Below, in pieces: positions 1-64,000 of a stretch of DNA of 64,000 nt. Origin of the DNA: Yoonia sp. I 8.24. Lineage in GTDB: Bacteria > Pseudomonadota > Alphaproteobacteria > Rhodobacterales > Rhodobacteraceae. Positions within the stretch are counted from its first letter, which is position 1. Each line of letters opens with the position of its first letter. Both the position numbers and the translations under genes were made by a program. The stretch is taken from contig NZ_JACXGQ010000004.1 of NCBI RefSeq assembly GCF_022096995.1, positions 248,001 through 312,000 of the forward strand, written 5' to 3'. Under the pieces are notes generated by a model. The model ran no database searches and was not told the DNA's origin. It saw only the letters and a list, made by a program, of their open reading frames with translations.

Positions 1-701
1 TCGGTCCGCTGAGATGGCGTCAGGTTTGCGGGCACTGTGGTGGTCCGCAAAATCCCGTCTTCATGAACATTTTCGCCCGGATCATAACAGGCGACAGCCC
101 CATCTACGCTGCGCGCGCCGATGATCGACACTTCGTGGCTAAAGTTGATGAACCCTTCAAGGACCGCAGGCGCACCCGCCATATCGGCAAGTGCCTGATC
201 CGCATCAGCCGCAGCCATGATGCGTGATTGCCCTTTGCCATCGTAGCCCATACGCCGGGTTTTTAGGATCGCGGGGGTGCCGATTTCGACAATCGCCTTG
301 GCCAGATCATCCGCGTTTTCGACATTGGCAAAAGGGGCCGTTTGTAGGCTAAGCCCTTGCAAGAATGTCTTTTCGGTCAATCGGTCTTGGCTTGTGGCCA
401 ACGCCTGACGGCCCGGATGGATCGGCGCGAGAGATTCGAGCAGATCCAGCGCTGACGTGGGGATGTTTTCAAACTCATAGGTGATGATATCAACAGCATT
501 GCCAAAAGCAGTGAGGGCAGCCTGATCGTCATAGCTGGCGGTGGTAACGGTATCGGCCACTTCGGCGGCAGGCGGGTTAGCACCGGGTTCAAAGATATGG
601 GTTTTCAGCCCCAGACGCGATGCCGCAACAGAGAGCATCCGGCCAAGCTGACCGCCCCCCAAGATACCGATTGTGGCCCCGACGGGCAGTGCATTAGTCA
701 T
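1..701 (-). CDS. purK: N5-carboxyaminoimidazole ribonucleotide synthetase, partial
   Basis: This is the N-terminal part of PurK, cut by the left edge of the window (about 233 codons visible, no stop). PurK uses ATP and bicarbonate to carboxylate aminoimidazole ribonucleotide in purine synthesis. Translation from the ATG at 701 gives [20 protein letters not shown], the glycine-rich N-terminal fold typical of PurK. Further in come GYDGKGQ and the start of the ATP-grasp domain. The start overlaps the purE stop by 8 bases, so the two genes are very probably translationally coupled as a purEK operon. The family runs to about 350-360 residues, so roughly a third is missing. Confidence 0.9.
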
Positions 702-1182
702 CAGTTGGTTCATCCGGAATTGAGGCGGACAAAGCCGCGCGCCATGCATCCAACCGCGCAGCCAATGCAGGGTCTTGTAAAGCCAAAATACTTGCGGCCA
801 TCAGCCCGCCGTTCTTCGCGCCAGCGGCCCCAATGGCCATTGTCGCAACCGGAAAGCCGCGCGGCATTTGCAGAATCGAATAGAGACTATCAACGCCAGA
901 CAGTGCCTTGGTTTGCACCGGGATACCAACGACAGGCACCCGGGTTTTCGACGCCATCATGCCCGGCAAATGGGCCGCGCCGCCAGCGCCCGCGATAATG
1001 ACCTGCAATCCGCGGTCCACGGCTGTTTTGCCGTAATCCCACAACCGATCCGGGGTGCGGTGCGCCGAGACGATTTTGGTCTCATAGGTGACACCCAATT
1101 CATCTAGGACATCCGCAGCCTCGCGCATTGTCGGCCAATCAGATTGGCTGCCCATAATAATGCCAACAACAGGTTGCGTCAT
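694..1182 (-). CDS. purE: N5-carboxyaminoimidazole ribonucleotide mutase
   Basis: PurE class I converts N5-CAIR to CAIR, the step after PurK in de novo purine synthesis. The 162-residue length is standard. The N-terminal [10 protein letters not shown] phosphate-binding loop, the SAHRTP motif near residue 41 carrying the catalytic histidine, and the [11 protein letters not shown] segment are all present. It is the first gene of a purEK pair and overlaps purK by 8 bases. A DUF465 gene on the same strand lies 68 bases upstream and could share the transcript. Confidence 0.95.
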
Positions 1183-1250
1183 CTGTTCATATCCTTGGTT
1201 TCAAAAGGAAGCGGCACTATAGCCAAGGCGGACAAAGCTGCAACGCCATA

Positions 1251-1490
1251 TCACGCGATAATATCAGGGAAAATGCGGTCTTCGAGCCTGACGATCTTGT
1301 CCTTGAGCATCAGTTTTTGTCGTTTAAGGCGTTTCAGTGTCAGCATATCGGGTGCCCCGCGTTCATGCAGCGCCGCAATCGCAGTATCAAGATCGCGATG
1401 TTCTTGTTTTAAAACGGCAAGTTCGACGCGCAGTACGTCATCTTGATCCATTTTCGAAGAGTTATTCATCAACACTGCACCCAATTCCAT
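1251..1490 (-). CDS. DUF465 (YdcH-like) small coiled-coil protein
   Basis: A small charged protein of about 79 residues with repeated heptad-like Leu/Lys/Glu spacing (LKQEHRDLDTAIAAL, then LKRLKRQKLMLKDKIVRLED). This matches the DUF465/YdcH family, which is widespread in Alphaproteobacteria and has no settled function. Start choice is unclear: ATG codons at 1490, 1469 and 1451 are all in frame and none has a strong ribosome site. The core family sequence begins near the third. It sits just upstream of purE on the same strand. Confidence 0.7.
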   Translation of the reverse strand: MELGAVLMNNSSKMDQDDVLRVELAVLKQEHRDLDTAIAALHERGAPDMLTLKRLKRQKLMLKDKIVRLEDRIFPDIIA

Positions 1491-1544
1491 TCGTTACGCC
1501 GACTATAGAACATGGCTTAGCATAAGACATCTTAATACTTGCCA

Positions 1545-1573
1545 CTTGATCAATTGGTCCGCACCCCCCATAT
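1545..1573 (+). promoter_or_regulatory. Heat-shock (RpoH / sigma-32) promoter for hsp20
   Basis: CTTGAT at 1545-1550 and CCCCATAT at 1566-1573 are separated by 15 bases. This is a close match to the sigma-32 consensus CTTGAA - N13-17 - CCCCATnT. The predicted transcript would start near 1580, about 55 bases before the hsp20 start codon. The position in front of a small heat-shock gene supports the call. Confidence 0.75.
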
Positions 1574-1636
1574 TTTTACAAAGGTCGCCGAAACGGGGCC
1601 GCAAACGCGACAGTCGCTTAGCAAAGGACATGTCTT

Positions 1637-2050
1637 ATGACAAAATTGGCTTTGGGAACCCATCCGTTCCTTCTTGGATTTGAGCAGCTTGAACGGCTGG
1701 TCGAACGCACCGCAAAAACCGGCAATGACGGTTACCCCCCTTACAATATCGAACAGACCTCGGAAAATTCGTACCGGATCACGCTAGCCGTGGCGGGATT
1801 CGCCGAAAGCGATCTCGCGATTACGGTTGAGGATAGCTCGCTTGTGATCCGCGGACGCCAGAACGATGACGCCGAAGGGCGCGTGTATCTGCACCGGGGT
1901 ATTGCAGCGCGTCAGTTTCAACGCTCTTTCGTGTTGGCAGATGGGGTCGATGTTGGCGAAGCAACCATCGAAAATGGGCTGCTGCATGTCGATCTAACGC
2001 GCGCTGTGCCCGACCGTGTCGTGCAAACAATCAACATCCGGAAAGGGTAA
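1637..2050 (+). CDS. Small heat shock protein (Hsp20 / IbpA-like)
   Basis: An ATP-independent holdase chaperone of the alpha-crystallin family, 137 residues. The alpha-crystallin domain spans about residues 34-125, including YRITLAVAGFAESDLAITVED, a GRQ...YLHRGIAAR.FQRSF segment, and ENGLLHVDL matching the family's NGvL signature. AAAGGA precedes the start by a few bases. A convincing RpoH promoter lies upstream at 1545-1573, so heat induction is expected. The next gene (DUF1150) follows by 3 bases and is its usual alphaproteobacterial neighbour. Confidence 0.92.
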   Translation: MTKLALGTHPFLLGFEQLERLVERTAKTGNDGYPPYNIEQTSENSYRITLAVAGFAESDLAITVEDSSLVIRGRQNDDAEGRVYLHRGIAARQFQRSFVLADGVDVGEATIENGLLHVDLTRAVPDRVVQTINIRKG

Positions 2051-2053
2051 GCC

Positions 2054-2278
2054 ATGGAATCCAAAATAGACCTTAACGCATTTGCGTCAGACATTGCTTA
2101 CGTCAAACCCGTCTTGGCTGCCGATCTCCCTGATGAGATACGCGATCAAGTTGGCGATCTGGAAACGTTGTTTTCAGTGCACAATGCCGAAGGTGAACAG
2201 CTGGCGCTGGTCGCTAACCGCAAGCTGGCCTTTCACTTAGCCCGTGAAAACGACATGACGCCCGTCACGGTGTACTAA
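2054..2278 (+). CDS. DUF1150 family protein
   Basis: A 74-residue acidic protein of the DUF1150 family, usually found directly behind an hsp20 gene in Alphaproteobacteria. It contains a segment AYVKPVLAADLPDEI followed by LFSVHNAEGEQLALVANRKLAF, typical of the family. It is co-transcribed with hsp20 (3-base gap). Function is not established; a role linked to the stress operon is inferred from context. Its stop overlaps the stop of the convergent glycosyltransferase gene. Confidence 0.8.
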   Translation: MESKIDLNAFASDIAYVKPVLAADLPDEIRDQVGDLETLFSVHNAEGEQLALVANRKLAFHLARENDMTPVTVY

Positions 2279-3105
2279 AGCCAAATACCGTAGGTATCTT
2301 GCATGTATTTCACGCAGGCGCTGTCCGCTTCGACGCGGTTGGCGCCCTCGATTACGGAACGATGAAGTGCGGCCGCATCCGCGGCCCCTGTTTCCGGCGG
2401 AATGCCAAAGCCAGCGGCACAAAGAATGCCGATCCCCTTGCGTTCGAGATGTCCTGACAGCCAGATGTCATCAACCGTCCACAAAATCGGCGGGATATCA
2501 AACATCGTTTCATCAAAGAAATCAGGCTTGATCAGTACCGCGCCAAGACCTTCGGCGATGTGACCAAACCCGGCCCGGCGAAATTGCATCGCGCGATGGG
2601 GTTTCGGGTCGATGACCCCTGTCGTGAATTGTTTCACCTTGCGACGCAGCAGTTTGTAGACATGCAGCGGCGTTGTCCTGTGGCGCGGACTTTTGCCGTG
2701 GCGTGAAGGGACCTTGATCCCGATCTTATCAACATGGCTAAGCACAGAGGTCGCAACGGCAATATCCCTACGCTCGCCACGTGCAGCAATCATGTTTTCA
2801 AACCATTGCGGATGATAAATGCGGTCATCATCACAATAGATCAGGTCCGTATCGGTTCCAGCCAAATCACGCGCGGCAAAAAGAACCTTTGTTGCGGGGC
2901 CAATATCATCGTCAGGTTGAATGATCGTGATCCCCTTCGGAACGTCCGGCAATTGCCCATCCCAATCAGGAAAACGGCGATACTTCTTTGGAATATAAAG
3001 CCGAATTTCATCAATTTTCACAGTTTGCTGAAGCAAGCCTTCGAGCGCGGGCTGCAATTCTGGAAACCGTGGCGGGATCGCGGACAAGGAAACGGCGAGG
3101 CTCAT
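2275..3105 (-). CDS. GT-A-like glycosyltransferase, tandem copy 3
   Basis: A predicted cytosolic nucleotide-sugar-dependent transferase of 276 residues. The N-terminus MSLAVSLSAIPPRFPEL, an EIRLYIPKKYRRFP segment, and an acidic YCDDDRIY motif near residue 90 (a DXD-type metal site) point to a GT-A fold. WTVDDIWLSGHLERKGI occurs in the C-terminal half. It is the last of three tandem paralogues sharing all these motifs. The acceptor and sugar are unknown. The gene ends with QDTYGIW, shared with the sister copies. No membrane segment or signal peptide is visible. Confidence 0.7.
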   Translation of the reverse strand: MSLAVSLSAIPPRFPELQPALEGLLQQTVKIDEIRLYIPKKYRRFPDWDGQLPDVPKGITIIQPDDDIGPATKVLFAARDLAGTDTDLIYCDDDRIYHPQWFENMIAARGERRDIAVATSVLSHVDKIGIKVPSRHGKSPRHRTTPLHVYKLLRRKVKQFTTGVIDPKPHRAMQFRRAGFGHIAEGLGAVLIKPDFFDETMFDIPPILWTVDDIWLSGHLERKGIGILCAAGFGIPPETGAADAAALHRSVIEGANRVEADSACVKYMQDTYGIWL

Positions 3106-3177
3106 GTATTTCTCATAGGTTGGCGACAGTCATATCGCTTGTTTGGTCTATCATTGCTTGAGCAAACATCCATCGTG

Positions 3178-4017
3178 CTAAATCCAAACACCGTAGGTTT
3201 CCTGCATGTACCTGATACACGCGAGATTTGCGTCGTCTCTATTCACACCCGCAACCGTCGCTTTATAAAGCGGCGAAGTTTCGCTGCTGTCGGTAACAAG
3301 CGGGTCTGCAAATCCGGCGCCTTGCCAGATCGCGATACCTTTACGCGCCATATGGCCTGACAACCAGATGTCATCGACGCTCCAGATAACAGGGGGGATG
3401 TCATATGCTTCGGCATCAAAGAAATGCGGTTTGACTAACACGGCCCCAAAACCTTCGGCAATGGATGCAAATCCGGGTCGACTATACCTTCCGCGCCGAA
3501 GTTGCGGTTGGTCTTCACCGGTGCGCAGCTTGCGAACGATTTGTCTAAGCCTTTTCGCGCGATACCTCAGGTCTTTACGAAAAACCTGTGGCCCTTTGTG
3601 CGACGGAAAACCTGGTACAATTTGCACCCCACGAAACGCCAACTCGCGGTCCAAAGTGGCGGTCGCAACGCAGCGATTGTGATGCCGTTTTCTGGCACGC
3701 AGCATTCGCGCAAACCAATCAGGTTCATAGATCCTATCGTCGTCACAATAGATAATATCGCAATCAGTGCCCTGCAAATCATCCGCAGCAAACAAGACCT
3801 TACTTGCTGGCCCTAAATCCTCGGGGGGGCGTATGATACGCACCCCATTTGGCACTTCGGGTACTTCCCCATCATAGTCAGGAAACCGCCTATAAGATTT
3901 TGGTATATACAGCCGTATCTCGTCTATATGCGCCGTCTGTTTCAGTAGATGCGGCAATGACTGCATCAGGTAGGGAAACCGGGGCGGAATGGTAGTAAGC
4001 GAAACGACGAGGCTCAT
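3178..4017 (-). CDS. GT-A-like glycosyltransferase, tandem copy 2
   Basis: A 279-residue paralogue of its neighbours, with TTIPPRFPYL at the N-terminus, DEIRLYIPKSYRRFP, the acidic YCDDDRIYEPDW motif near residue 92, and WSVDDIWLSGHMARKG in the C-terminal half. It is separated from copy 3 by 72 bases and from copy 1 by 63 bases, all on one strand. By eye the gene is somewhat more AT-rich than the surrounding DNA. The middle region (residues about 120-165) is where the three copies differ most, which suggests different acceptors or sugars. This is inference from divergence only. Confidence 0.7.
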   Translation of the reverse strand: MSLVVSLTTIPPRFPYLMQSLPHLLKQTAHIDEIRLYIPKSYRRFPDYDGEVPEVPNGVRIIRPPEDLGPASKVLFAADDLQGTDCDIIYCDDDRIYEPDWFARMLRARKRHHNRCVATATLDRELAFRGVQIVPGFPSHKGPQVFRKDLRYRAKRLRQIVRKLRTGEDQPQLRRGRYSRPGFASIAEGFGAVLVKPHFFDAEAYDIPPVIWSVDDIWLSGHMARKGIAIWQGAGFADPLVTDSSETSPLYKATVAGVNRDDANLACIRYMQETYGVWI

Positions 4018-4080
4018 CCTATCACCTTGTTAACAAGTACAATTGGTCTCGACCTAATCGTAAACCTGTGTAGGAGCAAC

Positions 4081-4908
4081 TTATGCAACGGGATTGGCCC
4101 ACACGCCATATTTATCCTGCATGTACTTGATGCAAAGCGCGTTAGCGGCATCCCGGTCATGTCCGTCAATTGTCGCGTCAATTAAGGATTCCACATCACG
4201 CCCCTTTGCATAGCGCGGCTTAGGAATGGCGGCTGGCGCCCAAATCAGCACGTTGTTGCGCGCCATATCGCCCGACAACCAATAGTCGTCGACGCTCCAT
4301 AGGACCTCTGGAATTTCAAAAACCTCCCGTGAAAAAAAATGAGGCTTCACCAGTACACTGCCCCAGCCGCGCGCGATGTCGACGTATCCAGACTTAGCCA
4401 CATGCGGAAATGGTGGCTTGGGCCGCGACTTGCGCGCGATCACTTCCATCCCAATTTGGAGGACACGTCTTGCGCGATACGACAGATTTTTTTGAGCAGG
4501 TAATGCACGTGGCAAATTCCCTGATGCTCTGCCGCCAACATCGATACCCGCAGGCGAAATACACGCATCCGGATGCTGCAATCCCGCCTCGATCATGCGC
4601 GCAAACCGCGTAGGCTCATACAGCATATCATCATCGCAATAGACAATATTGCAATCACTTCCGCGTAGATCGTCGACTGCGAATAGCACTTTGCTCGCAG
4701 GACCGAGATCATCATCGGTTTGGATAACACGCACACCTTTGGGGACATCCGGCATCTCGCCCGCATACTCTGGGAAGCGCCGAAATCGTTTAGGCACGTA
4801 AAGACGTATCTCATCGATCTTCGCCGTTTGCGCGGTGAGGCATTCAAGAACCGGCCCAAGATGCCGAAAGCGGGGCGGAATCGCTGTAAGCGAAACAATC
4901 GTAGGCAC
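4081..4908 (-). CDS. GT-A-like glycosyltransferase, tandem copy 1
   Basis: The first of three tandem paralogues, 275 residues. It keeps LTAIPPRFRHL, DEIRLYVPKRFRRFP, the YCDDDMLYEP acidic motif near residue 91, and LWSVDDYWLSGDMARN. It lies only 28 bases behind the sat/cysC fusion on the same strand, so it may be co-transcribed with the gene making PAPS. That raises the possibility that the glycan made here is sulfated, but no sulfotransferase is seen in the window. Confidence 0.7.
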   Translation of the reverse strand: MPTIVSLTAIPPRFRHLGPVLECLTAQTAKIDEIRLYVPKRFRRFPEYAGEMPDVPKGVRVIQTDDDLGPASKVLFAVDDLRGSDCNIVYCDDDMLYEPTRFARMIEAGLQHPDACISPAGIDVGGRASGNLPRALPAQKNLSYRARRVLQIGMEVIARKSRPKPPFPHVAKSGYVDIARGWGSVLVKPHFFSREVFEIPEVLWSVDDYWLSGDMARNNVLIWAPAAIPKPRYAKGRDVESLIDATIDGHDRDAANALCIKYMQDKYGVWANPVA

Positions 4909-4936
4909 ACCGCTTCTCCAGTTTTGGGGTTGTTCG

Positions 4937-6646
4937 CTACCCTTTAATAAGCCCCATGCTTTCGAGCTTCAAGATCACTTGGTGCGCGCAATTGTCGACA
5001 GCGACACTTTCTGTCTCAAGGCTCAACTCAGGGGCCGCAGGTACATCGTAAGGATCCGAAATCCCCGTGAATTCTTTAATCTTACCTTCGCGCGCCAGCT
5101 TATACAGGCCCTTGCGGTCCCGGCGTTCACATTCTTCGATTGATGTCGCAACATGTACTTCGATGAAAGCGCCAAATTGCTCAATATCTTCGCGCACCGC
5201 ACGACGGGTCGCCGCATAGGGGGCGATAGGTGCGCAGATCGCGATACCACCGTTTTTAGTGATCTCTGACGCGACATAACCGATACGGCGGATGTTCAGA
5301 TCGCGGTGTTCTTTGCTAAAGCCCAATTCGGAGGACAAGTTTTTGCGCACGATATCGCCGTCCAACAGCGTCACCGGGCGGCCGCCCATCTCCATCAACT
5401 TAACCATCAACGCATTGGCAATTGTGGACTTCCCAGAACCCGAGAAGCCAGTGAAGAACACAGTAAACCCTTGGCTCGCCCGTGGGGGGCGGGTTTTGCG
5501 CAGCTCTTCGACCACTGTTGGAAAGCTGAACCATTCTGGAATTTCCAGCCCTTCGGCCAAACGGCGGCGCAATTCGGTGCCCGAAATATTCAAGATGGTC
5601 ACATCGTCTTTATCTGTGATTTCATCAGCGGGTTCGTATTGGGCCCGGTCTTGCACATAAACCATGTGCTTAAAGTCGACCATTTCGATGCCCATTTCTT
5701 CTTGGTGCTCGCGGAACAGGTCCTGCGCATCATAAGGACCATAGAAATCTTCACCGGCGGAATTTTTGCCGGGGCCGGCGTGATCACGGCCAACGATAAA
5801 GTGGGTGCAGCCGTGGTTTTTGCGGATCAGACCGTGCCAGACCGCCTCACGTGGGCCAGCCATGCGCATTGCGAGGTTCAGCAGTGACATCGCGGTAGTA
5901 GACGCTGGATATTGGTCAAGCACCGCCTCATAGCAGCGTACGCGCGTAAAGTGATCGATATCGCCCGGTTTCGTCAGACCGACGATAGGATGGATCAGCA
6001 GGTTGGCTTGGGCTTCGCGGGCCGCTCGGAATGTCAGCTCTTGGTGCGCACGGTGCAGCGGGTTGCGAGTTTGGAAGGCCACGACCTTGCGCCAGCCCAT
6101 TTTTCGGAAATAGGCGCGCAATTCGTTTGGCGTATCGCGACGGGCCCGGAAATCATAGTGCACAGGCTGCTGGATACCTGTGACCGGACCACCCAGGTAA
6201 ACTGCGCCCGCGTGGTTATGCAGATAGTTCACCGCCGGGTGGGCGCTATCATCCGCGCCAAAAACCTTTTCGGCTTCGCGGGCTTTGTTCGGCACCCATT
6301 TGTCCGTGACTGTCATCGTCGCGAGGATCACGCCCTCTTGGTCGCGCAGCGCAATGTCTTGGCCAACCGTGATAGTTTCTGCGAATTTCTCGGTCACATC
6401 CAGCGTGATCGGCATCGGCCACAGCGTGCCATCAGCCGTGCGCATGTTTTCCACGACCCCGTTGTAATCAGCCTCGGACAAGAACCCTTTGAGCGGGTTG
6501 AACCCGCCGTTCATCAACAATTCAAGATCACAAATCTGGCGCGGCGTCAGATCGTGGCTGACCAAATCGCCAGCCTCTGCCTTAAGTTTTTGGGCGCTGT
6601 CATATGAAACGAAGAGTTCGGGGATCGGGGCCAGGTCTTGGGTCAT
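4937..6646 (-). CDS. Bifunctional sulfate adenylyltransferase / APS kinase
   Basis: Makes APS from sulfate and ATP, then phosphorylates it to PAPS. The protein has 569 residues. The N-terminal ATP sulfurylase domain (about 1-385) has the QTRNPLHRAHQE signature and the VGRDHAGPG loop. The C-terminal APS kinase (about 395-569) has the P-loop GFSGSGKST and LLDGDIVRKNLS. The start at 6646 (MTQDLAPIPELFVS) matches the usual beginning of the family; a longer in-frame extension to 6778 lacks family similarity. PAPS feeds either reductive assimilation or sulfotransfer. Three glycosyltransferase genes follow directly. Confidence 0.93.
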   Translation of the reverse strand: MTQDLAPIPELFVSYDSAQKLKAEAGDLVSHDLTPRQICDLELLMNGGFNPLKGFLSEADYNGVVENMRTADGTLWPMPITLDVTEKFAETITVGQDIALRDQEGVILATMTVTDKWVPNKAREAEKVFGADDSAHPAVNYLHNHAGAVYLGGPVTGIQQPVHYDFRARRDTPNELRAYFRKMGWRKVVAFQTRNPLHRAHQELTFRAAREAQANLLIHPIVGLTKPGDIDHFTRVRCYEAVLDQYPASTTAMSLLNLAMRMAGPREAVWHGLIRKNHGCTHFIVGRDHAGPGKNSAGEDFYGPYDAQDLFREHQEEMGIEMVDFKHMVYVQDRAQYEPADEITDKDDVTILNISGTELRRRLAEGLEIPEWFSFPTVVEELRKTRPPRASQGFTVFFTGFSGSGKSTIANALMVKLMEMGGRPVTLLDGDIVRKNLSSELGFSKEHRDLNIRRIGYVASEITKNGGIAICAPIAPYAATRRAVREDIEQFGAFIEVHVATSIEECERRDRKGLYKLAREGKIKEFTGISDPYDVPAAPELSLETESVAVDNCAHQVILKLESMGLIKG

Positions 6647-6819
6647 GAATGCTCTCTGACTATGATGTATAATTTCGAGCGGGGATAGCCCCGCATCAGG
6701 GCCAATGTCTAGCACAACAAAGCAGAAAAGACAGGTGTTCGCGTGTTCATCCCATCCGCAGAACCAAATCGGCACCAATGCGCCGCAATTGGTCTATGTG
6801 TATGCGCGGCGCATAGCGT

Positions 6820-6852
6820 AAACTAGAAAGGCCAGCCGCACCGCAGCTGACC
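6820..6852 (-). terminator. Rho-independent terminator of trxB
   Basis: On the minus strand GGTCAGC and GCTGGCC (6852-6846 and 6836-6830) form a 7-pair stem with one G-U pair and a 9-base loop, followed by TTTCTAGTTT. It lies 25 bases beyond the trxB stop. Confidence 0.6.
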
Positions 6853-6876
6853 TCTAACCGTAATAAATAGCAGAAT

Positions 6877-7818
6877 TTATTCTTGTTCGGCGATAAACCG
6901 TTCAGCATCCAGCGCCGCCATGCAGCCCATTCCGGCAGACGTCACCGCCTGACGGTAGACGTGGTCGGTCAAATCGCCTGCGGCGAAAACGCCGGGAATT
7001 GCCGTGCGCGTACTGCCCGGCTCTACTGCGACATAACCGCCGCTGTGCAATTCCAGTTGATCTTTGACCAGTTCAGATGCAGGCGCATGGCCGATCGCGA
7101 TAAACACGCCTTTGGCGGGGATATCCGAGATTTCGCCTGTTTTAGTGTGTTTGACCTTGATGCCTTCAACACCAAGCGGGGTGTCGGTCCCGTAGATTTC
7201 TTCGATTTCATGGAACCAAAGTGTTTCAATCTTGGGGTTCTTTTCCAAACGATCTTGCAAGATCTTTTCTGCGCGCAATTCATCACGGCGGTGCACAAGC
7301 GTCACTTTGGCGGCAAAATTCGTCAAGAACAGCGCCTCTTCCACAGCCGTATTGCCGCCACCGACGACAACGATCTCTTGACCGCGATAGAAAAAACCGT
7401 CGCAGGTCGCGCAAGCGCTGACGCCAAAACCCTTGAACTTTTCTTCAGTCGGCAAGCCAAGCCATTTGGCGCGTGCGCCAGTACATAGGATCACAGCATC
7501 GGCTGTATAAACCGTGCCACTGTCGGATTGCGCCGTGAAAGGACGGTTTTGCAGATCCAGCTCGGTGATGATGTCACCGATAATCTCACACCCCATTGCA
7601 CGCGCATGCGCCTCTTGGCGGATCATTAGATCGGGCCCTTGGACTTCGGTATCACCGGGCCAGTTTTCAACTTCGGTTGTTGTTGTCAACTGACCACCTG
7701 GTTCAATCCCTTGCACAAGGATCGGTTCCAGCATTGCGCGCGCGGCATAGACCCCAGCGGTATAGCCCGCGGGGCCAGAGCCGATGATCAGAACTTTGGT
7801 ATGGCGGGTCTCGGACAT
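6877..7818 (-). CDS. trxB: Thioredoxin reductase
   Basis: An FAD- and NADPH-dependent disulfide reductase that keeps thioredoxin reduced. The 313-residue protein has the FAD-binding GSGPAGYTAG near residue 13, the redox-active CATC near residue 138, the NADPH-binding GGGNTAVEEA, and the C-terminal GVFAAGDL FAD motif. The start at 7818 (MSETRHTKVLIIGSG) has an AGAGAG ribosome site. The longer open frame to 8139 runs antisense through the Lrp gene and is not expected to be translated. It is divergent from the Lrp gene, with 166 bases between the starts. Confidence 0.95.
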   Translation of the reverse strand: MSETRHTKVLIIGSGPAGYTAGVYAARAMLEPILVQGIEPGGQLTTTTEVENWPGDTEVQGPDLMIRQEAHARAMGCEIIGDIITELDLQNRPFTAQSDSGTVYTADAVILCTGARAKWLGLPTEEKFKGFGVSACATCDGFFYRGQEIVVVGGGNTAVEEALFLTNFAAKVTLVHRRDELRAEKILQDRLEKNPKIETLWFHEIEEIYGTDTPLGVEGIKVKHTKTGEISDIPAKGVFIAIGHAPASELVKDQLELHSGGYVAVEPGSTRTAIPGVFAAGDLTDHVYRQAVTSAGMGCMAALDAERFIAEQE

Positions 7819-7984
7819 GGTGGGTCTCTCTTTATGCGATTTGTTTACGATATAGCGGCGCAGCCCGCCGGATGAAAGACCACGCATAACGGGCATGCAG
7901 ACATCAATAGTTACCAGAACTTGAAATAATATTGCGCCCACCCGCACAGTTGCGTAGTATTTGGAAAAACACAAAGGATCACCG

Positions 7985-8485
7985 ATGCCCGGCACGAAAC
8001 TTGATGAAATCGATCGTATGATTCTTGCAGAATTGCAGGCGGACGGGCGCATGACCAATGTTGAACTTGCCAAGCGCGTCGGGATTTCGGCCCCACCATG
8101 TTTGCGCCGCGTGCGTACGCTTGAGGAACAAGGTTTCATCCACGGCTACCATGCGGATGTGAATGCGCGCGAACTCGGCTTCGAAGTGCAGGTCTTTGCC
8201 ATGGTCGGTCTGGTCAGTCAGGCCGAGGTAGATCTCAGCGCCTTTGAAAAGCGGTGCGAAGGTTGGCCTCTGGTCCGCGAATGCCATATGCTCAACGGCG
8301 AAGTTGATTTTATCCTGAAATGTGTGGCCCCTGATCTGCGCAGCTTTCAACGGTTCCTCACCGAAGAGCTCACCAGCGCTGAAAACGTGGCATCAGTGAA
8401 AACATCACTGGTGATCCGCGGTGCCAAAGACCAACCCGGCGTGCCATTTGATGTGCTAGAAGCACGTCTGGCGCAGCAGGCTTAA
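7985..8485 (+). CDS. Lrp/AsnC family transcriptional regulator
   Basis: A 166-residue Lrp/AsnC regulator. The N-terminal helix-turn-helix covers about residues 4-60 (LDEIDRMILAELQADGRMTNVELAKRVGIS, then CLRRVRTLEEQG). A C-terminal RAM ligand-binding domain covers about 65-150. The start at 7985 is preceded by AAAGGATC. It is divergent from trxB, an arrangement I recall as common in Rhodobacterales. Autoregulation through the shared 166-base spacer is likely from family behaviour. Its ligand cannot be told from sequence. Confidence 0.88.
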   Translation: MPGTKLDEIDRMILAELQADGRMTNVELAKRVGISAPPCLRRVRTLEEQGFIHGYHADVNARELGFEVQVFAMVGLVSQAEVDLSAFEKRCEGWPLVRECHMLNGEVDFILKCVAPDLRSFQRFLTEELTSAENVASVKTSLVIRGAKDQPGVPFDVLEARLAQQA

Positions 8486-8558
8486 CCGATAGCACCCGCT
8501 GCGCAATTGGTTCGGATTTCATGGTTTGTTGGCGCGTTCCAATGGAACTACCAGGGGG

Positions 8559-9215
8559 CTATGCCGTCTCGATCGCCCCATCACGGAAAACCCGAAGAAA
8601 CTCGACCTGATCTTTAATTGAATCTGCATATTCCTCTTGCTGATTCAGCTTGGAGACTTCGTCGAGGTCGCCTTTTTCATCGTACCGAAAATGCGTAATC
8701 TTCGCGTCATTCGGGTCAAAGCCGAATTTCGCAGAATATCGACAATGCATATCGCCCAAAAAGATGTCCTTGAACTGCATGAAATACACAGTATCGAACC
8801 AAGCAACATGTAACACAACATTCAGTGCATTTGCCATTGGACTTTCCCACGACCATGCGGGCTGCACCCGCGAGCGGATTAACAGGTCAGACACACTGAT
8901 TTCTTTGAGGCATTTATCAACCTGATCTTTGCTTTCGAATGCCATTTTGACCCGCGTCAAATGTGTCGGCGCCACATCAAAGTTCACTGGCGTTCCGATA
9001 CTGACCAGTTCGTAGTCAGGATAGTCTTTGATAAGCTGACGCAGTAATTTCGCCATCGTGATATCTTTGGTAACTCGTTTTGTTTCCCCAAACACATCGG
9101 TCACGAATTGCGGCACGTAATCGACACTTGAACGTACGATAATCTCTTCGGTCAGGCCCGTCGCGACAATGGTAAGTGTCTTTCCGTCTTCTTGCTTAGT
9201 ATGAATTATAGACAT
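8559..9215 (-). CDS. Hypothetical protein, unrecognised
   Basis: A 218-residue soluble protein that I do not recognise. The start at 9215 (MSIIHTKQEDGKTLTIVATG) has a GGGAGAA ribosome site at good spacing, so the upstream extension to 9326 is unlikely. It contains many acidic and aromatic residues (HVAWFDTVYFMQFKDIF, then HFRYDEKGDLDEVSKLNQQEEYADS) and no membrane segment. By eye the gene has more A/T and less typical codon choice than its neighbours. It lies between the Lrp gene and the ccoP terminator, with no operon partner. Confidence 0.6.
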   Translation of the reverse strand: MSIIHTKQEDGKTLTIVATGLTEEIIVRSSVDYVPQFVTDVFGETKRVTKDITMAKLLRQLIKDYPDYELVSIGTPVNFDVAPTHLTRVKMAFESKDQVDKCLKEISVSDLLIRSRVQPAWSWESPMANALNVVLHVAWFDTVYFMQFKDIFLGDMHCRYSAKFGFDPNDAKITHFRYDEKGDLDEVSKLNQQEEYADSIKDQVEFLRVFRDGAIETA

Positions 9216-9385
9216 GGTAAAAATTCTCCCTAAATTGATATCTCTAAAGTTGCGCAAAAGTATACTAACTCCCGCATGAGGTATGCCGCAATTCGGGATT
9301 TCCTTACCTTCAAGTTGGAGAAACAAACCGCCAAGCCGCTAGAAAGACGCAATGAGGTCGATGCTGAAAATTAGATTCTTAGTAC

Positions 9386-9418
9386 AAAAAAGGGCACCTA
9401 CTTGCGTAGGTGCCCTTT
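9386..9418 (-). terminator. Strong Rho-independent terminator of ccoNOQP
   Basis: A perfect 13-base inverted repeat (9389-9401 and 9406-9418, core GGGCACCTAC) with loop TTGC. On the minus strand the stem is followed by a run of six T. It lies 55 bases beyond the ccoP stop. Confidence 0.85.
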
Positions 9419-9472
9419 CCTTCACTGGGTACGTACCGTTGCGCGAACAGATGGTACGCTGCCTTGTGATCC

Positions 9473-10342
9473 TTATTCGCCGCCGCCCAATTGGTGAACA
9501 TAAGCTGTCACCGCTTGGATTTCTGCCTCTGTCAAACGTGTGCCCCAATTGGGCATGACCCCAAATCGGGCATAGCGCACGGTTTCTTCCAGTGTGTCGA
9601 CATCGCCACCATAAAGCCAGATTGCGTCGGTCAGGTTTGGCGCACCGAGGTCGCGGCTGCCGGTACCTTCATCGGCGTGGCAAGCGGCACAGTTATCATA
9701 GAAAACCGTTGCCCCCGCTTCGGCCAGTGCGGAGTCGTGTTCTTGGTTCGATATCGCCCGCACATGCTGCACGACTGCGTTGATTTCTTCATCGCTGAGA
9801 ATCTCGTCATAGGCGGTCATTTCGGAATAGCGCGCGTCCCAATCTTCTTCGTTACGAATACCGTGACGCACAGTATAGGCGATGTTTTCGAAATCACCGC
9901 CCCAAAGCCAATCATCGTCTAAAAGGTTCGGATAGCCTTTGGCACCCGCAGCCCCCGACCCGTGGCAGGTTGAACAATTGGTACGGAAAACGGCCGCACC
10001 TGCAGATGTCGCATAGCGCATTAGCTCTTCGTTTTCAGACAGCGTCGTCAGATCAGCCGCAGCCAGCTGCGCAGAAATTTCGGCGTTTGCCTCTTCGAAA
10101 CGGGCGATATCTGCGGCGACTTCACCGCGGGTGGAATATCCCAACACGCCTTTTGTCGCGCCTGAAATCATCGGCCAAGCGGGGTAAGCCACTGTATAGG
10201 CGATTGCCCAAACGATACACATATACAGCGTATACAGCCACCAGCGCGGCAGCGGGTTGTTCAGTTCTTTGATCCCGTCCCAATCATGGCCTGTGGTGTC
10301 AGTGCCTGTGACCTCGTCAATCTCTTTATGTTCGCTGCTCAT
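9473..10342 (-). CDS. ccoP: cbb3-type cytochrome c oxidase subunit III (diheme)
   Basis: A membrane-anchored diheme cytochrome c that passes electrons to the CcoN/CcoO core. The 289-residue protein has a single N-terminal membrane span (about residues 33-53, WWLYTLYMCIVWAIAYTVAY) and two heme c sites, CSTCH near residue 124 and CAACH near residue 219. Downstream methionine ligand regions are also present. It overlaps ccoQ by 4 bases. It is the last gene of the operon, with a strong terminator downstream. The assembly genes ccoGHIS do not follow here. Confidence 0.95.
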   Translation of the reverse strand: MSSEHKEIDEVTGTDTTGHDWDGIKELNNPLPRWWLYTLYMCIVWAIAYTVAYPAWPMISGATKGVLGYSTRGEVAADIARFEEANAEISAQLAAADLTTLSENEELMRYATSAGAAVFRTNCSTCHGSGAAGAKGYPNLLDDDWLWGGDFENIAYTVRHGIRNEEDWDARYSEMTAYDEILSDEEINAVVQHVRAISNQEHDSALAEAGATVFYDNCAACHADEGTGSRDLGAPNLTDAIWLYGGDVDTLEETVRYARFGVMPNWGTRLTEAEIQAVTAYVHQLGGGE

Positions 10343-10554
10343 GATTGCAGCTCCTTGATACTAGCGTCTTTGCTGGCGGGCGTCTCGACGCTACCGGGCG
10401 CAACTTCATTACGAAACGGGATATTGGCGGTTTCGGCATGCACCGACTTACTTCCCGGGCGGAATGCCCAAACGATCACCCCAAGGAAAAATAGGGTCAT
10501 CGCCAGTAAAACCCAGCTGTCGGCGATTTCACGCAGGATAGAATAGGTATCCAT
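10339..10554 (-). CDS. ccoQ: cbb3-type cytochrome oxidase subunit CcoQ
   Basis: A small (71-residue) single-span membrane subunit that stabilises the oxidase. The membrane helix is about residues 10-31 (IADSWVLLAMTLFFLGVIVWAFRPG). The FRPG ending and the hydrophilic tail are typical of CcoQ. It overlaps ccoP by 4 bases and follows ccoO by 12. Confidence 0.88.
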   Translation of the reverse strand: MDTYSILREIADSWVLLAMTLFFLGVIVWAFRPGSKSVHAETANIPFRNEVAPGSVETPASKDASIKELQS

Positions 10555-10566
10555 GATCTGTCTCCT

Positions 10567-11316
10567 TTACCGGCTTGCGTCTGGGGTGAAGGTCGAAAAA
10601 TCGACCGTTGTGCCCAGCATTTGAAGGTAAGCCACAAGCGCGTCCATTTCGGACACACCAGGCGCGCCGTCAAAGTTACGGACTTGTGCACCCGGATATC
10701 GTTCTAACAGCGCGTCGTAAGAATCGCTGTAAGGGTCGATTTGCACCAAGACATCGGATTCTGCGGCTTCGATCATTTCGTCGGTGTAAGGCACCCCAAC
10801 GATACGGTGCGTCGCCACAACGTCCGCAGCATATTCTGCGTTCACCTCAACATCCATCAAATAGCCATAGCCGGGCATGACGGATTCAGGCACCACAGAT
10901 TGCGGGTCGATCAAATGATCCACCTGCCACGCATCTGAGTACTTACCACCGACCCGGGCCAGATCAGGCCCGGTCCGTTTTGATCCCCACTGGAACGGGT
11001 GATCATACATTGATTCCGCCGCGAGCGAGTAGTGCCCGTAACGTTCGACTTCGTCGCGCATGGGCCGGATCATTTGGCTGTGACAAACATAGCAGCCTTC
11101 GCGGACGTAGATGTCGCGCCCCGCCAGTTCAAGCGGCGAATACGGGCGTACCCCTTCGACCTCTTCGATGGTGTTCTCGAGATAGAACAGCGGCGCGATT
11201 TCGACGATGCCCCCGATGCTCACCACGACAAGCGACGCGACGAACAACAGAGTTGGGCTCCGCTCAAGCATACCGTGTTTGGCCAGGAAGCCTTTGTTTT
11301 CTTGTGTATCAGACAT
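10567..11316 (-). CDS. ccoO: cbb3-type cytochrome c oxidase subunit II (monoheme)
   Basis: The monoheme cytochrome c subunit, 249 residues from the ATG at 11316 ([20 protein letters not shown]). One N-terminal membrane span lies at about residues 23-45. The heme c motif CYVCHSQM follows near residue 74, after [10 protein letters not shown] longer reading to 11397 would run into the ccoN coding sequence and is rejected. It is 11 bases downstream of ccoN. Confidence 0.95.
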
Positions 11317-11327
11317 GTTCCTGATCC

Positions 11328-12926
11328 TTATGCTGTAGGGACGCCGACAAGGGCTTTTTGGCGTGCGCCACCCTTGATGGTCATGAAGATGTTCCACGCC
11401 ATGATCAGCGCACCAGCTAGATACAAGACCCCACCCAATCCACGGACAACAAGCATTGGGAACTTGGCAGAAACGGTGTCAGCAAAGCTGTTCACAAGGA
11501 ACCCGTTTGCGTCGACTTCACGCCACATCAGGCCTTCCATGATACCGGTAACCCACATGGAGGCGGCATAAAGAATGATGCCGATTGTGGCCAACCAGAA
11601 GTGCCAGCTGATCGCAGACATCGAATACATGCCTTCTTTGCCCCAAAGACGTGGTGCCAAGAAATACAGAGCCGAGAAGGTAATCATCCCGTTCCAACCA
11701 AGCGCACCAGAGTGCACGTGACCAATGGTCCAGTCGGTATAGTGTGACAAGCTGTTGACCGCACGGATCGACATCATCGGGCCTTCAAATGTGGACATGC
11801 CATAGAACGCGAGACTGATCACCATCATCCGAATGATCGGATCTGTACGCAGTTTGTCCCATGCCCCTTGCAGGGTCATCAGACCGTTAATCATCCCGCC
11901 CCATGAAGGCATCCAAAGGATGATCGAGAACACCATGCCCAGTGTCGATGCCCAATCGGGCAACGCGGTGTAGTGCAAGTGGTGTGGACCCGCCCAGATA
12001 TAAAGGAAGATCAGCGCCCAAAAGTGAATGATTGACAGTTTGTAAGAATAGACCGGACGGCCCGCTTGCTTCGGTACGAAGTAGTACATCATCCCAAGGA
12101 AACCCGCAGTCAAGAAGAAGCCAACCGCGTTATGGCCATACCACCATTGCGTCATAGCGTCTTGGACACCCGCAAAGAGCTGTACCGATTTGCTGCCCCA
12201 AATACTGACGGGAACGGAAAGGTTGTTCACGATGTGCAACATCGCCACGGTAATGATGAAAGACAGCAAGAACCAGTTGGCGACGTAAATGTGTTTTTCT
12301 TTGCGTTTGAAAATTGTGCCCAAATAAACCGCCAAGAAAGCGACCCAGACGATCGTCAGCCAGATGTCGACGTACCATTCGGGTTCGGCGTATTCTTTCG
12401 ACTGCGTCGCCCCAAGCAGGTAACCTGTCGCAGCAAGCACGATAAACAAATTGTACCCCCAAAACACAAACCACGACAGGTTTCCGCCCCACAACCGCGC
12501 GCCGCAGGTGCGCTGCACGATGTAGAATGACGACATAATCAACGCGTTGCCCCCAAAGGCAAAAATCACCGCACTTGTGTGCAGTGGGCGCAATCGGCCA
12601 AAGTTACCGAAAGGTTGGAGAAACTCAAAGTTAAGCGCTGGAAAGGCAAGCTGGAAGGCGATGACGACACCGACTAAGAACCCAACAACACCCCAAAAGG
12701 TCGTTGCGATGACACCCGCGCGGACGACATCGTCCATATAGCCATCGGTTGCCACTGGCTTGATCGGCTCATCTGTTTGGCGCAACGTGCGCAAAAACAA
12801 ATAGCCTGCAACAAGCATAATAATTACCGCGTGCACCACGTAGGCGATATCACGCCCCCAGTTTGCCGCGATGGCCGCGAACAGGGTGATTATCCCCAAC
12901 ACGACCAGCTTAACATAGTTCCCCAT
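11328..12926 (-). CDS. ccoN: cbb3-type cytochrome c oxidase catalytic subunit I
   Basis: The catalytic heme-copper subunit that reduces oxygen to water at very low oxygen and pumps protons. The 532-residue protein has about 12 membrane spans and conserved histidine-bearing segments such as [32 protein letters not shown] and [15 protein letters not shown]. The start at 12926 ([12 protein letters not shown]) gives normal family length; the longer frame to 13124 crosses the divergent usp promoter. An FNR box lies 89-102 bases upstream, so oxygen-responsive control by FnrL (encoded 2.6 kb away) is expected. Confidence 0.96.
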
Positions 12927-13014
12927 CCGAGAATCCCCTTCGTTTGCCGCGCCCAACACCGGGCACAACATTTGCTTACGACTCTCGTAATGGTGAACGG
13001 GCTGTGTTTCGTCT

Positions 13015-13028
13015 TTGACATGGATCAA
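13015..13028. promoter_or_regulatory. FNR/FnrL box between ccoN and usp
   Basis: TTGAC-ATGG-ATCAA matches the FNR consensus TTGAT-N4-ATCAA at 9 of 10 half-site bases. It sits about 89 bases upstream of ccoN and about 96 bases upstream of usp, so a single dimer could control both divergent genes. The nearby fnrL gene strengthens the call. Confidence 0.75.
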
Positions 13029-13123
13029 GACAACGTGATCCAGATTAGCAGATGGTAGCGCTGAGGTGCGGCTTGCGCGAACGGTCGCCCTACCGTCGAA
13101 ACCGAAAAGGGAACCGCCAGTCA

Positions 13124-13957
13124 ATGGATTACAAAATCATTGCAACCGTTCTGACCAGGCAAGATGACGCGCCCGACGCGTTGAATGCAGCAATCGCGCT
13201 TGCAACTGATATGAACGCGCATCTGGATATTTACATCGCCACCATCAGCCACACCGAAACCAACAATTACTATTTAGGCGCAGAGGCAATCATGGTCGCT
13301 GAGCAAACCCGCGAGGCGATGGCCGCGCGTGAAGAAATCGAGGCGTGGCTTGAAGAGCGGATGAAAGGCGAAGTCATCCGTTGGTCGTCAAAGGCAGCGA
13401 CAGTACAAGGCCCTGCGCTGACAGGGTATTTGGCGCGCAGCTTGCGTTTTTCCGATTTGGTCGTGCTCCCACGCCCCTATCAAGACAACCCGGAAACCGC
13501 CGCAGTCGTCGAAGCCTGCCTATTTTCTGCAGAGCGCCCGGTTTTGATGATCCCTGAAGGTTGCGAAATGCCAGCGCATGGCGGCCGCGTGCTCATGGGG
13601 TGGAACGATGGCGCAGAAGCGCTCGCGGCGGCTCGGGCCGCGTTGCCTCTGCTCGAAAAATCGGACCAAACCGACATCTGCATCATCGATCCGCCCGTCC
13701 ATGCGGCCGATCGATCTGACCCCGGCGGGGCGATGGCACAGTATTTAATGCGGCACGGAACAAAGACTCAGGTTGACGTTTTGGCAAAAACAGAGCCACA
13801 TGTCGGCGAGATACTGCTGCGTCATGCTCGGGAGGTTGGCGCACAGATGATCGTATCCGGTGCTTATGGCCATTCCCGTCTGCGCGAAGCCGTCCTTGGC
13901 GGCGCCACGCGCAGCCTATTGGAAATGGCGGACCGGCCGATCTTGATGTCGCGCTAA
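13124..13957 (+). CDS. Universal stress protein (UspA family, two tandem domains)
   Basis: A 277-residue protein with two Usp-like halves. The C-terminal half ends with [22 protein letters not shown], the ATP-binding G-x2-G-x9-G(S/T) pattern of Usp proteins. The N-terminal half (about 1-140) is more diverged. The start at 13124 ([13 protein letters not shown]) gives the normal Usp beginning. It is divergent from ccoN across an FNR box, so it is probably induced at low oxygen. It converges with the retron RT gene. Confidence 0.85.
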
Positions 13958-14028
13958 GACTTGCGCCGCGACATACCGGGGGGTGGGCGCGCTTGTGTTT
14001 TGGGAGGATCACAAGCATCGCCTGCCCT

Positions 14029-15339
14029 TCACCCACCGTTTATCGCGCGCGCATACAATTGTCGCAGCTTTTGACCGCGCGATGGATTTAACGTGCAGAC
14101 CCAATCGATTTGTCCTTCCAAAGATAGACAATGCGCGTGACCCAAACGGCCTAGATCATCAGTATGGCGCAATGCATTAATTTTGGCCTTGATCAGATCA
14201 TATCGCGCGCGCGGCACATTGATGTGCTGGTTCACCACAATCCCTGTCACCACCTGACGCTGCGCCGCATTGCGCACACGCGTCTTTCGTGGGTTCAGTA
14301 CGAACCCTTCCTCCTGCAAAATGTGTGGGACTGCCCTTGTCAGAACGGGTGCAATTCCTGCGTCACCCGAAAATGTAAGATCATCAGCATAGCGGCTGTA
14401 CTGCGCATCCAACGCACGCGCGAGCCCCGCCAACCGACGATCCAGCGTGAATGCAATCAAATTCGCTAATGCAGGCGACGACGGCGCGCCCTGCGGTAAA
14501 TGCGGGGTCCGCATCAACTGACCTTGCAGATGGGGTAACCGTGCGCGGACCCGCTGTGGCGTCGTGGTCGTACAAAGCCCCGTTAAGGTTCTCGCGACCG
14601 CATCCGGATATCCTAATCGCCGAAAAAGGCCAAAAACCCGCGCAGCCGCTAAGTTTGGAAAAAAGTCGCGTAGATCAAAGCCTACAACGGTTTGCGCCCC
14701 ACAGTGACGGTTTGCCGCTTGGGCACATGATTTACCGCGAACAAAACCGAATGCATCTGAATGGACAGGAACCTTGTCCAAAATCCCGCGCAAAATTTGA
14801 CGTTGTAACGCCTTAAGCCCCGATTTTGGGGCCTCGATTACGCGGTACCCGCCGGTTGGCTTGGGACGCAGCCCATATAAGTAATGATGTACCGGCGCAT
14901 CCGGGTGTTCGTTGTGGCGGTTCGCGATATCCGCCATATACATGAGCCGACCACCATCAATCACCAACCAATCTGCAAGCGCCGCGAATGTTGGGATATT
15001 GGGCAAATCCAATCTTGCGAACGGGAACAACGGGAGCATTTTACCGGAATTCAAATCTGGGTCCGGCCAAAGCCCCCGTCGCAAGCACTCACCGTGCAAT
15101 CGGACAAATGCATCACATGCGCACAAGGCCTTAGAAATCGCACCTGCGTTAGGGGCTGTCATCGCCGGTAAAAACGCCACAAGGTCTTCGGCGATCAACT
15201 GCGCTTCGCGTTGAAACTGTGCTGGCAGGCGCCGCTTTAATGCCCCGGTGACATCCGAGACAGCCCAACGCCCCTTGGCCAAACTTGGCGCGACTAACCT
15301 CGCAAAGATTTTTAGCGAATTTCTTTGGTCAGGGTGCAA
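14029..15339 (-). CDS. Retron-type reverse transcriptase
   Basis: A reverse transcriptase of 436 residues if the TTG at 15339 is used; the next in-frame ATG is about residue 60. RT motifs in order: RVIEAPKSGLKALQRQIL (167-184), GFVRGKSCAQAANRH (198-212, equivalent to the retron NAxxH region), catalytic Asp in FDLRDFFPN (221-229), LPQGAPSSP (281-289), RYADDLTFSG with the YADD box (316-325), and VTG (364-366), a retron Y-region mark. The series resembles, from memory, myxobacterial Mx162-like RTs. An N-terminal extension of about 130-150 residues precedes the RT core. It would reverse-transcribe the structured RNA just upstream into msDNA. No maturase or endonuclease domain is seen, against a group II intron. 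Confidence 0.88.
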   Translation of the reverse strand: MHPDQRNSLKIFARLVAPSLAKGRWAVSDVTGALKRRLPAQFQREAQLIAEDLVAFLPAMTAPNAGAISKALCACDAFVRLHGECLRRGLWPDPDLNSGKMLPLFPFARLDLPNIPTFAALADWLVIDGGRLMYMADIANRHNEHPDAPVHHYLYGLRPKPTGGYRVIEAPKSGLKALQRQILRGILDKVPVHSDAFGFVRGKSCAQAANRHCGAQTVVGFDLRDFFPNLAAARVFGLFRRLGYPDAVARTLTGLCTTTTPQRVRARLPHLQGQLMRTPHLPQGAPSSPALANLIAFTLDRRLAGLARALDAQYSRYADDLTFSGDAGIAPVLTRAVPHILQEEGFVLNPRKTRVRNAAQRQVVTGIVVNQHINVPRARYDLIKAKINALRHTDDLGRLGHAHCLSLEGQIDWVCTLNPSRGQKLRQLYARAINGG

Positions 15340-15343
15340 CGAA

Positions 15344-15477
15344 CGATCTCTGCCTTTCTTGGTCGCGCGTCACCAGGACTGGGTAACGCCCAGTCACGGT
15401 GATGCCGTGTATGCAAAGGTCGTTTGGTCAGGCGGGGATACCCCGCCCTTGGTATCAAAGACACCAGCCAGAGATCG
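15344..15477 (-). ncRNA. Retron msr-msd non-coding RNA (predicted)
   Basis: Directly upstream of the RT start, a 9-base perfect inverted repeat frames the region: a1 CGATCTCTG at 15477-15469 and a2 CAGAGATCG at 15352-15344 (minus strand). After a1 a G (15468, candidate branch base) leads into a short hairpin GGTGTC-TTT-GATACC (15465-15451, one G-U pair, UUU loop). A 7-pair hairpin GGCGGGG-TAT-CCCCGCC (15447-15431) follows. The msd part begins CCTTT (15419-15415), pairing with AAAGG (15357-15353). It encloses a long hairpin with GACTGGG/CCCAGTC (15395-15389 / 15383-15377) and outer TCACC/GGTGA. This order is the retron blueprint. Ends and branch base are estimates. Confidence 0.8.
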
Positions 15478-15532
15478 CCGTTGCCCCTAAGGCTTAGCGC
15501 CAAAAAACCGCTGAGACAACACGCCCACTGCG

Positions 15533-16252
15533 CTAGTCGGCTTCACCGGTTTCATCCTTAAGCGCTTCAACATCAGGCACCGTGATATCGCGGCGGTCGG
15601 TAAATGAAATCAGCCCATCGCGCTTTAACGCCGACATCTGGCGGCTCACCGTTTCAATCGTGAGGCCAAGATAATTTGCCATCGTTTCGCGGGTAATCGG
15701 TAAGGTGAACGTTGTGCTCTCTGAGGTTTGTGCCGACAACTTCGCCATCCGAATAGCGATCATATAGAGCAACGAAGCAATTTTTTCACGGGCAGTTTTG
15801 CGCCCTAACACCAACATCCATTCACGCGCCGCATCCAATTCATCCAACGTCATTTCCAACAGGCGTTGGCCGACATGAGGCGTGTGATCAATCAAACGCT
15901 CAAACGGTTTGCGCCGAAAACAGCAGAGCATCACATCCGTTTCAGCGACCACATCGCAATCAATCGTATCTCGGTTGGGGCGGCCCAAAAAATCACCGGG
16001 TAACAACAGACCAACCATTTGGACGCGCCCGTCGGGCATGGTCCGCGTCAGGCTCGACACGCCCGAAACGATGGATGCCACAAATTCCAATGGATCACCC
16101 GCAAAGAAAATCGGCTGTCCAGCTGCGAAGGAGCGATAATATTTGATCGCTTCCAGCTCTTGCATTTCGTCAACGTCACACTTTGAACAAACCGCATTAT
16201 ACCGGATGGGGCATTCTTCACAGGAGTTCATTGACGGCGGTGAAATCTTCAT
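15533..16252 (-). CDS. fnrL: FNR-type oxygen-sensing transcriptional regulator (FnrL)
   Basis: A Crp/Fnr-family regulator of 239 residues that activates microaerobic genes when its oxygen-labile [4Fe-4S] cluster is intact. Cysteines cluster at the N-terminus (CEECPIRYNAVCSKC) and a further one occurs in DTIDCDV, matching FNR cluster ligation. The cyclic-nucleotide-binding fold spans about 30-140, and the helix-turn-helix ITRETMANYLGLTIETVSRQMSAL lies near 175-200. The start at 16252 (MKISPPSMNSCEECP) is favoured over a 32-residue extension that lacks family character. An FNR box sits in front of ccoN and usp nearby. The retron RNA begins about 56 bases beyond its stop. Confidence 0.92.
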   Translation of the reverse strand: MKISPPSMNSCEECPIRYNAVCSKCDVDEMQELEAIKYYRSFAAGQPIFFAGDPLEFVASIVSGVSSLTRTMPDGRVQMVGLLLPGDFLGRPNRDTIDCDVVAETDVMLCCFRRKPFERLIDHTPHVGQRLLEMTLDELDAAREWMLVLGRKTAREKIASLLYMIAIRMAKLSAQTSESTTFTLPITRETMANYLGLTIETVSRQMSALKRDGLISFTDRRDITVPDVEALKDETGEAD

Positions 16253-16426
16253 TAGGCTAAACCTTGCGGCGGCTGGTCGGTGCCAGTATCGCGCAAACGA
16301 ACCTAAAGCGCCACTATAAACGCGAGGGAAGGCACGCCGGAAAACCAAGCAACCCGGCGCTACTCATTAACTCCACGCTTAGGATACCCTGCGGTCACAG
16401 CATCAATCAAAAGCCGTGACCAATAT

Positions 16427-17281
16427 TTAGGCGTTACCAACTTTTTGTTGCTGCTCGCCAAGCCCTTGAATACCAAGGCGCATGACTTCGCCACCTTTCA
16501 GGTATACCGGGGGATTTTGGCCCATGCCAACACCTGGGGGCGTACCCGTGGAAATCACGTCACCCGGCTGGAGCGACATGAAACGGCTACAATAGGCCAC
16601 CAAGAAAGGTACTTTATAAACCATCGTCGCGGTGCTGCCGTTTTGATAGCGTGTGCCATCGACGTCCAGCCACATCGACAGGTTATTATAATCGCCAACC
16701 TCATCGGGGGTCACCAGCCAAGGGCCGGTGGGGCCAAACGTGTCGCAGCCTTTGCCCTTGTCCCAAGTGCCCGCCCGTTCAATCTGATATTCGCGCTCTG
16801 AGACATCATTGACGACACAAAAACCGGCAATGTGGTTCATTGCATTCGCTTCGTCGATGTAGGATCCACCCGTCCCGATCACGATGCCCAGCTCGACCTC
16901 CCAGTCGGTCTTTACAGAGCCACGCGGGATCAAAACATCATCGTTCGGCCCCACAACGGCAGAGGTCCATTTATTGAAAATCACCGGCTCTGGCGGCACT
17001 TCAAGCCCACTTTCTGCGGCGTGGTCTGCATAATTCAAACCAATGCAGATAAATTTTCCGATATCACCGACACAGGCACCAAGGCGCAAATCCTCTTGCG
17101 GGGTGCCCGGAACGATGGGGAGCGTGCCAAGATCAAGGCCGCGCAATTTTTCGATGTTTTGCGCTGTCAGCGCGTCACCCGAAAGATCGTTCATCATCGC
17201 TGACAGATCACGCACCTGCCCTAGTTCATCCAAAAGGCCCGGTTTTTCCTGACCGTCAGGCCCATAACGCAGCAGTTTCAT
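16427..17281 (-). CDS. Fumarylacetoacetate hydrolase family enzyme, probable 2,4-diketo-3-deoxy-L-fuconate hydrolase
   Basis: A 284-residue FAH-family hydrolase. The metal-binding EVELGIVIG segment, GLNYADHAAESG and ISTGTPPGVGMG near the C-terminus are all family marks. In context it would cleave 2,4-diketo-3-deoxy-L-fuconate to pyruvate and L-lactate, the last step of the non-phosphorylating L-fucose pathway. All other enzymes of that route are encoded in this cluster. It follows the sugar-binding protein gene by 63 bases on the same strand. The family also includes ureidoglycolate lyase and fumarylpyruvate hydrolases, so the exact substrate is inferred. Confidence 0.8.
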   Translation of the reverse strand: MKLLRYGPDGQEKPGLLDELGQVRDLSAMMNDLSGDALTAQNIEKLRGLDLGTLPIVPGTPQEDLRLGACVGDIGKFICIGLNYADHAAESGLEVPPEPVIFNKWTSAVVGPNDDVLIPRGSVKTDWEVELGIVIGTGGSYIDEANAMNHIAGFCVVNDVSEREYQIERAGTWDKGKGCDTFGPTGPWLVTPDEVGDYNNLSMWLDVDGTRYQNGSTATMVYKVPFLVAYCSRFMSLQPGDVISTGTPPGVGMGQNPPVYLKGGEVMRLGIQGLGEQQQKVGNA

Positions 17282-17344
17282 ATTTGCCCTTTCCACAAAT
17301 TGTCGACGGCCCGCTGACCATAGCGGGCCGCCCATTGAACGCAA

Positions 17345-18289
17345 TCAGTCGTAAAGGACGGCTGCGATTTCCGCGTCATCCATATTGGACTGATCGTAGT
17401 AGTAGAAACCAGTGTCGATGACTTTTGGCACCGCTTCGCCAGCAACTGTCATGACGGCGGCCTTAACGGTCTCATAGCCGATGCCCACGGGGTTTTGCGT
17501 GATCGCACCAGCCATCAGACCAGAACGCACCGCTTCTTTTTGTGCCGCGCCACTGTCGTAGCCAATGATGACGACGTCTGCGCCACTTTCGGTCACACCG
17601 TTCACGATACCAATGGCCGAACCTTCGTTCGCGCCAAACAGACCCTTAAGGTCAGGGTTGGCTGTCAGGATCGATTTAGTAATCTCGGTTGAGATCAGGT
17701 GATCACCACCGCCATATTGGATCGAAACGATCTCGATATCTGGGTATTTCGCCGCAACTTGATCGACGAAACCATCGACGCGCTCGATGCCGGTGACGCT
17801 CGTTTGGTCGTGCGAGATGATCGCAACTTTTCCGGCGCCACCAATGGCTTCTGCCATTTTGTCCGCAGCCAATGCAGCAGAGGCAAGGTTATCGGTTGTG
17901 CAGGTCGTCACGGGGATGTCACTGGCAACACCGCTGTCAAAAGCGATGATTGGAATGCCCGCTGCATCAATTTCGCGCAGCATTGGGATAGAGGCCTGAC
18001 TGTCCACCGCGGCAAACCCGATCGCGGCCGGGTTTTTTGCAAGCGCCGCGGCGAGCATATCGATCTGACGGTCAACCTGCCCTTCATTGTCGGGGCCTTC
18101 AAACGTGACATCAACGCCAAATTCAGCTGCCGCCTGTTCGGATCCAAGCTTCACAGCCTGCCAGAACTGGTGCGAAAATCCTTTTGAGATCAATGGGATG
18201 TAGTGCCGCGTTTGACCGATCACGACCGTTGTACTGGTCAGTACCGTTGTGGCACTTAGGCCCGCAATCATTTCTCTTCTGTTCAACAT
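17345..18289 (-). CDS. Sugar ABC transporter periplasmic binding protein (probable L-fucose)
   Basis: A periplasmic type I sugar-binding protein (RbsB-like) of 314 residues. The N-terminus MLNRREMIAGLSATTVLTSTTVV is an export signal with a twin-arginine-like NRREM, which may mean Tat export. The mature part has HQFWQAVKLGSEQAA, GFAAVDSQASIPMLREIDAAGIPIIAFDS and a hinge region typical of the ribose/galactose group. The start at 18289 has GAGGAATAACT upstream. It is the binding component for the permease and ATPase genes just upstream. Fucose as ligand is inferred from the surrounding enzymes. Confidence 0.85.
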   Translation of the reverse strand: MLNRREMIAGLSATTVLTSTTVVIGQTRHYIPLISKGFSHQFWQAVKLGSEQAAAEFGVDVTFEGPDNEGQVDRQIDMLAAALAKNPAAIGFAAVDSQASIPMLREIDAAGIPIIAFDSGVASDIPVTTCTTDNLASAALAADKMAEAIGGAGKVAIISHDQTSVTGIERVDGFVDQVAAKYPDIEIVSIQYGGGDHLISTEITKSILTANPDLKGLFGANEGSAIGIVNGVTESGADVVIIGYDSGAAQKEAVRSGLMAGAITQNPVGIGYETVKAAVMTVAGEAVPKVIDTGFYYYDQSNMDDAEIAAVLYD

Positions 18290-18354
18290 AGTTATTCCTC
18301 CATTTATATGTTGTCGTCTCTGTGTCGTGTCTGGGGGCTTATGCCCTACGCATG

Positions 18355-19362
18355 TTAGGACCCTTTGCGGCGTCGTACCGTGTCGGCATAGACGGCCAGA
18401 ATGATGATTGCGCCGGTCACAACGGTTTGCCATTCCTGTGCCACCGACAAGATTCGCAACCCGTTCAGCAACACAGCCATGATCAACGCACCGATCAGCG
18501 TCCCTACGATTGTCCCACGCCCGCCGGACAGCGATGTGCCACCAATGACCACGGCCGCAATTGCTTCGAGTTCGTAGCCAAGCCCAAGTGCTGGTTGCGC
18601 AGAATTCAAACGTGATGCGATGATCAGGCCCGCAATCCCGACAATGGCACCCGAAAGTGTATAGATCGCGATTTTCCAGTTGTTCGTGTTGACGCCGGAC
18701 AGGCGGACAGCCTCTTCGTTGCTTCCCAGCGCGAAACAGTAACGCCCCAGAACTGTGCGGCTCAGAATATAGGACGTGGCCCCCGCCACGACGAACAGGA
18801 TGAGCACGCCATTGGGAATGGGAAGCGACGGAAGAACTTCGCCAATCAGCGAGCCACGCGAAATTAGATCAAAACCCGGCGTATCATTGAAATAGATCGG
18901 GCGGGTGCCCGAGATCACGAGGCTTAGCCCCTTGAGGATCAGCATCATACCTAGGGTCGCAATGAAGGGCGGGATTTTCATCTTGGCGACAAGCGAGCCC
19001 GATATAAAACCGCAAAATGCGCCGGTCAAAATGCCTGTCAAAACACCCAAAGGAAGCGGCAAGCCGAGATTGGTCAAAACCATGCCCGTCATCACAGCCG
19101 TAAAGGTCATCAGCGTACCAACGGACAGGTCAATCCCACCAGTGATGATCACAAGCGTCGCTGCAATCGCAAGCACCCCGTTCACAGATGTCGCCTGCAA
19201 AATCGCAATCATATTAGACGTTTGCATGAAATTCGGCGAAGCAATGCTAAACCCAATCAACAGGATAACCAAACTGGTAAATGCAAGAATTTTCTGGAAC
19301 GCCCCGCCAGCCACGAGTTTGGCAAAAGCGCCTTGTGTGTCAGTATTTATCATGGCGGTCAT
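18355..19362 (-). CDS. Sugar ABC transporter permease (RbsC-like)
   Basis: An inner-membrane permease of 335 residues with about 8-10 hydrophobic segments, of the RbsC/XylH-type branched family. It includes [15 protein letters not shown] near residue 75 and [27 protein letters not shown] near the C-terminus, both classic for sugar permeases of this group. The start overlaps the upstream ATPase stop by 4 bases. It forms an importer with the adjacent ATPase and binding protein. Confidence 0.9.
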
Positions 19363-20873
19363 TGGATGGATTCCTCGGTTTTGTCGGTCTGTGTCGCGAG
19401 CTTCATAATTTGTTCTTGCGTGGCCCCTTCACGCGGCACGATGCCGGTCAGATGGCCTTCGCACATGACGGCGATCCGGTGTGAGAGCCGCAGAATTTCC
19501 GGCAATTCAGAGCTGATCACGATAATCGCGCGCCCTTGGGCCGCGAGATCTTCGAGTAGCCGATAAATTTCGGATTTTGCGCCAACATCAATGCCACGTG
19601 TCGGTTCGTCAAAGATCAAGATGTCGCAATCGCGCAGCAGCCATTTGGCAATGACAACTTTTTGCTGGTTCCCACCCGACAAAAGGCCGACGTCTTGCAT
19701 ATCGGACGGCGTCCGAATGCCAAGCTGCTCAATGAACCCATCAGCAGTTTGCTTCATCGCCGCCTCGTCCAAGACACCTGTCTTGCTGGTGAACTTACCC
19801 ATCGCAGCCATCGCGATATTGGCGCGCACCGTCATATCAAGTGCGAGACCGAAATGCTTGCGGTCTTCGGACAGATACCCAATCCCCGCGCCAACAGCAT
19901 CATAGGGGCTACGGATATTGCAAGGCTGCCCATGCACCAAAATCTCGCCGCCATCACGCGGATCGGCACCAAAGATGATCCGTGCCACCTCTGTCCGCCC
20001 AGCGCCCATCAGCCCCGCAAACCCTAAGATTTCACCTTGTTTGACGCTAAAGCTGACATCGTGAATTTCACGGCCCCGCTTCAACCCGCGCACTTCGAGC
20101 GCAGTTTCAGCGTCCGACGTATCAGGAATAACTGTCGGCTTGTCCTTGACTTCGCGGCCAACCATCAGCTCGATAATCTTCGCCAGCGGGGTTTGCGCCG
20201 CATCCAGCGTATCAATCCACGCGCCGTCCCGCATCACGGTCACACGGTCCGCTATGCGCTTAATTTCATCCATCTTATGGCTGATATAGATGATGCCGAC
20301 GCCGTCCGCTTTGAGACGGCGAATAACTTCGAACAGCTCAGCGATTTCAACATCGTTAAGCGCGGCCGTCGGTTCATCCATGATCAAAACGCGCGGTTTG
20401 TAGGACAGCGCCTTGGCGATTTCGATCAACTGCTGGCGGGCGATGGTTTGATCGCCGACATGCGCACGCGGGTTCATGTCCAGCTTCATCGACGCAAAGA
20501 TTTCTGCAGTTTGTTGATTGAGCGCGGCTTCATCCAAACGCCCAAAACTGCGGCGCGGTTCGCGCCCGATAAAGACATTCTGGGCCGCGGTCAGGTCATT
20601 CATCAGGCTGAGCTCCTGATGGATAATCCCGATCCCCATATCTTGGGCGGCGCGCGGGCTGTCGGGGGCCGTATCGAACCCGTCGATCGCCACCGTCCCC
20701 CCATCGCGCGTATAAACACCTGACAGGATTTTCATCAGCGTCGATTTACCTGCGCCGTTTTCGCCCATCAACGCGTGGACTTCGCCACTGTGCAGGTCAA
20801 ATTGCACATTTTTCAGCGCATGCACGCCCGGGAACCGCTTTTCGATACCCGTCATTGCGACCAATTTTGTCAT
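19359..20873 (-). CDS. Sugar ABC transporter ATP-binding protein (RbsA-like, two domains)
   Basis: A 504-residue tandem ATPase. Domain 1 has Walker [10 protein letters not shown] near residue 37 and Walker [14 protein letters not shown]. Domain 2 carries a diverged Walker A region ([16 protein letters not shown]), an intact signature [10 protein letters not shown], and [14 protein letters not shown]. That asymmetry is normal for RbsA/MglA-type proteins. It energises uptake with the RbsC-like permease, which it overlaps by 4 bases. It follows the SDR gene by 33 bases in the fucose operon. Confidence 0.92.
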
Positions 20874-20906
20874 GATGCTGAGGCCCTCCCAAACCTTGGC
20901 GCGGTG

Positions 20907-21653
20907 CTAGATCGTCACGCCGCCATCAACCAAGACCGCTTGCCCGGTGACATAGCTGCTACCGTCAGACAGCAGATGAATGATCGTCGGGGTCATATCG
21001 TTGACCGTTGCCAGACGCCCAATCGGTTGGCGCGCGGCAAAGTCTTTTTCGGCCTGCACCGGGTCATCAAACGCATCAATCCGTCCGCGTAGTGACGGGG
21101 TGTCGACCGTGCCAGGGCACAGCGCGTTGCAGCGCAACCCTTGACCGACAAAATCAGCAGCAATACCTTTGGTCAGCCCTAAAACAGCGGCCTTTGTGGT
21201 GCCGTAGGCTGTGCGCATCGGAAAGCCTTTGATCGACGAGGCCATTGACGACATATTCAGGATCGACGCGGTGCCCGTGATTTCAGCACGGCGGAGCATG
21301 CCGGGAATGAACGCCCGACTGATCCGCACCATTGACGTGATATTCACGCTGACTGACAGATCCCAATCGGCATCTGAAATATCCAAGATGGTGCCATTGT
21401 GGACCATGCCCGCGCAGTTAAACAGGCCATCTAGATCAGGCAGTTCTTCGGCCAAGGCCAGCGTCGCGGCGGCATCTGTTACGTCAAAATAGCGGGTCTC
21501 GATACCTGTGATCCCATCAAGAGACGCCAAAGCATCGCGGTTCACATCTGTTGCAAATACCTTTGCCCCCTCAGCGGCACAGGCGATTGCTGCAGCACGC
21601 CCCATGCCTTGGCCCGCAGCTGTGATCAGGATCGTTTTATCTTTTAGTCGCAT
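20907..21653 (-). CDS. SDR oxidoreductase, probable 2-keto-3-deoxy-L-fuconate dehydrogenase
   Basis: A 248-residue short-chain dehydrogenase. The NAD-binding TAAGQGMGRA near residue 11, the NCAG segment near 87, a catalytic Ser region LNMSSMASS, the YGTTK Tyr-x3-Lys motif near 157 and a VLVDGGVTI ending are all present. It resembles the known 2-keto-3-deoxy-L-fuconate 4-dehydrogenases and lies between the UxaA-type dehydratase and the fucose ABC genes. The predicted product is 2,4-diketo-3-deoxy-L-fuconate, the substrate of the FAH enzyme at 16427. Substrate assignment is from context. Confidence 0.82.
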   Translation of the reverse strand: MRLKDKTILITAAGQGMGRAAAIACAAEGAKVFATDVNRDALASLDGITGIETRYFDVTDAAATLALAEELPDLDGLFNCAGMVHNGTILDISDADWDLSVSVNITSMVRISRAFIPGMLRRAEITGTASILNMSSMASSIKGFPMRTAYGTTKAAVLGLTKGIAADFVGQGLRCNALCPGTVDTPSLRGRIDAFDDPVQAEKDFAARQPIGRLATVNDMTPTIIHLLSDGSSYVTGQAVLVDGGVTI

Positions 21654-21677
21654 AGTGGGCTCCTCCCTTTTGGTCAG

Positions 21678-23192
21678 TTACATGACCGCGCCGATTTGCC
21701 ATGGGACGAATTCAACGCCGCCAAAGCCCAGTTCTTCGCTTTTGGTTTTTTCGCCAGAGGCCACCCGAATGAACAATTCAAACAGGTCACGCCCTTTGTC
21801 TTCGATCGACAGGCCTTCGGTGACGATATCACCGCAGTTCATGTCCATATCTTCGGACAATCGCGCATACATTTCACTATTGGTGGCAATCTTGATGCCC
21901 GGCGTCGGCATATAGCCAGACACAGACCCGCGCCCGGTGGTAAACGCGATCAGGTTCGCCCCCGATGCGACTTGCCCGGTGACAGAGCACGGATCAAAAC
22001 CGGGACTATCCATAAAGACAAATCCGGGCGTCGTGATCTTCTCGGCAAATTTGTAAACATCCGCGAGCGGTGCACTGCCGCTTTTAGCGACCGCCCCAAG
22101 TGATTTCTCTAAGATCGTGGTCAAGCCACCACGCTTGTTGCCGGGGCTAGGGTTATTGTCCATCTCACCGCCATTGCGTGCGGTGTAATCTTCCCACCAG
22201 CGCACCCGGTCGATCAGCTTTTGGCCAACTTCGGCAGAAACCGCACGACGCGTGAGCAGATGTTCCGCGCCATAGATTTCAGAGGTTTCTGACAAAATCG
22301 TCGTGCCGCCATGCTGGATCAGTAAATCAGACGCCACGCCCAGCGCAGGGTTGGCGGTAATGCCTGAATAGCCATCAGAACCGCCACATTGCATCCCAAC
22401 CATGATTTTAGATATCGGGGCCGGTTGGCGCGTGGCTTGGTTCGCGAGCACGGCGACACCTGCCAATTCGACCAACCCTTTTTCAATCGTTTTGCGCGTT
22501 CCACCTTCTTGTTGGATCGTCATATAGCGCAGCGCGCCATCCGCGCGGATCGGCCGCCCGTCGACCAATGCGGACAACTGCATCACTTCGCAACCCAGCC
22601 CAATCAAAAGAACGCCACCGAAATTCGGGTGACACGCATAACCCGACAAGGTCCGAAACAACGCGTCATAACCTTCGTTTTCGCCTGACATGCCGCAGCC
22701 TGTGCCATGGGTGATCGGCACAATGCCATCAACGTTGGGGAAATCATCCAGCAAGCCCGTTTTCTCAGCGGCCTCTGCGATGAATTTCGCGACCGACCCG
22801 GAACAATTCACCGATGTCAAAATGCCGATATAGTTACGCGTGCCCACGCCGCCGTCGGCACGGTGATAGCCATCGAATATGCGCGGATCATTAGCAGCGG
22901 CAAGCTGTTTAACTTCACTGGCAAACGCATAATCTTGGGTGTGGTCGCCCATGCCAAGGTTCTGCACATGAATATGTTCACCCGCGGCAATATCCGTCTT
23001 TGCCTGCCCAATCGTCTGACCATAGCGAATCACGTTTTCGCCCTGCGCTATCGCGCGCCGCGCGATTTTGTGCCCCCGTTTTATAGCACCTAGCAACGGA
23101 ACGGCGACCCCGCCCACAACAGTACCAGCCACCAAATCTGCAAGCGCGATGACGATATTATCGTCGTCATGAAGGCAGATTACGTCGGGCAT
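21678..23192 (-). CDS. UxaA/altronate dehydratase family protein, probable L-fuconate dehydratase
   Basis: A 504-residue UxaA-family dehydratase with an N-terminal SAF-like domain (about 1-90) and a C-terminal metal-dependent catalytic domain. The latter has VPITHGTGCGMSGENEGY, GCEVMQLSALVDG, MVGMQCGGSDGYSGITANPALG and a GVGTRNYIG linker. Annotators would normally call it altronate or galactarate dehydratase. Here it sits in a fucose pathway lacking an enolase-family fuconate dehydratase, so L-fuconate (or a close aldonate) is the likely substrate. It is the first gene of the minus-strand operon, divergent from gntR across a palindrome. Confidence 0.8.
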   Translation of the reverse strand: MPDVICLHDDDNIVIALADLVAGTVVGGVAVPLLGAIKRGHKIARRAIAQGENVIRYGQTIGQAKTDIAAGEHIHVQNLGMGDHTQDYAFASEVKQLAAANDPRIFDGYHRADGGVGTRNYIGILTSVNCSGSVAKFIAEAAEKTGLLDDFPNVDGIVPITHGTGCGMSGENEGYDALFRTLSGYACHPNFGGVLLIGLGCEVMQLSALVDGRPIRADGALRYMTIQQEGGTRKTIEKGLVELAGVAVLANQATRQPAPISKIMVGMQCGGSDGYSGITANPALGVASDLLIQHGGTTILSETSEIYGAEHLLTRRAVSAEVGQKLIDRVRWWEDYTARNGGEMDNNPSPGNKRGGLTTILEKSLGAVAKSGSAPLADVYKFAEKITTPGFVFMDSPGFDPCSVTGQVASGANLIAFTTGRGSVSGYMPTPGIKIATNSEMYARLSEDMDMNCGDIVTEGLSIEDKGRDLFELFIRVASGEKTKSEELGFGGVEFVPWQIGAVM

Positions 23193-23269
23193 ATGGGCGT
23201 CCTATCTTGGCGTGGCGTAATTCGTTAAGAAGTGAAAGCACAATTAGCTTTACATGAGCCATATGTCAA

Positions 23270-23281
23270 CTAACATGTTAG
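23270..23281. promoter_or_regulatory. Palindromic operator between the fucose operons
   Basis: CTAACATGTTAG is a perfect 12-base palindrome in the 108-base divergent spacer, 20 bases before the gntR start and 78 bases before uxaA. It is the best candidate site for the adjacent GntR regulator, which would control both operons and itself. Confidence 0.5.
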
Positions 23282-23300
23282 CTGTGAACGGAGAAAAGAC

Positions 23301-24008
23301 TTGGCGAATATTACGAATATCTACAGCGGCACGCTCGCTGACATCGAAAAACTAGATGGGCCGCTTTCGCAGCGGGTCTACACGGCGCTGCGTGACGCGA
23401 TTCTTGATATGAAAATTGCACCCGGCGAGGTGTTGCGCAAAGCAACGATCTGCGAACAGTTCGGTGTTTCGCGATCCCCTGTGGCCGAGGCGCTGACCCG
23501 GCTTTCAGGTGAAGGGCTGGTGGATGTGATCCCGCAATCGGCCACACGGGTTACCCGGTTCTCGCTTGAAGAAATACGCGAGGAATGTTTCCTGCGCGAC
23601 GCGGTAGAGGTCGCAGCCGTCAAACGCGTCGCAACCACCCGTACCGATGCGCAGCTTTTGCAACTATCCCGCAATATACGCCTGCAATCATTGCTAGTCG
23701 AAGACAAGGACTTCCACGGGTTCTTTGAGGCCGACGAAGCGTTCCACGCCATGCTGCTTGAATTTACCGGCTTTCGGTCGGTCGCGGCGATTGCTGGGCA
23801 ATTGTCATTGCAGCTACGACGCGCCCGCGTGCTCATTCTCCCCGAAGAAGGCCGCCCCGCTGAAACGGTCATTGAACACACCGCCGTGCTTGATGCCATT
23901 CGCGCAAGCGACGAAGACGGGGCCGCCCGCGCTATGCGCCACCATCTTGGGCAGCTGATCGTGCGTATTGAGCCGCTTGAAAAACAATACCCCGACTTTT
24001 TTCGTTAG
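23301..24008 (+). CDS. GntR family regulator, FCD subfamily
   Basis: A 235-residue regulator with an N-terminal winged helix-turn-helix (about 20-85, including YTALRDAILDMKIAPGEVLRKATICEQFGVSRSPVAEALTRL) and a C-terminal all-helical FCD ligand domain. It starts at a TTG codon (23301) with GGAG six to seven bases ahead. No nearby ATG gives the full N-terminus. It is the first gene of the plus-strand fucose operon and probably represses both divergent operons, with a pathway intermediate as inducer (inference). Confidence 0.88.
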   Translation: MANITNIYSGTLADIEKLDGPLSQRVYTALRDAILDMKIAPGEVLRKATICEQFGVSRSPVAEALTRLSGEGLVDVIPQSATRVTRFSLEEIREECFLRDAVEVAAVKRVATTRTDAQLLQLSRNIRLQSLLVEDKDFHGFFEADEAFHAMLLEFTGFRSVAAIAGQLSLQLRRARVLILPEEGRPAETVIEHTAVLDAIRASDEDGAARAMRHHLGQLIVRIEPLEKQYPDFFR

Positions 24009-24026
24009 GACCTAAAGGATCACACC

Positions 24027-25055
24027 ATGCGCGTTACGCAGCAAAACCTGCTCAACAATCGGACAAAAACGCCAATCGCGTTGACGGCGATGGGGTTTGG
24101 GGCGGCGCCTTTGGGCAACCTGTACCGCGCGATGACCGATGCGCAGGCGGGTGAAACAATGACCGCAGCGCTGAATGCCGGGTTTGGCTATTTTGATACG
24201 GCACCGTTTTACGGGCTAGGCCTATCTGAACAGCGGGTCGGGCGCGCCTTGGGCAATCGCGCTGATATGGTCATTTCCACCAAGGTTGGCCGCCTCTTGC
24301 ATGATTGCAAGCCAAGCGAGGCCACCCCAGAAATGTATGTCGACGTGCCGTCGCGGCGGATCACGTTTGACTATTCCTATGATGGGATCATGCGCAGCTT
24401 TGCAGCGAGCCTGAACCGCCTCAATGGCGCGCGCCCAGACATCTTATTGCTTCATGACATCGATGCTGGCACCCACGGTCAGGCTCTCTCGGACAAGCAT
24501 ATGCGTGATCTTTTTGATCGCGGCGGCTACCGGGCCCTGAAAGAGCTGCGCGACGCAGGTGACATCGCCGCGATTGGTGCGGGCGTGAATGATTGGCAAA
24601 TCTGTGAAAAGCTATTGGGCGAGGCCGCGTTTGACTGCTTTTTGCTGGCCGGGCGCTATACATTATTAGAGCAAGAGGCGCTGGATAGTTTTCTGCCGCT
24701 TTGCGAAAAACGCGACGTCGGGATCATCCTTGGTGGCCCTTATAATTCTGGCATTCTCGCGACAGGTGCCGTGCCCGGTGCCCGGTATAATTATATGCCA
24801 GCAGAACAACCCATCCTTGACCAGGTCGCCAAGATCGAGGCGGTCTGCACCAGTCACAACGTGCCCCTGATCGCAGCGGCACTGCAATTCGTGATGGGAC
24901 ACCCAGCCGTGCGCAGCGTCATCCCCGGCGCCGCGAACTCGACCGAGATCGCCAGCAATGTTGCCCTGTTCAACACAAAGATTCCCTCAGCTTTGTGGTC
25001 AGATCTACGCACCCAAGGGCTGATCCGCCCGGACACCCCCTGCCCTCAGGAGTAA
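24027..25055 (+). CDS. Aldo/keto reductase, probable L-fucose (D-threo-aldose) 1-dehydrogenase
   Basis: A 342-residue aldo/keto reductase. The family tetrad can be placed: Asp and Tyr in FDTAPFYG (near residue 52-58), Lys in VISTKVG, and His in ILLLHDID. The sequence is of the D-threo-aldose 1-dehydrogenase type, which oxidises L-fucose to L-fucono-lactone with NAD(P)+. It follows gntR by 18 bases with AAAGGATC ahead of the ATG. The next two genes encode a mutarotase and a lactonase, exactly the adjoining steps. Confidence 0.87.
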   Translation: MRVTQQNLLNNRTKTPIALTAMGFGAAPLGNLYRAMTDAQAGETMTAALNAGFGYFDTAPFYGLGLSEQRVGRALGNRADMVISTKVGRLLHDCKPSEATPEMYVDVPSRRITFDYSYDGIMRSFAASLNRLNGARPDILLLHDIDAGTHGQALSDKHMRDLFDRGGYRALKELRDAGDIAAIGAGVNDWQICEKLLGEAAFDCFLLAGRYTLLEQEALDSFLPLCEKRDVGIILGGPYNSGILATGAVPGARYNYMPAEQPILDQVAKIEAVCTSHNVPLIAAALQFVMGHPAVRSVIPGAANSTEIASNVALFNTKIPSALWSDLRTQGLIRPDTPCPQE

Positions 25056-25058
25056 CAG

Positions 25059-25475
25059 ATGCTTTATCACATTCCCCCTATCCTATCGCCTGATTTGCTG
25101 TGGACGTTGCGCGCGATGGGCCATGGCGATGAAATCGTGATCGCTGATGCAAATTTCCCCGCCGAAGGGCTGGAACCCAAAACCTTGCGCCTTGATGGGA
25201 TCAGTGCAACCGATACGCTGGCCGCCGTGGTGCAATTGCTGCCGCTCGATACCTATGTGCCGACGCCTGCAAATACGATGCAGGTCGTTGGTGATCCCGA
25301 TGCCGTACCTGAAATTGTCACGGCATTCCAAGCCCTGATCCCCGACCATACAATCGGATCCATCGAGAGGTTCGCGTTTTATGAACGTGCGGCCAAAGCC
25401 TTTGCCGTTGTGCAGACGGGCGAAACCCGGCTGTACGGCAATATCATCCTGACCAAAGGGGTGATAGGCACATGA
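25059..25475 (+). CDS. fucU: RbsD/FucU family mutarotase, probable L-fucose mutarotase
   Basis: A 138-residue RbsD/FucU protein that interconverts sugar anomers. The N-terminal YHIPPILSPDLLWTLRAMGHGDEIVIADANFP contains the catalytic His in GHGD and the AD.NFP motif typical of FucU. A C-terminal GNIILTKGV matches the family end. It sits 3 bases behind the dehydrogenase and overlaps the lactonase start by 4. Feeding the right anomer to the 1-dehydrogenase is the inferred role. Confidence 0.88.
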   Translation: MLYHIPPILSPDLLWTLRAMGHGDEIVIADANFPAEGLEPKTLRLDGISATDTLAAVVQLLPLDTYVPTPANTMQVVGDPDAVPEIVTAFQALIPDHTIGSIERFAFYERAAKAFAVVQTGETRLYGNIILTKGVIGT

Positions 25476-26287
25476 AAATTGACGCGCATCAGCATTTTTG
25501 GGCAATCGCGCGTGGGGACTATGGCTGGCTCACGCCCGATATTGCGCCGCTTTACCACGATTTTCAGCCCCGCGACCTGCGCCCACATTTATCCGCTTGT
25601 GGCGTCGACGGCACGGTACTTGTACAAGCCGCGCCAACTGATGCCGAAACGACCTATATGCTGTCGCTCGCCGCGCAAAATGATTTCATCCTTGGTGTCG
25701 TCGGATGGGTCGATTTTGAAGCCACAGACGCCCCTGACCAAATCGCAGCGCTTGCGCAAAATCCCAAACTCGTCGGGCTGCGCCCAATGATCCAAGATAT
25801 CGCAGATGACGCGTGGATGTTGCGACCAGCGCTCAGCCCCGCGTTTGAGGCGATGATCGCGCATGATCTCACCTTTGATGCGCTGGTCCAGCCCCGGCAT
25901 CTTGATACCCTCATGACATTATTAGACCACCACCCAATGCTGCGCACAGTCATTGACCATGGGGCAAAACCCGACATTCGCGCAGGTCATTTTGATGATT
26001 GGGCAACAGGCATGGCCCGGCTCGCATCTGATACCAATGCACATTGTAAGCTGTCTGGGCTGGTCACCGAAGCCAATGCCGATTGGACCCCGACAGATAT
26101 CGCCCCCTATGTGGCGCATCTTTTGTCGTGCTTTGGTCCAGAGCGGGTCATTTGGGGCAGCGATTGGCCCGTCTCCACATTGGCCGCGACCTATCAACGC
26201 TGGCATGATGTCGCGCTGGCGCTTGTGGGTGCAGATCATCCCAGCGTATTTGGCGGCACCGCACAAAAAGCTTACCGATTGGCGTGA
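25472..26287 (+). CDS. Amidohydrolase-family lactonase, probable L-fuconolactonase
   Basis: A 271-residue TIM-barrel amidohydrolase (COG3618 type). The N-terminal IDAHQHFWAI holds the H-x-H metal or substrate site, and C-terminal VIWGSDWPVS has the conserved Asp. This subfamily includes L-fuconolactonase and L-rhamnono-lactonase, which open aldonolactones. It overlaps fucU by 4 bases. With the dehydrogenase it would give L-fuconate for the UxaA-type dehydratase. Confidence 0.85.
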   Translation: MKIDAHQHFWAIARGDYGWLTPDIAPLYHDFQPRDLRPHLSACGVDGTVLVQAAPTDAETTYMLSLAAQNDFILGVVGWVDFEATDAPDQIAALAQNPKLVGLRPMIQDIADDAWMLRPALSPAFEAMIAHDLTFDALVQPRHLDTLMTLLDHHPMLRTVIDHGAKPDIRAGHFDDWATGMARLASDTNAHCKLSGLVTEANADWTPTDIAPYVAHLLSCFGPERVIWGSDWPVSTLAATYQRWHDVALALVGADHPSVFGGTAQKAYRLA

Positions 26288-26341
26288 TCTCATTGCGCTT
26301 TGTGTGAAAACCACGCAAGTTTGCGGCGAAGGGGGCGCGCT

Positions 26342-27568
26342 TTGATCCGCATTTTGCATACGGCTGATTTACACTTGGATTCGCCGCTCAAATCACTCGC
26401 GCTGCGTGACCCCGATATGCGCGACAGCGTCCAAACAGCGACGCGCAGCGCTTTGACGCGGTTGATTGATACCGCCCTATCGGAAAACGTGGCAGCCCTC
26501 TTGATCGCAGGCGATTTGTTTGACGGGGCCGCACGCAGCGCCAAAACCGCGGCATTTCTTGTCACCCAGTTCGATCGCTTGGCCGCCGCCGATATCCCTG
26601 TCTTTTATATCAAAGGTAATCATGACGCCGAAAACCCCATCACGGGCGAGACCGCTTTGCCCTCAAACGTCCATATCTTTGACGGGCGCGGCGGCAAATC
26701 ACAGCTACCCGGCACCGATATTTGGATACACGGTGTCAGCTTTCGCGACAGGCACGCGCCCGACAGCCTATTAGACAAATTCAACGCCCCCGTTGCCGGG
26801 GCCATCAATATTGGCATGCTGCATACCTCGCTTGCAGGGGCTGCGGGGCATGACACCTATGCGCCTTGCACCGTCGCTGATCTGCAAAAGATGGGGTTCG
26901 ACTATTGGGCGCTTGGGCATATTCACAAACGCCACGTTTATTGCGACGCGCCGTGGATCGTAATGCCCGGCACCCCCCAAGGCCGCGATATCGGCGAAGC
27001 AGGGCCACAATCGGCCACGATGTTAGAAATCGTTGACGGCACCATTACACTGCGCGAAATCCCCACAGCGGCGGTAGTTTTCCATAGTGCCGATGTAGAT
27101 ATCACCACGCTCACGGATGACGATCAGATACGCGGCGCGATCCGAACCGTTCTACGTGACAATACAACACCCGACAGCACCCGCATTCTGCGGCTCAGAT
27201 TAACCGGACAAAGCGACCGCTATTGGCAAATCCTACGCGATCAGCCTCTGTGGGAAGAAACCATTCGCACCATTGCCCAAGAGACGGGACAAATTTGGAT
27301 TGATAAGGTCCGCTTTGATCTTAAGCCGCCTGCGATAGCTACACATAATGCCACAGACGAGCTGGCCGAAATCATCGCCAGCATGCGCAATGAGCCGGGG
27401 ATCGTCGCAGGTCTCAATGATCTTTTGGAAAACACCTTATCAGAGCTGCCCCCACAAGTGCGCGCGGCCCTTGTGCCGGACCATGACGCGCTGACCGCAT
27501 TGGCCCTAGAACTCACAGATCAGGGCACAGCACAGATGATCGCGCGAATGAAAGGGGCGAGCGACTGA
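26342..27568 (+). CDS. DNA repair exonuclease, metallophosphoesterase (YhaO / SbcD-like)
   Basis: A Mre11/SbcD-like calcineurin-type nuclease of about 408 residues. Metal-binding motifs in order: DLHLDS, GDLFDG, GNHDAEN and GHIHKRH. The start is taken as the TTG at 26342, which has AAGGGGG upstream and puts IRILHTADLHLD at the true family N-terminus. An ATG at 26300 adds 14 residues. The stop overlaps the next ATG (TGATG), so it is coupled to the AAA partner. It lies 54 bases behind the lactonase and may share its transcript although function differs. Confidence 0.85.
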   Translation: MIRILHTADLHLDSPLKSLALRDPDMRDSVQTATRSALTRLIDTALSENVAALLIAGDLFDGAARSAKTAAFLVTQFDRLAAADIPVFYIKGNHDAENPITGETALPSNVHIFDGRGGKSQLPGTDIWIHGVSFRDRHAPDSLLDKFNAPVAGAINIGMLHTSLAGAAGHDTYAPCTVADLQKMGFDYWALGHIHKRHVYCDAPWIVMPGTPQGRDIGEAGPQSATMLEIVDGTITLREIPTAAVVFHSADVDITTLTDDDQIRGAIRTVLRDNTTPDSTRILRLRLTGQSDRYWQILRDQPLWEETIRTIAQETGQIWIDKVRFDLKPPAIATHNATDELAEIIASMRNEPGIVAGLNDLLENTLSELPPQVRAALVPDHDALTALALELTDQGTAQMIARMKGASD

Positions 27569-30500
27569 TGCGGTTACGCAGCTTGAACCTTCATCTTTTT
27601 GGGCATTTCGCGGGCAAATCCTATGATTTCGGCAGCGCAGGCACAGGCGAACCCGATTTCCACATCATTTATGGCCCCAATGAAGCGGGAAAAACCACCA
27701 CGATGGAGGCCTATCTGCGTCTGCTATATGGGTTTGACGCACGCGAAGCCTATGATTTTCAACATCAGCGCAAGAACCTGCGGATCTCGGGCACATTTGA
27801 AACTGAGCAAGGCGATCTATCCCTGAGCCGACTACCAACACGGAATGCATCCTTGCAAGATGCCCACGGCGCGCCGCTGCCAGAGGCCGCGATTGCCGCG
27901 CATCTGGGCGGGCTGGGTGCGGATGATTATCGCAGCTTACTTTGTCTTGATGACGACACGATTGAACGCGGCGGCGAAGAAATCGCCAATAGCCACGGCG
28001 ATATCGGACGGCTGCTATTTTCCGCCGCGGCGGGTGTCAGCGATCTCTCACAGGTACTCGATAGCGTTGACGCAGAGGCAAATGCGCTGTTCCTGAAACG
28101 GTCAAGCAAAACGGAAATGGCGCAGCTGAAGAAAGAATTGGCCGATGTCAGCGCCCAAATCAAAGCCCAAGATGTGCCAGCCAGCACCTATCGCAAGCTG
28201 CGCCAGACATTGGCCGCTGCCGAGGTAACGCAAGACCAGACCAACACGCAACGCACTGCATTGATGGCACAATTGGCGCAGGTCAAAGCCCAACAAAATG
28301 CTATGCCTCTCTTACTGAAACTGGAACAGCTGGATGCGGCTTTGGCAGAAATGCCGGACTACCCGATGCATCTTAACGTCGCTCCCGAAGATTTGGTTCA
28401 ACTTCTGACAACGCAAAGCCAAGCCAATCACGACATGTCCCGGCTGACCCAAGAGCGCGATGCGCACAAAGTAACGTTGGCCCAGATTGATCTTGATCCC
28501 AACCAACTTGGCTTGCGGCAGGCATTGGATGATCTTGATGCGGCGCGCAGTCGTTTTGCGACAGCGCAGCTTGATCTGCCGCGCCGGATTGAAACCCGCG
28601 ACACCATCATCAAGGACATGCAGCGCGCCGCCGTCGAATTAGGCGCGACATGCGACCCGGTACAATTGGTCGTCTCTCCCGCCGCGCTGACCGAACTTGA
28701 AACCGCACGCGACACATTGCGCACAAGCGCGCATGACCTTGACACCGGGTCGCGCGAATTGACCCGGCTTGCTGATCGGGTGGCGCTTGCCGAAGACAGT
28801 ACAACGCAATCCGCGCGCCCAAATGACACCGCAATCGGTGACATTTTAGACAGGTTTTCAGTCGATAGTTTCGCCCTGACCTATGCGACAGCGCAACACG
28901 CGATCAACAGCGCAAAGCGTGACCTTGCAGCAGCACTAGCTGCGCTTGCAATCAATGGTCAAACGTTCACGCAGGTCCCGACAAGCGCAGTTGCTGTTCC
29001 TGAGATCGCCGCGCACGCGGAGAAGCACGCCGAGTTGGACCGCAAGATAACCCAAGCCAAGGATGATCTCGACCAGATGCGTGCAGATCACGCCGCGCAA
29101 AATGCCCAGATCAAAGCACAACGCGGCGCAGGCGCGCTTATCGATGATACAGAGGCGCAAGCCGCGATCACATTGCGCGACACAGCATGGAAAGCCCACC
29201 GTGCGTCAATGACGGATACGACCGCCGATGCGTTTGAAGCCGCATTGAAGAAAACAGATGCCAACGCAACACAACGATTGACGCGCGCCGATGAGATTGG
29301 GCAGCTTCGGCAGTTGTCGCAAAATGCTGCGCAAACCGCGGCGCGCATCGCGCAACACACTGAACGGCTAGCGCGACTGGCATCTGAACAGGCGGCAATT
29401 ACGACCCAACTCGCGACCACCGCCAACGACATGGGAATAACCGCGGCACCTGCACCTTTGGCCTTTGCGCAATGGGCAAACTTGGTCACAACGGCAGAGG
29501 CGGCCGCGCAGCACCTGCGCGCCCTAGAGCAAGACCACGCCGCGACATTGGATAAAGCGGATCGGCTGATTAACGCACTGAGCCAACATATCGCGCAAGA
29601 TGCGCCAGACTTTGAAACGTTGGTCGCGGCTGCCCGGCAACGCGCAAAAATTGCACGCGATCAAGATGCGGATCAAAAGGCCAATCAGCGCGCGCTTGAC
29701 GATTTGCGCGCTGAACTGAAGAAACGACAGGAACACTGCGCCGCACTGACAAAAACCGCACAAGACGCCCAGAAAGCATGGCACAATTTGGTCGCGGAAC
29801 ACCTGCAAGAACATGTTCAGGCAGATCGGCTTGTGCTTTCGTTTGAACCCTTACGCACCCTGCGCGAGCTGAACGGCCGTCACAGTACAGCGGCACGGCA
29901 GGTCGCCACGATGCAAGACGATCAGGCGCAGTTTGTTAGGGCCATTAGTACTTTGACCACGCAGCACGCTGTTAGGGGCGATGATCCGCTTTCTGCATTT
30001 TCAACACTCGCAAGCCTCGCCGATGAGGCCCGCGCCCAAGAAGACCGCAGCGCCATGCTTAGGCAAGAGATCGACACGGGCGCAGAACAAATCGCACAGG
30101 CGCAACGCGTCATTGACGATATCGCGCGCAAGGTCGCGGCGCTTGGGGCGCAGTTCCCCGTCGACATCCCAAGCAAGTCAATCGATGACCTGCGGCGCGC
30201 CGTTGCGGGGACACAAGACGCGGTGGTCGCGCATAAAGATAGGAAAGAGATCGCCGCGCAAATATCGCTACTGCTAGGGACATCGGATTTAGCGCAAGCG
30301 CGCGACGCATTGACCGGGCAAACCGCGACAAACCTCGCGGCGACTGCGATGCGGGTTCAAGGTGATCTGGACGCCATTGAGACCCAGTACCGCGCGGCCA
30401 TTGCTGCACGTGCGGAAGCTGCGCGCGATCTGAACGCAGTCACGGGTGACGACAGTGTCGCGGCGCTGGTAGCGCGCAAAACCACGGTTGAACTGGCGAT

Positions 30501-30990
30501 ACAAGACGTGGCGCTCCGCTATGTCAAATTGCGTGCTGGCCATGTGCTGGCACAAGAAGCGATCCGCCGCTACCGCGACAAACATCGCAGCGGTATGATG
30601 GAGGCGACGCAGGTCGCCTTTAGAGAGCTTACCAATGGGGCCTACACCGCGCTGCAAACGCAAGCCCAAGGCACCAATGAAACGCTAATCGCGATTGACG
30701 CGTCGGGGCGGGCGAAACACGCGCAAGACATGTCGAAAGGCACACGGTTTCAGCTATATCTCGCACTACGCGCCGCAGCATATGAACAGCTTGCCGATCA
30801 GGGCACATGTTTGCCGTTCTTTTGCGATGATATTTTTGAAACCTTCGATGAAGCCCGCACCAAATCAGCCTGCAAAATGATGGCCCGGATCGGGCGTCGC
30901 GGTCAGGCGATCTATCTCACCCATCATCAGCATGTCGTTGATATCGCGCGCGCAACCTGCGGCGACGGCGTTCGGGTACACGAAATTTGA
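27568..30990 (+). CDS. AAA family ATPase (YhaN / SbcC-Rad50-like)
   Basis: A large SMC-like ATPase of 1140 residues. An N-terminal Walker A GPNEAGKTT lies near residue 32. A long middle part (about 160-1000) is Ala/Gln/Asp/Leu-rich with coiled-coil character. The C-terminal head has KGTRFQLYLALRAAAYEQL and Walker B FFCDDIFETFD, followed by a LTHHQH switch. It matches the YhaN group that partners YhaO. Together they probably process DNA ends or structures, as SbcCD does. A function in phage defence is possible but not shown here. Confidence 0.87.
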   Translation: MRLRSLNLHLFGHFAGKSYDFGSAGTGEPDFHIIYGPNEAGKTTTMEAYLRLLYGFDAREAYDFQHQRKNLRISGTFETEQGDLSLSRLPTRNASLQDAHGAPLPEAAIAAHLGGLGADDYRSLLCLDDDTIERGGEEIANSHGDIGRLLFSAAAGVSDLSQVLDSVDAEANALFLKRSSKTEMAQLKKELADVSAQIKAQDVPASTYRKLRQTLAAAEVTQDQTNTQRTALMAQLAQVKAQQNAMPLLLKLEQLDAALAEMPDYPMHLNVAPEDLVQLLTTQSQANHDMSRLTQERDAHKVTLAQIDLDPNQLGLRQALDDLDAARSRFATAQLDLPRRIETRDTIIKDMQRAAVELGATCDPVQLVVSPAALTELETARDTLRTSAHDLDTGSRELTRLADRVALAEDSTTQSARPNDTAIGDILDRFSVDSFALTYATAQHAINSAKRDLAAALAALAINGQTFTQVPTSAVAVPEIAAHAEKHAELDRKITQAKDDLDQMRADHAAQNAQIKAQRGAGALIDDTEAQAAITLRDTAWKAHRASMTDTTADAFEAALKKTDANATQRLTRADEIGQLRQLSQNAAQTAARIAQHTERLARLASEQAAITTQLATTANDMGITAAPAPLAFAQWANLVTTAEAAAQHLRALEQDHAATLDKADRLINALSQHIAQDAPDFETLVAAARQRAKIARDQDADQKANQRALDDLRAELKKRQEHCAALTKTAQDAQKAWHNLVAEHLQEHVQADRLVLSFEPLRTLRELNGRHSTAARQVATMQDDQAQFVRAISTLTTQHAVRGDDPLSAFSTLASLADEARAQEDRSAMLRQEIDTGAEQIAQAQRVIDDIARKVAALGAQFPVDIPSKSIDDLRRAVAGTQDAVVAHKDRKEIAAQISLLLGTSDLAQARDALTGQTATNLAATAMRVQGDLDAIETQYRAAIAARAEAARDLNAVTGDDSVAALVARKTTVELAIQDVALRYVKLRAGHVLAQEAIRRYRDKHRSGMMEATQVAFRELTNGAYTALQTQAQGTNETLIAIDASGRAKHAQDMSKGTRFQLYLALRAAAYEQLADQGTCLPFFCDDIFETFDEARTKSACKMMARIGRRGQAIYLTHHQHVVDIARATCGDGVRVHEI

Positions 30991-31134
30991 CAGCATCCGC
31001 GCCAGAAGTGTCGGATCGGAAATTCGCAAGTGTCTATTCCGGCATCTGAGGCGTCGCTTTGATCTAGTCAAAGGCTGAGGAACGTCATTATCACTCAAAT
31101 GAAACAGATTCACCATGCTAGGAAAGTTGACGCC

Positions 31135-32019
31135 ATGAACAATTTTGCCCTTCGCGTGCAATGCAAATCCACCCGCGGGATCGTTGCCGAAACATCGACG
31201 TTTTTGACCGAGCAAGGCTGTAACATTACAGACAGTTCTCAGTTCGACGACACAGACACCGGAAATTTCTTTATGCGCAACAGCTTTAGTTCCGAAGAGG
31301 GCGTAACGCTGGCCGAAATCGAAGAACGCTTTGCAGGCATCGCTGCAAAATACGAGATGAACGTTGAGTTTTTTGACGAAACATCCAAACCCAAAGTGAT
31401 CATCATGGTGTCTCGCTTTGGGCATTGCCTGAATGACCTTTTGTATCGCTGGCAGATCGGCGCGCTCCCGATTGATATCGTGGCCGTCATTTCCAACCAT
31501 ATGGATTACCAAAAGGTCGTCGTGAACCACGACATTCCGTTTCACTGCATCAAAGTGACCAAGGAAAACAAACCCGAAGCCGAGGCGCGCATCATGCAGG
31601 TCGTCGATGACACGGGTGCCGATTTGATTGTGCTCGCGCGCTATATGCAAATCCTGTCAGATCAAATGTGCACGCAGATGTCAGGCAAGATCATCAATAT
31701 CCACCATTCGTTCCTGCCGTCCTTCAAGGGCGCAAACCCTTATAAGCAAGCGTTCGAACGGGGCGTTAAGTTGATCGGCGCGACATCGCATTACGTCACC
31801 GCAGATCTGGATGAAGGCCCGATTATCGAACAAGACACCACACGCGTCACCCACGCGCAATCGCCCGCAGACTACGTGTCACTGGGCCGCGATGTCGAAG
31901 CGCAGGTGCTTTCGCGTGCGATTCACGCACATATCCACGGACGGGTTTTCTTGAACGGCAATAAAACCGTTGTATTCCCAGCGTCGCCGGGTTCGTTTGC
32001 GTCTGAGCGGATGGGCTAA
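31135..32019 (+). CDS. purU: Formyltetrahydrofolate deformylase
   Basis: Hydrolyses 10-formyl-THF to formate and THF, balancing one-carbon pools. The 294-residue protein has an N-terminal ACT domain (about 1-80, LRVQCKSTRGIVAETSTFL) and a C-terminal formyltransferase-like domain with KVIIMVSRFGHCLNDLLYRW, INIHHSFLPSFKG and GATSHYVTADLDEGPII. The start at 31135 has AGGAAAG ahead; a 12-residue extension is unlikely. The spacer upstream holds a 6-pair hairpin CTTTGA/TCAAAG at 31057-31073 of unknown meaning. Its stop overlaps the glpR stop. Confidence 0.95.
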   Translation: MNNFALRVQCKSTRGIVAETSTFLTEQGCNITDSSQFDDTDTGNFFMRNSFSSEEGVTLAEIEERFAGIAAKYEMNVEFFDETSKPKVIIMVSRFGHCLNDLLYRWQIGALPIDIVAVISNHMDYQKVVVNHDIPFHCIKVTKENKPEAEARIMQVVDDTGADLIVLARYMQILSDQMCTQMSGKIINIHHSFLPSFKGANPYKQAFERGVKLIGATSHYVTADLDEGPIIEQDTTRVTHAQSPADYVSLGRDVEAQVLSRAIHAHIHGRVFLNGNKTVVFPASPGSFASERMG

Positions 32020-32780
32020 CCCTGCCCGTAAACCACGCGCGTGCCCCATGCGTCACATTCAGCGCGCAACCTGCTCGCGATGGGTCGGTCGGTGAAAAAC
32101 ACATCGACCGACGCCAATGACCCGATCCGTGCCGGGGCCGAACGCCCGAATTTCGTATGGTCAGCGACAACGAACACATGGCGGGCTTGGGCAATGATTG
32201 CCTGGCTGACGCCGACTTCATGGATGTCGAAATCTAGCAGATCACCATCATTGTCGAGCGCCGAACACCCAATTATCGCATAATCAAATTTGAATTTCCG
32301 GATCGTATCGGTGGTGATATTCCCAACCAGACCACCATCTGAACGGCGCAGGCTGCCACCTGTCACAATGACCTGACAATCCGCGTTTCCTGCCAGAATA
32401 TTGGCTACGTTCATGTTGTTTGTCACCGCCATCAGGTTGCGGTGGTTCAACAGCTCAGCCGCGACCGCCTCGGTCGTGGTGCCAATATTGAGAAACACAG
32501 AACAATCTTCGGGTAATTCGCGCGCGCAAGCCCGGGCAATATCCACCTTTTCTTGACTGTTGAGAATTCGGCGATCCTCATACCCAATGTTTGTCGTGCT
32601 AGAGGGCAAAATCGCGCCGCCGTGGACGCGTTCAAGGCGGCCAGCGTCCGCGAGTTCGGTCAAATCGCGCCGGATCGTCTGCAAGGTCACACCGAAGCGC
32701 TCAGCCAATTCTTCGACTGTCACCTTACCCTCACGGCGCGCAATTTCGACGATTTCCGGGGCCCTAAAGGTTTGCGCCAT
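32016..32780 (-). CDS. glpR: DeoR family regulator, probable GlpR
   Basis: A DeoR-type repressor of 254 residues. The N-terminal helix-turn-helix reads ELAERFGVTLQTIRRDLTELADAGRLERVHGGA (about 21-53), the DeoR signature. A C-terminal sugar-phosphate-binding domain has NIGTTTEAVAAEL, TGGSLR and VVADHTKFGR. It is divergent from glpD and the whole glycerol operon, so a glycerol-3-phosphate-responsive repressor is the natural reading. ATG at 32780 is used; a GTG at 32792 would add 4 residues. The AT-rich spacer contains two matching operator candidates. Confidence 0.88.
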   Translation of the reverse strand: MAQTFRAPEIVEIARREGKVTVEELAERFGVTLQTIRRDLTELADAGRLERVHGGAILPSSTTNIGYEDRRILNSQEKVDIARACARELPEDCSVFLNIGTTTEAVAAELLNHRNLMAVTNNMNVANILAGNADCQVIVTGGSLRRSDGGLVGNITTDTIRKFKFDYAIIGCSALDNDGDLLDFDIHEVGVSQAIIAQARHVFVVADHTKFGRSAPARIGSLASVDVFFTDRPIASRLRAECDAWGTRVVYGQG

Positions 32781-32856
32781 CGATTTACCCACGTTCCCTT
32801 ACACTCAATTCCGTCCAATATTTAGTTCGCTTTCAACATATTTTCCATACTATATT

Positions 32857-32961
32857 TTCGTTTTTGTTCGTTTTAATGAAAAAGTTGCCAGTTGCACCGA
32901 CACGAAACTCTAAAATTTATGTTTAACTTCAATACAATATCCAATTTCGAACCAAAACGAA
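32857..32961. promoter_or_regulatory. Pair of DeoR/GlpR-type operators upstream of glpD
   Basis: TTCG repeats spaced exactly 10 bases occur at 32857-32860 and 32867-32870. Inverted CGAA repeats with the same spacing occur at 32948-32951 and 32958-32961. The surrounding 14 bases TTTTTGTTCGTTTT (32861-32874) recur as a perfect reverse complement at 32954-32967. TTCG direct repeats one helical turn apart are typical DeoR-family sites. The spacer is strikingly AT-rich. Confidence 0.6.
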
Positions 32962-33037
32962 CAAAAATATCTTCCAATCATACGCGACTCAACGCATTAA
33001 TTTTCGACAACTCATGCACCTTGGGAAGGAAAGCCCG

Positions 33038-34624
33038 TTGCAAACGCAGCAAACACCAGATGAAATCTGCGATCTATTTGTGATCGGTGGCGGCATCAAT
33101 GGCTGTGGCATCGCCCGTGATGCGGCGGGGCGGGGGCTGTCTGTGACGCTCGCAGAAATGTCCGATTTGGCCTCTGCGACCTCTTCGGCCTCGACAAAAT
33201 TATTTCATGGTGGGTTACGCTATCTCGAATATTTTGAAGTGCGATTGGTGCGCGAAGCCCTCATTGAACGCGAAACGCTGCTGCGTGCGATGCCGCATAT
33301 TTCATGGCCCATGCGGTTCGTGCTGCCCTACCACAAGGATATGCGGTTCGGGGGCAGCACCCCTACATCAAAGATCCTGAATCTGGCGATGCCTTGGCTG
33401 CGCGGACGACGCCCGGCATGGCTGATCCGTCTTGGGCTTTTCTTGTACGACCACCTTGGCGGCCGCAAAATCCTGCCTGCGACTGCGACTGTCGATTTAC
33501 GCAGCGGAGCCGTAGGCGCGCCGCTGAACGACAAATTCAGCAAAGCCTACGAATACTCGGACTGCTGGATCGAGGATTCCCGGCTTGTCGTGCTGAACGC
33601 GCGTGACGCTGTTGCGCGGGGCGCAAAGATCATGACCCGCACCAAAGTTACGCAAGCCCAGCGCGTCGATGATGTATGGGAAATCACCCTGCAAGAAAGC
33701 GACGGCAGCACGCCCAAAACTGTGCGGGCACGTATGTTGATAAACGCCGCTGGCCCTTGGGTGGGTGATGTGATTCACCAAAAAATCGGCGTCAACAGCA
33801 CCGAAAATGTGCGGCTTGTGCGTGGCAGCCATATCGTGACCCGCAAGCTTTATGATCACGACAAATGCTATTTCTTCCAAGGCACCGACGGGCGCATCAT
33901 CTTTGCAATTCCCTATGAAAACGACTTTACGCTGATTGGGACCACCGACGCAGACCATAGCGATCCATCGGTGCAACCCGTATGCACCGATGACGAACGC
34001 GACTATCTGATCAGCTTTGCGAACGACTATTTCAAATCCGCGATCTCGGTCGATGATGTGGTTTGGTCTTATTCTGGGGTGCGTCCGCTTTACGATGATG
34101 GTGCAACCTCTGCCACGGCGGCAACACGCGATTATACGTTGAAGGTCAACGATACCGGCGGTGCGCCAGTTTTGAATGTGTTCGGCGGAAAAATCACAAC
34201 CTATCGACGATTGGCCGAAAGTGCTATGGACAAGGTGCAGGACTATTTTCCTGACCTTTCTGACAAGTGGACGGCCGGGGTCGCATTGCCGGGCGGCGAT
34301 TTTGAAGTCATTGATTTTGATAATTTGGTGTCAAAACTTGCTAATACATATGTGTTCTTAACCAAACCGCATGCCCGCCGTTTGGTGCGCGCCTATGGAA
34401 CCGATGCAAACGCCATTCTAATTGGCGCCAGCACGCTTGATGATTTGGGGCGCGATTTTGGCGCGCATTTGTACGAGGCCGAAGTGAATTGGCTCATGGC
34501 AAATGAATTTGCCTACACGGCTGAGGACGTTGTTTGGCGGCGCAGCAAACTGGGGCTTCGCCTGTCACCTACGCAGGTTTCGGAACTTGATACGTGGATG
34601 CAGGCGCAGAGGGCGAAGACATAA
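33038..34624 (+). CDS. glpD: Glycerol-3-phosphate dehydrogenase (aerobic, FAD)
   Basis: Membrane-associated FAD enzyme oxidising glycerol-3-phosphate to dihydroxyacetone phosphate and feeding quinones. About 528 residues. N-terminal DLFVIGGGINGCGIARDAAGRG is the FAD fold. STKLFHGGLRYLE and YSGVRPLYDDG are GlpD family marks, and GGKITTYRRLAE lies in the last third. The TTG at 33038 has a good AAGGA site 7 bases ahead and gives the usual N-terminal length; an ATG at 33014 lacks a ribosome site. It is the first gene of the glycerol operon. Confidence 0.93.
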   Translation: MQTQQTPDEICDLFVIGGGINGCGIARDAAGRGLSVTLAEMSDLASATSSASTKLFHGGLRYLEYFEVRLVREALIERETLLRAMPHISWPMRFVLPYHKDMRFGGSTPTSKILNLAMPWLRGRRPAWLIRLGLFLYDHLGGRKILPATATVDLRSGAVGAPLNDKFSKAYEYSDCWIEDSRLVVLNARDAVARGAKIMTRTKVTQAQRVDDVWEITLQESDGSTPKTVRARMLINAAGPWVGDVIHQKIGVNSTENVRLVRGSHIVTRKLYDHDKCYFFQGTDGRIIFAIPYENDFTLIGTTDADHSDPSVQPVCTDDERDYLISFANDYFKSAISVDDVVWSYSGVRPLYDDGATSATAATRDYTLKVNDTGGAPVLNVFGGKITTYRRLAESAMDKVQDYFPDLSDKWTAGVALPGGDFEVIDFDNLVSKLANTYVFLTKPHARRLVRAYGTDANAILIGASTLDDLGRDFGAHLYEAEVNWLMANEFAYTAEDVVWRRSKLGLRLSPTQVSELDTWMQAQRAKT

Positions 34625-34667
34625 GAATACGATAAGGCTTAACCGCCGCACGGGGGGAGACATAAAA

Positions 34668-35756
34668 ATGACGCTTAAGATGGAGGGGGTGTCAAAATCG
34701 GTTGATGGGAAAATACATATTTTCTCTACGGATTTGACGCTGCAAAAAGGGACGATGAACGTGCTTCTCGGGCCGACATCGGCGGGGAAAACCTCGCTTA
34801 TGCGGCTGATGGCAGGGCTGGATGTGCCCAACACTGGCAAGATTTTCTGGGAGGGCAAAAACGTCACCGGCATGCGGGTCCAAGACCGCAAAGTCGCGAT
34901 GGTCTACCAGCAATTCATCAACTACCCGTCGATGACCGTCTATGACAATATTGCATCCCCAATGCGCCTGCTTAGGCAATCCGCCAAAGAGGTGGACGCC
35001 GCCGTGCGTGAAGCCGCTGATCTGATGCAATTGGCCCCAATGCTGAACCGCAAACCGCTGGAATTGTCAGGCGGACAACAGCAGCGCTGTGCCTTGGCGC
35101 GCGCGCTCGTCAAGAAGGCCGGACTTGTTTTACTTGATGAACCGCTCGCGAACCTTGATTACAAACTCCGCGAAGAATTGCGCGCTGAAATCCCGCGCAT
35201 CTTCGAAGAATCTGGCGCGATTTTTGTTTATGCAACGACTGAACCCGAAGAGGCGCTTTTGCTGGGCGGCAACACCGCCACGCTTTGGGAGGGCCGGATC
35301 ACCCAGTTCGACCGTACCCCTTTGGTTTATCGCCGCCCTGTTGACGCCCGGACCGCGCGGGTGTTTTCTGACCCGCCGATGAACTTTCTGACGGTCACCA
35401 AATCCGGGAATCAGATTTCATTCGGCAGCGGCCATATCGCACCAACCCCAAAGCATTTTGCCGGACTAGCAGATGGGAGCTATACCGCCGGATTTCGACC
35501 CAATCATTTGGGGCTTGAACCACAAAATGCGCAATCCATTGAATTTGCGACGCATTTGACCGTGACAGAGATCACGGGCTCCGAAACATTCATCCACCTC
35601 AATCACCACGGCGAACGCTGGGTGGGCTTGGTACATGGGGTGCGCGACCTGCCGATTGGCACGGCCATAAAGACTTACCTTGATCCGGCGCATGCCTATA
35701 TCTTTGCCCCGGATGGCGCCTTGCTGTCAGCCGCCCCCTATGCGGAGGCGGCGTAA
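34668..35756 (+). CDS. glpS: Glycerol ABC transporter ATP-binding protein GlpS
   Basis: One of two ATPases of the rhizobial-type GlpSTPQUV glycerol importer, 362 residues. Walker A GPTSAGKTS (35-43), signature LSGGQQQR (133-140) and Walker B LVLLDEP (153-159) are intact. The H-loop is degenerate: YATTEPEEAL replaces the usual VTHDQxEAL, so the switch histidine is Thr191. A C-terminal TOBE-like regulatory region follows. The ATG at 34668 is preceded by GGGGGGAGA. It lies 43 bases behind glpD and abuts glpT. Confidence 0.87.
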   Translation: MTLKMEGVSKSVDGKIHIFSTDLTLQKGTMNVLLGPTSAGKTSLMRLMAGLDVPNTGKIFWEGKNVTGMRVQDRKVAMVYQQFINYPSMTVYDNIASPMRLLRQSAKEVDAAVREAADLMQLAPMLNRKPLELSGGQQQRCALARALVKKAGLVLLDEPLANLDYKLREELRAEIPRIFEESGAIFVYATTEPEEALLLGGNTATLWEGRITQFDRTPLVYRRPVDARTARVFSDPPMNFLTVTKSGNQISFGSGHIAPTPKHFAGLADGSYTAGFRPNHLGLEPQNAQSIEFATHLTVTEITGSETFIHLNHHGERWVGLVHGVRDLPIGTAIKTYLDPAHAYIFAPDGALLSAAPYAEAA

Positions 35757-36839
35757 ATGGCCAAAATTACCCTTGATAACCTTGCGCATTCTTATCTGCC
35801 CAACCCGAGCGGCGAAGCAGATTATGCCCTGAAAGAATTGAACCATGACTGGGCGGACGGCGAAGCCTATGCGCTGCTTGGGTCATCGGGCTGTGGGAAA
35901 TCCACCCTGCTCAATATCATTTCAGGCCTGCTGCATCCCAGCCAAGGGCGCATTCTGTTTGACGGCAACGACGTGACACATGCCCCTACTGCCGCGCGCA
36001 ACATCGCGCAGGTGTTTCAGTTCCCTGTGGTCTACGACACGATGACAGTGCGCGATAATCTTGCATTTCCGCTGCGCAATCGCGGCGCGAATCCAACCTA
36101 TATCGCACAGCGTGTAAACCAAATCGCAGCGATGATCGGGATGGAAGACAGGCTCGGCCAAAAGGCTCGCGGGTTGACGGCGGATGCAAAACAGAAAATT
36201 TCGCTTGGGCGCGGAATGGTCCGTGAAGACGTAAACGCGCTGTTGTTTGATGAACCGCTTACCGTGATTGATCCGCATATGAAGTGGGAATTGCGTACAC
36301 AGCTCAAGGCGCTGCACCATGAATTTGGGCACACGATGATCTATGTGACCCACGACCAAACAGAGGCACTAACTTTCGCAGATAAAGTGGTCGTCATGTA
36401 TGATGGGCGTGTCGTGCAGATCGGCACCCCGCAAGAATTATTCGAACGGCCTGCCCATACATTTGTCGGTTATTTTATCGGCTCGCCAGGGATGAACCTG
36501 TTTGACGCAACGATTGATGGCGCAACGGCGACAATCGCGAATACGTCTGTTGATTTGGGTGCGGGATATGCCGCCGCAGGCCAACTGCAAGTCGGTGTAC
36601 GCCCCGAGTTCATTCAGCTTTCGACGGACGGTAGCGGGATTCCTGCACAGATCAAACGGGTCGAAGACGTGGGCCGCCATAAAATCGTACGGCTGGAGGT
36701 GAACGGTCAAAACATCGCGGCCATCGCGAATGAAGGCGCCAGCATTCCTGCCGACGCAAACCACATCACCTTCGATCCCAAAGGGATCAACGTCTACGCC
36801 AATGATTGGCGCGTCGCACCAGCCGCGGAGGCCGCGTAA
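35757..36839 (+). CDS. glpT: Glycerol ABC transporter ATP-binding protein GlpT
   Basis: The second ATPase, 360 residues, with Walker A GSSGCGKST (42-50), Walker B ALLFDEP (161-167) and a normal H-loop VTHDQTEAL (His199). The signature is degenerate: GLTADAKQKISL (139-150) stands where LSGGQxQR is expected. The complementary defects in GlpS and GlpT imply a heterodimer with one canonical ATP site. Its start directly follows the glpS stop, and its stop overlaps the glpP start (TAATG). Not to be confused with the E. coli antiporter GlpT. Confidence 0.87.
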   Translation: MAKITLDNLAHSYLPNPSGEADYALKELNHDWADGEAYALLGSSGCGKSTLLNIISGLLHPSQGRILFDGNDVTHAPTAARNIAQVFQFPVVYDTMTVRDNLAFPLRNRGANPTYIAQRVNQIAAMIGMEDRLGQKARGLTADAKQKISLGRGMVREDVNALLFDEPLTVIDPHMKWELRTQLKALHHEFGHTMIYVTHDQTEALTFADKVVVMYDGRVVQIGTPQELFERPAHTFVGYFIGSPGMNLFDATIDGATATIANTSVDLGAGYAAAGQLQVGVRPEFIQLSTDGSGIPAQIKRVEDVGRHKIVRLEVNGQNIAAIANEGASIPADANHITFDPKGINVYANDWRVAPAAEAA

Positions 36840-37711
36840 TGAATAAAACTGTCAATCAAAAAGCATGGTTTCTAGTGTTGCCAGTATTGGTACTGGTCGC
36901 GTTTTCTGCGGTGATCCCACTGATGACCGTGGTGAACTATTCGGTGCAAGATACCTTTGGCAACAACCAGTTCTTCTGGGCAGGTTTGGAATGGTTCCGC
37001 GAGATGCTCGCATCTGAACGGATGTGGAACGCGCTGTCACGGCAATTGGCCTTTTCGGTGATCATTCTCGCCATTGAAATTCCGCTGGGCATCTATATCG
37101 CGCTAAACATGCCTAAAAAAGGGTTTTGGGCCAGCTTTTGTCTGGTGCTGATGTCCCTGCCCTTGTTGATCCCCTGGAACGTCGTGGGGACGATTTGGCA
37201 AATTTTCGGGCGCGTTGATATCGGGCTGTTGGGCTATACGCTGGATAAAATCGGGGTGTCATACAACTACACCCAAGATTTCTTTGCCGCTTGGGCAACG
37301 TTGATCGTGATGGATGTATGGCATTGGACGTCACTGGTCGCCCTTTTGGCCTATGCAGGGCTGCAATCGATCCCAGACGCCTATTATCAGGCGGCGAAGA
37401 TCGACCAAGCATCACGCTGGAACGTGTTCCGCTTTATTGAGCTACCAAAAATGGCGGGCGTGCTGATGATCGCGATTTTGCTCCGTTTCATGGATAGTTT
37501 TATGATCTATACAGAACCGTTTGTTGTCACCGGCGGAGGCCCCGGCAATGCCACGACATTCTTGTCAATTGATCTTGTAAAAATGGCAATGGGCCAGTTT
37601 GACCTTGGTCCGGCAGCGGCATTCTCGATCATGTACTTCCTTGTTATCCTACTGATTTCATGGGTATTTTATACTGTAATGACGAACCTCGACAAACGGG
37701 ATGGTGTATGA
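36839..37711 (+). CDS. glpP: Glycerol ABC transporter permease GlpP
   Basis: An inner-membrane permease of 290 residues with six predicted spans, of the MalF/UgpA type. The N-terminal helix is FLVLPVLVLVAFSAVIPLMTVV. The EAA loop region reads DAYYQAAKIDQASRWNVFRFIELPKM, the ATPase contact site. A GGAGG ribosome site lies within the end of glpT. It overlaps glpT and glpQ by a few bases each. Confidence 0.88.
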   Translation: MNKTVNQKAWFLVLPVLVLVAFSAVIPLMTVVNYSVQDTFGNNQFFWAGLEWFREMLASERMWNALSRQLAFSVIILAIEIPLGIYIALNMPKKGFWASFCLVLMSLPLLIPWNVVGTIWQIFGRVDIGLLGYTLDKIGVSYNYTQDFFAAWATLIVMDVWHWTSLVALLAYAGLQSIPDAYYQAAKIDQASRWNVFRFIELPKMAGVLMIAILLRFMDSFMIYTEPFVVTGGGPGNATTFLSIDLVKMAMGQFDLGPAAAFSIMYFLVILLISWVFYTVMTNLDKRDGV

Positions 37712-38538
37712 TGAGCACGTCAATGAAAAATACCCGCCGCATCAATGGGTCAGCGATTGTGATGGGCCTTTATCTGTTGTTCCTTTTGCTGCCAATCTAT
37801 TGGCTGCTGAACATGAGCCTGAAAACAAACACCGAAATTTTGGGTGGGTTTTCGCTCTGGCCGCGTGACCTGACCTTTGCGAACTATGCGAAAATCCTGA
37901 CCGACCCAAGCTGGTACATGGGTTATGTCAATTCGATGATCTACGTAGTCTTGAACATGGTGATCAGCCTGACAGTGGCCTTGCCAGCCGCCTACGCGTT
38001 TTCACGCTATTCGTTCATGGGCGACAAGCATTTGTTCTTTTGGCTGCTGACTAATCGGATGGCGCCACCTGCGGTCTTCGCACTGCCGTTCTTTCAGCTT
38101 TATAGCTCGGTTGGTCTGTTCGACACACATATCGCAGTCGCTTTGGCGCATTGCCTGTTTAACGTCCCGCTTGCCGTGTGGATCCTTGAAGGGTTCATGC
38201 GTGGCGTCCCCAAGGAAATTGACGAAACCGCCTATATCGACGGCTACAGCTTTAGCCGCTTTTTCACCCGTATCTTTATGCCGCTAATCGCCAGTGGCAT
38301 CGGGGTCGCCGCGTTCTTTTGCTTTATGTTTTCGTGGGTGGAACTGTTGCTAAGCCGCACGTTGACATCTGTTGACGCCAAACCGATTGCCGCCACCATG
38401 ACCCGCACGGTTTCCGCCTCGGGGATGGATTGGGGTGTCTTGGCCGCCGCAGGGGTTCTGACGATCTTGCCCGGTGCGCTCGTGATTTATTTTGTCCGCA
38501 ACTACATCGCCAAGGGCTTTGCCCTGGGCCGTGTGTAA
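37708..38538 (+). CDS. glpQ: Glycerol ABC transporter permease GlpQ
   Basis: The partner permease, about 276 residues, MalG/UgpE type with six spans. The EAA loop is VPKEIDETAYIDGYSFSRFFTRIFMPL. The N-terminal span GLYLLFLLLPIYWLLNMSLKTN is typical. The start is either ATG of the ATGATG at 37708-37713, overlapping the glpP stop. It forms the membrane channel with GlpP. This is not the E. coli phosphodiesterase also named GlpQ. Confidence 0.88.
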   Translation: MMSTSMKNTRRINGSAIVMGLYLLFLLLPIYWLLNMSLKTNTEILGGFSLWPRDLTFANYAKILTDPSWYMGYVNSMIYVVLNMVISLTVALPAAYAFSRYSFMGDKHLFFWLLTNRMAPPAVFALPFFQLYSSVGLFDTHIAVALAHCLFNVPLAVWILEGFMRGVPKEIDETAYIDGYSFSRFFTRIFMPLIASGIGVAAFFCFMFSWVELLLSRTLTSVDAKPIAATMTRTVSASGMDWGVLAAAGVLTILPGALVIYFVRNYIAKGFALGRV

Positions 38539-38553
38539 AGAAAGGATCTGCAC

Positions 38554-38826
38554 ATGGCTTGGATGGCTTGGACAACACCGACGGCTATTTTCTTTATTGT
38601 GATCGCGTCACTGCTTGTGACCTTTACATTGCTTGCAATTAAATTTCCCGAAACGCCGCGCACCGGTGTCTTGGGGTTTGAGACAACGCGCGGTGACCGT
38701 CTGTTCATCACGCTGTTGGGGTCGGCCTTTATCAATTTGATTTGGCTTGGTCTTGAAGCCGGACCACAGCCCTATGCGCTGTTGGTCTGCCTGATCTACG
38801 CCGGCGGGGTTTTTCGCTGGGTATGA
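38554..38826 (+). CDS. glpU: Small membrane protein GlpU (DUF2160)
   Basis: A 90-residue membrane protein with two or three hydrophobic segments (about 8-30, 51-67 and 71-87), including the PETPRTGVLGFETTRGDRLF linker that is conserved in DUF2160. It always travels with GlpPQ-type glycerol transporters in Alphaproteobacteria; its task is unclear. It lies 15 bases behind glpQ and 78 bases before glpV. Confidence 0.82.
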   Translation: MAWMAWTTPTAIFFIVIASLLVTFTLLAIKFPETPRTGVLGFETTRGDRLFITLLGSAFINLIWLGLEAGPQPYALLVCLIYAGGVFRWV

Positions 38827-38904
38827 TCCGCACGCTATGTCTTGCGGCAACTTAGATTGCCGCAGGGTTTTCACCAAAGTTCAATTCTCGGGAGGAGATA
38901 AGAT

Positions 38905-40626
38905 ATGAACTTACCACTTAAATCAACGACGGCGATGGCACTGACCTTTGCGGTGCTGGGAAATATGGCCCATGCCGATATGGCTGCCGCCATCGATTTT
39001 CTAGACAGTACAATTGAACGGTCATCTATTGATCGCGCGTCACAAGAAGCCGAAATGCAATGGTTTGTCGACGCGGCTGAACCTTATGCTGGTATGGATA
39101 TTCGTGTGGTGTCTGAAACCATCGCGACCCATGAATATGAGGCCAACGTCCTTGCCCCGGCCTTTACCGCGATCACTGGCATTCAGATCACCCATGATCT
39201 GATTGGCGAAGGCGATGTTGTCGAAAAACTGCAAACGCAAATGCAGTCTGGCCAGAACATCTATGACGCCTATGTCAACGACAGTGACCTGATCGGCACG
39301 CACTGGCGCTATCAGCAAGCGCGCAACCTGACCGACTGGATGGCCGGCGACGGTGCCGCAGTCACAAGCCCCACGCTGAATCTTGATGATTTCATCGGCC
39401 TCGATTTTACCACTGGCCCAGATGGCAAACTCTATCAGATGCCAACACAGCAGTTCGCGAACCTTTATTGGTTCCGCTACGACATGTTCACTGACGAAAA
39501 AAACATGGCCGATTTCGCTGCTGAATATGGCTATGATCTGGGCGTGCCTGTGAACTGGTCTGCCTATGAGGATATCGCAGCCTTCTTTACCAACCGTGAT
39601 CTCAGCCATATGGGCATCGATACCGAAGTCTACGGCCACATGGATTACGGCAAAAAAGACCCGTCGCTTGGCTGGCGCTTTACCGATGCTTGGATGTCCA
39701 TGGCAGGGATGGGCGACAAAGGCGAACCAAACGGCCTGCCCGTTGATGAATGGGGCGTGCGCGTCAATGAAAACAGCCAACCCGTCGGGTCCTGTGTGGC
39801 GCGCGGTGGTGCAACCAATTCACCCGCTGCGGTCTATGCGATTGAAAGCTATGTGGATTGGCTGACAAACTATGCGCCACCCGCGGCGGCTGGGATGACG
39901 TTCTCTGAATCTGGTCCTGTGCCGTCTCAGGGTGGGATCGCGCAGCAAATGTTCTGGTACACCGCATTCACCGCCGACATGGTTGGCGAAGGTGCAGCAG
40001 CTGTGCTTGATGAAGACGGTATGCCGCTTTGGCGCATGGCCCCAAGCCCACACGGCGCATATTGGGAAGACGGCATGAAAGTCGGCTACCAAGATGCCGG
40101 ATCGTGGACATTGATGGAATCGACACCGCTGGATCGCGCGCAGGCTGCGTGGCTTTATGCGCAATTCGTCACGTCGATGACGGTGGATGTTGAAAAGTCC
40201 CACGCGGGTCTGACGTTTATCCGCGAATCCACAATCGATCATGAAAGCTTTACTGAACGCGCCCCGCGTTTGGGTGGCTTGATCGAATTCTACCGCTCAC
40301 CTGCGCGGGTCCAATGGTCGCCAACGGGTACCAACATCCCCGATTATCCAAAGCTGGCACAGCTGTGGTGGCAAAACATCGGCGATGCATCTTCGGGTGC
40401 AAAATCTGCGCAAGATGCGTTGGATAGCCTGTGTTCAGAGCAGGAACGCGTGTTGGAACGGCTTGAGCGCGCAGGCGTCCAAGGCGTTCTGGGGCCTGTC
40501 ATGAACGAGGAAATGGAAGCGGATTACTGGCTCAGCCAGCCCGGTTCGCCCAAGGCCGCATTGGACACCACAGATGAAGAGCCGATCACGGTGTCTTATG
40601 ATGAGCTGATCCAATCTTGGCAGTAA
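38905..40626 (+). CDS. glpV: Glycerol ABC transporter substrate-binding protein GlpV
   Basis: A large periplasmic solute-binding protein of 573 residues. The signal peptide is MNLPLKSTTAMALTFAVLGNMAHA, with cleavage probably after AHA. The mature protein is of the extracellular solute-binding family 1 type, with LYQMPTQQFANLYWFRYDMF, DAWMSMAGMGDKG and GYQDAGSWTLMEST. GGGAGGAG precedes the start. The unusually long size matches the glycerol-type binding proteins. A stem-loop terminator lies downstream before glpK. Confidence 0.88.
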   Translation: MNLPLKSTTAMALTFAVLGNMAHADMAAAIDFLDSTIERSSIDRASQEAEMQWFVDAAEPYAGMDIRVVSETIATHEYEANVLAPAFTAITGIQITHDLIGEGDVVEKLQTQMQSGQNIYDAYVNDSDLIGTHWRYQQARNLTDWMAGDGAAVTSPTLNLDDFIGLDFTTGPDGKLYQMPTQQFANLYWFRYDMFTDEKNMADFAAEYGYDLGVPVNWSAYEDIAAFFTNRDLSHMGIDTEVYGHMDYGKKDPSLGWRFTDAWMSMAGMGDKGEPNGLPVDEWGVRVNENSQPVGSCVARGGATNSPAAVYAIESYVDWLTNYAPPAAAGMTFSESGPVPSQGGIAQQMFWYTAFTADMVGEGAAAVLDEDGMPLWRMAPSPHGAYWEDGMKVGYQDAGSWTLMESTPLDRAQAAWLYAQFVTSMTVDVEKSHAGLTFIRESTIDHESFTERAPRLGGLIEFYRSPARVQWSPTGTNIPDYPKLAQLWWQNIGDASSGAKSAQDALDSLCSEQERVLERLERAGVQGVLGPVMNEEMEADYWLSQPGSPKAALDTTDEEPITVSYDELIQSWQ

Positions 40627-40672
40627 ACGGCACCCTTTGTCATGGGCGGCCTCCCTGCCCATGACCTCCACG

Positions 40673-40706
40673 GCGCGGCGGCGCTTTTACGGCCGTCGCG
40701 CTTTTC
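40673..40706 (+). terminator. Stem-loop terminator between glpV and glpK
   Basis: GCGCGGCGG (40673-40681) pairs with CCGTCGCGC (40693-40701) over nine positions with one G-U pair, followed by TTTTC. A second 9-pair hairpin, GTCATGGGC/GCCCATGAC, lies just before it at 40639-40665. It probably attenuates rather than fully blocks transcription into glpK. Confidence 0.6.
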
Positions 40707-40737
40707 TATTTCACGCGAATCCGGATAAGATCGTGAC

Positions 40738-42231
40738 ATGACACATATTCTTGCAATTGATCAGGGCACCACATCATCGCGCACGATCATTTTTGATCGC
40801 GACATGCATATTGTGGCCTCAGCCCAAGAAGAATTCGAACAGCATTTTCCGCAATCAGGCTGGGTCGAACATGCCGCCGCCGACCTTTGGTCGACCGTCG
40901 CAGGCACAGCGCGATCCGCGATTGAACGGGCGGGGCTACGCCCTGACGATATCGCTGCCATCGGGATCACCAATCAACGCGAGACCACTGTGGTCTGGAA
41001 CAAGCTCACAGGGCAAGCGATCCATAACGCAATCGTCTGGCAGGATCGCCGCACTGCCGCTTATTGCCGCGAACTTGGCGACGCCGGCCACGCCGATATG
41101 ATCACGGCCCGTACTGGCCTTTTGCTGGACCCGTATTTTTCGGCGACCAAGCTAAAGTGGATATTGGACAACACCCCTGGCGCCCGCGAAAGCGCGGCCA
41201 AGGGCGATCTGCTGTTTGGCACCGTCGACAGTTACCTGATTTGGAAAATGACCGATGGCGCGTCGCATGTCACAGATGCGACCAATGCCGCGCGCACGAT
41301 GCTGTATGATATCCACAAAGGCCGCTGGAGCACCACGATCTGCACGCTGCTCGACATTCCGATGAACATGCTTCCCGAGGTTAAGGATTGCGCCGCAGAT
41401 TTTGGCCATACCCGTCCCGATTTATTCGGGCGCCCTGTTCCGATCACCGGGGTGGCGGGCGATCAGCAGGCCGCGACCGTTGGGCAAGCGTGTTTTGAAC
41501 CTGGCATGCTCAAATCCACCTATGGCACCGGATGTTTTGCGCTGCTCAACACCGGCGATACACCCGTAGCCTCGCAAAACCGTCTCCTGACAACGATTGC
41601 GTATCAGTTGGAGGGCAATCCAACCTATGCGCTTGAAGGGTCAATTTTCGTCGCCGGGGCGGTTGTGCAGTGGCTACGTGATGGGTTGAAGATCATTCGC
41701 GATGCGGCGGAAACTCAACCGCTGGCACAAACGGCGGACGACGGCCAAGACGTAATCCTTGTGCCTGCCTTCACCGGGCTTGGCGCGCCCTATTGGGACC
41801 CCGAATGTAGGGGCGCTATTTACGGACTCACACGGAACACCGGACCTGCGGAACTGGCCCGCGCGGCATTGGAAAGTGTGGGTTTTCAGACCCGCGACCT
41901 GATCGAAGCCATGCATGCCGACTGGCAAGGCGAAGGGGTGCAACCCACCCTTCGCGTTGATGGCGGGATGAGCGCATCGAACTGGGCTATGCAGTTCTTG
42001 GCCGATATCATCGGCGCATCAGTGGACCGCCCCGAGGTGTTGGAGACGACAGCGCTTGGGGCCGCGTGGCTGGCCGGGCAGCATGTGGGGCTGTACCCGA
42101 ACAAAGATGAATTTGCGCAACGCTGGCGGTGTGAACAGACGTTTTCTGCCGCGATGGACGAAGACACGCGCGCGCGTAAATACGGCGCATGGAAAAAAGC
42201 GGTGGCCGCGACAATGTCGGTTACCAACTAA
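40738..42231 (+). CDS. glpK: Glycerol kinase
   Basis: Phosphorylates glycerol to glycerol-3-phosphate, trapping it after import. The 497-residue FGGY kinase has the N-terminal [15 protein letters not shown] phosphate motif, [37 protein letters not shown] and the C-terminal [19 protein letters not shown]. Length and motifs are complete. It stands 112 bases behind glpV, beyond a hairpin, and may have its own promoter. It ends at a terminator shared with the convergent xyl operon. Confidence 0.96.
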
Positions 42232-42265
42232 AAAGGGCGGCGAGGTTATCACCTGCCGCCCCCTT
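42231..42265. terminator. Bidirectional terminator between glpK and xylG
   Basis: An 11-pair stem with one bulged base (42235-42246 and 42251-42261, core GGGCGGC and GCCGCCC) and loop TATC. On the minus strand it is followed by TTTT, serving xylG. On the plus strand the tail CCTTAATT is weaker. Confidence 0.7.
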
Positions 42266-42285
42266 AATTCGTTGCGATACACCGT

Positions 42286-43038
42286 CTATGCCGCGTCGCG
42301 TTTTGGGTTTTTGCCCATAATGATCATCGACAGAATGTCGTCTTCGGTCACATCCTCGACGCGTTCATTCCCAATCATCTGACCATTCTTCATCACCGAC
42401 ACGCGATCACACAGCTCCATCATTTCGCGGGTGTCATGGCTGATCAAGAAAATCCCCAAACCTTGGGATTTCAGTTCCTTAATTAAATCCGCGACCATCG
42501 CCGTTTCATGCACACCCAGCGCCGCTGTGGGTTCATCCATGATCAAGATGCGTGCATTAAAATACACGGCACGGGCAATTGCGACGGACTGGCGTTGGCC
42601 GCCTGACAGTGAGCGGACTGGTTCCGAAAAGCGATTAAAGTTAGGGTTCAGGCGCGCCATGATTTTGCGTGATTCAGCCTCCATTTTTGCATCATCGACC
42701 AGACCCAAGGGCGTTGTGATTTCGCGCCCCAAGAACAGGTTTGACGCCGCATCAAGATTGTCGGCCAACGCGAGGGTCTGAAAGATCGTCTCGATGTTCT
42801 GGGCGCGGGCGTCGCGTGGATTGTTGATGTCCACCTTTTTGCCATCGACAAAAATCTCGCCCTCATCAGCCTTGTAGGCCCCAGCAAGGATTTTGATCAG
42901 CGTCGATTTCCCCGCACCATTGTGACCCAACAGGCCGACAACTTCGCCCGGCATAAGGCTGATGGATACGTTATCAACCGCCTTGATGCCGCCAAAACGG
43001 ATTGAGATGTTTTTCATTTCAAGAAGTGGCGTAGTCAT
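42286..43038 (-). CDS. xylG: Xylose-type ABC transporter ATP-binding protein
   Basis: A single-domain sugar ATPase of 250 residues with Walker A GHNGAGKST near residue 38, signature SLSGGQRQSV near 144, Walker [13 protein letters not shown] and H-loop LISHD. The short one-domain form is usual in Alphaproteobacteria, unlike the double-domain E. coli XylG. It starts at the end of the permease gene, so translation is coupled. Xylose is inferred from the XylF-type binding protein. Confidence 0.85.
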   Translation of the reverse strand: MTTPLLEMKNISIRFGGIKAVDNVSISLMPGEVVGLLGHNGAGKSTLIKILAGAYKADEGEIFVDGKKVDINNPRDARAQNIETIFQTLALADNLDAASNLFLGREITTPLGLVDDAKMEAESRKIMARLNPNFNRFSEPVRSLSGGQRQSVAIARAVYFNARILIMDEPTAALGVHETAMVADLIKELKSQGLGIFLISHDTREMMELCDRVSVMKNGQMIGNERVEDVTEDDILSMIIMGKNPKRDAA

Positions 43039-44342
43039 TAGACGTCTCCCGTTTTGCGACGATACACGATGTCGACCCAGACAGCGAAGACCAGCACGGC
43101 ACCGACAACGATATTTTGCAGCGGGCTGTCGACACCCACCATCCCCATACCCGATGTCAGTGATTGCATAATCAAGGCTCCCAAGATGGCTCCGTAGATC
43201 GTCCCGGCGCCCCCCGAAAGCGCCGTGCCGCCAATCACGGCCGCCGCAATGACCCGTAGCTCATCCAGCGTGCCGATATCCGTTGTATGCGCCTGCAAAC
43301 GTGCTTGGGCGACGATGGCGGACAGGCCGCAGAGGAACCCCATGATCGCAAAGACCTTTACGGTTAAAAGCCGTGTATTAATCCCAGACAGTTCTGCCGC
43401 ATCGGGGTTACCGCCCGTCGCAAAGATATAGCGCCCCAAACGGGTTTTGCGGGCGACGACCGTCATCACAACCGCCACGGCGATCAAAATCAGAACCGAG
43501 ATCGGAAGCCCGTGCCCTTGGGTGAAGCCTTCTGGCATGACTTCGCCGCGCGCTTCGAACATGCGGCGCAGTTTGCCCTTGGGGATGTTGTAGGCATTGA
43601 GCGTCGCAACAAAACCCAAAATCGCGACGACAAAGATACCGGCAATTATGAATTCCGCCCATAGCGGTTTCGTCGGGAAGCCGTGCGAAACCCGGTTCTT
43701 GCGGGCGCTATAGACACCCCAAACAGCAAACAGCGACGCGATGGCACCGACAATCCAGCTCCAGAATTCGCCCAACGTGCCTTCGGCCCCGCCCAGCAGG
43801 ATGAAGGTGCTATCAAGCGGTGCGATTGTTTGCCCGTCGGTCAGGTACCAACCCGCATAGCGCCACACCAGAAAGCCACCCAAGGTGACAATGAACGCTG
43901 GGATCATCTGATAGCCGATTAGCCAACCGTTGAATGCGCCGATTAAGGTGCTGACAATAAGACCCGAAAGAATGGCCAATGGCGCGATCCAGATTGATCC
44001 GTACTCTAGCCCAAAATAGCCGGGCAACCAGCGGGCCTGCACCATCGCGATCACGGCGGATGAAATCGCCAAAAGCGCCCCAACCGACAGATCGATGTTG
44101 CGGGTGACAATTACAAACACCATGCCGGTCGCCATAATGGCCACGGACACGGTTTGGATTGTTACGTTAAAGATGTTGCGCGGGGTAAGGAACGTGCCCC
44201 CCGTCGCAATGCTAAAGCCGATGGCGATCACAATGAACGCGCCAATCATGCCCAATAGTCGCGTGTCGAGCTCAAGGCTTTGTATGATATTTCGTGGGGA
44301 CTGGGTCGGGGTCGATCCAGTGGGTTCGGTACTGTCGGTCAT
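43038..44342 (-). CDS. xylH: Xylose-type ABC transporter permease
   Basis: A 434-residue inner-membrane permease of the XylH group with 10 or more hydrophobic segments. It includes VTRNIDLSVGALLAISS near residue 85 and VIGGTALSGGAGTIYGAILGALIMQSL near the C-terminus. The start at 44342 (MTDSTEPTGSTPTQSP) is chosen over 44420 because the upstream extension overlaps the spacer and lacks family sequence. It follows xylF by 90 bases. Confidence 0.87.
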   Translation of the reverse strand: MTDSTEPTGSTPTQSPRNIIQSLELDTRLLGMIGAFIVIAIGFSIATGGTFLTPRNIFNVTIQTVSVAIMATGMVFVIVTRNIDLSVGALLAISSAVIAMVQARWLPGYFGLEYGSIWIAPLAILSGLIVSTLIGAFNGWLIGYQMIPAFIVTLGGFLVWRYAGWYLTDGQTIAPLDSTFILLGGAEGTLGEFWSWIVGAIASLFAVWGVYSARKNRVSHGFPTKPLWAEFIIAGIFVVAILGFVATLNAYNIPKGKLRRMFEARGEVMPEGFTQGHGLPISVLILIAVAVVMTVVARKTRLGRYIFATGGNPDAAELSGINTRLLTVKVFAIMGFLCGLSAIVAQARLQAHTTDIGTLDELRVIAAAVIGGTALSGGAGTIYGAILGALIMQSLTSGMGMVGVDSPLQNIVVGAVLVFAVWVDIVYRRKTGDV

Positions 44343-44432
44343 GTGTTGTTCCGGGGTTTCAGAGTTGCAAGAGTGAGTGCGCCGCCCCGATGGACCATCG
44401 GAACGGCGCGTTTCGTTCACAGTTTCATTGCA

Positions 44433-45461
44433 TTAATTACAAGGTGCCGGACCGTTTTCGACGCCTTGGCACAGGGCCTCTTGGGTGATCCAACCTGCAT
44501 CAACAACAGCGGACAGGTTGTCAGCGGTCACAGGCACAGGTGCAAGGAACACGGCGTTCATGTCGTTCCCACCGGGCGTTGAAAACGTCACAGCGTTTGC
44601 AACATCAGCCGGGGCCGTGCCACCAGCAAGTGCGACCGCGATCTCGCCAGCCGCTTTGCCCAGTTCGCGCGCGTCTTTCCAGACAGATACAGTTTGCGTA
44701 CCCGCTGCGACGCGGTTCAGCGCAGCATGGTCCCCATCTTGACCAGACACGGGAATACCTTGCATCCCTTGGGCTGTCAGCGCAGCAACAACACCGCCCG
44801 CCGTACCATCGTTAGATGCAACAACCGCATCAACGTTGTTGTCTTGCTCGGTCAGGATTTGCTCCATGTTGCGCTGTGCGTTCGCAGGCTGCCAACCATC
44901 TGTATAAGCTTCACCAACGATGGTGATCGCGCCAGAATCGATGGCCGCTTGCAGGACTTCTTGCTGACCACCACGCAGGAAGTCCGCATTTGGATCGGTT
45001 GGTGACCCTTTGATCATGACATAGTTACCTGTTGGCTGCGCCGCCAAAACAGCAGCAGCCTGAAGCCGACCCACTTCAACGTTGTCGAACGTCAGATAGA
45101 ACGCACGGTCGTCTTCAATCAGCCTGTCATACGCAACGACAGGGATATCTTCATCTACTGCAGCCTGAACCGCAGGGATCACAGCCTGAGTATCCTGGCC
45201 GAGAACGATTAGCGCATCAACGCCCTGTGCGATCAGGTTTTCGATATCTGTCAGCTGCTTTGCAGCAGATGACTGCGCATCCGCAGAGACATATTCCGCG
45301 CCCGCAGCTTCGAGCGCTGCTTTAATCGCAGCCTCGTCAGTCTTCCAGCGTTCTTCTTGAAAATTGGACCAGCTGACACCGACAGTCAGATCGTCGGCGA
45401 GTGTCATTGTTGCAGGCAGCGTTGCAGCTACCGCCGCAGCGATAAGTACGTTTTTGTTCAT
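44433..45461 (-). CDS. xylF: D-xylose-binding periplasmic protein
   Basis: A 342-residue periplasmic sugar-binding protein. The signal peptide is [22 protein letters not shown]. The mature N-terminus [21 protein letters not shown], then [27 protein letters not shown] and [12 protein letters not shown], match XylF. GGAGGAAATATT precedes the ATG. A C-terminal pair of cysteines ([13 protein letters not shown]) may form a disulfide. It heads the xylFHG operon. No xylR or xylAB genes are seen within the window. Confidence 0.9.
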
Positions 45462-45617
45462 AATATTTCCTCCCAGAAAGACGGCCGTGCCGGCCGCTAC
45501 GAAAACTATAGGTAGCGCTAACATTTATGTCAAACCTAATAATCCTATTGAAATTGTTAAGAAAAATTGAATAGCTATCCGGACGCGCGCAGCTAAGATT
45601 TTGCAAATACGCGCGAT

Positions 45618-47246
45618 ATGAGCTACAAAGATAGGCAGTCTATGGGCAGGCAATTTGAACGTTTTCCAACCGTGGAACTTGCACAATCTGCGCGTTTATC
45701 GCGCAAGAAATCCGCACGAATTACGCAAATCTCCTTAACATTTCCTTTGCTTTCTATAACGTTAACGTTGATTGGCGTGGGCGCTGCGGCGCAATCATCT
45801 CCACGTTTTATTGACCGCGCAAACACCCTTTCCGCACCACATGAATATGCCGGCGGGTGGGGCTACTTTGTCGGTGGCGGCGTCGCGATTTTTGACTGTA
45901 ACGATGATTCGTTGCCCGATTTATTTATCGCGGGTGGAGAAAACCCTTCGAGACTGCTAATCAACGCATCTGGCAGTGATCTGAAATTTGAAAATGCCAG
46001 CATGCCTATGATCCAAGCTGTCACCGGTGCCTACCCTATCGACGTCAATAATGATGGCGCGATAGACTTGATGGTGCTCCGCAATGGACCCAATAAGCTA
46101 TTTTTGGGCCTAGGTGATTGCCAGTTTTCAGAGGCATCTGAACAGCTCAACCTGCCGACCGATGATCGCTGGACAACCGCGTTTTCTGCCACTTGGGAGA
46201 GCGGGCAAACCTACCCGACGCTCGCGATCGGCAATTATGTCGATGCGACAGACCCAAACGGACCTTTTGGCACCTGCGATACAAATTGGCTACTGCGCTC
46301 CGACGGTCACCGTTATGGCGCCCCCGTCGCTCTTGATCCCGGTTACTGCCCACTTTCGATGCTGTTTTCCGATTGGCAGCGGAGCGGCACGCCGATGCTG
46401 CGTATTTCTAATGACCGGCAGTATTATCTGCACGACGGGTCCGAACAGATGTGGACGCTTGACCCGCTGCGCGCGCTAGACGCAGCCGATGGCTGGCCCG
46501 TGCAAAAGATATGGGGCATGGGGATCGCGAGCCGCGACATCACCGGAAACGGAATGCCTGATGTGATGCTAACATCAATGGGAGATCAGGTGCTGATGTT
46601 CAACGATGGGCAACAGTTCGCGCCCGTGGATTACGCTGTCGGCACCTATGCACAGCGCCCATTTACCGGCGATGACGGGCGGCCTTCAACCGGGTGGCAT
46701 GCTGAATTCGGCGACATCAATAATGACGGGCGTGCCGATCTGTTTATTGCCAAGGGCAATGTCGACCAGATGCCGGGCCTTGCGATGTTGGATCCCAATA
46801 ATCTGCTTTTGCAAGACCAAGACGGCACATTCACCGAGACCGCAGGCGTCGCCGGTATCGGCACAACCCACCGCGCCCGCGGGGCGGGGTTGGCCGATTT
46901 GAATGGCGACGGATTGTTAGATATCGTCGTCGTGAACCGGCGCGCGCCGCTCGAAATTTGGCAAAACATAAGCACAGAGACAGGCAATTGGCTGCGCATT
47001 GATCCGCGCCAGACTGATAGCAACATTTTTGCAATCGGCGCGATCGTCGAGCTTCGCACGGCTGACGGCGTCCAAGCCATCGAACGTACAATCGGTGGCG
47101 GCCACGCCAGCGGCAGCCTCGTGCCCCTGCACTTTGGAATTGGTACGCATGAAACGGCAGAGGTACGCATAATCTGGCCGAATGGAGCGGTGGGCGAATG
47201 GGAAACGGTGCATGCAGGTATCAGCCATATAAAACTTCGGCCCTAG
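45618..47246 (+). CDS. Secreted VCBS/FG-GAP repeat protein with ASPIC/UnbV domain
   Basis: A CRTAC1-like secreted protein of about 542 residues. A basic start is followed by a hydrophobic export segment at about 38-58 (ITQISLTFPLLSITLTLIGVGAAA). Several calcium-binding-like repeats follow: FDCNDDSLPDLFI, DVNNDGAIDLMV, DITGNGMPDVML, DINNDGRADLFI and DLNGDGLLDIVV. They form a probable beta-propeller. A C-terminal ASPIC/UnbV domain (about 455-540) has NWLRIDPRQ and VRIIWPNGAVGEWE. The substrate or partner is unknown. A later start near 45642 is possible. Confidence 0.82.
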   Translation: MSYKDRQSMGRQFERFPTVELAQSARLSRKKSARITQISLTFPLLSITLTLIGVGAAAQSSPRFIDRANTLSAPHEYAGGWGYFVGGGVAIFDCNDDSLPDLFIAGGENPSRLLINASGSDLKFENASMPMIQAVTGAYPIDVNNDGAIDLMVLRNGPNKLFLGLGDCQFSEASEQLNLPTDDRWTTAFSATWESGQTYPTLAIGNYVDATDPNGPFGTCDTNWLLRSDGHRYGAPVALDPGYCPLSMLFSDWQRSGTPMLRISNDRQYYLHDGSEQMWTLDPLRALDAADGWPVQKIWGMGIASRDITGNGMPDVMLTSMGDQVLMFNDGQQFAPVDYAVGTYAQRPFTGDDGRPSTGWHAEFGDINNDGRADLFIAKGNVDQMPGLAMLDPNNLLLQDQDGTFTETAGVAGIGTTHRARGAGLADLNGDGLLDIVVVNRRAPLEIWQNISTETGNWLRIDPRQTDSNIFAIGAIVELRTADGVQAIERTIGGGHASGSLVPLHFGIGTHETAEVRIIWPNGAVGEWETVHAGISHIKLRP

Positions 47247-47283
47247 AAGGCGTACCACCCAGTAGTCACACACAGCCTTACAT

Positions 47284-48045
47284 CTAATCGCAGTCTTGGC
47301 CGGCGATCACATCATGTAGATTGACCTGCGTGATTTCAGTTCCATCATATAAAAAAAGTATTTCTGTTGGGTCACGAAAATTCGCCGAAACTGAGACAAA
47401 CGCAGCCAAACCATTATTCACGTCATCTTTATAATACCGAAGCATATCGCGTTCTAAAATAGGTACGCGGTGCATTTCAGTGCCGATTATTTCATAGACC
47501 CTGTATGACTGATAACCTGTGAGCCAATGTGGTTTGGTGTAGCCACTATAAAACTGGCGACCTAATTCTGCGCTTCGGCTAATATCCTGCACATCATCAA
47601 TGTCACCTTTCGGATCATAGAGGTTCGGGCGTATCTCTCCACCTTCGCCGAAACTCCAAACCCCACCGTCGTTCGAAACGTTGATCCATCCGTTCATGAA
47701 CCAACCATATACATAAACGCGCCCACTGTCGGGATCATAAGGGCCCACGCCCACAATGAAGTCGCCTGTTGGCGACCACGCCGCTTCCCCTTCAACGGTG
47801 CCAAAATGCAGCTTTAACATTCCTTCGCTCGGAATGCTTATATGTGGTTCTAGGCCTGCAACGGATACCGGATCCCCTTGGTTCCAGAGGGGGGCATCGT
47901 TCCGCTGTTCCGAAACAAGACATAGCTCCAAATAAGGTGCATCTTCGGCTAACGACGGCATGCAAGAGCCAATTAGCGACACGACCAAGGCCATTGAGTT
48001 AAAAAGCGCGCACCAACAGGTACGCCCAAATTCGCGATCAATCAT
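47284..48045 (-). CDS. Hypothetical secreted protein
   Basis: An orphan of about 250 residues with an N-terminal hydrophobic export segment (MALVVSLIGSCMPSLAEDAPYLELC); the LIGSC may be a weak lipobox. I do not recognise the rest. It is rich in Gly/Asp/Tyr, and segments like WSPTGDFIVGVGPYDPDSGRVYVYGWFMNGWINV suggest a beta-propeller-like fold, which is inference. The start is uncertain: ATG at 48045 overlaps dodecin by 8 bases, while ATG at 47994 begins right at the signal peptide. The gene looks AT-rich relative to neighbours. Confidence 0.55.
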   Translation of the reverse strand: MIDREFGRTCWCALFNSMALVVSLIGSCMPSLAEDAPYLELCLVSEQRNDAPLWNQGDPVSVAGLEPHISIPSEGMLKLHFGTVEGEAAWSPTGDFIVGVGPYDPDSGRVYVYGWFMNGWINVSNDGGVWSFGEGGEIRPNLYDPKGDIDDVQDISRSAELGRQFYSGYTKPHWLTGYQSYRVYEIIGTEMHRVPILERDMLRYYKDDVNNGLAAFVSVSANFRDPTEILFLYDGTEITQVNLHDVIAGQDCD

Positions 48046-48241
48046 CAAGCACAAACGAGATTTTCATAACCACGCGATATTCTTGAATTTCGCCATCCTT
48101 GACCGTGACTTTTTGATCGGCGACCCAAGCACCTGTAATGCCCTTTAGGGTCTTTGAGGCCCGCTTGATACCGTTCTCGACCGCATCATCAAATGACTTT
48201 GATGAACTTGAAATGACTTCCGTGACTTTTGCGATAGACAT
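48038..48241 (-). CDS. Dodecin family flavin-binding protein
   Basis: A 67-residue dodecin, which assembles into a hollow dodecamer that stores or buffers flavins. MSIAKVTEVISSSSKSFDDAVENGIKRASKTLKGITGAWVADQKVTV has the typical alpha/beta layout, with the conserved Trp39 in GAWVADQ that stacks on the flavin. The C-terminal YRVVMKISFVLDD strand matches the family. It overlaps or abuts the secreted orphan downstream. Confidence 0.9.
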   Translation of the reverse strand: MSIAKVTEVISSSSKSFDDAVENGIKRASKTLKGITGAWVADQKVTVKDGEIQEYRVVMKISFVLDD

Positions 48242-48319
48242 CGTATTTCCTTTTCAAAGTAATTGGTTTGGTTAGGTAATAGTAGTGAGCACAACCATAA
48301 GAGCAACCTTCAAGAGAGT

Positions 48320-48934
48320 TTAAAAATCAAACGCCAATTGCCGTGTCGCGTTGAGTAGGCCAATTTTGCGGCCCATTACGCGTTCGGCCGCTAAAACCAC
48401 TTGTGCCGCAGCACGTGCATCTTCGCCCGCGTCGTGGTGGCGAAATTGCAGCCCAAGCACTTGCTTAAGATGGCCCAACCCATGCCCGCCATTGCCCCGC
48501 AACTCTGGCCACGCTTTGCGCGCAATCGCCACGCTGTCGGACCAATCCGATTTCAGCACGGGCAGGTCGGCATGGGCGCAGGCCGCATCAAATGCTTTTT
48601 CATCGAAACGACTATGCTGCACAAGCGGATGCGCCTCCATGATGTCACGCAAATCGGGCAAAATTTCGTAAAATGGCGGGGCACCGTGCACCGTGCCTGC
48701 ATCGATCCCATGCAGCCGGGTATTGCCCGCCGCAAACGTGACTTGTGGATCAACATAGGCGCTATGGGTCGTAATTGTGTCGTCAAACCCAACAACAGCA
48801 AGGCCAATCTGGCAAATGCTGGCCACATCATAAGCGGCCGTTTCGACATCAACGGCAATGAACCGGATTGCGGCATTCAGTGGCACTGTTTGCGCAAAGC
48901 AACTGGGCAATGTGAATGGTTCGAATTGCGACAT
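48320..48934 (-). CDS. DEDD-family 3'-5' exonuclease
   Basis: An RNase T/DnaQ-type 3'-5' exonuclease of about 204 residues. Exo motifs visible: FIAVDVETA (motif I, DxE), QHSRFDEKAFDAAC (motif II) and HHDAGEDARAAAQV (motif III, H-x4-D), so it is the DEDDh class. It could act on DNA ends or structured RNA; the sequence alone does not decide. An ATG at 48958 would add 8 residues. It is divergent from the zinc GTPase operon. Confidence 0.85.
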   Translation of the reverse strand: MSQFEPFTLPSCFAQTVPLNAAIRFIAVDVETAAYDVASICQIGLAVVGFDDTITTHSAYVDPQVTFAAGNTRLHGIDAGTVHGAPPFYEILPDLRDIMEAHPLVQHSRFDEKAFDAACAHADLPVLKSDWSDSVAIARKAWPELRGNGGHGLGHLKQVLGLQFRHHDAGEDARAAAQVVLAAERVMGRKIGLLNATRQLAFDF

Positions 48935-49048
48935 GTCGTTTTGTAATTGACCTCTCATCCTACGGATTCATGCCATTGTATCGCGCGGTCACGGTCAGGC
49001 AAAGCGCATAGCGAGAACAGTCTTTTGGCAGCGCCCACAAAAATATTA

Positions 49049-49061
49049 GTTATGCTATAAC
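49049..49061. promoter_or_regulatory. Zur-like box upstream of the COG0523 operon
   Basis: GTTAT-GCT-ATAAC is a palindrome matching the alphaproteobacterial Zur consensus (TGTTATAnYATAACA core), 69 bases ahead of the GTPase start region. Zinc-bound Zur would repress the operon when zinc is ample. Confidence 0.65.
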
Positions 49062-49129
49062 ATTTCTATTGCATCACATTCTTATCCCGATAAATTGCCG
49101 GACTTGCAACGTAGCCGATGGAGCCAAAC

Positions 49130-50341
49130 ATGTCAGACACACGCCTTCCCGTAACGGTCCTTTCCGGTTTTCTAGGTGCGGGCAAAACCACGCTTCTTAA
49201 CCGCGTGCTCAACAATCGCGAAGGCCGCCGGGTCGCGGTGATCGTGAACGATATGTCAGAGGTCAACATCGACGCTGACCTCGTACGTGCCGATACTGAA
49301 CTCAGCCGGACCGATGAAACGCTGGTTGAAATGTCAAACGGTTGCATCTGCTGCACGCTGCGCGATGACCTTTTGGACGAGGTCCGGCGGCTAGCGGCTG
49401 AAGGGCGTTTTGATTATTTGTTGATCGAATCCACAGGCATTTCTGAGCCGCTTCCCGTCGCCGCAACATTTGATTTTCGCGACGAATTTGGCGAAAGCCT
49501 CGCCGATGTGTCCCGCCTTGATACAATGGTGACTGTCGTTGACGCCGTAAATCTGCTGCAAGACTATTCCAGCCATGATTTCCTAAGCGACCGCGGCGAA
49601 ACGCTGGGCGAAGAAGATGAACGCACGCTTGTGCACCTTTTGACCGATCAAATCGAATTCGCAGATGTCGTTATCTTAAATAAAGTTTCCGACGCAGGCC
49701 CTGACCGCGTGGACGCCGCCCGCAAAATCATTCGCAGCCTGAATGCAGATGCCAAAATCATCGAAGCCGATCATTCCGATGTTGCGAGCGGCGCAATTCT
49801 TGACACTGGGCTATTCGATTTCGAAAAAGCGCATGAGCACCCGATGTGGGCGAAAGAGCTTTATGGATTTGCAGACCACACGCCCGAAACCGAAGAATAC
49901 GGCGTTGCGTCTTACGTTTATCGTGCGCGGCAACCGTTCATCCCTGAAAAGGTTCTTGCGGTTTTGAACGGGGAAATGCCGGGGGTCATTCGTGCCAAAG
50001 GGCATTTTTGGATTGCGACGCGCCCTGAATGGGTCGCTGAATTCTCGCTCGCGGGTGCACTTTCCAGCGTGAAACCGCTTGGTACTTGGTGGGCATCTGT
50101 GCCGCAAGAAAACTGGCCAGATCACGATAGCGCAAGGGACTATATGAAAGCCCATTGGCAAGAACCCTGGGGCGACCGCCGCCAAGAATTGGTCTTTATC
50201 GGTGCCGGGATTGATTGGAGCGCGCTTAAGGCGCGGCTTGATAGCTGTCTCGTGCCAGAAGTCGTTGCGACAAGCCCGGACGCGCTGCCGGATTATCCCG
50301 ATCCCTTCCCCGTTTGGCGACGTGCACCGGCGGCGGCATGA
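49130..50341 (+). CDS. COG0523 (CobW/YjiA) family GTPase, probable zinc metallochaperone
   Basis: A G3E-family GTPase of 403 residues. The P-loop GFLGAGKTT lies near residue 13, the metal-binding C-x-C-C motif [12 protein letters not shown] near 67, the ESTGISEP switch near 100, and the base-recognition NKVSD near 178. A CobW C-terminal domain covers about 250-370. The start at 49130 is set by GGAG six bases upstream; the ATG at 49118 has none. The Zur-like box and the DUF1826 partner point to the zinc-starvation subgroup rather than cobalamin synthesis. Confidence 0.88.
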
Positions 50342-50973
50342 ATATACTACGCGCACGACTGCCCAAAAAGGTGGCAGGTATCACAGTTGTAGAAGATCCC
50401 GAGGCGCTTTCGGTGTTTATCGAGCCTGCCTGCGCTGGGGCAATTTGGCGCAGAAAAGCTTCACCAGATTTCCAAAACTGGGTCGACAGCTTGCCCCCCG
50501 AACAGCTGCCGCAAGGGCGTGTCGTGACGCGTGCCGATGCGGTAAGCGCTGTCGTGGCAGAGCTTTGCGAGATCGCACAGACACCGGTATGTCGGCAACG
50601 CGATCAACTGATCGACGATGTTGCAGCGCTGGCCGATGTGTTTTCCGATTTGATGAAACCACCATATCTGCGCGTGCGGCTACAGGTGGTCACATCAAAC
50701 GCCTGTCGCAAGTTCCATACCGATGCGCTCACCGCGCGGCTTGTCTGCACATATCGCGGCACGGGTACACAATATGGGATCGCAACCAAGGGCCACGACC
50801 CGGCACGCGTATTCACGGTGCCGACCTGCGCGCCAATCCTGCTGCGCGGCACCCAATGGCCAGAGACGCCCGCCTCCGGGCTTTTGCACCGCTCACCCCC
50901 AATCGAAGGCACCGGCGAAACACGGCTTGTGCTTGTGCTTGACCCTGTACACAGCTTGGAAGACGCGGCATGA
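50338..50973 (+). CDS. DUF1826 family protein
   Basis: A 211-residue protein of DUF1826, a family commonly next to zinc-responsive COG0523 GTPases. It has several cysteines and histidines ([53 protein letters not shown]), compatible with metal handling, though binding is unproven. ATG at 50338 overlaps the GTPase stop (ATGA), and its own stop overlaps the next start the same way. Function unknown. Confidence 0.8.
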
Positions 50974-51221
50974 GCCAAAACCTTGGCGATACGAGCCTGC
51001 GCCGAAAACGTCGCTCGGTCGATCCGATGCATGCCTATGATGCCTTGCCTTCGCCGTTGCGCGCATGGCTTTCGCAGGCGGCCTTGCCATGGTCGCCGAC
51101 CTCAGCCCGAAAAATTTGGAAACGGGCGCAGGCCAAGGGGCTCAGTGCGGATGAAACCCTTGACCTGCTGTGCCAAGTCGAGACGAATACGCTCGCCCGG
51201 GACAAACACGCGATCCGCTAG
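50970..51221 (+). CDS. Small conserved hypothetical protein (DUF6525-like)
   Basis: An 83-residue basic protein starting [33 protein letters not shown] and containing ALPWSPTSARKIWKRA. I recall similar Rhodobacterales proteins listed as DUF6525, but am not certain. It has no membrane segment. The ATGA overlap with the DUF1826 gene makes it the third gene of the Zur-box operon. It converges on the dehydrogenase at 51245. Confidence 0.65.
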   Translation: MSQNLGDTSLRRKRRSVDPMHAYDALPSPLRAWLSQAALPWSPTSARKIWKRAQAKGLSADETLDLLCQVETNTLARDKHAIR

Positions 51222-51244
51222 GAGCGGCCCAGCCCCCCACTCTG

Positions 51245-52324
51245 CTATGCTTCGTTTTGTTTCTTCAGGTCGTCCAAAATCGCGAGCGATTGATTGGACA
51301 ACGGTAGCTTCACAGGTTCGTTGATTTCCGCAGAAACATCGGCCGCCGAATAGCTTTCCATCACCATGCGTGCGTGGTCCGGGGATACCATGACTTCACG
51401 GTCCAGCAGCACCGCTTCGAGGAAGTGAATGGTTTCCGGCCCCATCTGCCCTGCAAAGGCATGATCAACCTGTTCACCCGGCATTGTCGACATAGGATAC
51501 TGGGTGCCACCTTTGACCGTATTCAGCCAATTATCGCGGCTGGTGTCATCAAGGATCAACGACCCTTCAGTGCCCGTGATTTCGATCCATGTTCCGCAAT
51601 AGTTTGGATAGCTCGGTGGTAGATTCCACCCGCCACCAACGACGACCAACGTGCCATCATCCATAGTGACTGTGGACCATTGGCAATCATAGGATCCATT
51701 CAGATCCTTCATGTAGCCATAAGCACCTTGAGAATAGACCCGTTCGGGTTTCGCCGGGCCAAGTAGCCAGAACACAAAATCCAAGTCATGCGTGCTTTCC
51801 ATCGCAGCGGGCGAAAGCTTCACGCGGTTTGCAATTTTTTTGCCTAGGTTGCGCGACAGGTGACGGCTCACCATCACGTTCACAACCTTGCCCAATGTGC
51901 CATCCGCGATTGATTTCTTCGCATAAGCAATCTTTGGGTTGAAACGCTGGGAATATCCGATAGTGAATTTCAGGCCCTTTTCCTTGGACAGTGCGATCAG
52001 CTCATCCGCTTGGGCCAGTTCCATCGCGATTGGCTTTTCCAACAGCACGTGTTTTCCGGCACGCAGGCAATCGCGGGCAATCGGGTAATGCGTGGATTCC
52101 GGCGTGGTCGAGATATAGACGACCTCGATCGCAGGGTTGTTGATAATGTCTTGGTAATCCTCCGTCGCGCTAGCTGGATTTGTCAGTTCCTTGACCTCGG
52201 CCAGCCGCTCTGGACGGTTTTCACAGATATGCAATTTATCGACAAGAGCAGAGCGTGCCAGTGTTTCAGCGCGAATGCCACCGCACCAACCCGTTCCAAT
52301 GACGGCAACTTCGACTTGTCTCAT
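51245..52324 (-). CDS. Gfo/Idh/MocA family oxidoreductase (TTT operon)
   Basis: An NAD(P)-dependent dehydrogenase of 359 residues. The N-terminal Rossmann fold has VAVIGTGWCGGIRAE near residue 5-19, the conserved EKP in LLEKPIAME (about 95), and a C-terminal alpha/beta dimerisation domain with STHDLDFVFWLLG. It follows the TctC gene by 72 bases on the same strand, so it probably acts on the imported substrate or a derivative. The exact substrate (sugar, inositol or sugar acid) is unknown. The start at 52324 (MRQVEVAVIGTG) is clear. Confidence 0.85.
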   Translation of the reverse strand: MRQVEVAVIGTGWCGGIRAETLARSALVDKLHICENRPERLAEVKELTNPASATEDYQDIINNPAIEVVYISTTPESTHYPIARDCLRAGKHVLLEKPIAMELAQADELIALSKEKGLKFTIGYSQRFNPKIAYAKKSIADGTLGKVVNVMVSRHLSRNLGKKIANRVKLSPAAMESTHDLDFVFWLLGPAKPERVYSQGAYGYMKDLNGSYDCQWSTVTMDDGTLVVVGGGWNLPPSYPNYCGTWIEITGTEGSLILDDTSRDNWLNTVKGGTQYPMSTMPGEQVDHAFAGQMGPETIHFLEAVLLDREVMVSPDHARMVMESYSAADVSAEINEPVKLPLSNQSLAILDDLKKQNEA

Positions 52325-52396
52325 GTATTTTGCTTTCTGATTTAGAAGTATTTTCGTAAGGTGTGACGGCGCAATCCGCGCCGTCACGTTGTGTCG

Positions 52397-53359
52397 TTAT
52401 TGACCTGTGAGTTCGTCAACAAGCGTCTTGTAGGCTACGGCCTGCTCTTCACGCATCACTTGATAGGTCGGCCCATCAAGAAGTTCGATGGTTTCATTCA
52501 GGCGGCCCATCATACGTGTGAATGTTTGATCCTCGATCAATTGCGCGAATGCATCTGTCAGTGTCGCAACAACTTCATCCGGTGTGCCCGCAGGCGCAAC
52601 CAGAACGCGGTGCATAAAGCCGATGTCGCCCTCAACGCCAACTTCGGCAAATGTTGGAACATCGTCAAACATCCGTTCTGCGCCCGCAGTTGCAAGAATA
52701 CGGATATCCCCCGCTTCGATTTGACCGCTCAGCGTGGATGGGAACCCCATCGTGACATCTGAATCACCTGACAACAACGCCTGCAAAGCCGGTCCACCAC
52801 CTTGGTAAGGGACGAGGTTAAACTGAACCCCACGTGCCTGCATGATCTGGGCGGCAGGCACAAAAAACGCACCCCAGTTCCCAGAGTGTGACAGATCAAT
52901 GCTACCAGGTTCAGCTTCCGCCGCTGCTATCAGATCTTCAAACGTTTCAAAGGGGCTATCAGCCCGCACAACCACACCCATTGGTGCATAGTTCACGCGC
53001 GCAATCGGAATAAAGTCTGTCAGCGGGTCATAGGGGACGTTTTCAACATACTGCTGGAGCATATCGACATAGTTGTGCGTGAACAAAAGAGTGTAGCCGT
53101 CGGCTGGCGCATTTGCCACTTCTTGCGTACCCTTTTGCCCGCCTGCACCCGGTGTCAGGCGCACGATCATGGCTTGGTTCAAATACGTCGGAATGACCGA
53201 CGTGATCACACGCGCGTTCAAGTCGTGCGACCCGCCTGCGCCAAATGGAATAACCATCGTGATCGGTTTCTCTGGGTATTCCGCATATGCGGCTGTCCCC
53301 ATGGTCGCGACGGCCATCCCACCGGCCAGCGCTACTTTCTTAAAAATCGATGCGAACAT
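52397..53359 (-). CDS. tctC: Tripartite tricarboxylate transporter binding protein (TctC/BugT)
   Basis: A periplasmic binding protein of 320 residues. The signal peptide is MFASIFKKVALAGGMAVATMGTAAYA. The mature start EYPEKPITMVIPFGAGGSHDLNAR is the Bug/TctC mark; these proteins bind carboxylates. LTPGAGGQKGTQEVANAPADGYTLLFTHN is another family segment. The start at 53359 is the only one giving a signal peptide. It is the third transport gene of the tctBAC operon. Confidence 0.92.
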   Translation of the reverse strand: MFASIFKKVALAGGMAVATMGTAAYAEYPEKPITMVIPFGAGGSHDLNARVITSVIPTYLNQAMIVRLTPGAGGQKGTQEVANAPADGYTLLFTHNYVDMLQQYVENVPYDPLTDFIPIARVNYAPMGVVVRADSPFETFEDLIAAAEAEPGSIDLSHSGNWGAFFVPAAQIMQARGVQFNLVPYQGGGPALQALLSGDSDVTMGFPSTLSGQIEAGDIRILATAGAERMFDDVPTFAEVGVEGDIGFMHRVLVAPAGTPDEVVATLTDAFAQLIEDQTFTRMMGRLNETIELLDGPTYQVMREEQAVAYKTLVDELTGQ

Positions 53360-53420
53360 AAATTTTCCTCCCTTTATGCATCTTTCGTTTGAATGGAGGG
53401 GCGATGCGTCACCCACCATT

Positions 53421-54905
53421 TTAGTTTTCCGCAGGCAATGCGTTCAGGCGTCTCCACAGCATGAACCCAATGACAGGAATTGAAAGCAGTACACCTATTG
53501 CGCCCAAACGTTCTTGGAATAGGAACTGCATGACTTCGCCGTTGCCCATCGCCATTGTCTGGCCGAATGCGTATTCCATCGGCGGCCCTAGGATGAAGCC
53601 CATGACCATCGGCATGACGTCAAACTTGCCAGCCCGAGCGACCAGACCAAAGACACCAAAAGCAACAAGCATGATCAGGTCGAAATTGTCAGACCGGAAC
53701 ACATAGGCACCTGCGAATGCGAACATAATCACAACGGGCACCAAGACGGATGTTTTGATCTGCACGATCCGCGAAAAGAACGGAATCGACAGGTACCCAA
53801 TGACCAAGAACAACAGGTTGGCAAAAACCATCGCAACCAGAATGGCGAACACAGTCGCACCTTGTTCCTCGAACAATTGCGGTCCGGGGCGTAGCCCTTG
53901 AGCCACGAATGCGCCCAGCAAGATCGCAGTCACATTGTCACCTGGAATGCCAAGCGTCAAAAGCGGCACCATCGTTGGGCCGTTGACCGCGTTGTTTGCA
54001 GCCTCGGCGGCGGCGATACCTTCAAGCTCTCCCTCGCCGAATGTTTCGGGGTGATCTGACGCATTCTTTGCGGCCGAATATCCCATCATGGCTGCAACAA
54101 CCTGCCCCAACCCCGGTATGATCCCGATACCTGTTCCAATGACGGTCGACCGGCAGATAGTTTTAAAGCAGCGGCGGAATTCAGCAAAGGTCAGACGCTC
54201 ACCCATGACGGCGGCCAGCTTTTGCACCTTGTCTGACTTCATCACCACATTGGCGATTTCAGGGATCGCAAAGACACCGATCAGCATTGGCAATAACGGG
54301 ATGCCGGATTTCAGATCGAAAATACCAAAGGTGAACCGTTCAACCCCACCCAGCGGGTCCGTCCCGATGAACGATAACCACAGGCCGAACAGCATCATCA
54401 CCAACGCCTTGAGCGGATTTTTCCCCGAAGTGGCCGCGATAATCACCAAGCTTAGCAGCAGCACCGCAAACAGTTCAGGTGGGCCAAATTGCATCACAAG
54501 AAATGCGATTGGGAAAATCATCACCATGGTGAACATGTCGCTCATAGTGTCACCAAAAACCGAAGAACACAGCGCCATATCCAGCGCCTTGCGCGACTTT
54601 CCTTGCTTGGTCAGCGCGTATCCGTCGCGGGACGTGGCAACCGCCGCTCCCGTGCCCGGCATGGACACAAGAATCGCAGGGATAGAACCTCCAAAAATGC
54701 CGCCTTTATAGACACCTAGAAGGAACGGAATACCGACAATAGGTTCCAAGAAAAACGAGATAGGCAACAAAATCGCCATCGCCAAAAGCGTCGTGAATCC
54801 GGGCAAAGCGCCCACAAGCATACCGCCAAACAGACCTGCGGCCATCAGCGCAAAGGTATCGACCCGAAACGCCATACCAAAGCCGGTAATGAATTGTTCT
54901 AACAT
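53421..54905 (-). CDS. tctA: Tripartite tricarboxylate transporter large membrane subunit
   Basis: A 494-residue integral membrane protein with about 11-12 spans. It carries the TctA motifs GALPGFTTLLAMAILLPISFFLEPIVGIPFLLGVYKGGIFGGSIPAILVSMPGT near the N-terminus, split over two helices, and an internal repeat IIPGLGQVVAAMMGYSAAK with LTLGIPGDNVTAILLGAF. Driven by an ion gradient, it moves the solute delivered by TctC. It is 11 bases behind tctB. Confidence 0.94.
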   Translation of the reverse strand: MLEQFITGFGMAFRVDTFALMAAGLFGGMLVGALPGFTTLLAMAILLPISFFLEPIVGIPFLLGVYKGGIFGGSIPAILVSMPGTGAAVATSRDGYALTKQGKSRKALDMALCSSVFGDTMSDMFTMVMIFPIAFLVMQFGPPELFAVLLLSLVIIAATSGKNPLKALVMMLFGLWLSFIGTDPLGGVERFTFGIFDLKSGIPLLPMLIGVFAIPEIANVVMKSDKVQKLAAVMGERLTFAEFRRCFKTICRSTVIGTGIGIIPGLGQVVAAMMGYSAAKNASDHPETFGEGELEGIAAAEAANNAVNGPTMVPLLTLGIPGDNVTAILLGAFVAQGLRPGPQLFEEQGATVFAILVAMVFANLLFLVIGYLSIPFFSRIVQIKTSVLVPVVIMFAFAGAYVFRSDNFDLIMLVAFGVFGLVARAGKFDVMPMVMGFILGPPMEYAFGQTMAMGNGEVMQFLFQERLGAIGVLLSIPVIGFMLWRRLNALPAEN

Positions 54906-54916
54906 CCGCGTTTTCC

Positions 54917-55435
54917 TTAGAGGCCGAGTTGCTGCGCGTAGAACAGCTCGATTGTATTGAGTTCAGGAAGCGATACAGCCAAGACCCGCGTTGCCACTAA
55001 GTAAAGTGCCATAGGGCCAATCACGGCGATCGCAATAATTTGTAGGGCAGATCGGTTTCCCGAAAGTACGGACACCATGATAATCGTGAGCGCGGACGAT
55101 ATGAAAAAGCCCAATGGCACCATCGCCAAGGCGTAAAACAGCATAAAGGCAAACAACATCACGCCGCGCCCAATGGCCTGCCAATCCGTACCCGCGTCCT
55201 CTGGTGTTTCTGCTTCATCGACATTTGAAAAATACAAAACGATGCCAGAAAGCACCGCCAAAACGCCAAGAACCAAAGTTGGAAATAGGCTCGGTGTGAT
55301 CGCAGTGAGCATCCGCCCCATCAGAACTTTTGGCGCAGCAACAAGCTGCCCCATGCACACGACAGCCAGCACTGAAAGCGCGGCAAACGCTAACAGCACC
55401 CACCTCTCAGCGGACATATTTATATTTGCAATCAC
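54917..55435 (-). CDS. tctB: Tripartite tricarboxylate transporter small membrane subunit
   Basis: A TctB-like protein of 172 residues with four hydrophobic segments (about 10-30, 42-63, 88-120 and 130-152) and a DUF1468 layout. The start is set by GGAGGG four bases ahead of the GTG at 55435; the ATG at 55417 has no ribosome site, and the 55546 ATG would add a polar extension. It is the first gene of the TTT operon, with a LysR-type box about 155 bases upstream. Confidence 0.82.
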   Translation of the reverse strand: MIANINMSAERWVLLAFAALSVLAVVCMGQLVAAPKVLMGRMLTAITPSLFPTLVLGVLAVLSGIVLYFSNVDEAETPEDAGTDWQAIGRGVMLFAFMLFYALAMVPLGFFISSALTIIMVSVLSGNRSALQIIAIAVIGPMALYLVATRVLAVSLPELNTIELFYAQQLGL

Positions 55436-55587
55436 ATCACCCTCCCCGGTGTGGACTTGGCTGCGCTGCTCATACAGCGCGCCGGTCTCCCATCTGCCGT
55501 CATGACTCTCCCAATCATTCCGGCGTGTTTTTAAGATCGTAACCAAAGCTGCAGTAGGAAAACAACGCGTGGTTACTTATGGTCGGA

Positions 55588-55602
55588 ATCAGAAAAAATG
55601 AT
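55588..55602. promoter_or_regulatory. LysR-type operator box upstream of tctBAC
   Basis: ATCAGAAAAAATGAT has the ATC-N9-GAT and T-N11-A form of LysR boxes and is nearly identical to the box at 58715-58729. It lies between the tctB start and the lysR stop. Confidence 0.55.
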
Positions 55603-55667
55603 GGGTCTGAACCCGCTGTTTTATCCCTTTGAACCAAACGAAACTCTTGGGTGTTTTCACGGCCAAA

Positions 55668-56600
55668 CTATGCAACCGAGAAGCGTTCACGCACATCGGC
55701 GCAACTCTTTCTAATCATGTGACAAAGTAGCTCTCCGAAGGCAGAAGTCGCGGTTGATTTTGCGCGCGTTTCTGGTTCGATGAGCAGATAATCAACGGTC
55801 AAAATAGGGTCCCGGATTGGGGATAATTTTGCCTTTGGATCATCAAATTTTGAGATGCATAAACAGCCTGGCAAAATTGACGCGTAATTGCCGCGCTCCA
55901 GCAGGTCAAAAGTCGTCATCATACTGTCCAACTGCAAGATCGCATGTTTCGACTGACACGTATTTTCAAGGTATTGATCGATCCCTTTGCGGCGCGCGTT
56001 ACCTGTCCCTGGCAGTACGAGATTCAGAGGTGGGGCCGTCGCGAGATGGGTAAAGCCGTCAGTAGCTTTGCCATCCAGATTGCTTTCAACAAGCAGTTCC
56101 AAATCAGTATCGACATGCGAACTGCGGATGCCTACAGGCAAAGGGCCTGCTGGCACAACGGCGAAATCAAGTTCTTCGTCGGCCACGCGCCGAGTTAGCG
56201 TTTCGCTATAGCCTTCGCTGATTTGTACATCCACATAGGGGAATTTTTCCGAAAACTCCATCAAGGTAGGCCCAAGGACAGACCGCGCGAAGGTCGGCAT
56301 AATGCCGGCACGTACACTCCCAACCAGATGCCCGCGATGGGCCGACACGTCGTTTTGCAGTTCATCCATTTCGCGCAGAACACGTATCGCACGACGGTAG
56401 ACCAAATCGCCCATTTTGGTCGGCACAACGCCTGCGGAATTCCGTTCGAATAGGGGCATTCCAACGCGATCTTCGAATTCGCGGATCTGCATGCTGACAC
56501 CCGACTGGGTCGCGTTCACCTGATGTGCTGCGGCCGTGATCGAACCGACGTTATAAACGGCAACGAAGTAACGCAGTTGTTGGGTCTTGATATTTCGCAT
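55668..56600 (-). CDS. LysR family transcriptional regulator
   Basis: A 310-residue LysR regulator. The N-terminal helix-turn-helix reads FVAVYNVGSITAAAHQVNATQSGVSMQIREFEDRVGMPLFERN (about 12-54). A C-terminal substrate-binding domain begins near 95 (GSVRAGIMPTFARSVLGP). It lies between the tctBAC genes and the hydrolase/monooxygenase genes. Near-identical LysR boxes in front of tctB and between the LLM and Gfo/Idh genes make it the likely joint regulator of the catabolic region. Confidence 0.88.
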   Translation of the reverse strand: MRNIKTQQLRYFVAVYNVGSITAAAHQVNATQSGVSMQIREFEDRVGMPLFERNSAGVVPTKMGDLVYRRAIRVLREMDELQNDVSAHRGHLVGSVRAGIMPTFARSVLGPTLMEFSEKFPYVDVQISEGYSETLTRRVADEELDFAVVPAGPLPVGIRSSHVDTDLELLVESNLDGKATDGFTHLATAPPLNLVLPGTGNARRKGIDQYLENTCQSKHAILQLDSMMTTFDLLERGNYASILPGCLCISKFDDPKAKLSPIRDPILTVDYLLIEPETRAKSTATSAFGELLCHMIRKSCADVRERFSVA

Positions 56601-56712
56601 ACTGGAAAAGCCCCTAGTGCTGACGCTGAATGCGCCACGTTAAACTAGCTGGAACTGCGCATTCCATCAATGGCTTGCGGCGGCGGGCCGTTAGACAGGC
56701 CCGCCCCGGTTA

Positions 56713-57519
56713 TTAGCATCCTAAAAAGGCGCATATCTCATTTTTGAACGCTTGCGGTTGTTCGAGGTTCGACAGATGCGCCGCATCCGCGATGACCTTG
56801 AATGTGCCATTGGGTGTGGCGTCAGCCATTGCTTGCATAACGGCGACGGGTGCCGCGACATCTTGTGCGCCCGTCATGAACAACGCGTCATGCGTAAGCC
56901 CTGACAATGACGGCAAAACGTCCAATGACTGCAAGCAGCGCGCCGTCCCTTCATACCCTATGGAGGCCGTGGCGTTGAACATATCACGTACGACATCCAG
57001 CTTGGGCTTATTCGCCCCATCCGCAAGGAAACTTTCGGTAAACCAGCGGGTTAACGTCGGCTCACAAAGCGCTGCCAGATTTTCATTATGCAATTTCGCA
57101 ATATTACCGTCCCATATCGCTTTATACGGGTCGGGCGCATCTGCGCGGGCGTCACAACAAACAATCCGGTTCACACGGTCCGGGTGATGTACCGCCAATG
57201 CCAATGCAGTCATTCCACCAAGCGAGACACCAAGAACATCAGCTTTTGCGATACCCACATGATCCATCAGCGCGATCAGATCACCGACCAGCTGCGGGAA
57301 ACTGTAGGGTGGTTGGCTAGCGGTGCTTTGCCCGTGCCCACGTGTATCATAGCGCAAAACGCGAAACGTTTTTGCCAAATATGATGCTTCATAGTCAAAT
57401 AAGCGCATATCGGTCGCCAGCGAATTGGAACAGATGATCCAATCACCATTGGCAGGGCCGTCAATTTGATAGGCCAGCTTAACGCCGTCAGATAGCTCTA
57501 GAAAATTCACATTAGCCAT
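56713..57519 (-). CDS. Alpha/beta hydrolase, 3-oxoadipate enol-lactonase-like
   Basis: A 268-residue alpha/beta hydrolase. The nucleophile elbow GVSLGGMTAL (Ser near 100), an acid in the TGAQDVAAP loop, and the catalytic His in DAAHLSNLEQP near the C-terminus complete the triad. It resembles PcaD-type enol-lactonases. It overlaps the LLM monooxygenase stop by one base, so the pair is translated together. A lactone or ester formed by the monooxygenase is the plausible substrate (inference). Confidence 0.85.
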   Translation of the reverse strand: MANVNFLELSDGVKLAYQIDGPANGDWIICSNSLATDMRLFDYEASYLAKTFRVLRYDTRGHGQSTASQPPYSFPQLVGDLIALMDHVGIAKADVLGVSLGGMTALALAVHHPDRVNRIVCCDARADAPDPYKAIWDGNIAKLHNENLAALCEPTLTRWFTESFLADGANKPKLDVVRDMFNATASIGYEGTARCLQSLDVLPSLSGLTHDALFMTGAQDVAAPVAVMQAMADATPNGTFKVIADAAHLSNLEQPQAFKNEICAFLGC

Positions 57520-58625
57520 CAGGTATTTTCCAACGTCAAAGCGCCAAGCGCTGCATTAACCTTTGGCAGCACTTTTTCCGCCGTCAGGATCATAGAACGA
57601 CGCCCCAATTCGCGGTCTGCCCAGTCGTGACCTGCATAGACGAGCTTGCCAAAGTGGCCGATTTCGTCATGGAATTCCAATACCTGATCAGCAACGCTTT
57701 CAGGATCGCCATAGATCACCAACCGGTCCATCACGTAGTCCAATGTCACGTCATCATCGGGCATGTTTTGATCTTCTTTGAAAAGATTCAAACGTCCGCC
57801 CGCCCGCATTTTGGTCAATAGCTGACTATAGTAAAACACATAGGGGCTATCTGGATCACGCGCATAGGCTTTGGCCGTTGCCATATCTTCGGCAACACAG
57901 ATGTTCTTTGCAACGCTCCAGTTATTGAAATCAGCCTTCCGGCCACCCTGTTCGCAGCCCTCTACATAGTTGGGCCAATGGGTCTTCACCCATTTAGGCA
58001 GCAAGAAGTTCGCAGAAATGGGCTCCCACCCGCGCGCGGCCATCGCTGTCACCCCTTTTGAAAACGGGGCAACGACGGTCCCAACGATGGGGGGATGTGG
58101 ATCCTGATAGGGCTTGATCACAGTGCCTTGCCCGATCTCGGGGATCATTGTCTTTTCAGTCGAAACCTCAAAAAATTCACCCTTTAGATTATAAGGCGCT
58201 TCGCCTTCCCAAATCTGAAGCACCATATTGATGCATTCGATGAACATCTTGTTGCGATCATTATCAAGGTTGCCGAAAATTTCTGCGTCCGACATCAGCC
58301 CGCCGGGCGAGATACCGAAATTCATCCGGCCTTTGGTCATGTGGTCAAGCATCGCCACTTCGGCAGCCACCCGCGCAGGGTGCGAATTTGGCAGGTTCAC
58401 GGTTCCCGTACCAAGCCGAATATTTTTCGTCTCATAGGCAAGGCTCGCCATAAATGCGACGGTAGACGTAATCACCTCTGCAAGATCGGTCGTATGCTCA
58501 CCGCAATAACCTTCGACGAACCCAAGCTCATCCGCGAGAATAAAAGCTTCGCGGTCTTCTTGCAGGCTTTGTGAAATCGATTTCCCAACCGGGTGTATCG
58601 GCATCGTGAAAAAAGAAAGCTCCAT
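57519..58625 (-). CDS. Luciferase-like (LLM class) flavin-dependent monooxygenase
   Basis: A bacterial-luciferase-family monooxygenase of 368 residues using reduced flavin and O2. The N-terminal MELSFFTMPIHPVG, EHTTDLAEVITSTVAFMASLA, LGTGTVNLPNSHPARVAAEVAMLDHMTKGRMNFGISPG and C-terminal VIYGDPESVADQVLEF are family segments. It needs a reductase; one is encoded at 61788. Substrates in this group include terpenoids, nitriloacetate-like compounds and alkanals, so the substrate is open. It is the first gene of a two-gene operon with the hydrolase. Confidence 0.88.
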   Translation of the reverse strand: MELSFFTMPIHPVGKSISQSLQEDREAFILADELGFVEGYCGEHTTDLAEVITSTVAFMASLAYETKNIRLGTGTVNLPNSHPARVAAEVAMLDHMTKGRMNFGISPGGLMSDAEIFGNLDNDRNKMFIECINMVLQIWEGEAPYNLKGEFFEVSTEKTMIPEIGQGTVIKPYQDPHPPIVGTVVAPFSKGVTAMAARGWEPISANFLLPKWVKTHWPNYVEGCEQGGRKADFNNWSVAKNICVAEDMATAKAYARDPDSPYVFYYSQLLTKMRAGGRLNLFKEDQNMPDDDVTLDYVMDRLVIYGDPESVADQVLEFHDEIGHFGKLVYAGHDWADRELGRRSMILTAEKVLPKVNAALGALTLENT

Positions 58626-58712
58626 CTGTCCCTCCCAAGGATGTCAAGCAATGTTGGCGGCTAGATTGACCGTCTCGGGCCAACAGGGAAAACGATGCTT
58701 TGTTATGGCTAC

Positions 58713-58783
58713 AATCAGAAAATCTGATTGCCATCGCGGGTTAAATGCATTGGCATAGGTCAGAGTGAGCAATCAGATTTTCT
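58713..58783. promoter_or_regulatory. LysR-type operators between LLM monooxygenase and Gfo/Idh genes
   Basis: A perfect palindrome CAATCAGA-AAA-TCTGATTG at 58713-58731 contains ATC-N9-GAT. A second, half-conserved copy lies inverted at 58770-58783 (CAATCAGATTTTCT), identical over 14 bases to the reverse complement of the first site. The pair fits the recognition plus activation sites of a LysR regulator serving both divergent operons. Confidence 0.65.
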
Positions 58784-58877
58784 ACTTGCCCCTATAAGTT
58801 TTGATGAGTTGCAAGGCCTTGCCGTTCGCCATCTATTCGGTTTGGTATGCTGTCGTATCACAAGGGGGGAGCCTAGG

Positions 58878-59885
58878 ATGTCTGACAAATTTACGGTTGC
58901 GATTGCCGGTTTTGGATGGTGGGGGCGCCATATGGTGAAACGGCTCGCGACTTCGCCAGACATTGATGTTCTTGCGGTGATCGAACCAAACACGGCTAAT
59001 CATGCCGATATCATCGCCGCCGGTGTTGATGCTTGCGCCGATTTCGAAACCGTACTTGCCCGTCCCGATATCGATGCCGTGATCCTGACGACCCCGAACC
59101 CTGTCCACGAAGAACAAGTAACCATGTGCGCCGCCGCCGGAAAGCACGTCTTTTGTGAAAAGCCACTTGGGCTAACGGGCCCCAGTGCAAAACGGTCCGT
59201 GCAAGCCTGTATTGACGCTGGCGTGACCTTGGGCATTGGCCACGAACGCCGGTTTGAGCCGGGATTAGAGGCGCTGAAAGCTGAAATCGACAAAGGCGGG
59301 CTTGGTACGATCATGCATGCCGAAGCCGCATTCAGCCACGATAAGCTGATCAATGTACCCGCGGGCGATTGGCGGACCTCCAAAGCCGTGAGCCCCGCAG
59401 GCGGCATGACCGCGATGGGCATCCATCTGACTGATTTGCTCATCTCATTCTTTGGCCCAGTCGAAACTGTACAAGCGATGACGGCGGATCGGTCGCTAGG
59501 CTGGGAAACCGGGGATTTGGTCACTGTGCAGCTTGGCTTCAAAGCCGGGATGACAGCAACCCTAAGCGCGGTTTTACATACACCCCACTTCATCCGCATG
59601 CATGTGTTCGGGACCGAAAAATGGATCGAAGTCCGCAACGATTCGCACCCAGACACCCCCGGCGGCAAGGTCAGCTATGTCGAAGCGGTCACTGGCCAAC
59701 CGCACCGTGAACAGGTTTTTGAATGGACCGATGCCGTCGTTGACAATCTGAACGCATTTCGCGAGGCATGTCAGGGCACAGCACCTTATCGTTTTAGCCA
59801 TGAAGAAATGATTCACAACATCGAAGTCTTAGATGCGATCGCCCAGTCTGCAGAGACCCGCGAAACCATCCATATGGGATCTTAA
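58878..59885 (+). CDS. Gfo/Idh/MocA family oxidoreductase (BKACE operon)
   Basis: A 335-residue NAD(P)-dependent dehydrogenase. It has an N-terminal Rossmann VAIAGFGWWGRHMV near residue 8, CEKPLG near 95 and GMTAMGIHLTDLLISFFGP in the C-terminal domain. GGGGGGA lies ahead of the ATG at 58878; the open frame to 58728 crosses the LysR operator. It heads a plus-strand operon with the BKACE and AEC genes (1-base and 9-base gaps). It is a diverged relative of the enzyme at 51245. Substrate unknown. Confidence 0.85.
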   Translation: MSDKFTVAIAGFGWWGRHMVKRLATSPDIDVLAVIEPNTANHADIIAAGVDACADFETVLARPDIDAVILTTPNPVHEEQVTMCAAAGKHVFCEKPLGLTGPSAKRSVQACIDAGVTLGIGHERRFEPGLEALKAEIDKGGLGTIMHAEAAFSHDKLINVPAGDWRTSKAVSPAGGMTAMGIHLTDLLISFFGPVETVQAMTADRSLGWETGDLVTVQLGFKAGMTATLSAVLHTPHFIRMHVFGTEKWIEVRNDSHPDTPGGKVSYVEAVTGQPHREQVFEWTDAVVDNLNAFREACQGTAPYRFSHEEMIHNIEVLDAIAQSAETRETIHMGS

Positions 59886-60665
59886 ATGCTCAACCTGCCG
59901 AAAATTATGGTCGCCCCAAACGGCGCACGCCGCACGCAAGCCGACCACCCCAAGCTGCCGGTCACGATTGACGAAACCGTCGAGACCTGTATCGCCTGTG
60001 CTGGTGAGGGGGCGACTGGCGCGCATTTGCACGTGCGCGACGACGCTGGCATCCATTCGTTGGACGCCGACCGTTATGCCCGTTTGCTGGAAAAGATAGA
60101 CACTGCCCTGCCCGACTTTTTTGCGCAAATCACAAGTGAAAGCGCAGGGCTGTATACCGCCGCAGATCAGCGCGATCTTATCCACGCGTTAAAGCCGCGT
60201 TCAATTTCCGTTGCCCTACGCGAATTCCTGCCCGATACCGCGACCCAATCCGCCGCAAAAGATTGCTATCATTGGGCGCATGAAAACGGCGTTACAATTC
60301 AACATATTTGCTATAGCCGCGATGAGCTTGATCGGCTGCTCGGATTTATGAACGACGGTATCATTCCAGGTACGCACCACCATGTGCAGCTTGTTTTAGG
60401 GTCCTATGACGGGACCAAGATCAGCCGTCCCGAAGACATCGCAAGTTTTGCTGCACCACTTATCACGCCGACGGGTGGGGCATCCTTTGACTGGATGATG
60501 TGCGCTTTTGGGACTGCCGAAACAGACTGCCTGTTGCGCACGTTTGAATTAGGTGGGAAAGCTCGGATCGGGTTCGAAAATTCGCTTTGGAATGCCGATG
60601 GATCTGGTGCAAAAAACAATGCAGAGCGTGTGCGTGAATTGGTCTCGCGGATGACCGCAAACTAA
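59886..60665 (+). CDS. Beta-keto acid cleavage enzyme (BKACE, DUF849)
   Basis: A BKACE-family enzyme of 259 residues. The Zn-binding HLHVRD (near 48) and the N-terminal KIMVAPNGARRTQADHPKLP...IDETVE pattern are family marks. HHHVQLVLGS near 160 holds further ligands. BKACEs condense a beta-keto acid with acetyl-CoA to give acetoacetate and a new CoA ester, as first shown for 3-keto-5-aminohexanoate. It directly follows the Gfo/Idh gene, suggesting the dehydrogenase makes its keto acid. The natural substrate is unknown. Confidence 0.85.
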   Translation: MLNLPKIMVAPNGARRTQADHPKLPVTIDETVETCIACAGEGATGAHLHVRDDAGIHSLDADRYARLLEKIDTALPDFFAQITSESAGLYTAADQRDLIHALKPRSISVALREFLPDTATQSAAKDCYHWAHENGVTIQHICYSRDELDRLLGFMNDGIIPGTHHHVQLVLGSYDGTKISRPEDIASFAAPLITPTGGASFDWMMCAFGTAETDCLLRTFELGGKARIGFENSLWNADGSGAKNNAERVRELVSRMTAN

Positions 60666-60674
60666 AGGGCAAAC

Positions 60675-61574
60675 ATGGACCTGATCCAACTCAAGGCGCT
60701 GGCAGAAGTCCTTGCCCCAATCTGTCTTATCATCACGATTGGGTTTTTCCTGCAAAGATCATCGGCAAAGGTCGATGTCACAAGTATCAGCCGCCTTATT
60801 ATGCTGGTGGGCACGCCAGCCTTGGTATTTTCTACGCTCACGACAACCGATCTTCCGACGCAAGTTTTGATGGACGTCTCGCTTGCTGCGCTTTGCACCT
60901 GCGGGTTAGCGATCATTTTCGCGCTGATTTGCCTCAAGCTTATTGGCAAACCGGTAAATACCTATCTGCCACCTTTAACGATGCCGAATTCCGGTAACCT
61001 TGGGCTGCCGCTTGTTCTGCTGGCCTTTGGCGCTGATGGGTTAGCTATCGGTGTGGCGTTCTATTTTGTCGTGGCCATCATCCAATACACCCTGATGCCG
61101 ATTGTCGTCGCCGGGGCGTTTTCGCCTAAAAGCCTTGTAAAGGAACCGCTCATCTGGGCCGTTATTGCGGCACTATTCGTCAAGTTTACGGGCGCGATGG
61201 TCCCCTTGATTATCGCCGACACCACCGAAATTTTGGGAGGTATGATGATCCCTGTCATGCTTGTCCTATTGGGGGCTGCGATTGCTGGTCTTGGGGTATC
61301 TGATCTGAAAACCGCGGCCACGCTGGCGCTCTTGCGGCTTGGCATTGGGTTGGCTGCCGGTCTTTGCACAATCTACATCCTTGGCGCGACAGGCATCGCT
61401 GCGGGGGCGATTTTTATTCTCTCTTCGATGCCATCAGCGGTGGTCACCTATGTCATTGCAGCGCGCTACGACCAAGGTCCGAAACGGGTTGCAGGGCTTG
61501 TGGTCATGTCAACCTTGTTAACCCTGATATGCCTGCCCCTATTGCTTTGGGTATCATTGCAATTAGCTGCCTAA
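60675..61574 (+). CDS. AEC (auxin efflux carrier) family transporter
   Basis: A membrane transporter of 299 residues with about ten hydrophobic segments, of the AEC/malonate-permease family. It has MLVGTPALVFSTL, the two half-repeat asparagine segment LPPLTMPNSGNLGLPLVLLAFG, and SSMPSAVVTYVIAARYDQG near the C-terminus. These carriers usually move carboxylates. It closes the three-gene operon with Gfo/Idh and BKACE and may export or import an acid of the pathway. Confidence 0.87.
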   Translation: MDLIQLKALAEVLAPICLIITIGFFLQRSSAKVDVTSISRLIMLVGTPALVFSTLTTTDLPTQVLMDVSLAALCTCGLAIIFALICLKLIGKPVNTYLPPLTMPNSGNLGLPLVLLAFGADGLAIGVAFYFVVAIIQYTLMPIVVAGAFSPKSLVKEPLIWAVIAALFVKFTGAMVPLIIADTTEILGGMMIPVMLVLLGAAIAGLGVSDLKTAATLALLRLGIGLAAGLCTIYILGATGIAAGAIFILSSMPSAVVTYVIAARYDQGPKRVAGLVVMSTLLTLICLPLLLWVSLQLAA

Positions 61575-61787
61575 GCCCATCACCGTTTCTTATAGGCCGC
61601 ATAAGCAACGATGTCTTTTTTCGTGTAGGCGGCCACTTTACGGTCATTCCATAGCAACGGTGGAGGAAGCCCGCGCTGAACACGCTATCAACCGCAGAAC
61701 CGACCCACTGTGTATTGATGTGCTTCCTCCTCCCAGACCATGACAACAATACTTCCGCACGGCAGCGGCAGATCAGGAGTGAACGCA

Positions 61788-62294
61788 ATGCAAACCGATG
61801 TCATTGAAAAGGCCCCGGCAATAGATCCCAAAGCCTTGCGGGATACATTGTCTTGCTTTCCAACCGGCGTTGCAATTGCGACGACGTCAGCGCGTGACGG
61901 CACACCGATTGGCGTCACGATCAGTTCGTTCAATTCCGTGTCGATGGACCCACCGCTTGTCTTGTGGAGCCTTGCAAGCAATGCGGGCAGCCTGCCCGAA
62001 TACATGGCGCACAAAGGCTTTGCGATCAATATTTTGTCCAGCGATCAGGTCGCATTGTGTAAGCTATTCTCAAGCCAAGAACGCGACCGTTTTGCGTCAT
62101 TGAACTGGATGCGAGGTATGCACGGGCTCCCGATTCTTGCCGGTTGTGCCGCGACGTTGGAATGCACCACCCATGCTGTGGTTGAAGGCGGGGATCATCA
62201 AATCATGATCGGTCGCGTCGAACAGCACGCATCTTTTGATCGGACGCCGTTGGTGTTTGGAAAAGGTCAGCTTGGCGCGTTTGCGACTGCATAA
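61788..62294 (+). CDS. Flavin reductase (HpaC/DIM6-like)
   Basis: A 168-residue FMN-binding flavin reductase. LSCFPTGVAIATT, TISSFNSVSMDPPLVLWSLA, GFAINILSSDQVALC and the C-terminal GDHQIMIGRVEQH match the HpaC-like family. GGAGTGA precedes the ATG at 61788. It probably supplies reduced flavin to the luciferase-like monooxygenase at 57519, the only such enzyme in the region. It is followed by a terminator shared with the cupin gene. Confidence 0.88.
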   Translation: MQTDVIEKAPAIDPKALRDTLSCFPTGVAIATTSARDGTPIGVTISSFNSVSMDPPLVLWSLASNAGSLPEYMAHKGFAINILSSDQVALCKLFSSQERDRFASLNWMRGMHGLPILAGCAATLECTTHAVVEGGDHQIMIGRVEQHASFDRTPLVFGKGQLGAFATA

Positions 62295-62303
62295 ACCGTA
62301 AAA

Positions 62304-62332
62304 AAACTGCGCGGCCGTAAGCCACGCAGTTT
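62304..62332. terminator. Bidirectional terminator after flavin reductase and cupin genes
   Basis: AAACTGCGCGGC (62304-62315) pairs with GCCACGCAGTTT (62321-62332) with one mismatch and a 5-base loop. An A run precedes it and TTTCTTTAG follows, so it can serve both convergent genes. Confidence 0.75.
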
Positions 62333-62358
62333 CTTTAGATTAACCGTTTTAGGCCTGC

Positions 62359-62937
62359 CTAGCGCGGCAGCCCCTTGCCTTTACCAGCCTCCATAACACC
62401 ATCAACAAGCACAAACATAATCGTGCAAGGTACAGTGCCACGATTGGCCCATGCGTGGTTGGTGCCGCGCTGCACAACCACGTCGCCCGCCTTCAGCAGT
62501 ACGTCATCTTCTTCATTGTCCATCAGCATCCAAATTTCGCCGTTCATGACAATGCCATAATCGACGGAATCCGTGCGGTGCATCCACGGGTGCCGTCCAC
62601 CTTGCACCACATTCGCGCCCGCGCCCATTTCAGCGAATGCCGCGGCGCCATCTTCGCTGGATAAGCGCGCCATCACTTCGGGGTCTTCTGGCATGAATTC
62701 AACACAGCGAAACACCGTGCCGTTTTGCGGCGGGTGCAGAATGAAATCACCCGTGCAGGTTTCCGTCGGGCCATCATATTCGGCTGGCGTTTGATCCGTC
62801 ATCCAAAAATTTGTCAGCCGCACACCCGGCCGATTTGGACGTTCTAGCTGTTGCGTCGCGATTTGATCGCTTTCAATGATCGCTGTGCCTTCGGCGTTAT
62901 GTCCGGTGACAACGCGGCGGTAGTCTTTGTGTTTCAT
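62359..62937 (-). CDS. Cupin domain protein
   Basis: A 192-residue cupin. The beta-barrel motif spans about residues 115-170, with HPWMHRTDSVDYGIVMNGEIWMLMD and VVVQRGTNHAWANRG, matching the G(X)5HXH-like and G(X)5PXG(X)2H patterns in relaxed form. It may bind a metal and act as an isomerase, dioxygenase or sensor; sequence does not decide. It overlaps the TRAP permease stop by 4 bases, so the two are co-translated. Confidence 0.8.
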   Translation of the reverse strand: MKHKDYRRVVTGHNAEGTAIIESDQIATQQLERPNRPGVRLTNFWMTDQTPAEYDGPTETCTGDFILHPPQNGTVFRCVEFMPEDPEVMARLSSEDGAAAFAEMGAGANVVQGGRHPWMHRTDSVDYGIVMNGEIWMLMDNEEDDVLLKAGDVVVQRGTNHAWANRGTVPCTIMFVLVDGVMEAGKGKGLPR

Positions 62938-64000
62938 GAAGTTGCTTTCGAAGTTTGGTGAGAAGATCGGTCGAGAACCACGACCGCAACAAAAAGACCA
63001 AGGCCCACAGCCGCGCTAATCAACCCTTGGAACAAGAGGCACAAGCCCGCTGCCGCAGCGATTATCCGCACAAGTGGCGACAACCGCCCATTCAGATTGC
63101 CGATGATCGCAACCCCAATGGCGAATGTCCCCAGTGCCGCCGTGACAATGGCAAAACCGTTTTCAACGATTGTACCCCCCATCAACAGACCCGGCCCATA
63201 GACAAAGGCAAATGGCAGCACAAAGGATGTCGCCGCATAGCTTGCTGCGGTCCAGCCCACCTTATTCACATTCGCGCCTGCGATGCCCCCCGCCACATAA
63301 GACGCAAGCGCAACAGGCGGTGTGATTGTCGAGATACAGCCGTAGTAAAAGACAAAGAAATGCGCGGTCAGCACTGGCACGCCAAGCTTCACCAGCGCAG
63401 GTGCCACCACCGTCGCAAGGATAAGATATGCAGCAGTCGTCGGCAGCCCCATGCCCAAAATGATCGATGTGATCATGGTGAAGAATAGCGCAAGGAACAG
63501 ATAGCCACCCGATGCCAAATCAATCAGCGTCGCAATCTTTGACCCAAGCCCCGTGACCCCCAAAATCCCCGCGATAATCCCCGCTGCGGCACAGGCCGCA
63601 GAAATGGTCACCACAGAGCGCGCCCCCTCTGAGATTGAGCGCATAAGTTTTTCAAAGAATACCTTGTCGATTTTACGCTGCCAAACGATATCGCCCAAGA
63701 CCAACACACCCATCGCCCAAAGCGAGGCCTTAAACGGGGAATAGCCCATCAGCATCATTGTGATTAGCGTCCCAAAGGCTGCAATAAAGGGGCTGCCCTT
63801 TACCAAAACTTTGGCCAAAGGCTCTGCGCTGATTTCAGCGCCAGTGTTCGGCGCAATACCAGATTTGACCGCTTGCAAGTGCACAACCACAAATGCAGAG
63901 CCAAAAAACAAAAGCGCGGGCACAATGGCCGCAGCCATTACCGATGTGTAAGGGACGCCCACGATTTCAGCCATGATAAAGGCCGCGGCCCCCATCACTG
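62934..64000 (-). CDS. TRAP transporter fused permease, partial (C-terminal part)
   Basis: The C-terminal part of a TRAP 4TM/12TM fused permease (DctQM type), cut by the right edge. The visible 350 residues include MGAAAFIMAEIVGVPYTSV, GLPTTAAYLILATVVAPAL and STITPPVALASYVAGGIAGAN, classic TRAP large-subunit segments. The first codons in the window are internal, since the family's PVMGAAAF stretch is not an N-terminus. The periplasmic binding protein is presumably further right. Substrates of this group are usually acids. Confidence 0.9.
   Translation of the reverse strand, partial: VMGAAAFIMAEIVGVPYTSVMAAAIVPALLFFGSAFVVVHLQAVKSGIAPNTGAEISAEPLAKVLVKGSPFIAAFGTLITMMLMGYSPFKASLWAMGVLVLGDIVWQRKIDKVFFEKLMRSISEGARSVVTISAACAAAGIIAGILGVTGLGSKIATLIDLASGGYLFLALFFTMITSIILGMGLPTTAAYLILATVVAPALVKLGVPVLTAHFFVFYYGCISTITPPVALASYVAGGIAGANVNKVGWTAASYAATSFVLPFAFVYGPGLLMGGTIVENGFAIVTAALGTFAIGVAIIGNLNGRLSPLVRIIAAAAGLCLLFQGLISAAVGLGLFVAVVVLDRSSHQTSKATS

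Follow-up and report, generated by a model that had tools for sequence, protein, structure and literature searches.

A covarying noncoding RNA linked to an untyped clade of retron-type reverse transcriptases

Most of the retrons that have been studied are tripartite, and to our knowledge the role of those without a linked effector is unsettled. By both profile and fold, the best PDB relative of the reverse transcriptase (RT) examined here is that of Retron-Eco1 (Ec86), which has the same RT core, and the two loci share the same order of elements, with msr hairpins and then an msd between paired ends. RT binding in Eco1 and Eco3 depends on an msr hairpin of 8–9 pairs (8 in Eco1) with a three-base loop (PMC6868368). 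Unlike our locus, Eco1 has an effector (PDB title 7v9x), and studied retrons typically carry a toxic one (PMC12548924); the solved chains of the Ec86 RT comprise 309–349 residues, compared with 436 in our RT. RTs with an extended N terminus, like ours, occur in Mxa1 (Mx162), Mxa2 (Mx65), Sau1, and Nex2, and Mxa1 and Sau1 are thought to be vertically inherited; the msd of Mx162 is 162 nt long, whereas we predict approximately 67 nt for ours (PMC6868368). Retron-Bth1, which can be likened to our locus by description only, is DNA-producing, has no apparent effector, and has an unclassified RT, but it is located on an extrachromosomal element and is interrupted by a group II intron (PMC12548924). 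A different retron, with an NDT effector, has been predicted in Sulfitobacter (PMC10221251). A retron with no apparent effector (Bth1; PMC12548924) and N-terminally extended myxobacterial RTs (PMC6868368) are thus already known. Literature searches by titles and the beginnings of abstracts found no description of the RNA family reported below or of its breadth, and the main classification (Mestre 2020) may already list both the clade and the RNA.

The RT and its genomic setting

We analyzed a 64,000-nucleotide stretch of DNA from Yoonia sp. I 8.24 (the window; positions are counted from its first base). The source genome (3.5 Mb in 22 contigs) contains one RVT_1 match, which is the RT of the window, and one match genome-wide to the RNA described below. 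The RT gene (14029–15339, minus strand) encodes 436 residues, with a helical N-terminal extension (approximately residues 1–110) and an RVT_1 match at residues 159–357 (E = 4e-21). It sits between fnrL (15533–16252, minus strand; NCBIfam FnrL, E = 1.3e-116) and a universal stress protein gene, usp, that converges on it (13052–13957, plus strand; Usp, E = 1.4e-6). The ORF beyond usp (11328–13124) is presumably ccoN. A simple scan of the locus for a sigma-70-like promoter and a terminator found none.

The best PADLOC model for the window RT was RT_other (E = 3.2e-125, 417 bits), followed by RT_outgroup (394 bits) and, in third place, RT_XIII (296 bits), so the protein is not best described by the type XIII model. 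Motif counts, PADLOC matches, and structure were examined for a set of 52 RTs (that of the window and those of 51 of 66 loci), and all 52 matched these three models at E <= 1e-60; the labels RT_other and RT_outgroup name no type. NCBIfam retron RT models matched the window RT below their curated cut-offs. When an AlphaFold model of the protein (pLDDT 95.1) was used in a structure search, the best PDB matches were retron RTs, with the Ec86 RT first (E = 2.5e-22, TM 0.82 over the target), and a profile search matched another PDB entry of the Ec86 RT at E = 1.6e-57. The X motif reads AAxxH in the window RT, and across the set H is present in 52 RTs, A in 48, and N in 3; the VTG of the Y motif is present in the window RT and in 25 of the 52. 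The frequencies given for retron RTs are 100% for H, 87% for A, 62% for N, and 47% for VTG (PMC4244168). We conclude from the HMM and structural comparisons that the window RT belongs to the retron lineage. The possibility that the adjacent RNA is a DGR or DRT template was rejected because the RT is closest to retron RTs.

In the AlphaFold model, residues 1–88 form five helices, which are followed by a linker and then by the RT core. This N-terminal domain shows little conservation (the top residue has a mean frequency of 0.33 over residues 1–100, versus 0.63 over residues 150–400) and has no Pfam match. It contains no invariant column in 41 sequences, and a PDB fold search gave nothing at E <= 0.001 among the best 50 of 64 matches at E <= 10; these two results speak against an enzymatic toxin in the domain, and we rejected that candidate.

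Structure and conservation of the upstream RNA

The original prediction placed an msr-msd RNA directly 5' of the RT gene, with a perfect 9-base inverted repeat framing 116 bases. On the minus strand, from which all of the RNA features are read, this repeat is present exactly as claimed, the a1 core being CGATCTCTG (15477–15469) and the a2 core CAGAGATCG (15352–15344). The arms are real, but the stem does not stop at nine pairs: past a small internal loop it runs on outward as GCAACG (15479–15484) paired with CGTTGC (15336–15341), and the latter element contains the called RT start, TTG (15339–15337). Between the arms, RNA folding gives msr hairpin 1 (15450–15466), with 7 pairs and the UUU loop that had been noticed. 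Folding and conservation together define msr hairpin 2 (15430–15448), described originally as a GC hairpin of 7 pairs, which has 8 pairs, including one G-U, and a UAU loop. The long msd-like hairpin that had been proposed is found at 15405–15367 as a stem-loop of two helices. It lies within a predicted msd template of approximately 67 nt (15353–15419) that is bounded by a2 and by CCTTT, with a putative end point. In the window, CCTTT (15415–15419) faces AAAGG (15353–15357) at the msd base, as suggested. The first base 3' of a1, G15468, is the predicted priming (branching) guanosine by the position rule of PMC6868368.

The minimum free energy of the RNA is -69.3 kcal/mol, compared with -46.2 +/- 3.7 kcal/mol for shuffled sequences (z = -6.21; 0 of 200 shuffles were as good), and the complementary single-stranded DNA of 15353–15424 folds with z = -3.1. 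The z score of the RNA, together with the covariation described below, led us to reject a chance palindrome. Rfam gave no match at gathering over the window, and over 15300–15520 it returned two matches (E = 5.6 and 6.1) that were far below their gathering scores.

We looked for compensatory changes in homologues. When the RT was searched against 394 genomes from its bacterial family, 61 had a match at E <= 0.001, of which 15 were full-length, namely that of the window and 14 others at 44–52% identity, and the upstream layout is the same at all 14 of these other loci. An alignment of 28 RNAs combined those of the window and the family homologues with those of 13 further named RT loci. From the series L047–L065, six were left out: L049, L060, L061, and L063 (which repeat L003, L014, L012, and L016), L055 (which is cut by a contig end), and L058 (which was later found by the covariance model). 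The RNAalifold consensus of this alignment has 28 pairs, 23 of which have at least one compensated sequence. A second alignment, made by MAFFT without structure, holds the 13 of the 28 RNAs that are most like that of the window, and in it 92.3% of the cells at 41 named pairs are paired, compared with 83.4% in shuffles (0 of 500). Both sides have changed at 21 of the 41 pairs, compared with 10.6 in shuffles, and the covariation score is 0.351 versus 0.171, the shuffle controls taking no account of the relatedness of the sequences. Sliding the partners lowers pairing to 41–46%, a control that leans toward the structure because the structure was derived from these same sequences.

The individual helices differ in how they are conserved across the 13 homologues. 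Every cell of the a1/a2 core is paired, and 6 of its 9 pairs show changes in both partners; in the outer helix 82.1% of cells are paired and 2 of 6 pairs are changed on both sides; in L009, for example, the outer helix reads GCAGCG/CGCTGC. The two helices of the msd stem are 96.7% and 93.6% paired, and 9 of their 13 pairs covary. Hairpin 2 is 100% paired with 1 of 8 pairs covarying, its GGGG-NNN-CCCC core being nearly invariant; in the 53 model matches described below, whose alignment was fitted to the model, it is 99.8% paired and 4 of 8 pairs covary. Hairpin 1 is retained as a structure although its sequence varies, with a fold energy of -3 kcal/mol or lower in 28 of 28 aligned sequences and in 44 of 46 from a second set (7 of 53 distant-match rows were too short for scoring) and with mean z scores against plain shuffles of -2.8 and -1.9, respectively. 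Its UUU loop is shared with G409 and G432, the nearest kin of the window, and is absent from homologues beyond them. The CCTTT/AAAGG pairing fares similarly: only 70.8% of its cells are paired, with the first pair formed in 13 of 13 homologues and the second in 11 of 13, and it is mostly unconserved. We regard both this loop and the full five-pair CCTTT/AAAGG base as local details that do not characterize the wider group.

Linkage of the RNA to one clade of RTs

A covariance model built from the 28-RNA alignment was tested on 61 more distant RT loci outside it (L066–L126), and it gave 53 matches at E <= 0.05, including 47 at E <= 0.001. At 52 of the 61 loci, the RNA lies on the plus strand just upstream of the RT and ends -12 to +78 nt from the called start, the lower bound being fixed by construction, as the search for a start codon began 14 nt before the RNA end. 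Five of these 52 matches have E > 0.001 (L100, L126, L085, L069, and L102). According to their records, the 52 come from Pseudomonadota (27), Actinomycetota (9), Acidobacteriota (7), Planctomycetota (5), Myxococcota (3), and Gemmatimonadota (1), and many of the records are metagenome-assembled genomes (MAGs). Nine loci had no plus-strand match at E <= 0.05 (L066, L067, L072, L088, L115, L118, L119, L122, and L125). By eye, a similar hairpin 2 can be seen in L088, L115, L119, and L125 and a weaker one in L118, and none is seen in L072 or L122; in L067 the match starts at base 13, which leaves no upstream sequence. Among the 53 matches, 95.1% of cells are paired and 23 of 28 pairs covary in an alignment fitted to the model, and when 30 of the 53 were realigned from scratch with MAFFT, the same four helices were recovered and 22 of 28 pairs had compensated changes. 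One further observation concerns L066, where the model matches solely on the strand that does not encode the RT, at a position upstream of the RT (7546–7639, E = 0.022).

Other retron-type RTs gave a different result. In the same bacterial family, 15 loci that carry such RTs (L017–L031) had no match to the model even at E <= 10, and the Pyxidicoccus RT loci L176 and L177 gave no match. In a quick tree of 77 RTs, with SH-aLRT as the sole support measure and with long branches flagged among the other retrons, 60 clade members fall on one side of a branch with SH-aLRT 100. Three of the other RTs of the family (L017–L019, frames of 595–662 aa) group with Pyxidicoccus L176 and L177 (SH-aLRT 94–98) and not with the window clade, and by this grouping they would be a second retron lineage in the family. 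The Pyxidicoccus genome itself (G588) has three RTs, of which L175 (the same as L110) is in the window's clade and L176 and L177 are outside it; L177 is presumably the Mx162 orthologue. The RT of L062, labelled Exiguobacterium, groups with a Gemmobacter RT and has an ABC-F-like gene downstream, as in Rhodobacteraceae loci, and this record is probably a mislabelled MAG.

Within the genus, 7 of 56 genomes have a full-length RT, one (G397) has RT fragments, and one (G445) has a weak match to another RT. The RNA is present at all seven full-length RTs (the window and L127–L132). A separate search for the RNA in 40 genomes of the genus, in which at most 73 candidates per genome were scored, found it in at least five, each with the RT, and none of the other 35, G397 among them, has a full-length RT. 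A class-wide RNA search of 142 genomes, which matched in the window's own genome alone, scored at most 20 candidates per genome and is hence uninformative. The RT lies between fnrL and usp in four of the seven genomes (G000, which is that of the window, G409, G432, and G398) and away from these genes in G435, G399, and G434. The RT fragments of G397 occupy the same slot and have no RNA match. Among 30 fnrL loci (L137–L166), eight without an RT (L141, L147, L149, L150, L153, L155, L156, and L164) have fnrL and usp matches 33–117 nt apart. In the genus, the gap between the two genes (window 14029–15532) thus holds a retron, RT fragments, other ORFs, or almost nothing. As its contents differ between genomes, the slot is variable, and the RT and the RNA come and go together. 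A more distant clade member at 46% identity (L038, from G171) is also located downstream of an fnrL-like gene.

The RT is under purifying selection, with dN/dS of approximately 0.15 against G409 and G432 (pS 0.31, 446 codons); synonymous sites are near saturation against G398. Between the window and G432, 5 of 154 bases of the RNA differ, compared with 31% of synonymous RT sites. Taken together, these data show that the covarying RNA stays linked to one clade of retron-type RTs. Compensatory changes, co-occurrence of RNA and RT, and the retron relatives of the RT all support the proposal of an msr-msd RNA directly 5' of a retron RT gene.

When the window RT was used as a query, four phage records matched at E <= 1e-20 and four plasmid records at E <= 1e-40, and none of them covered 80% of the query. 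The plasmid matches, on three Burkholderia replicons of 0.9–1.3 Mb and one from Tsukamurella, span 65–75% of the query at 44–46% identity, so distant clade members may sit on such replicons.

Proposed mechanism and alternative explanations

The locus is very probably a functional retron, for which msDNA synthesis and function are extrapolated from known retrons. Hairpin 2 is likely to be the RT recognition element, as its size is that of the RT-binding hairpins of Eco1 and Eco3. The RT would bind hairpin 2 while a1 pairs with a2, and the 2'-OH of G15468 would then prime copying from the base 5' of a2 (15353). The RT would copy approximately 67 nt of single-stranded DNA toward 15419 and stop near there, giving a branched RNA-DNA whose two parts stay joined through a short hybrid near CCTTT. 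The predicted geometry, 67 nt from 15353 to 15419, fits the msDNA length of 65–75 nt proposed originally. The base directly 3' of a1 is G in 13 of 13 homologues. At the corresponding columns, 36 of 47 scorable rows of distant members read CAAG or CGAG, often followed by C, which is close to the AGC motif of PMC6868368; the UGGC of the window departs from AGC and is not among the contexts listed in that paper. In the window and its near kin, the location of the TTG start within the outer helix suggests a possible competition between translation of the RT and folding of its template RNA; since an ATG is the first start codon to follow the RNA in 40 of 66 loci, any such coupling is not general. 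Counting against a functional retron are the UGGC priming context, the lack of a sigma-70-like promoter or terminator in the simple scan, the motif frequencies (N of NAxxH in 3 of 52 RTs and VTG in 25 of 52), the 9 of 61 distant loci without a match, the NCBIfam matches below cut-off, the patchy distribution (7 of 56 genomes), and the failure to find an effector.

The search for an effector covered the two nearest ORFs on each side at 91 loci, which were called by a simple procedure and clustered at a threshold of E = 1e-6 into groups present in at least three loci (88 of the 91 loci had a downstream ORF). No neighbor recurred beyond local synteny or broad families. The groups include fnrL (three loci), an ATPase that we take to be ABC-F-like (several Rhodobacteraceae loci), and a gene that is presumably DCC-like (three loci); judged by their first residues, the other recurrent neighbors seem to belong to broad families, among them histidine kinases and dehydrogenases. 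It is possible that a fast-evolving small partner escaped clustering at this threshold. At L040, L041, L045, and L062, the ATPase gene (approximately 551 aa or more) immediately follows the RT on the same strand, an arrangement that points to vertical inheritance at these loci. PADLOC, run on ten neighbors in the window, gave matches only in the ORF at 19359–20873 (best mad3, 1.8e-41), which we take for a sugar ABC transporter ATPase. A linked or fused effector, as in a tripartite defense retron, was therefore found neither at the 91 loci, nor among the ten scanned neighbors, nor in the fold of the N-terminal domain, and we assign the retron to an untyped clade without a linked effector.

This result bears on a variant of our reading in which the locus would be an anti-phage retron of the ordinary kind, its toxin being either the N-terminal domain of the RT or the product of a gene elsewhere in the genome. 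That variant is a real possibility, if not the one we would choose. It accords with the toxic effector typical of studied retrons (PMC12548924), with the confidently predicted N-terminal domain of approximately 110 aa, and with the variation of the fnrL-usp slot between species. In addition, 27 of the 91 loci have an ORF that begins no more than 100 nt downstream of the RT on the same strand, which leaves room for locus-specific partners. The neighbors found in three or more of the 91 loci are nevertheless matters of local synteny or broad families, PADLOC matched one of ten window neighbors (19359–20873, mad3), and the N-terminal domain has neither an invariant column in 41 sequences nor a PDB match at E <= 0.001.

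Two other explanations dispense with msDNA or with function. The position of the start codon raises the question of whether the RNA is a structured leader that controls translation of the RT, with no msDNA made. In the window, L006, and L008, the first start codon to follow the a2 core is a TTG in the outer helix, and the next in-frame start codon is 57, 36, and 48 nt further on, respectively; at 52 of the 61 distant loci, moreover, the RNA adjoins the start of the RT. Against this, the ATG that comes first after the RNA in 40 of 66 loci mostly lies beyond the structure, and the a1/a2 repeats, the order of hairpins and msd, the G after a1, and the retron-lineage RT form a full retron set. We consider a leader without msDNA very unlikely. 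That the locus is a decaying relic is harder still to credit: the genus member G397 does keep only RT fragments at the same fnrL site, with no RNA match, but the window frame stays open for 446 codons, ten of which precede the called start, dN/dS is approximately 0.15, and 5 of 154 RNA bases have changed relative to G432, compared with 31% of synonymous RT sites.

Returning to a functional retron, because no linked effector was found, its output, whether in phage or stress sensing, might pass through the helical N-terminal domain of the RT, through an unlinked host protein, or through the msDNA itself. A fuller picture, which we put forward tentatively and think rather unlikely to hold in every part, is that the clade represents an old type of retron, found in at least six phyla and carried mainly on chromosomes, which has no linked toxin and in which the RT, with its variable N-terminal domain, and the msDNA would be the whole machine. 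Some members would set the level of RT by competition between folding and translation at a start codon inside a2, and the copy in the fnrL-usp slot may have come to serve the physiology of its host (oxygen or stress) and not phage defense.

The clade combines one RNA architecture and a compact msd with no partner gene found, and it occurs in six phyla and in cultured strains, which makes the role of retrons lacking a linked effector directly testable. The covariance model allows such retrons to be annotated, and the clade offers short RT/template pairs for DNA production.
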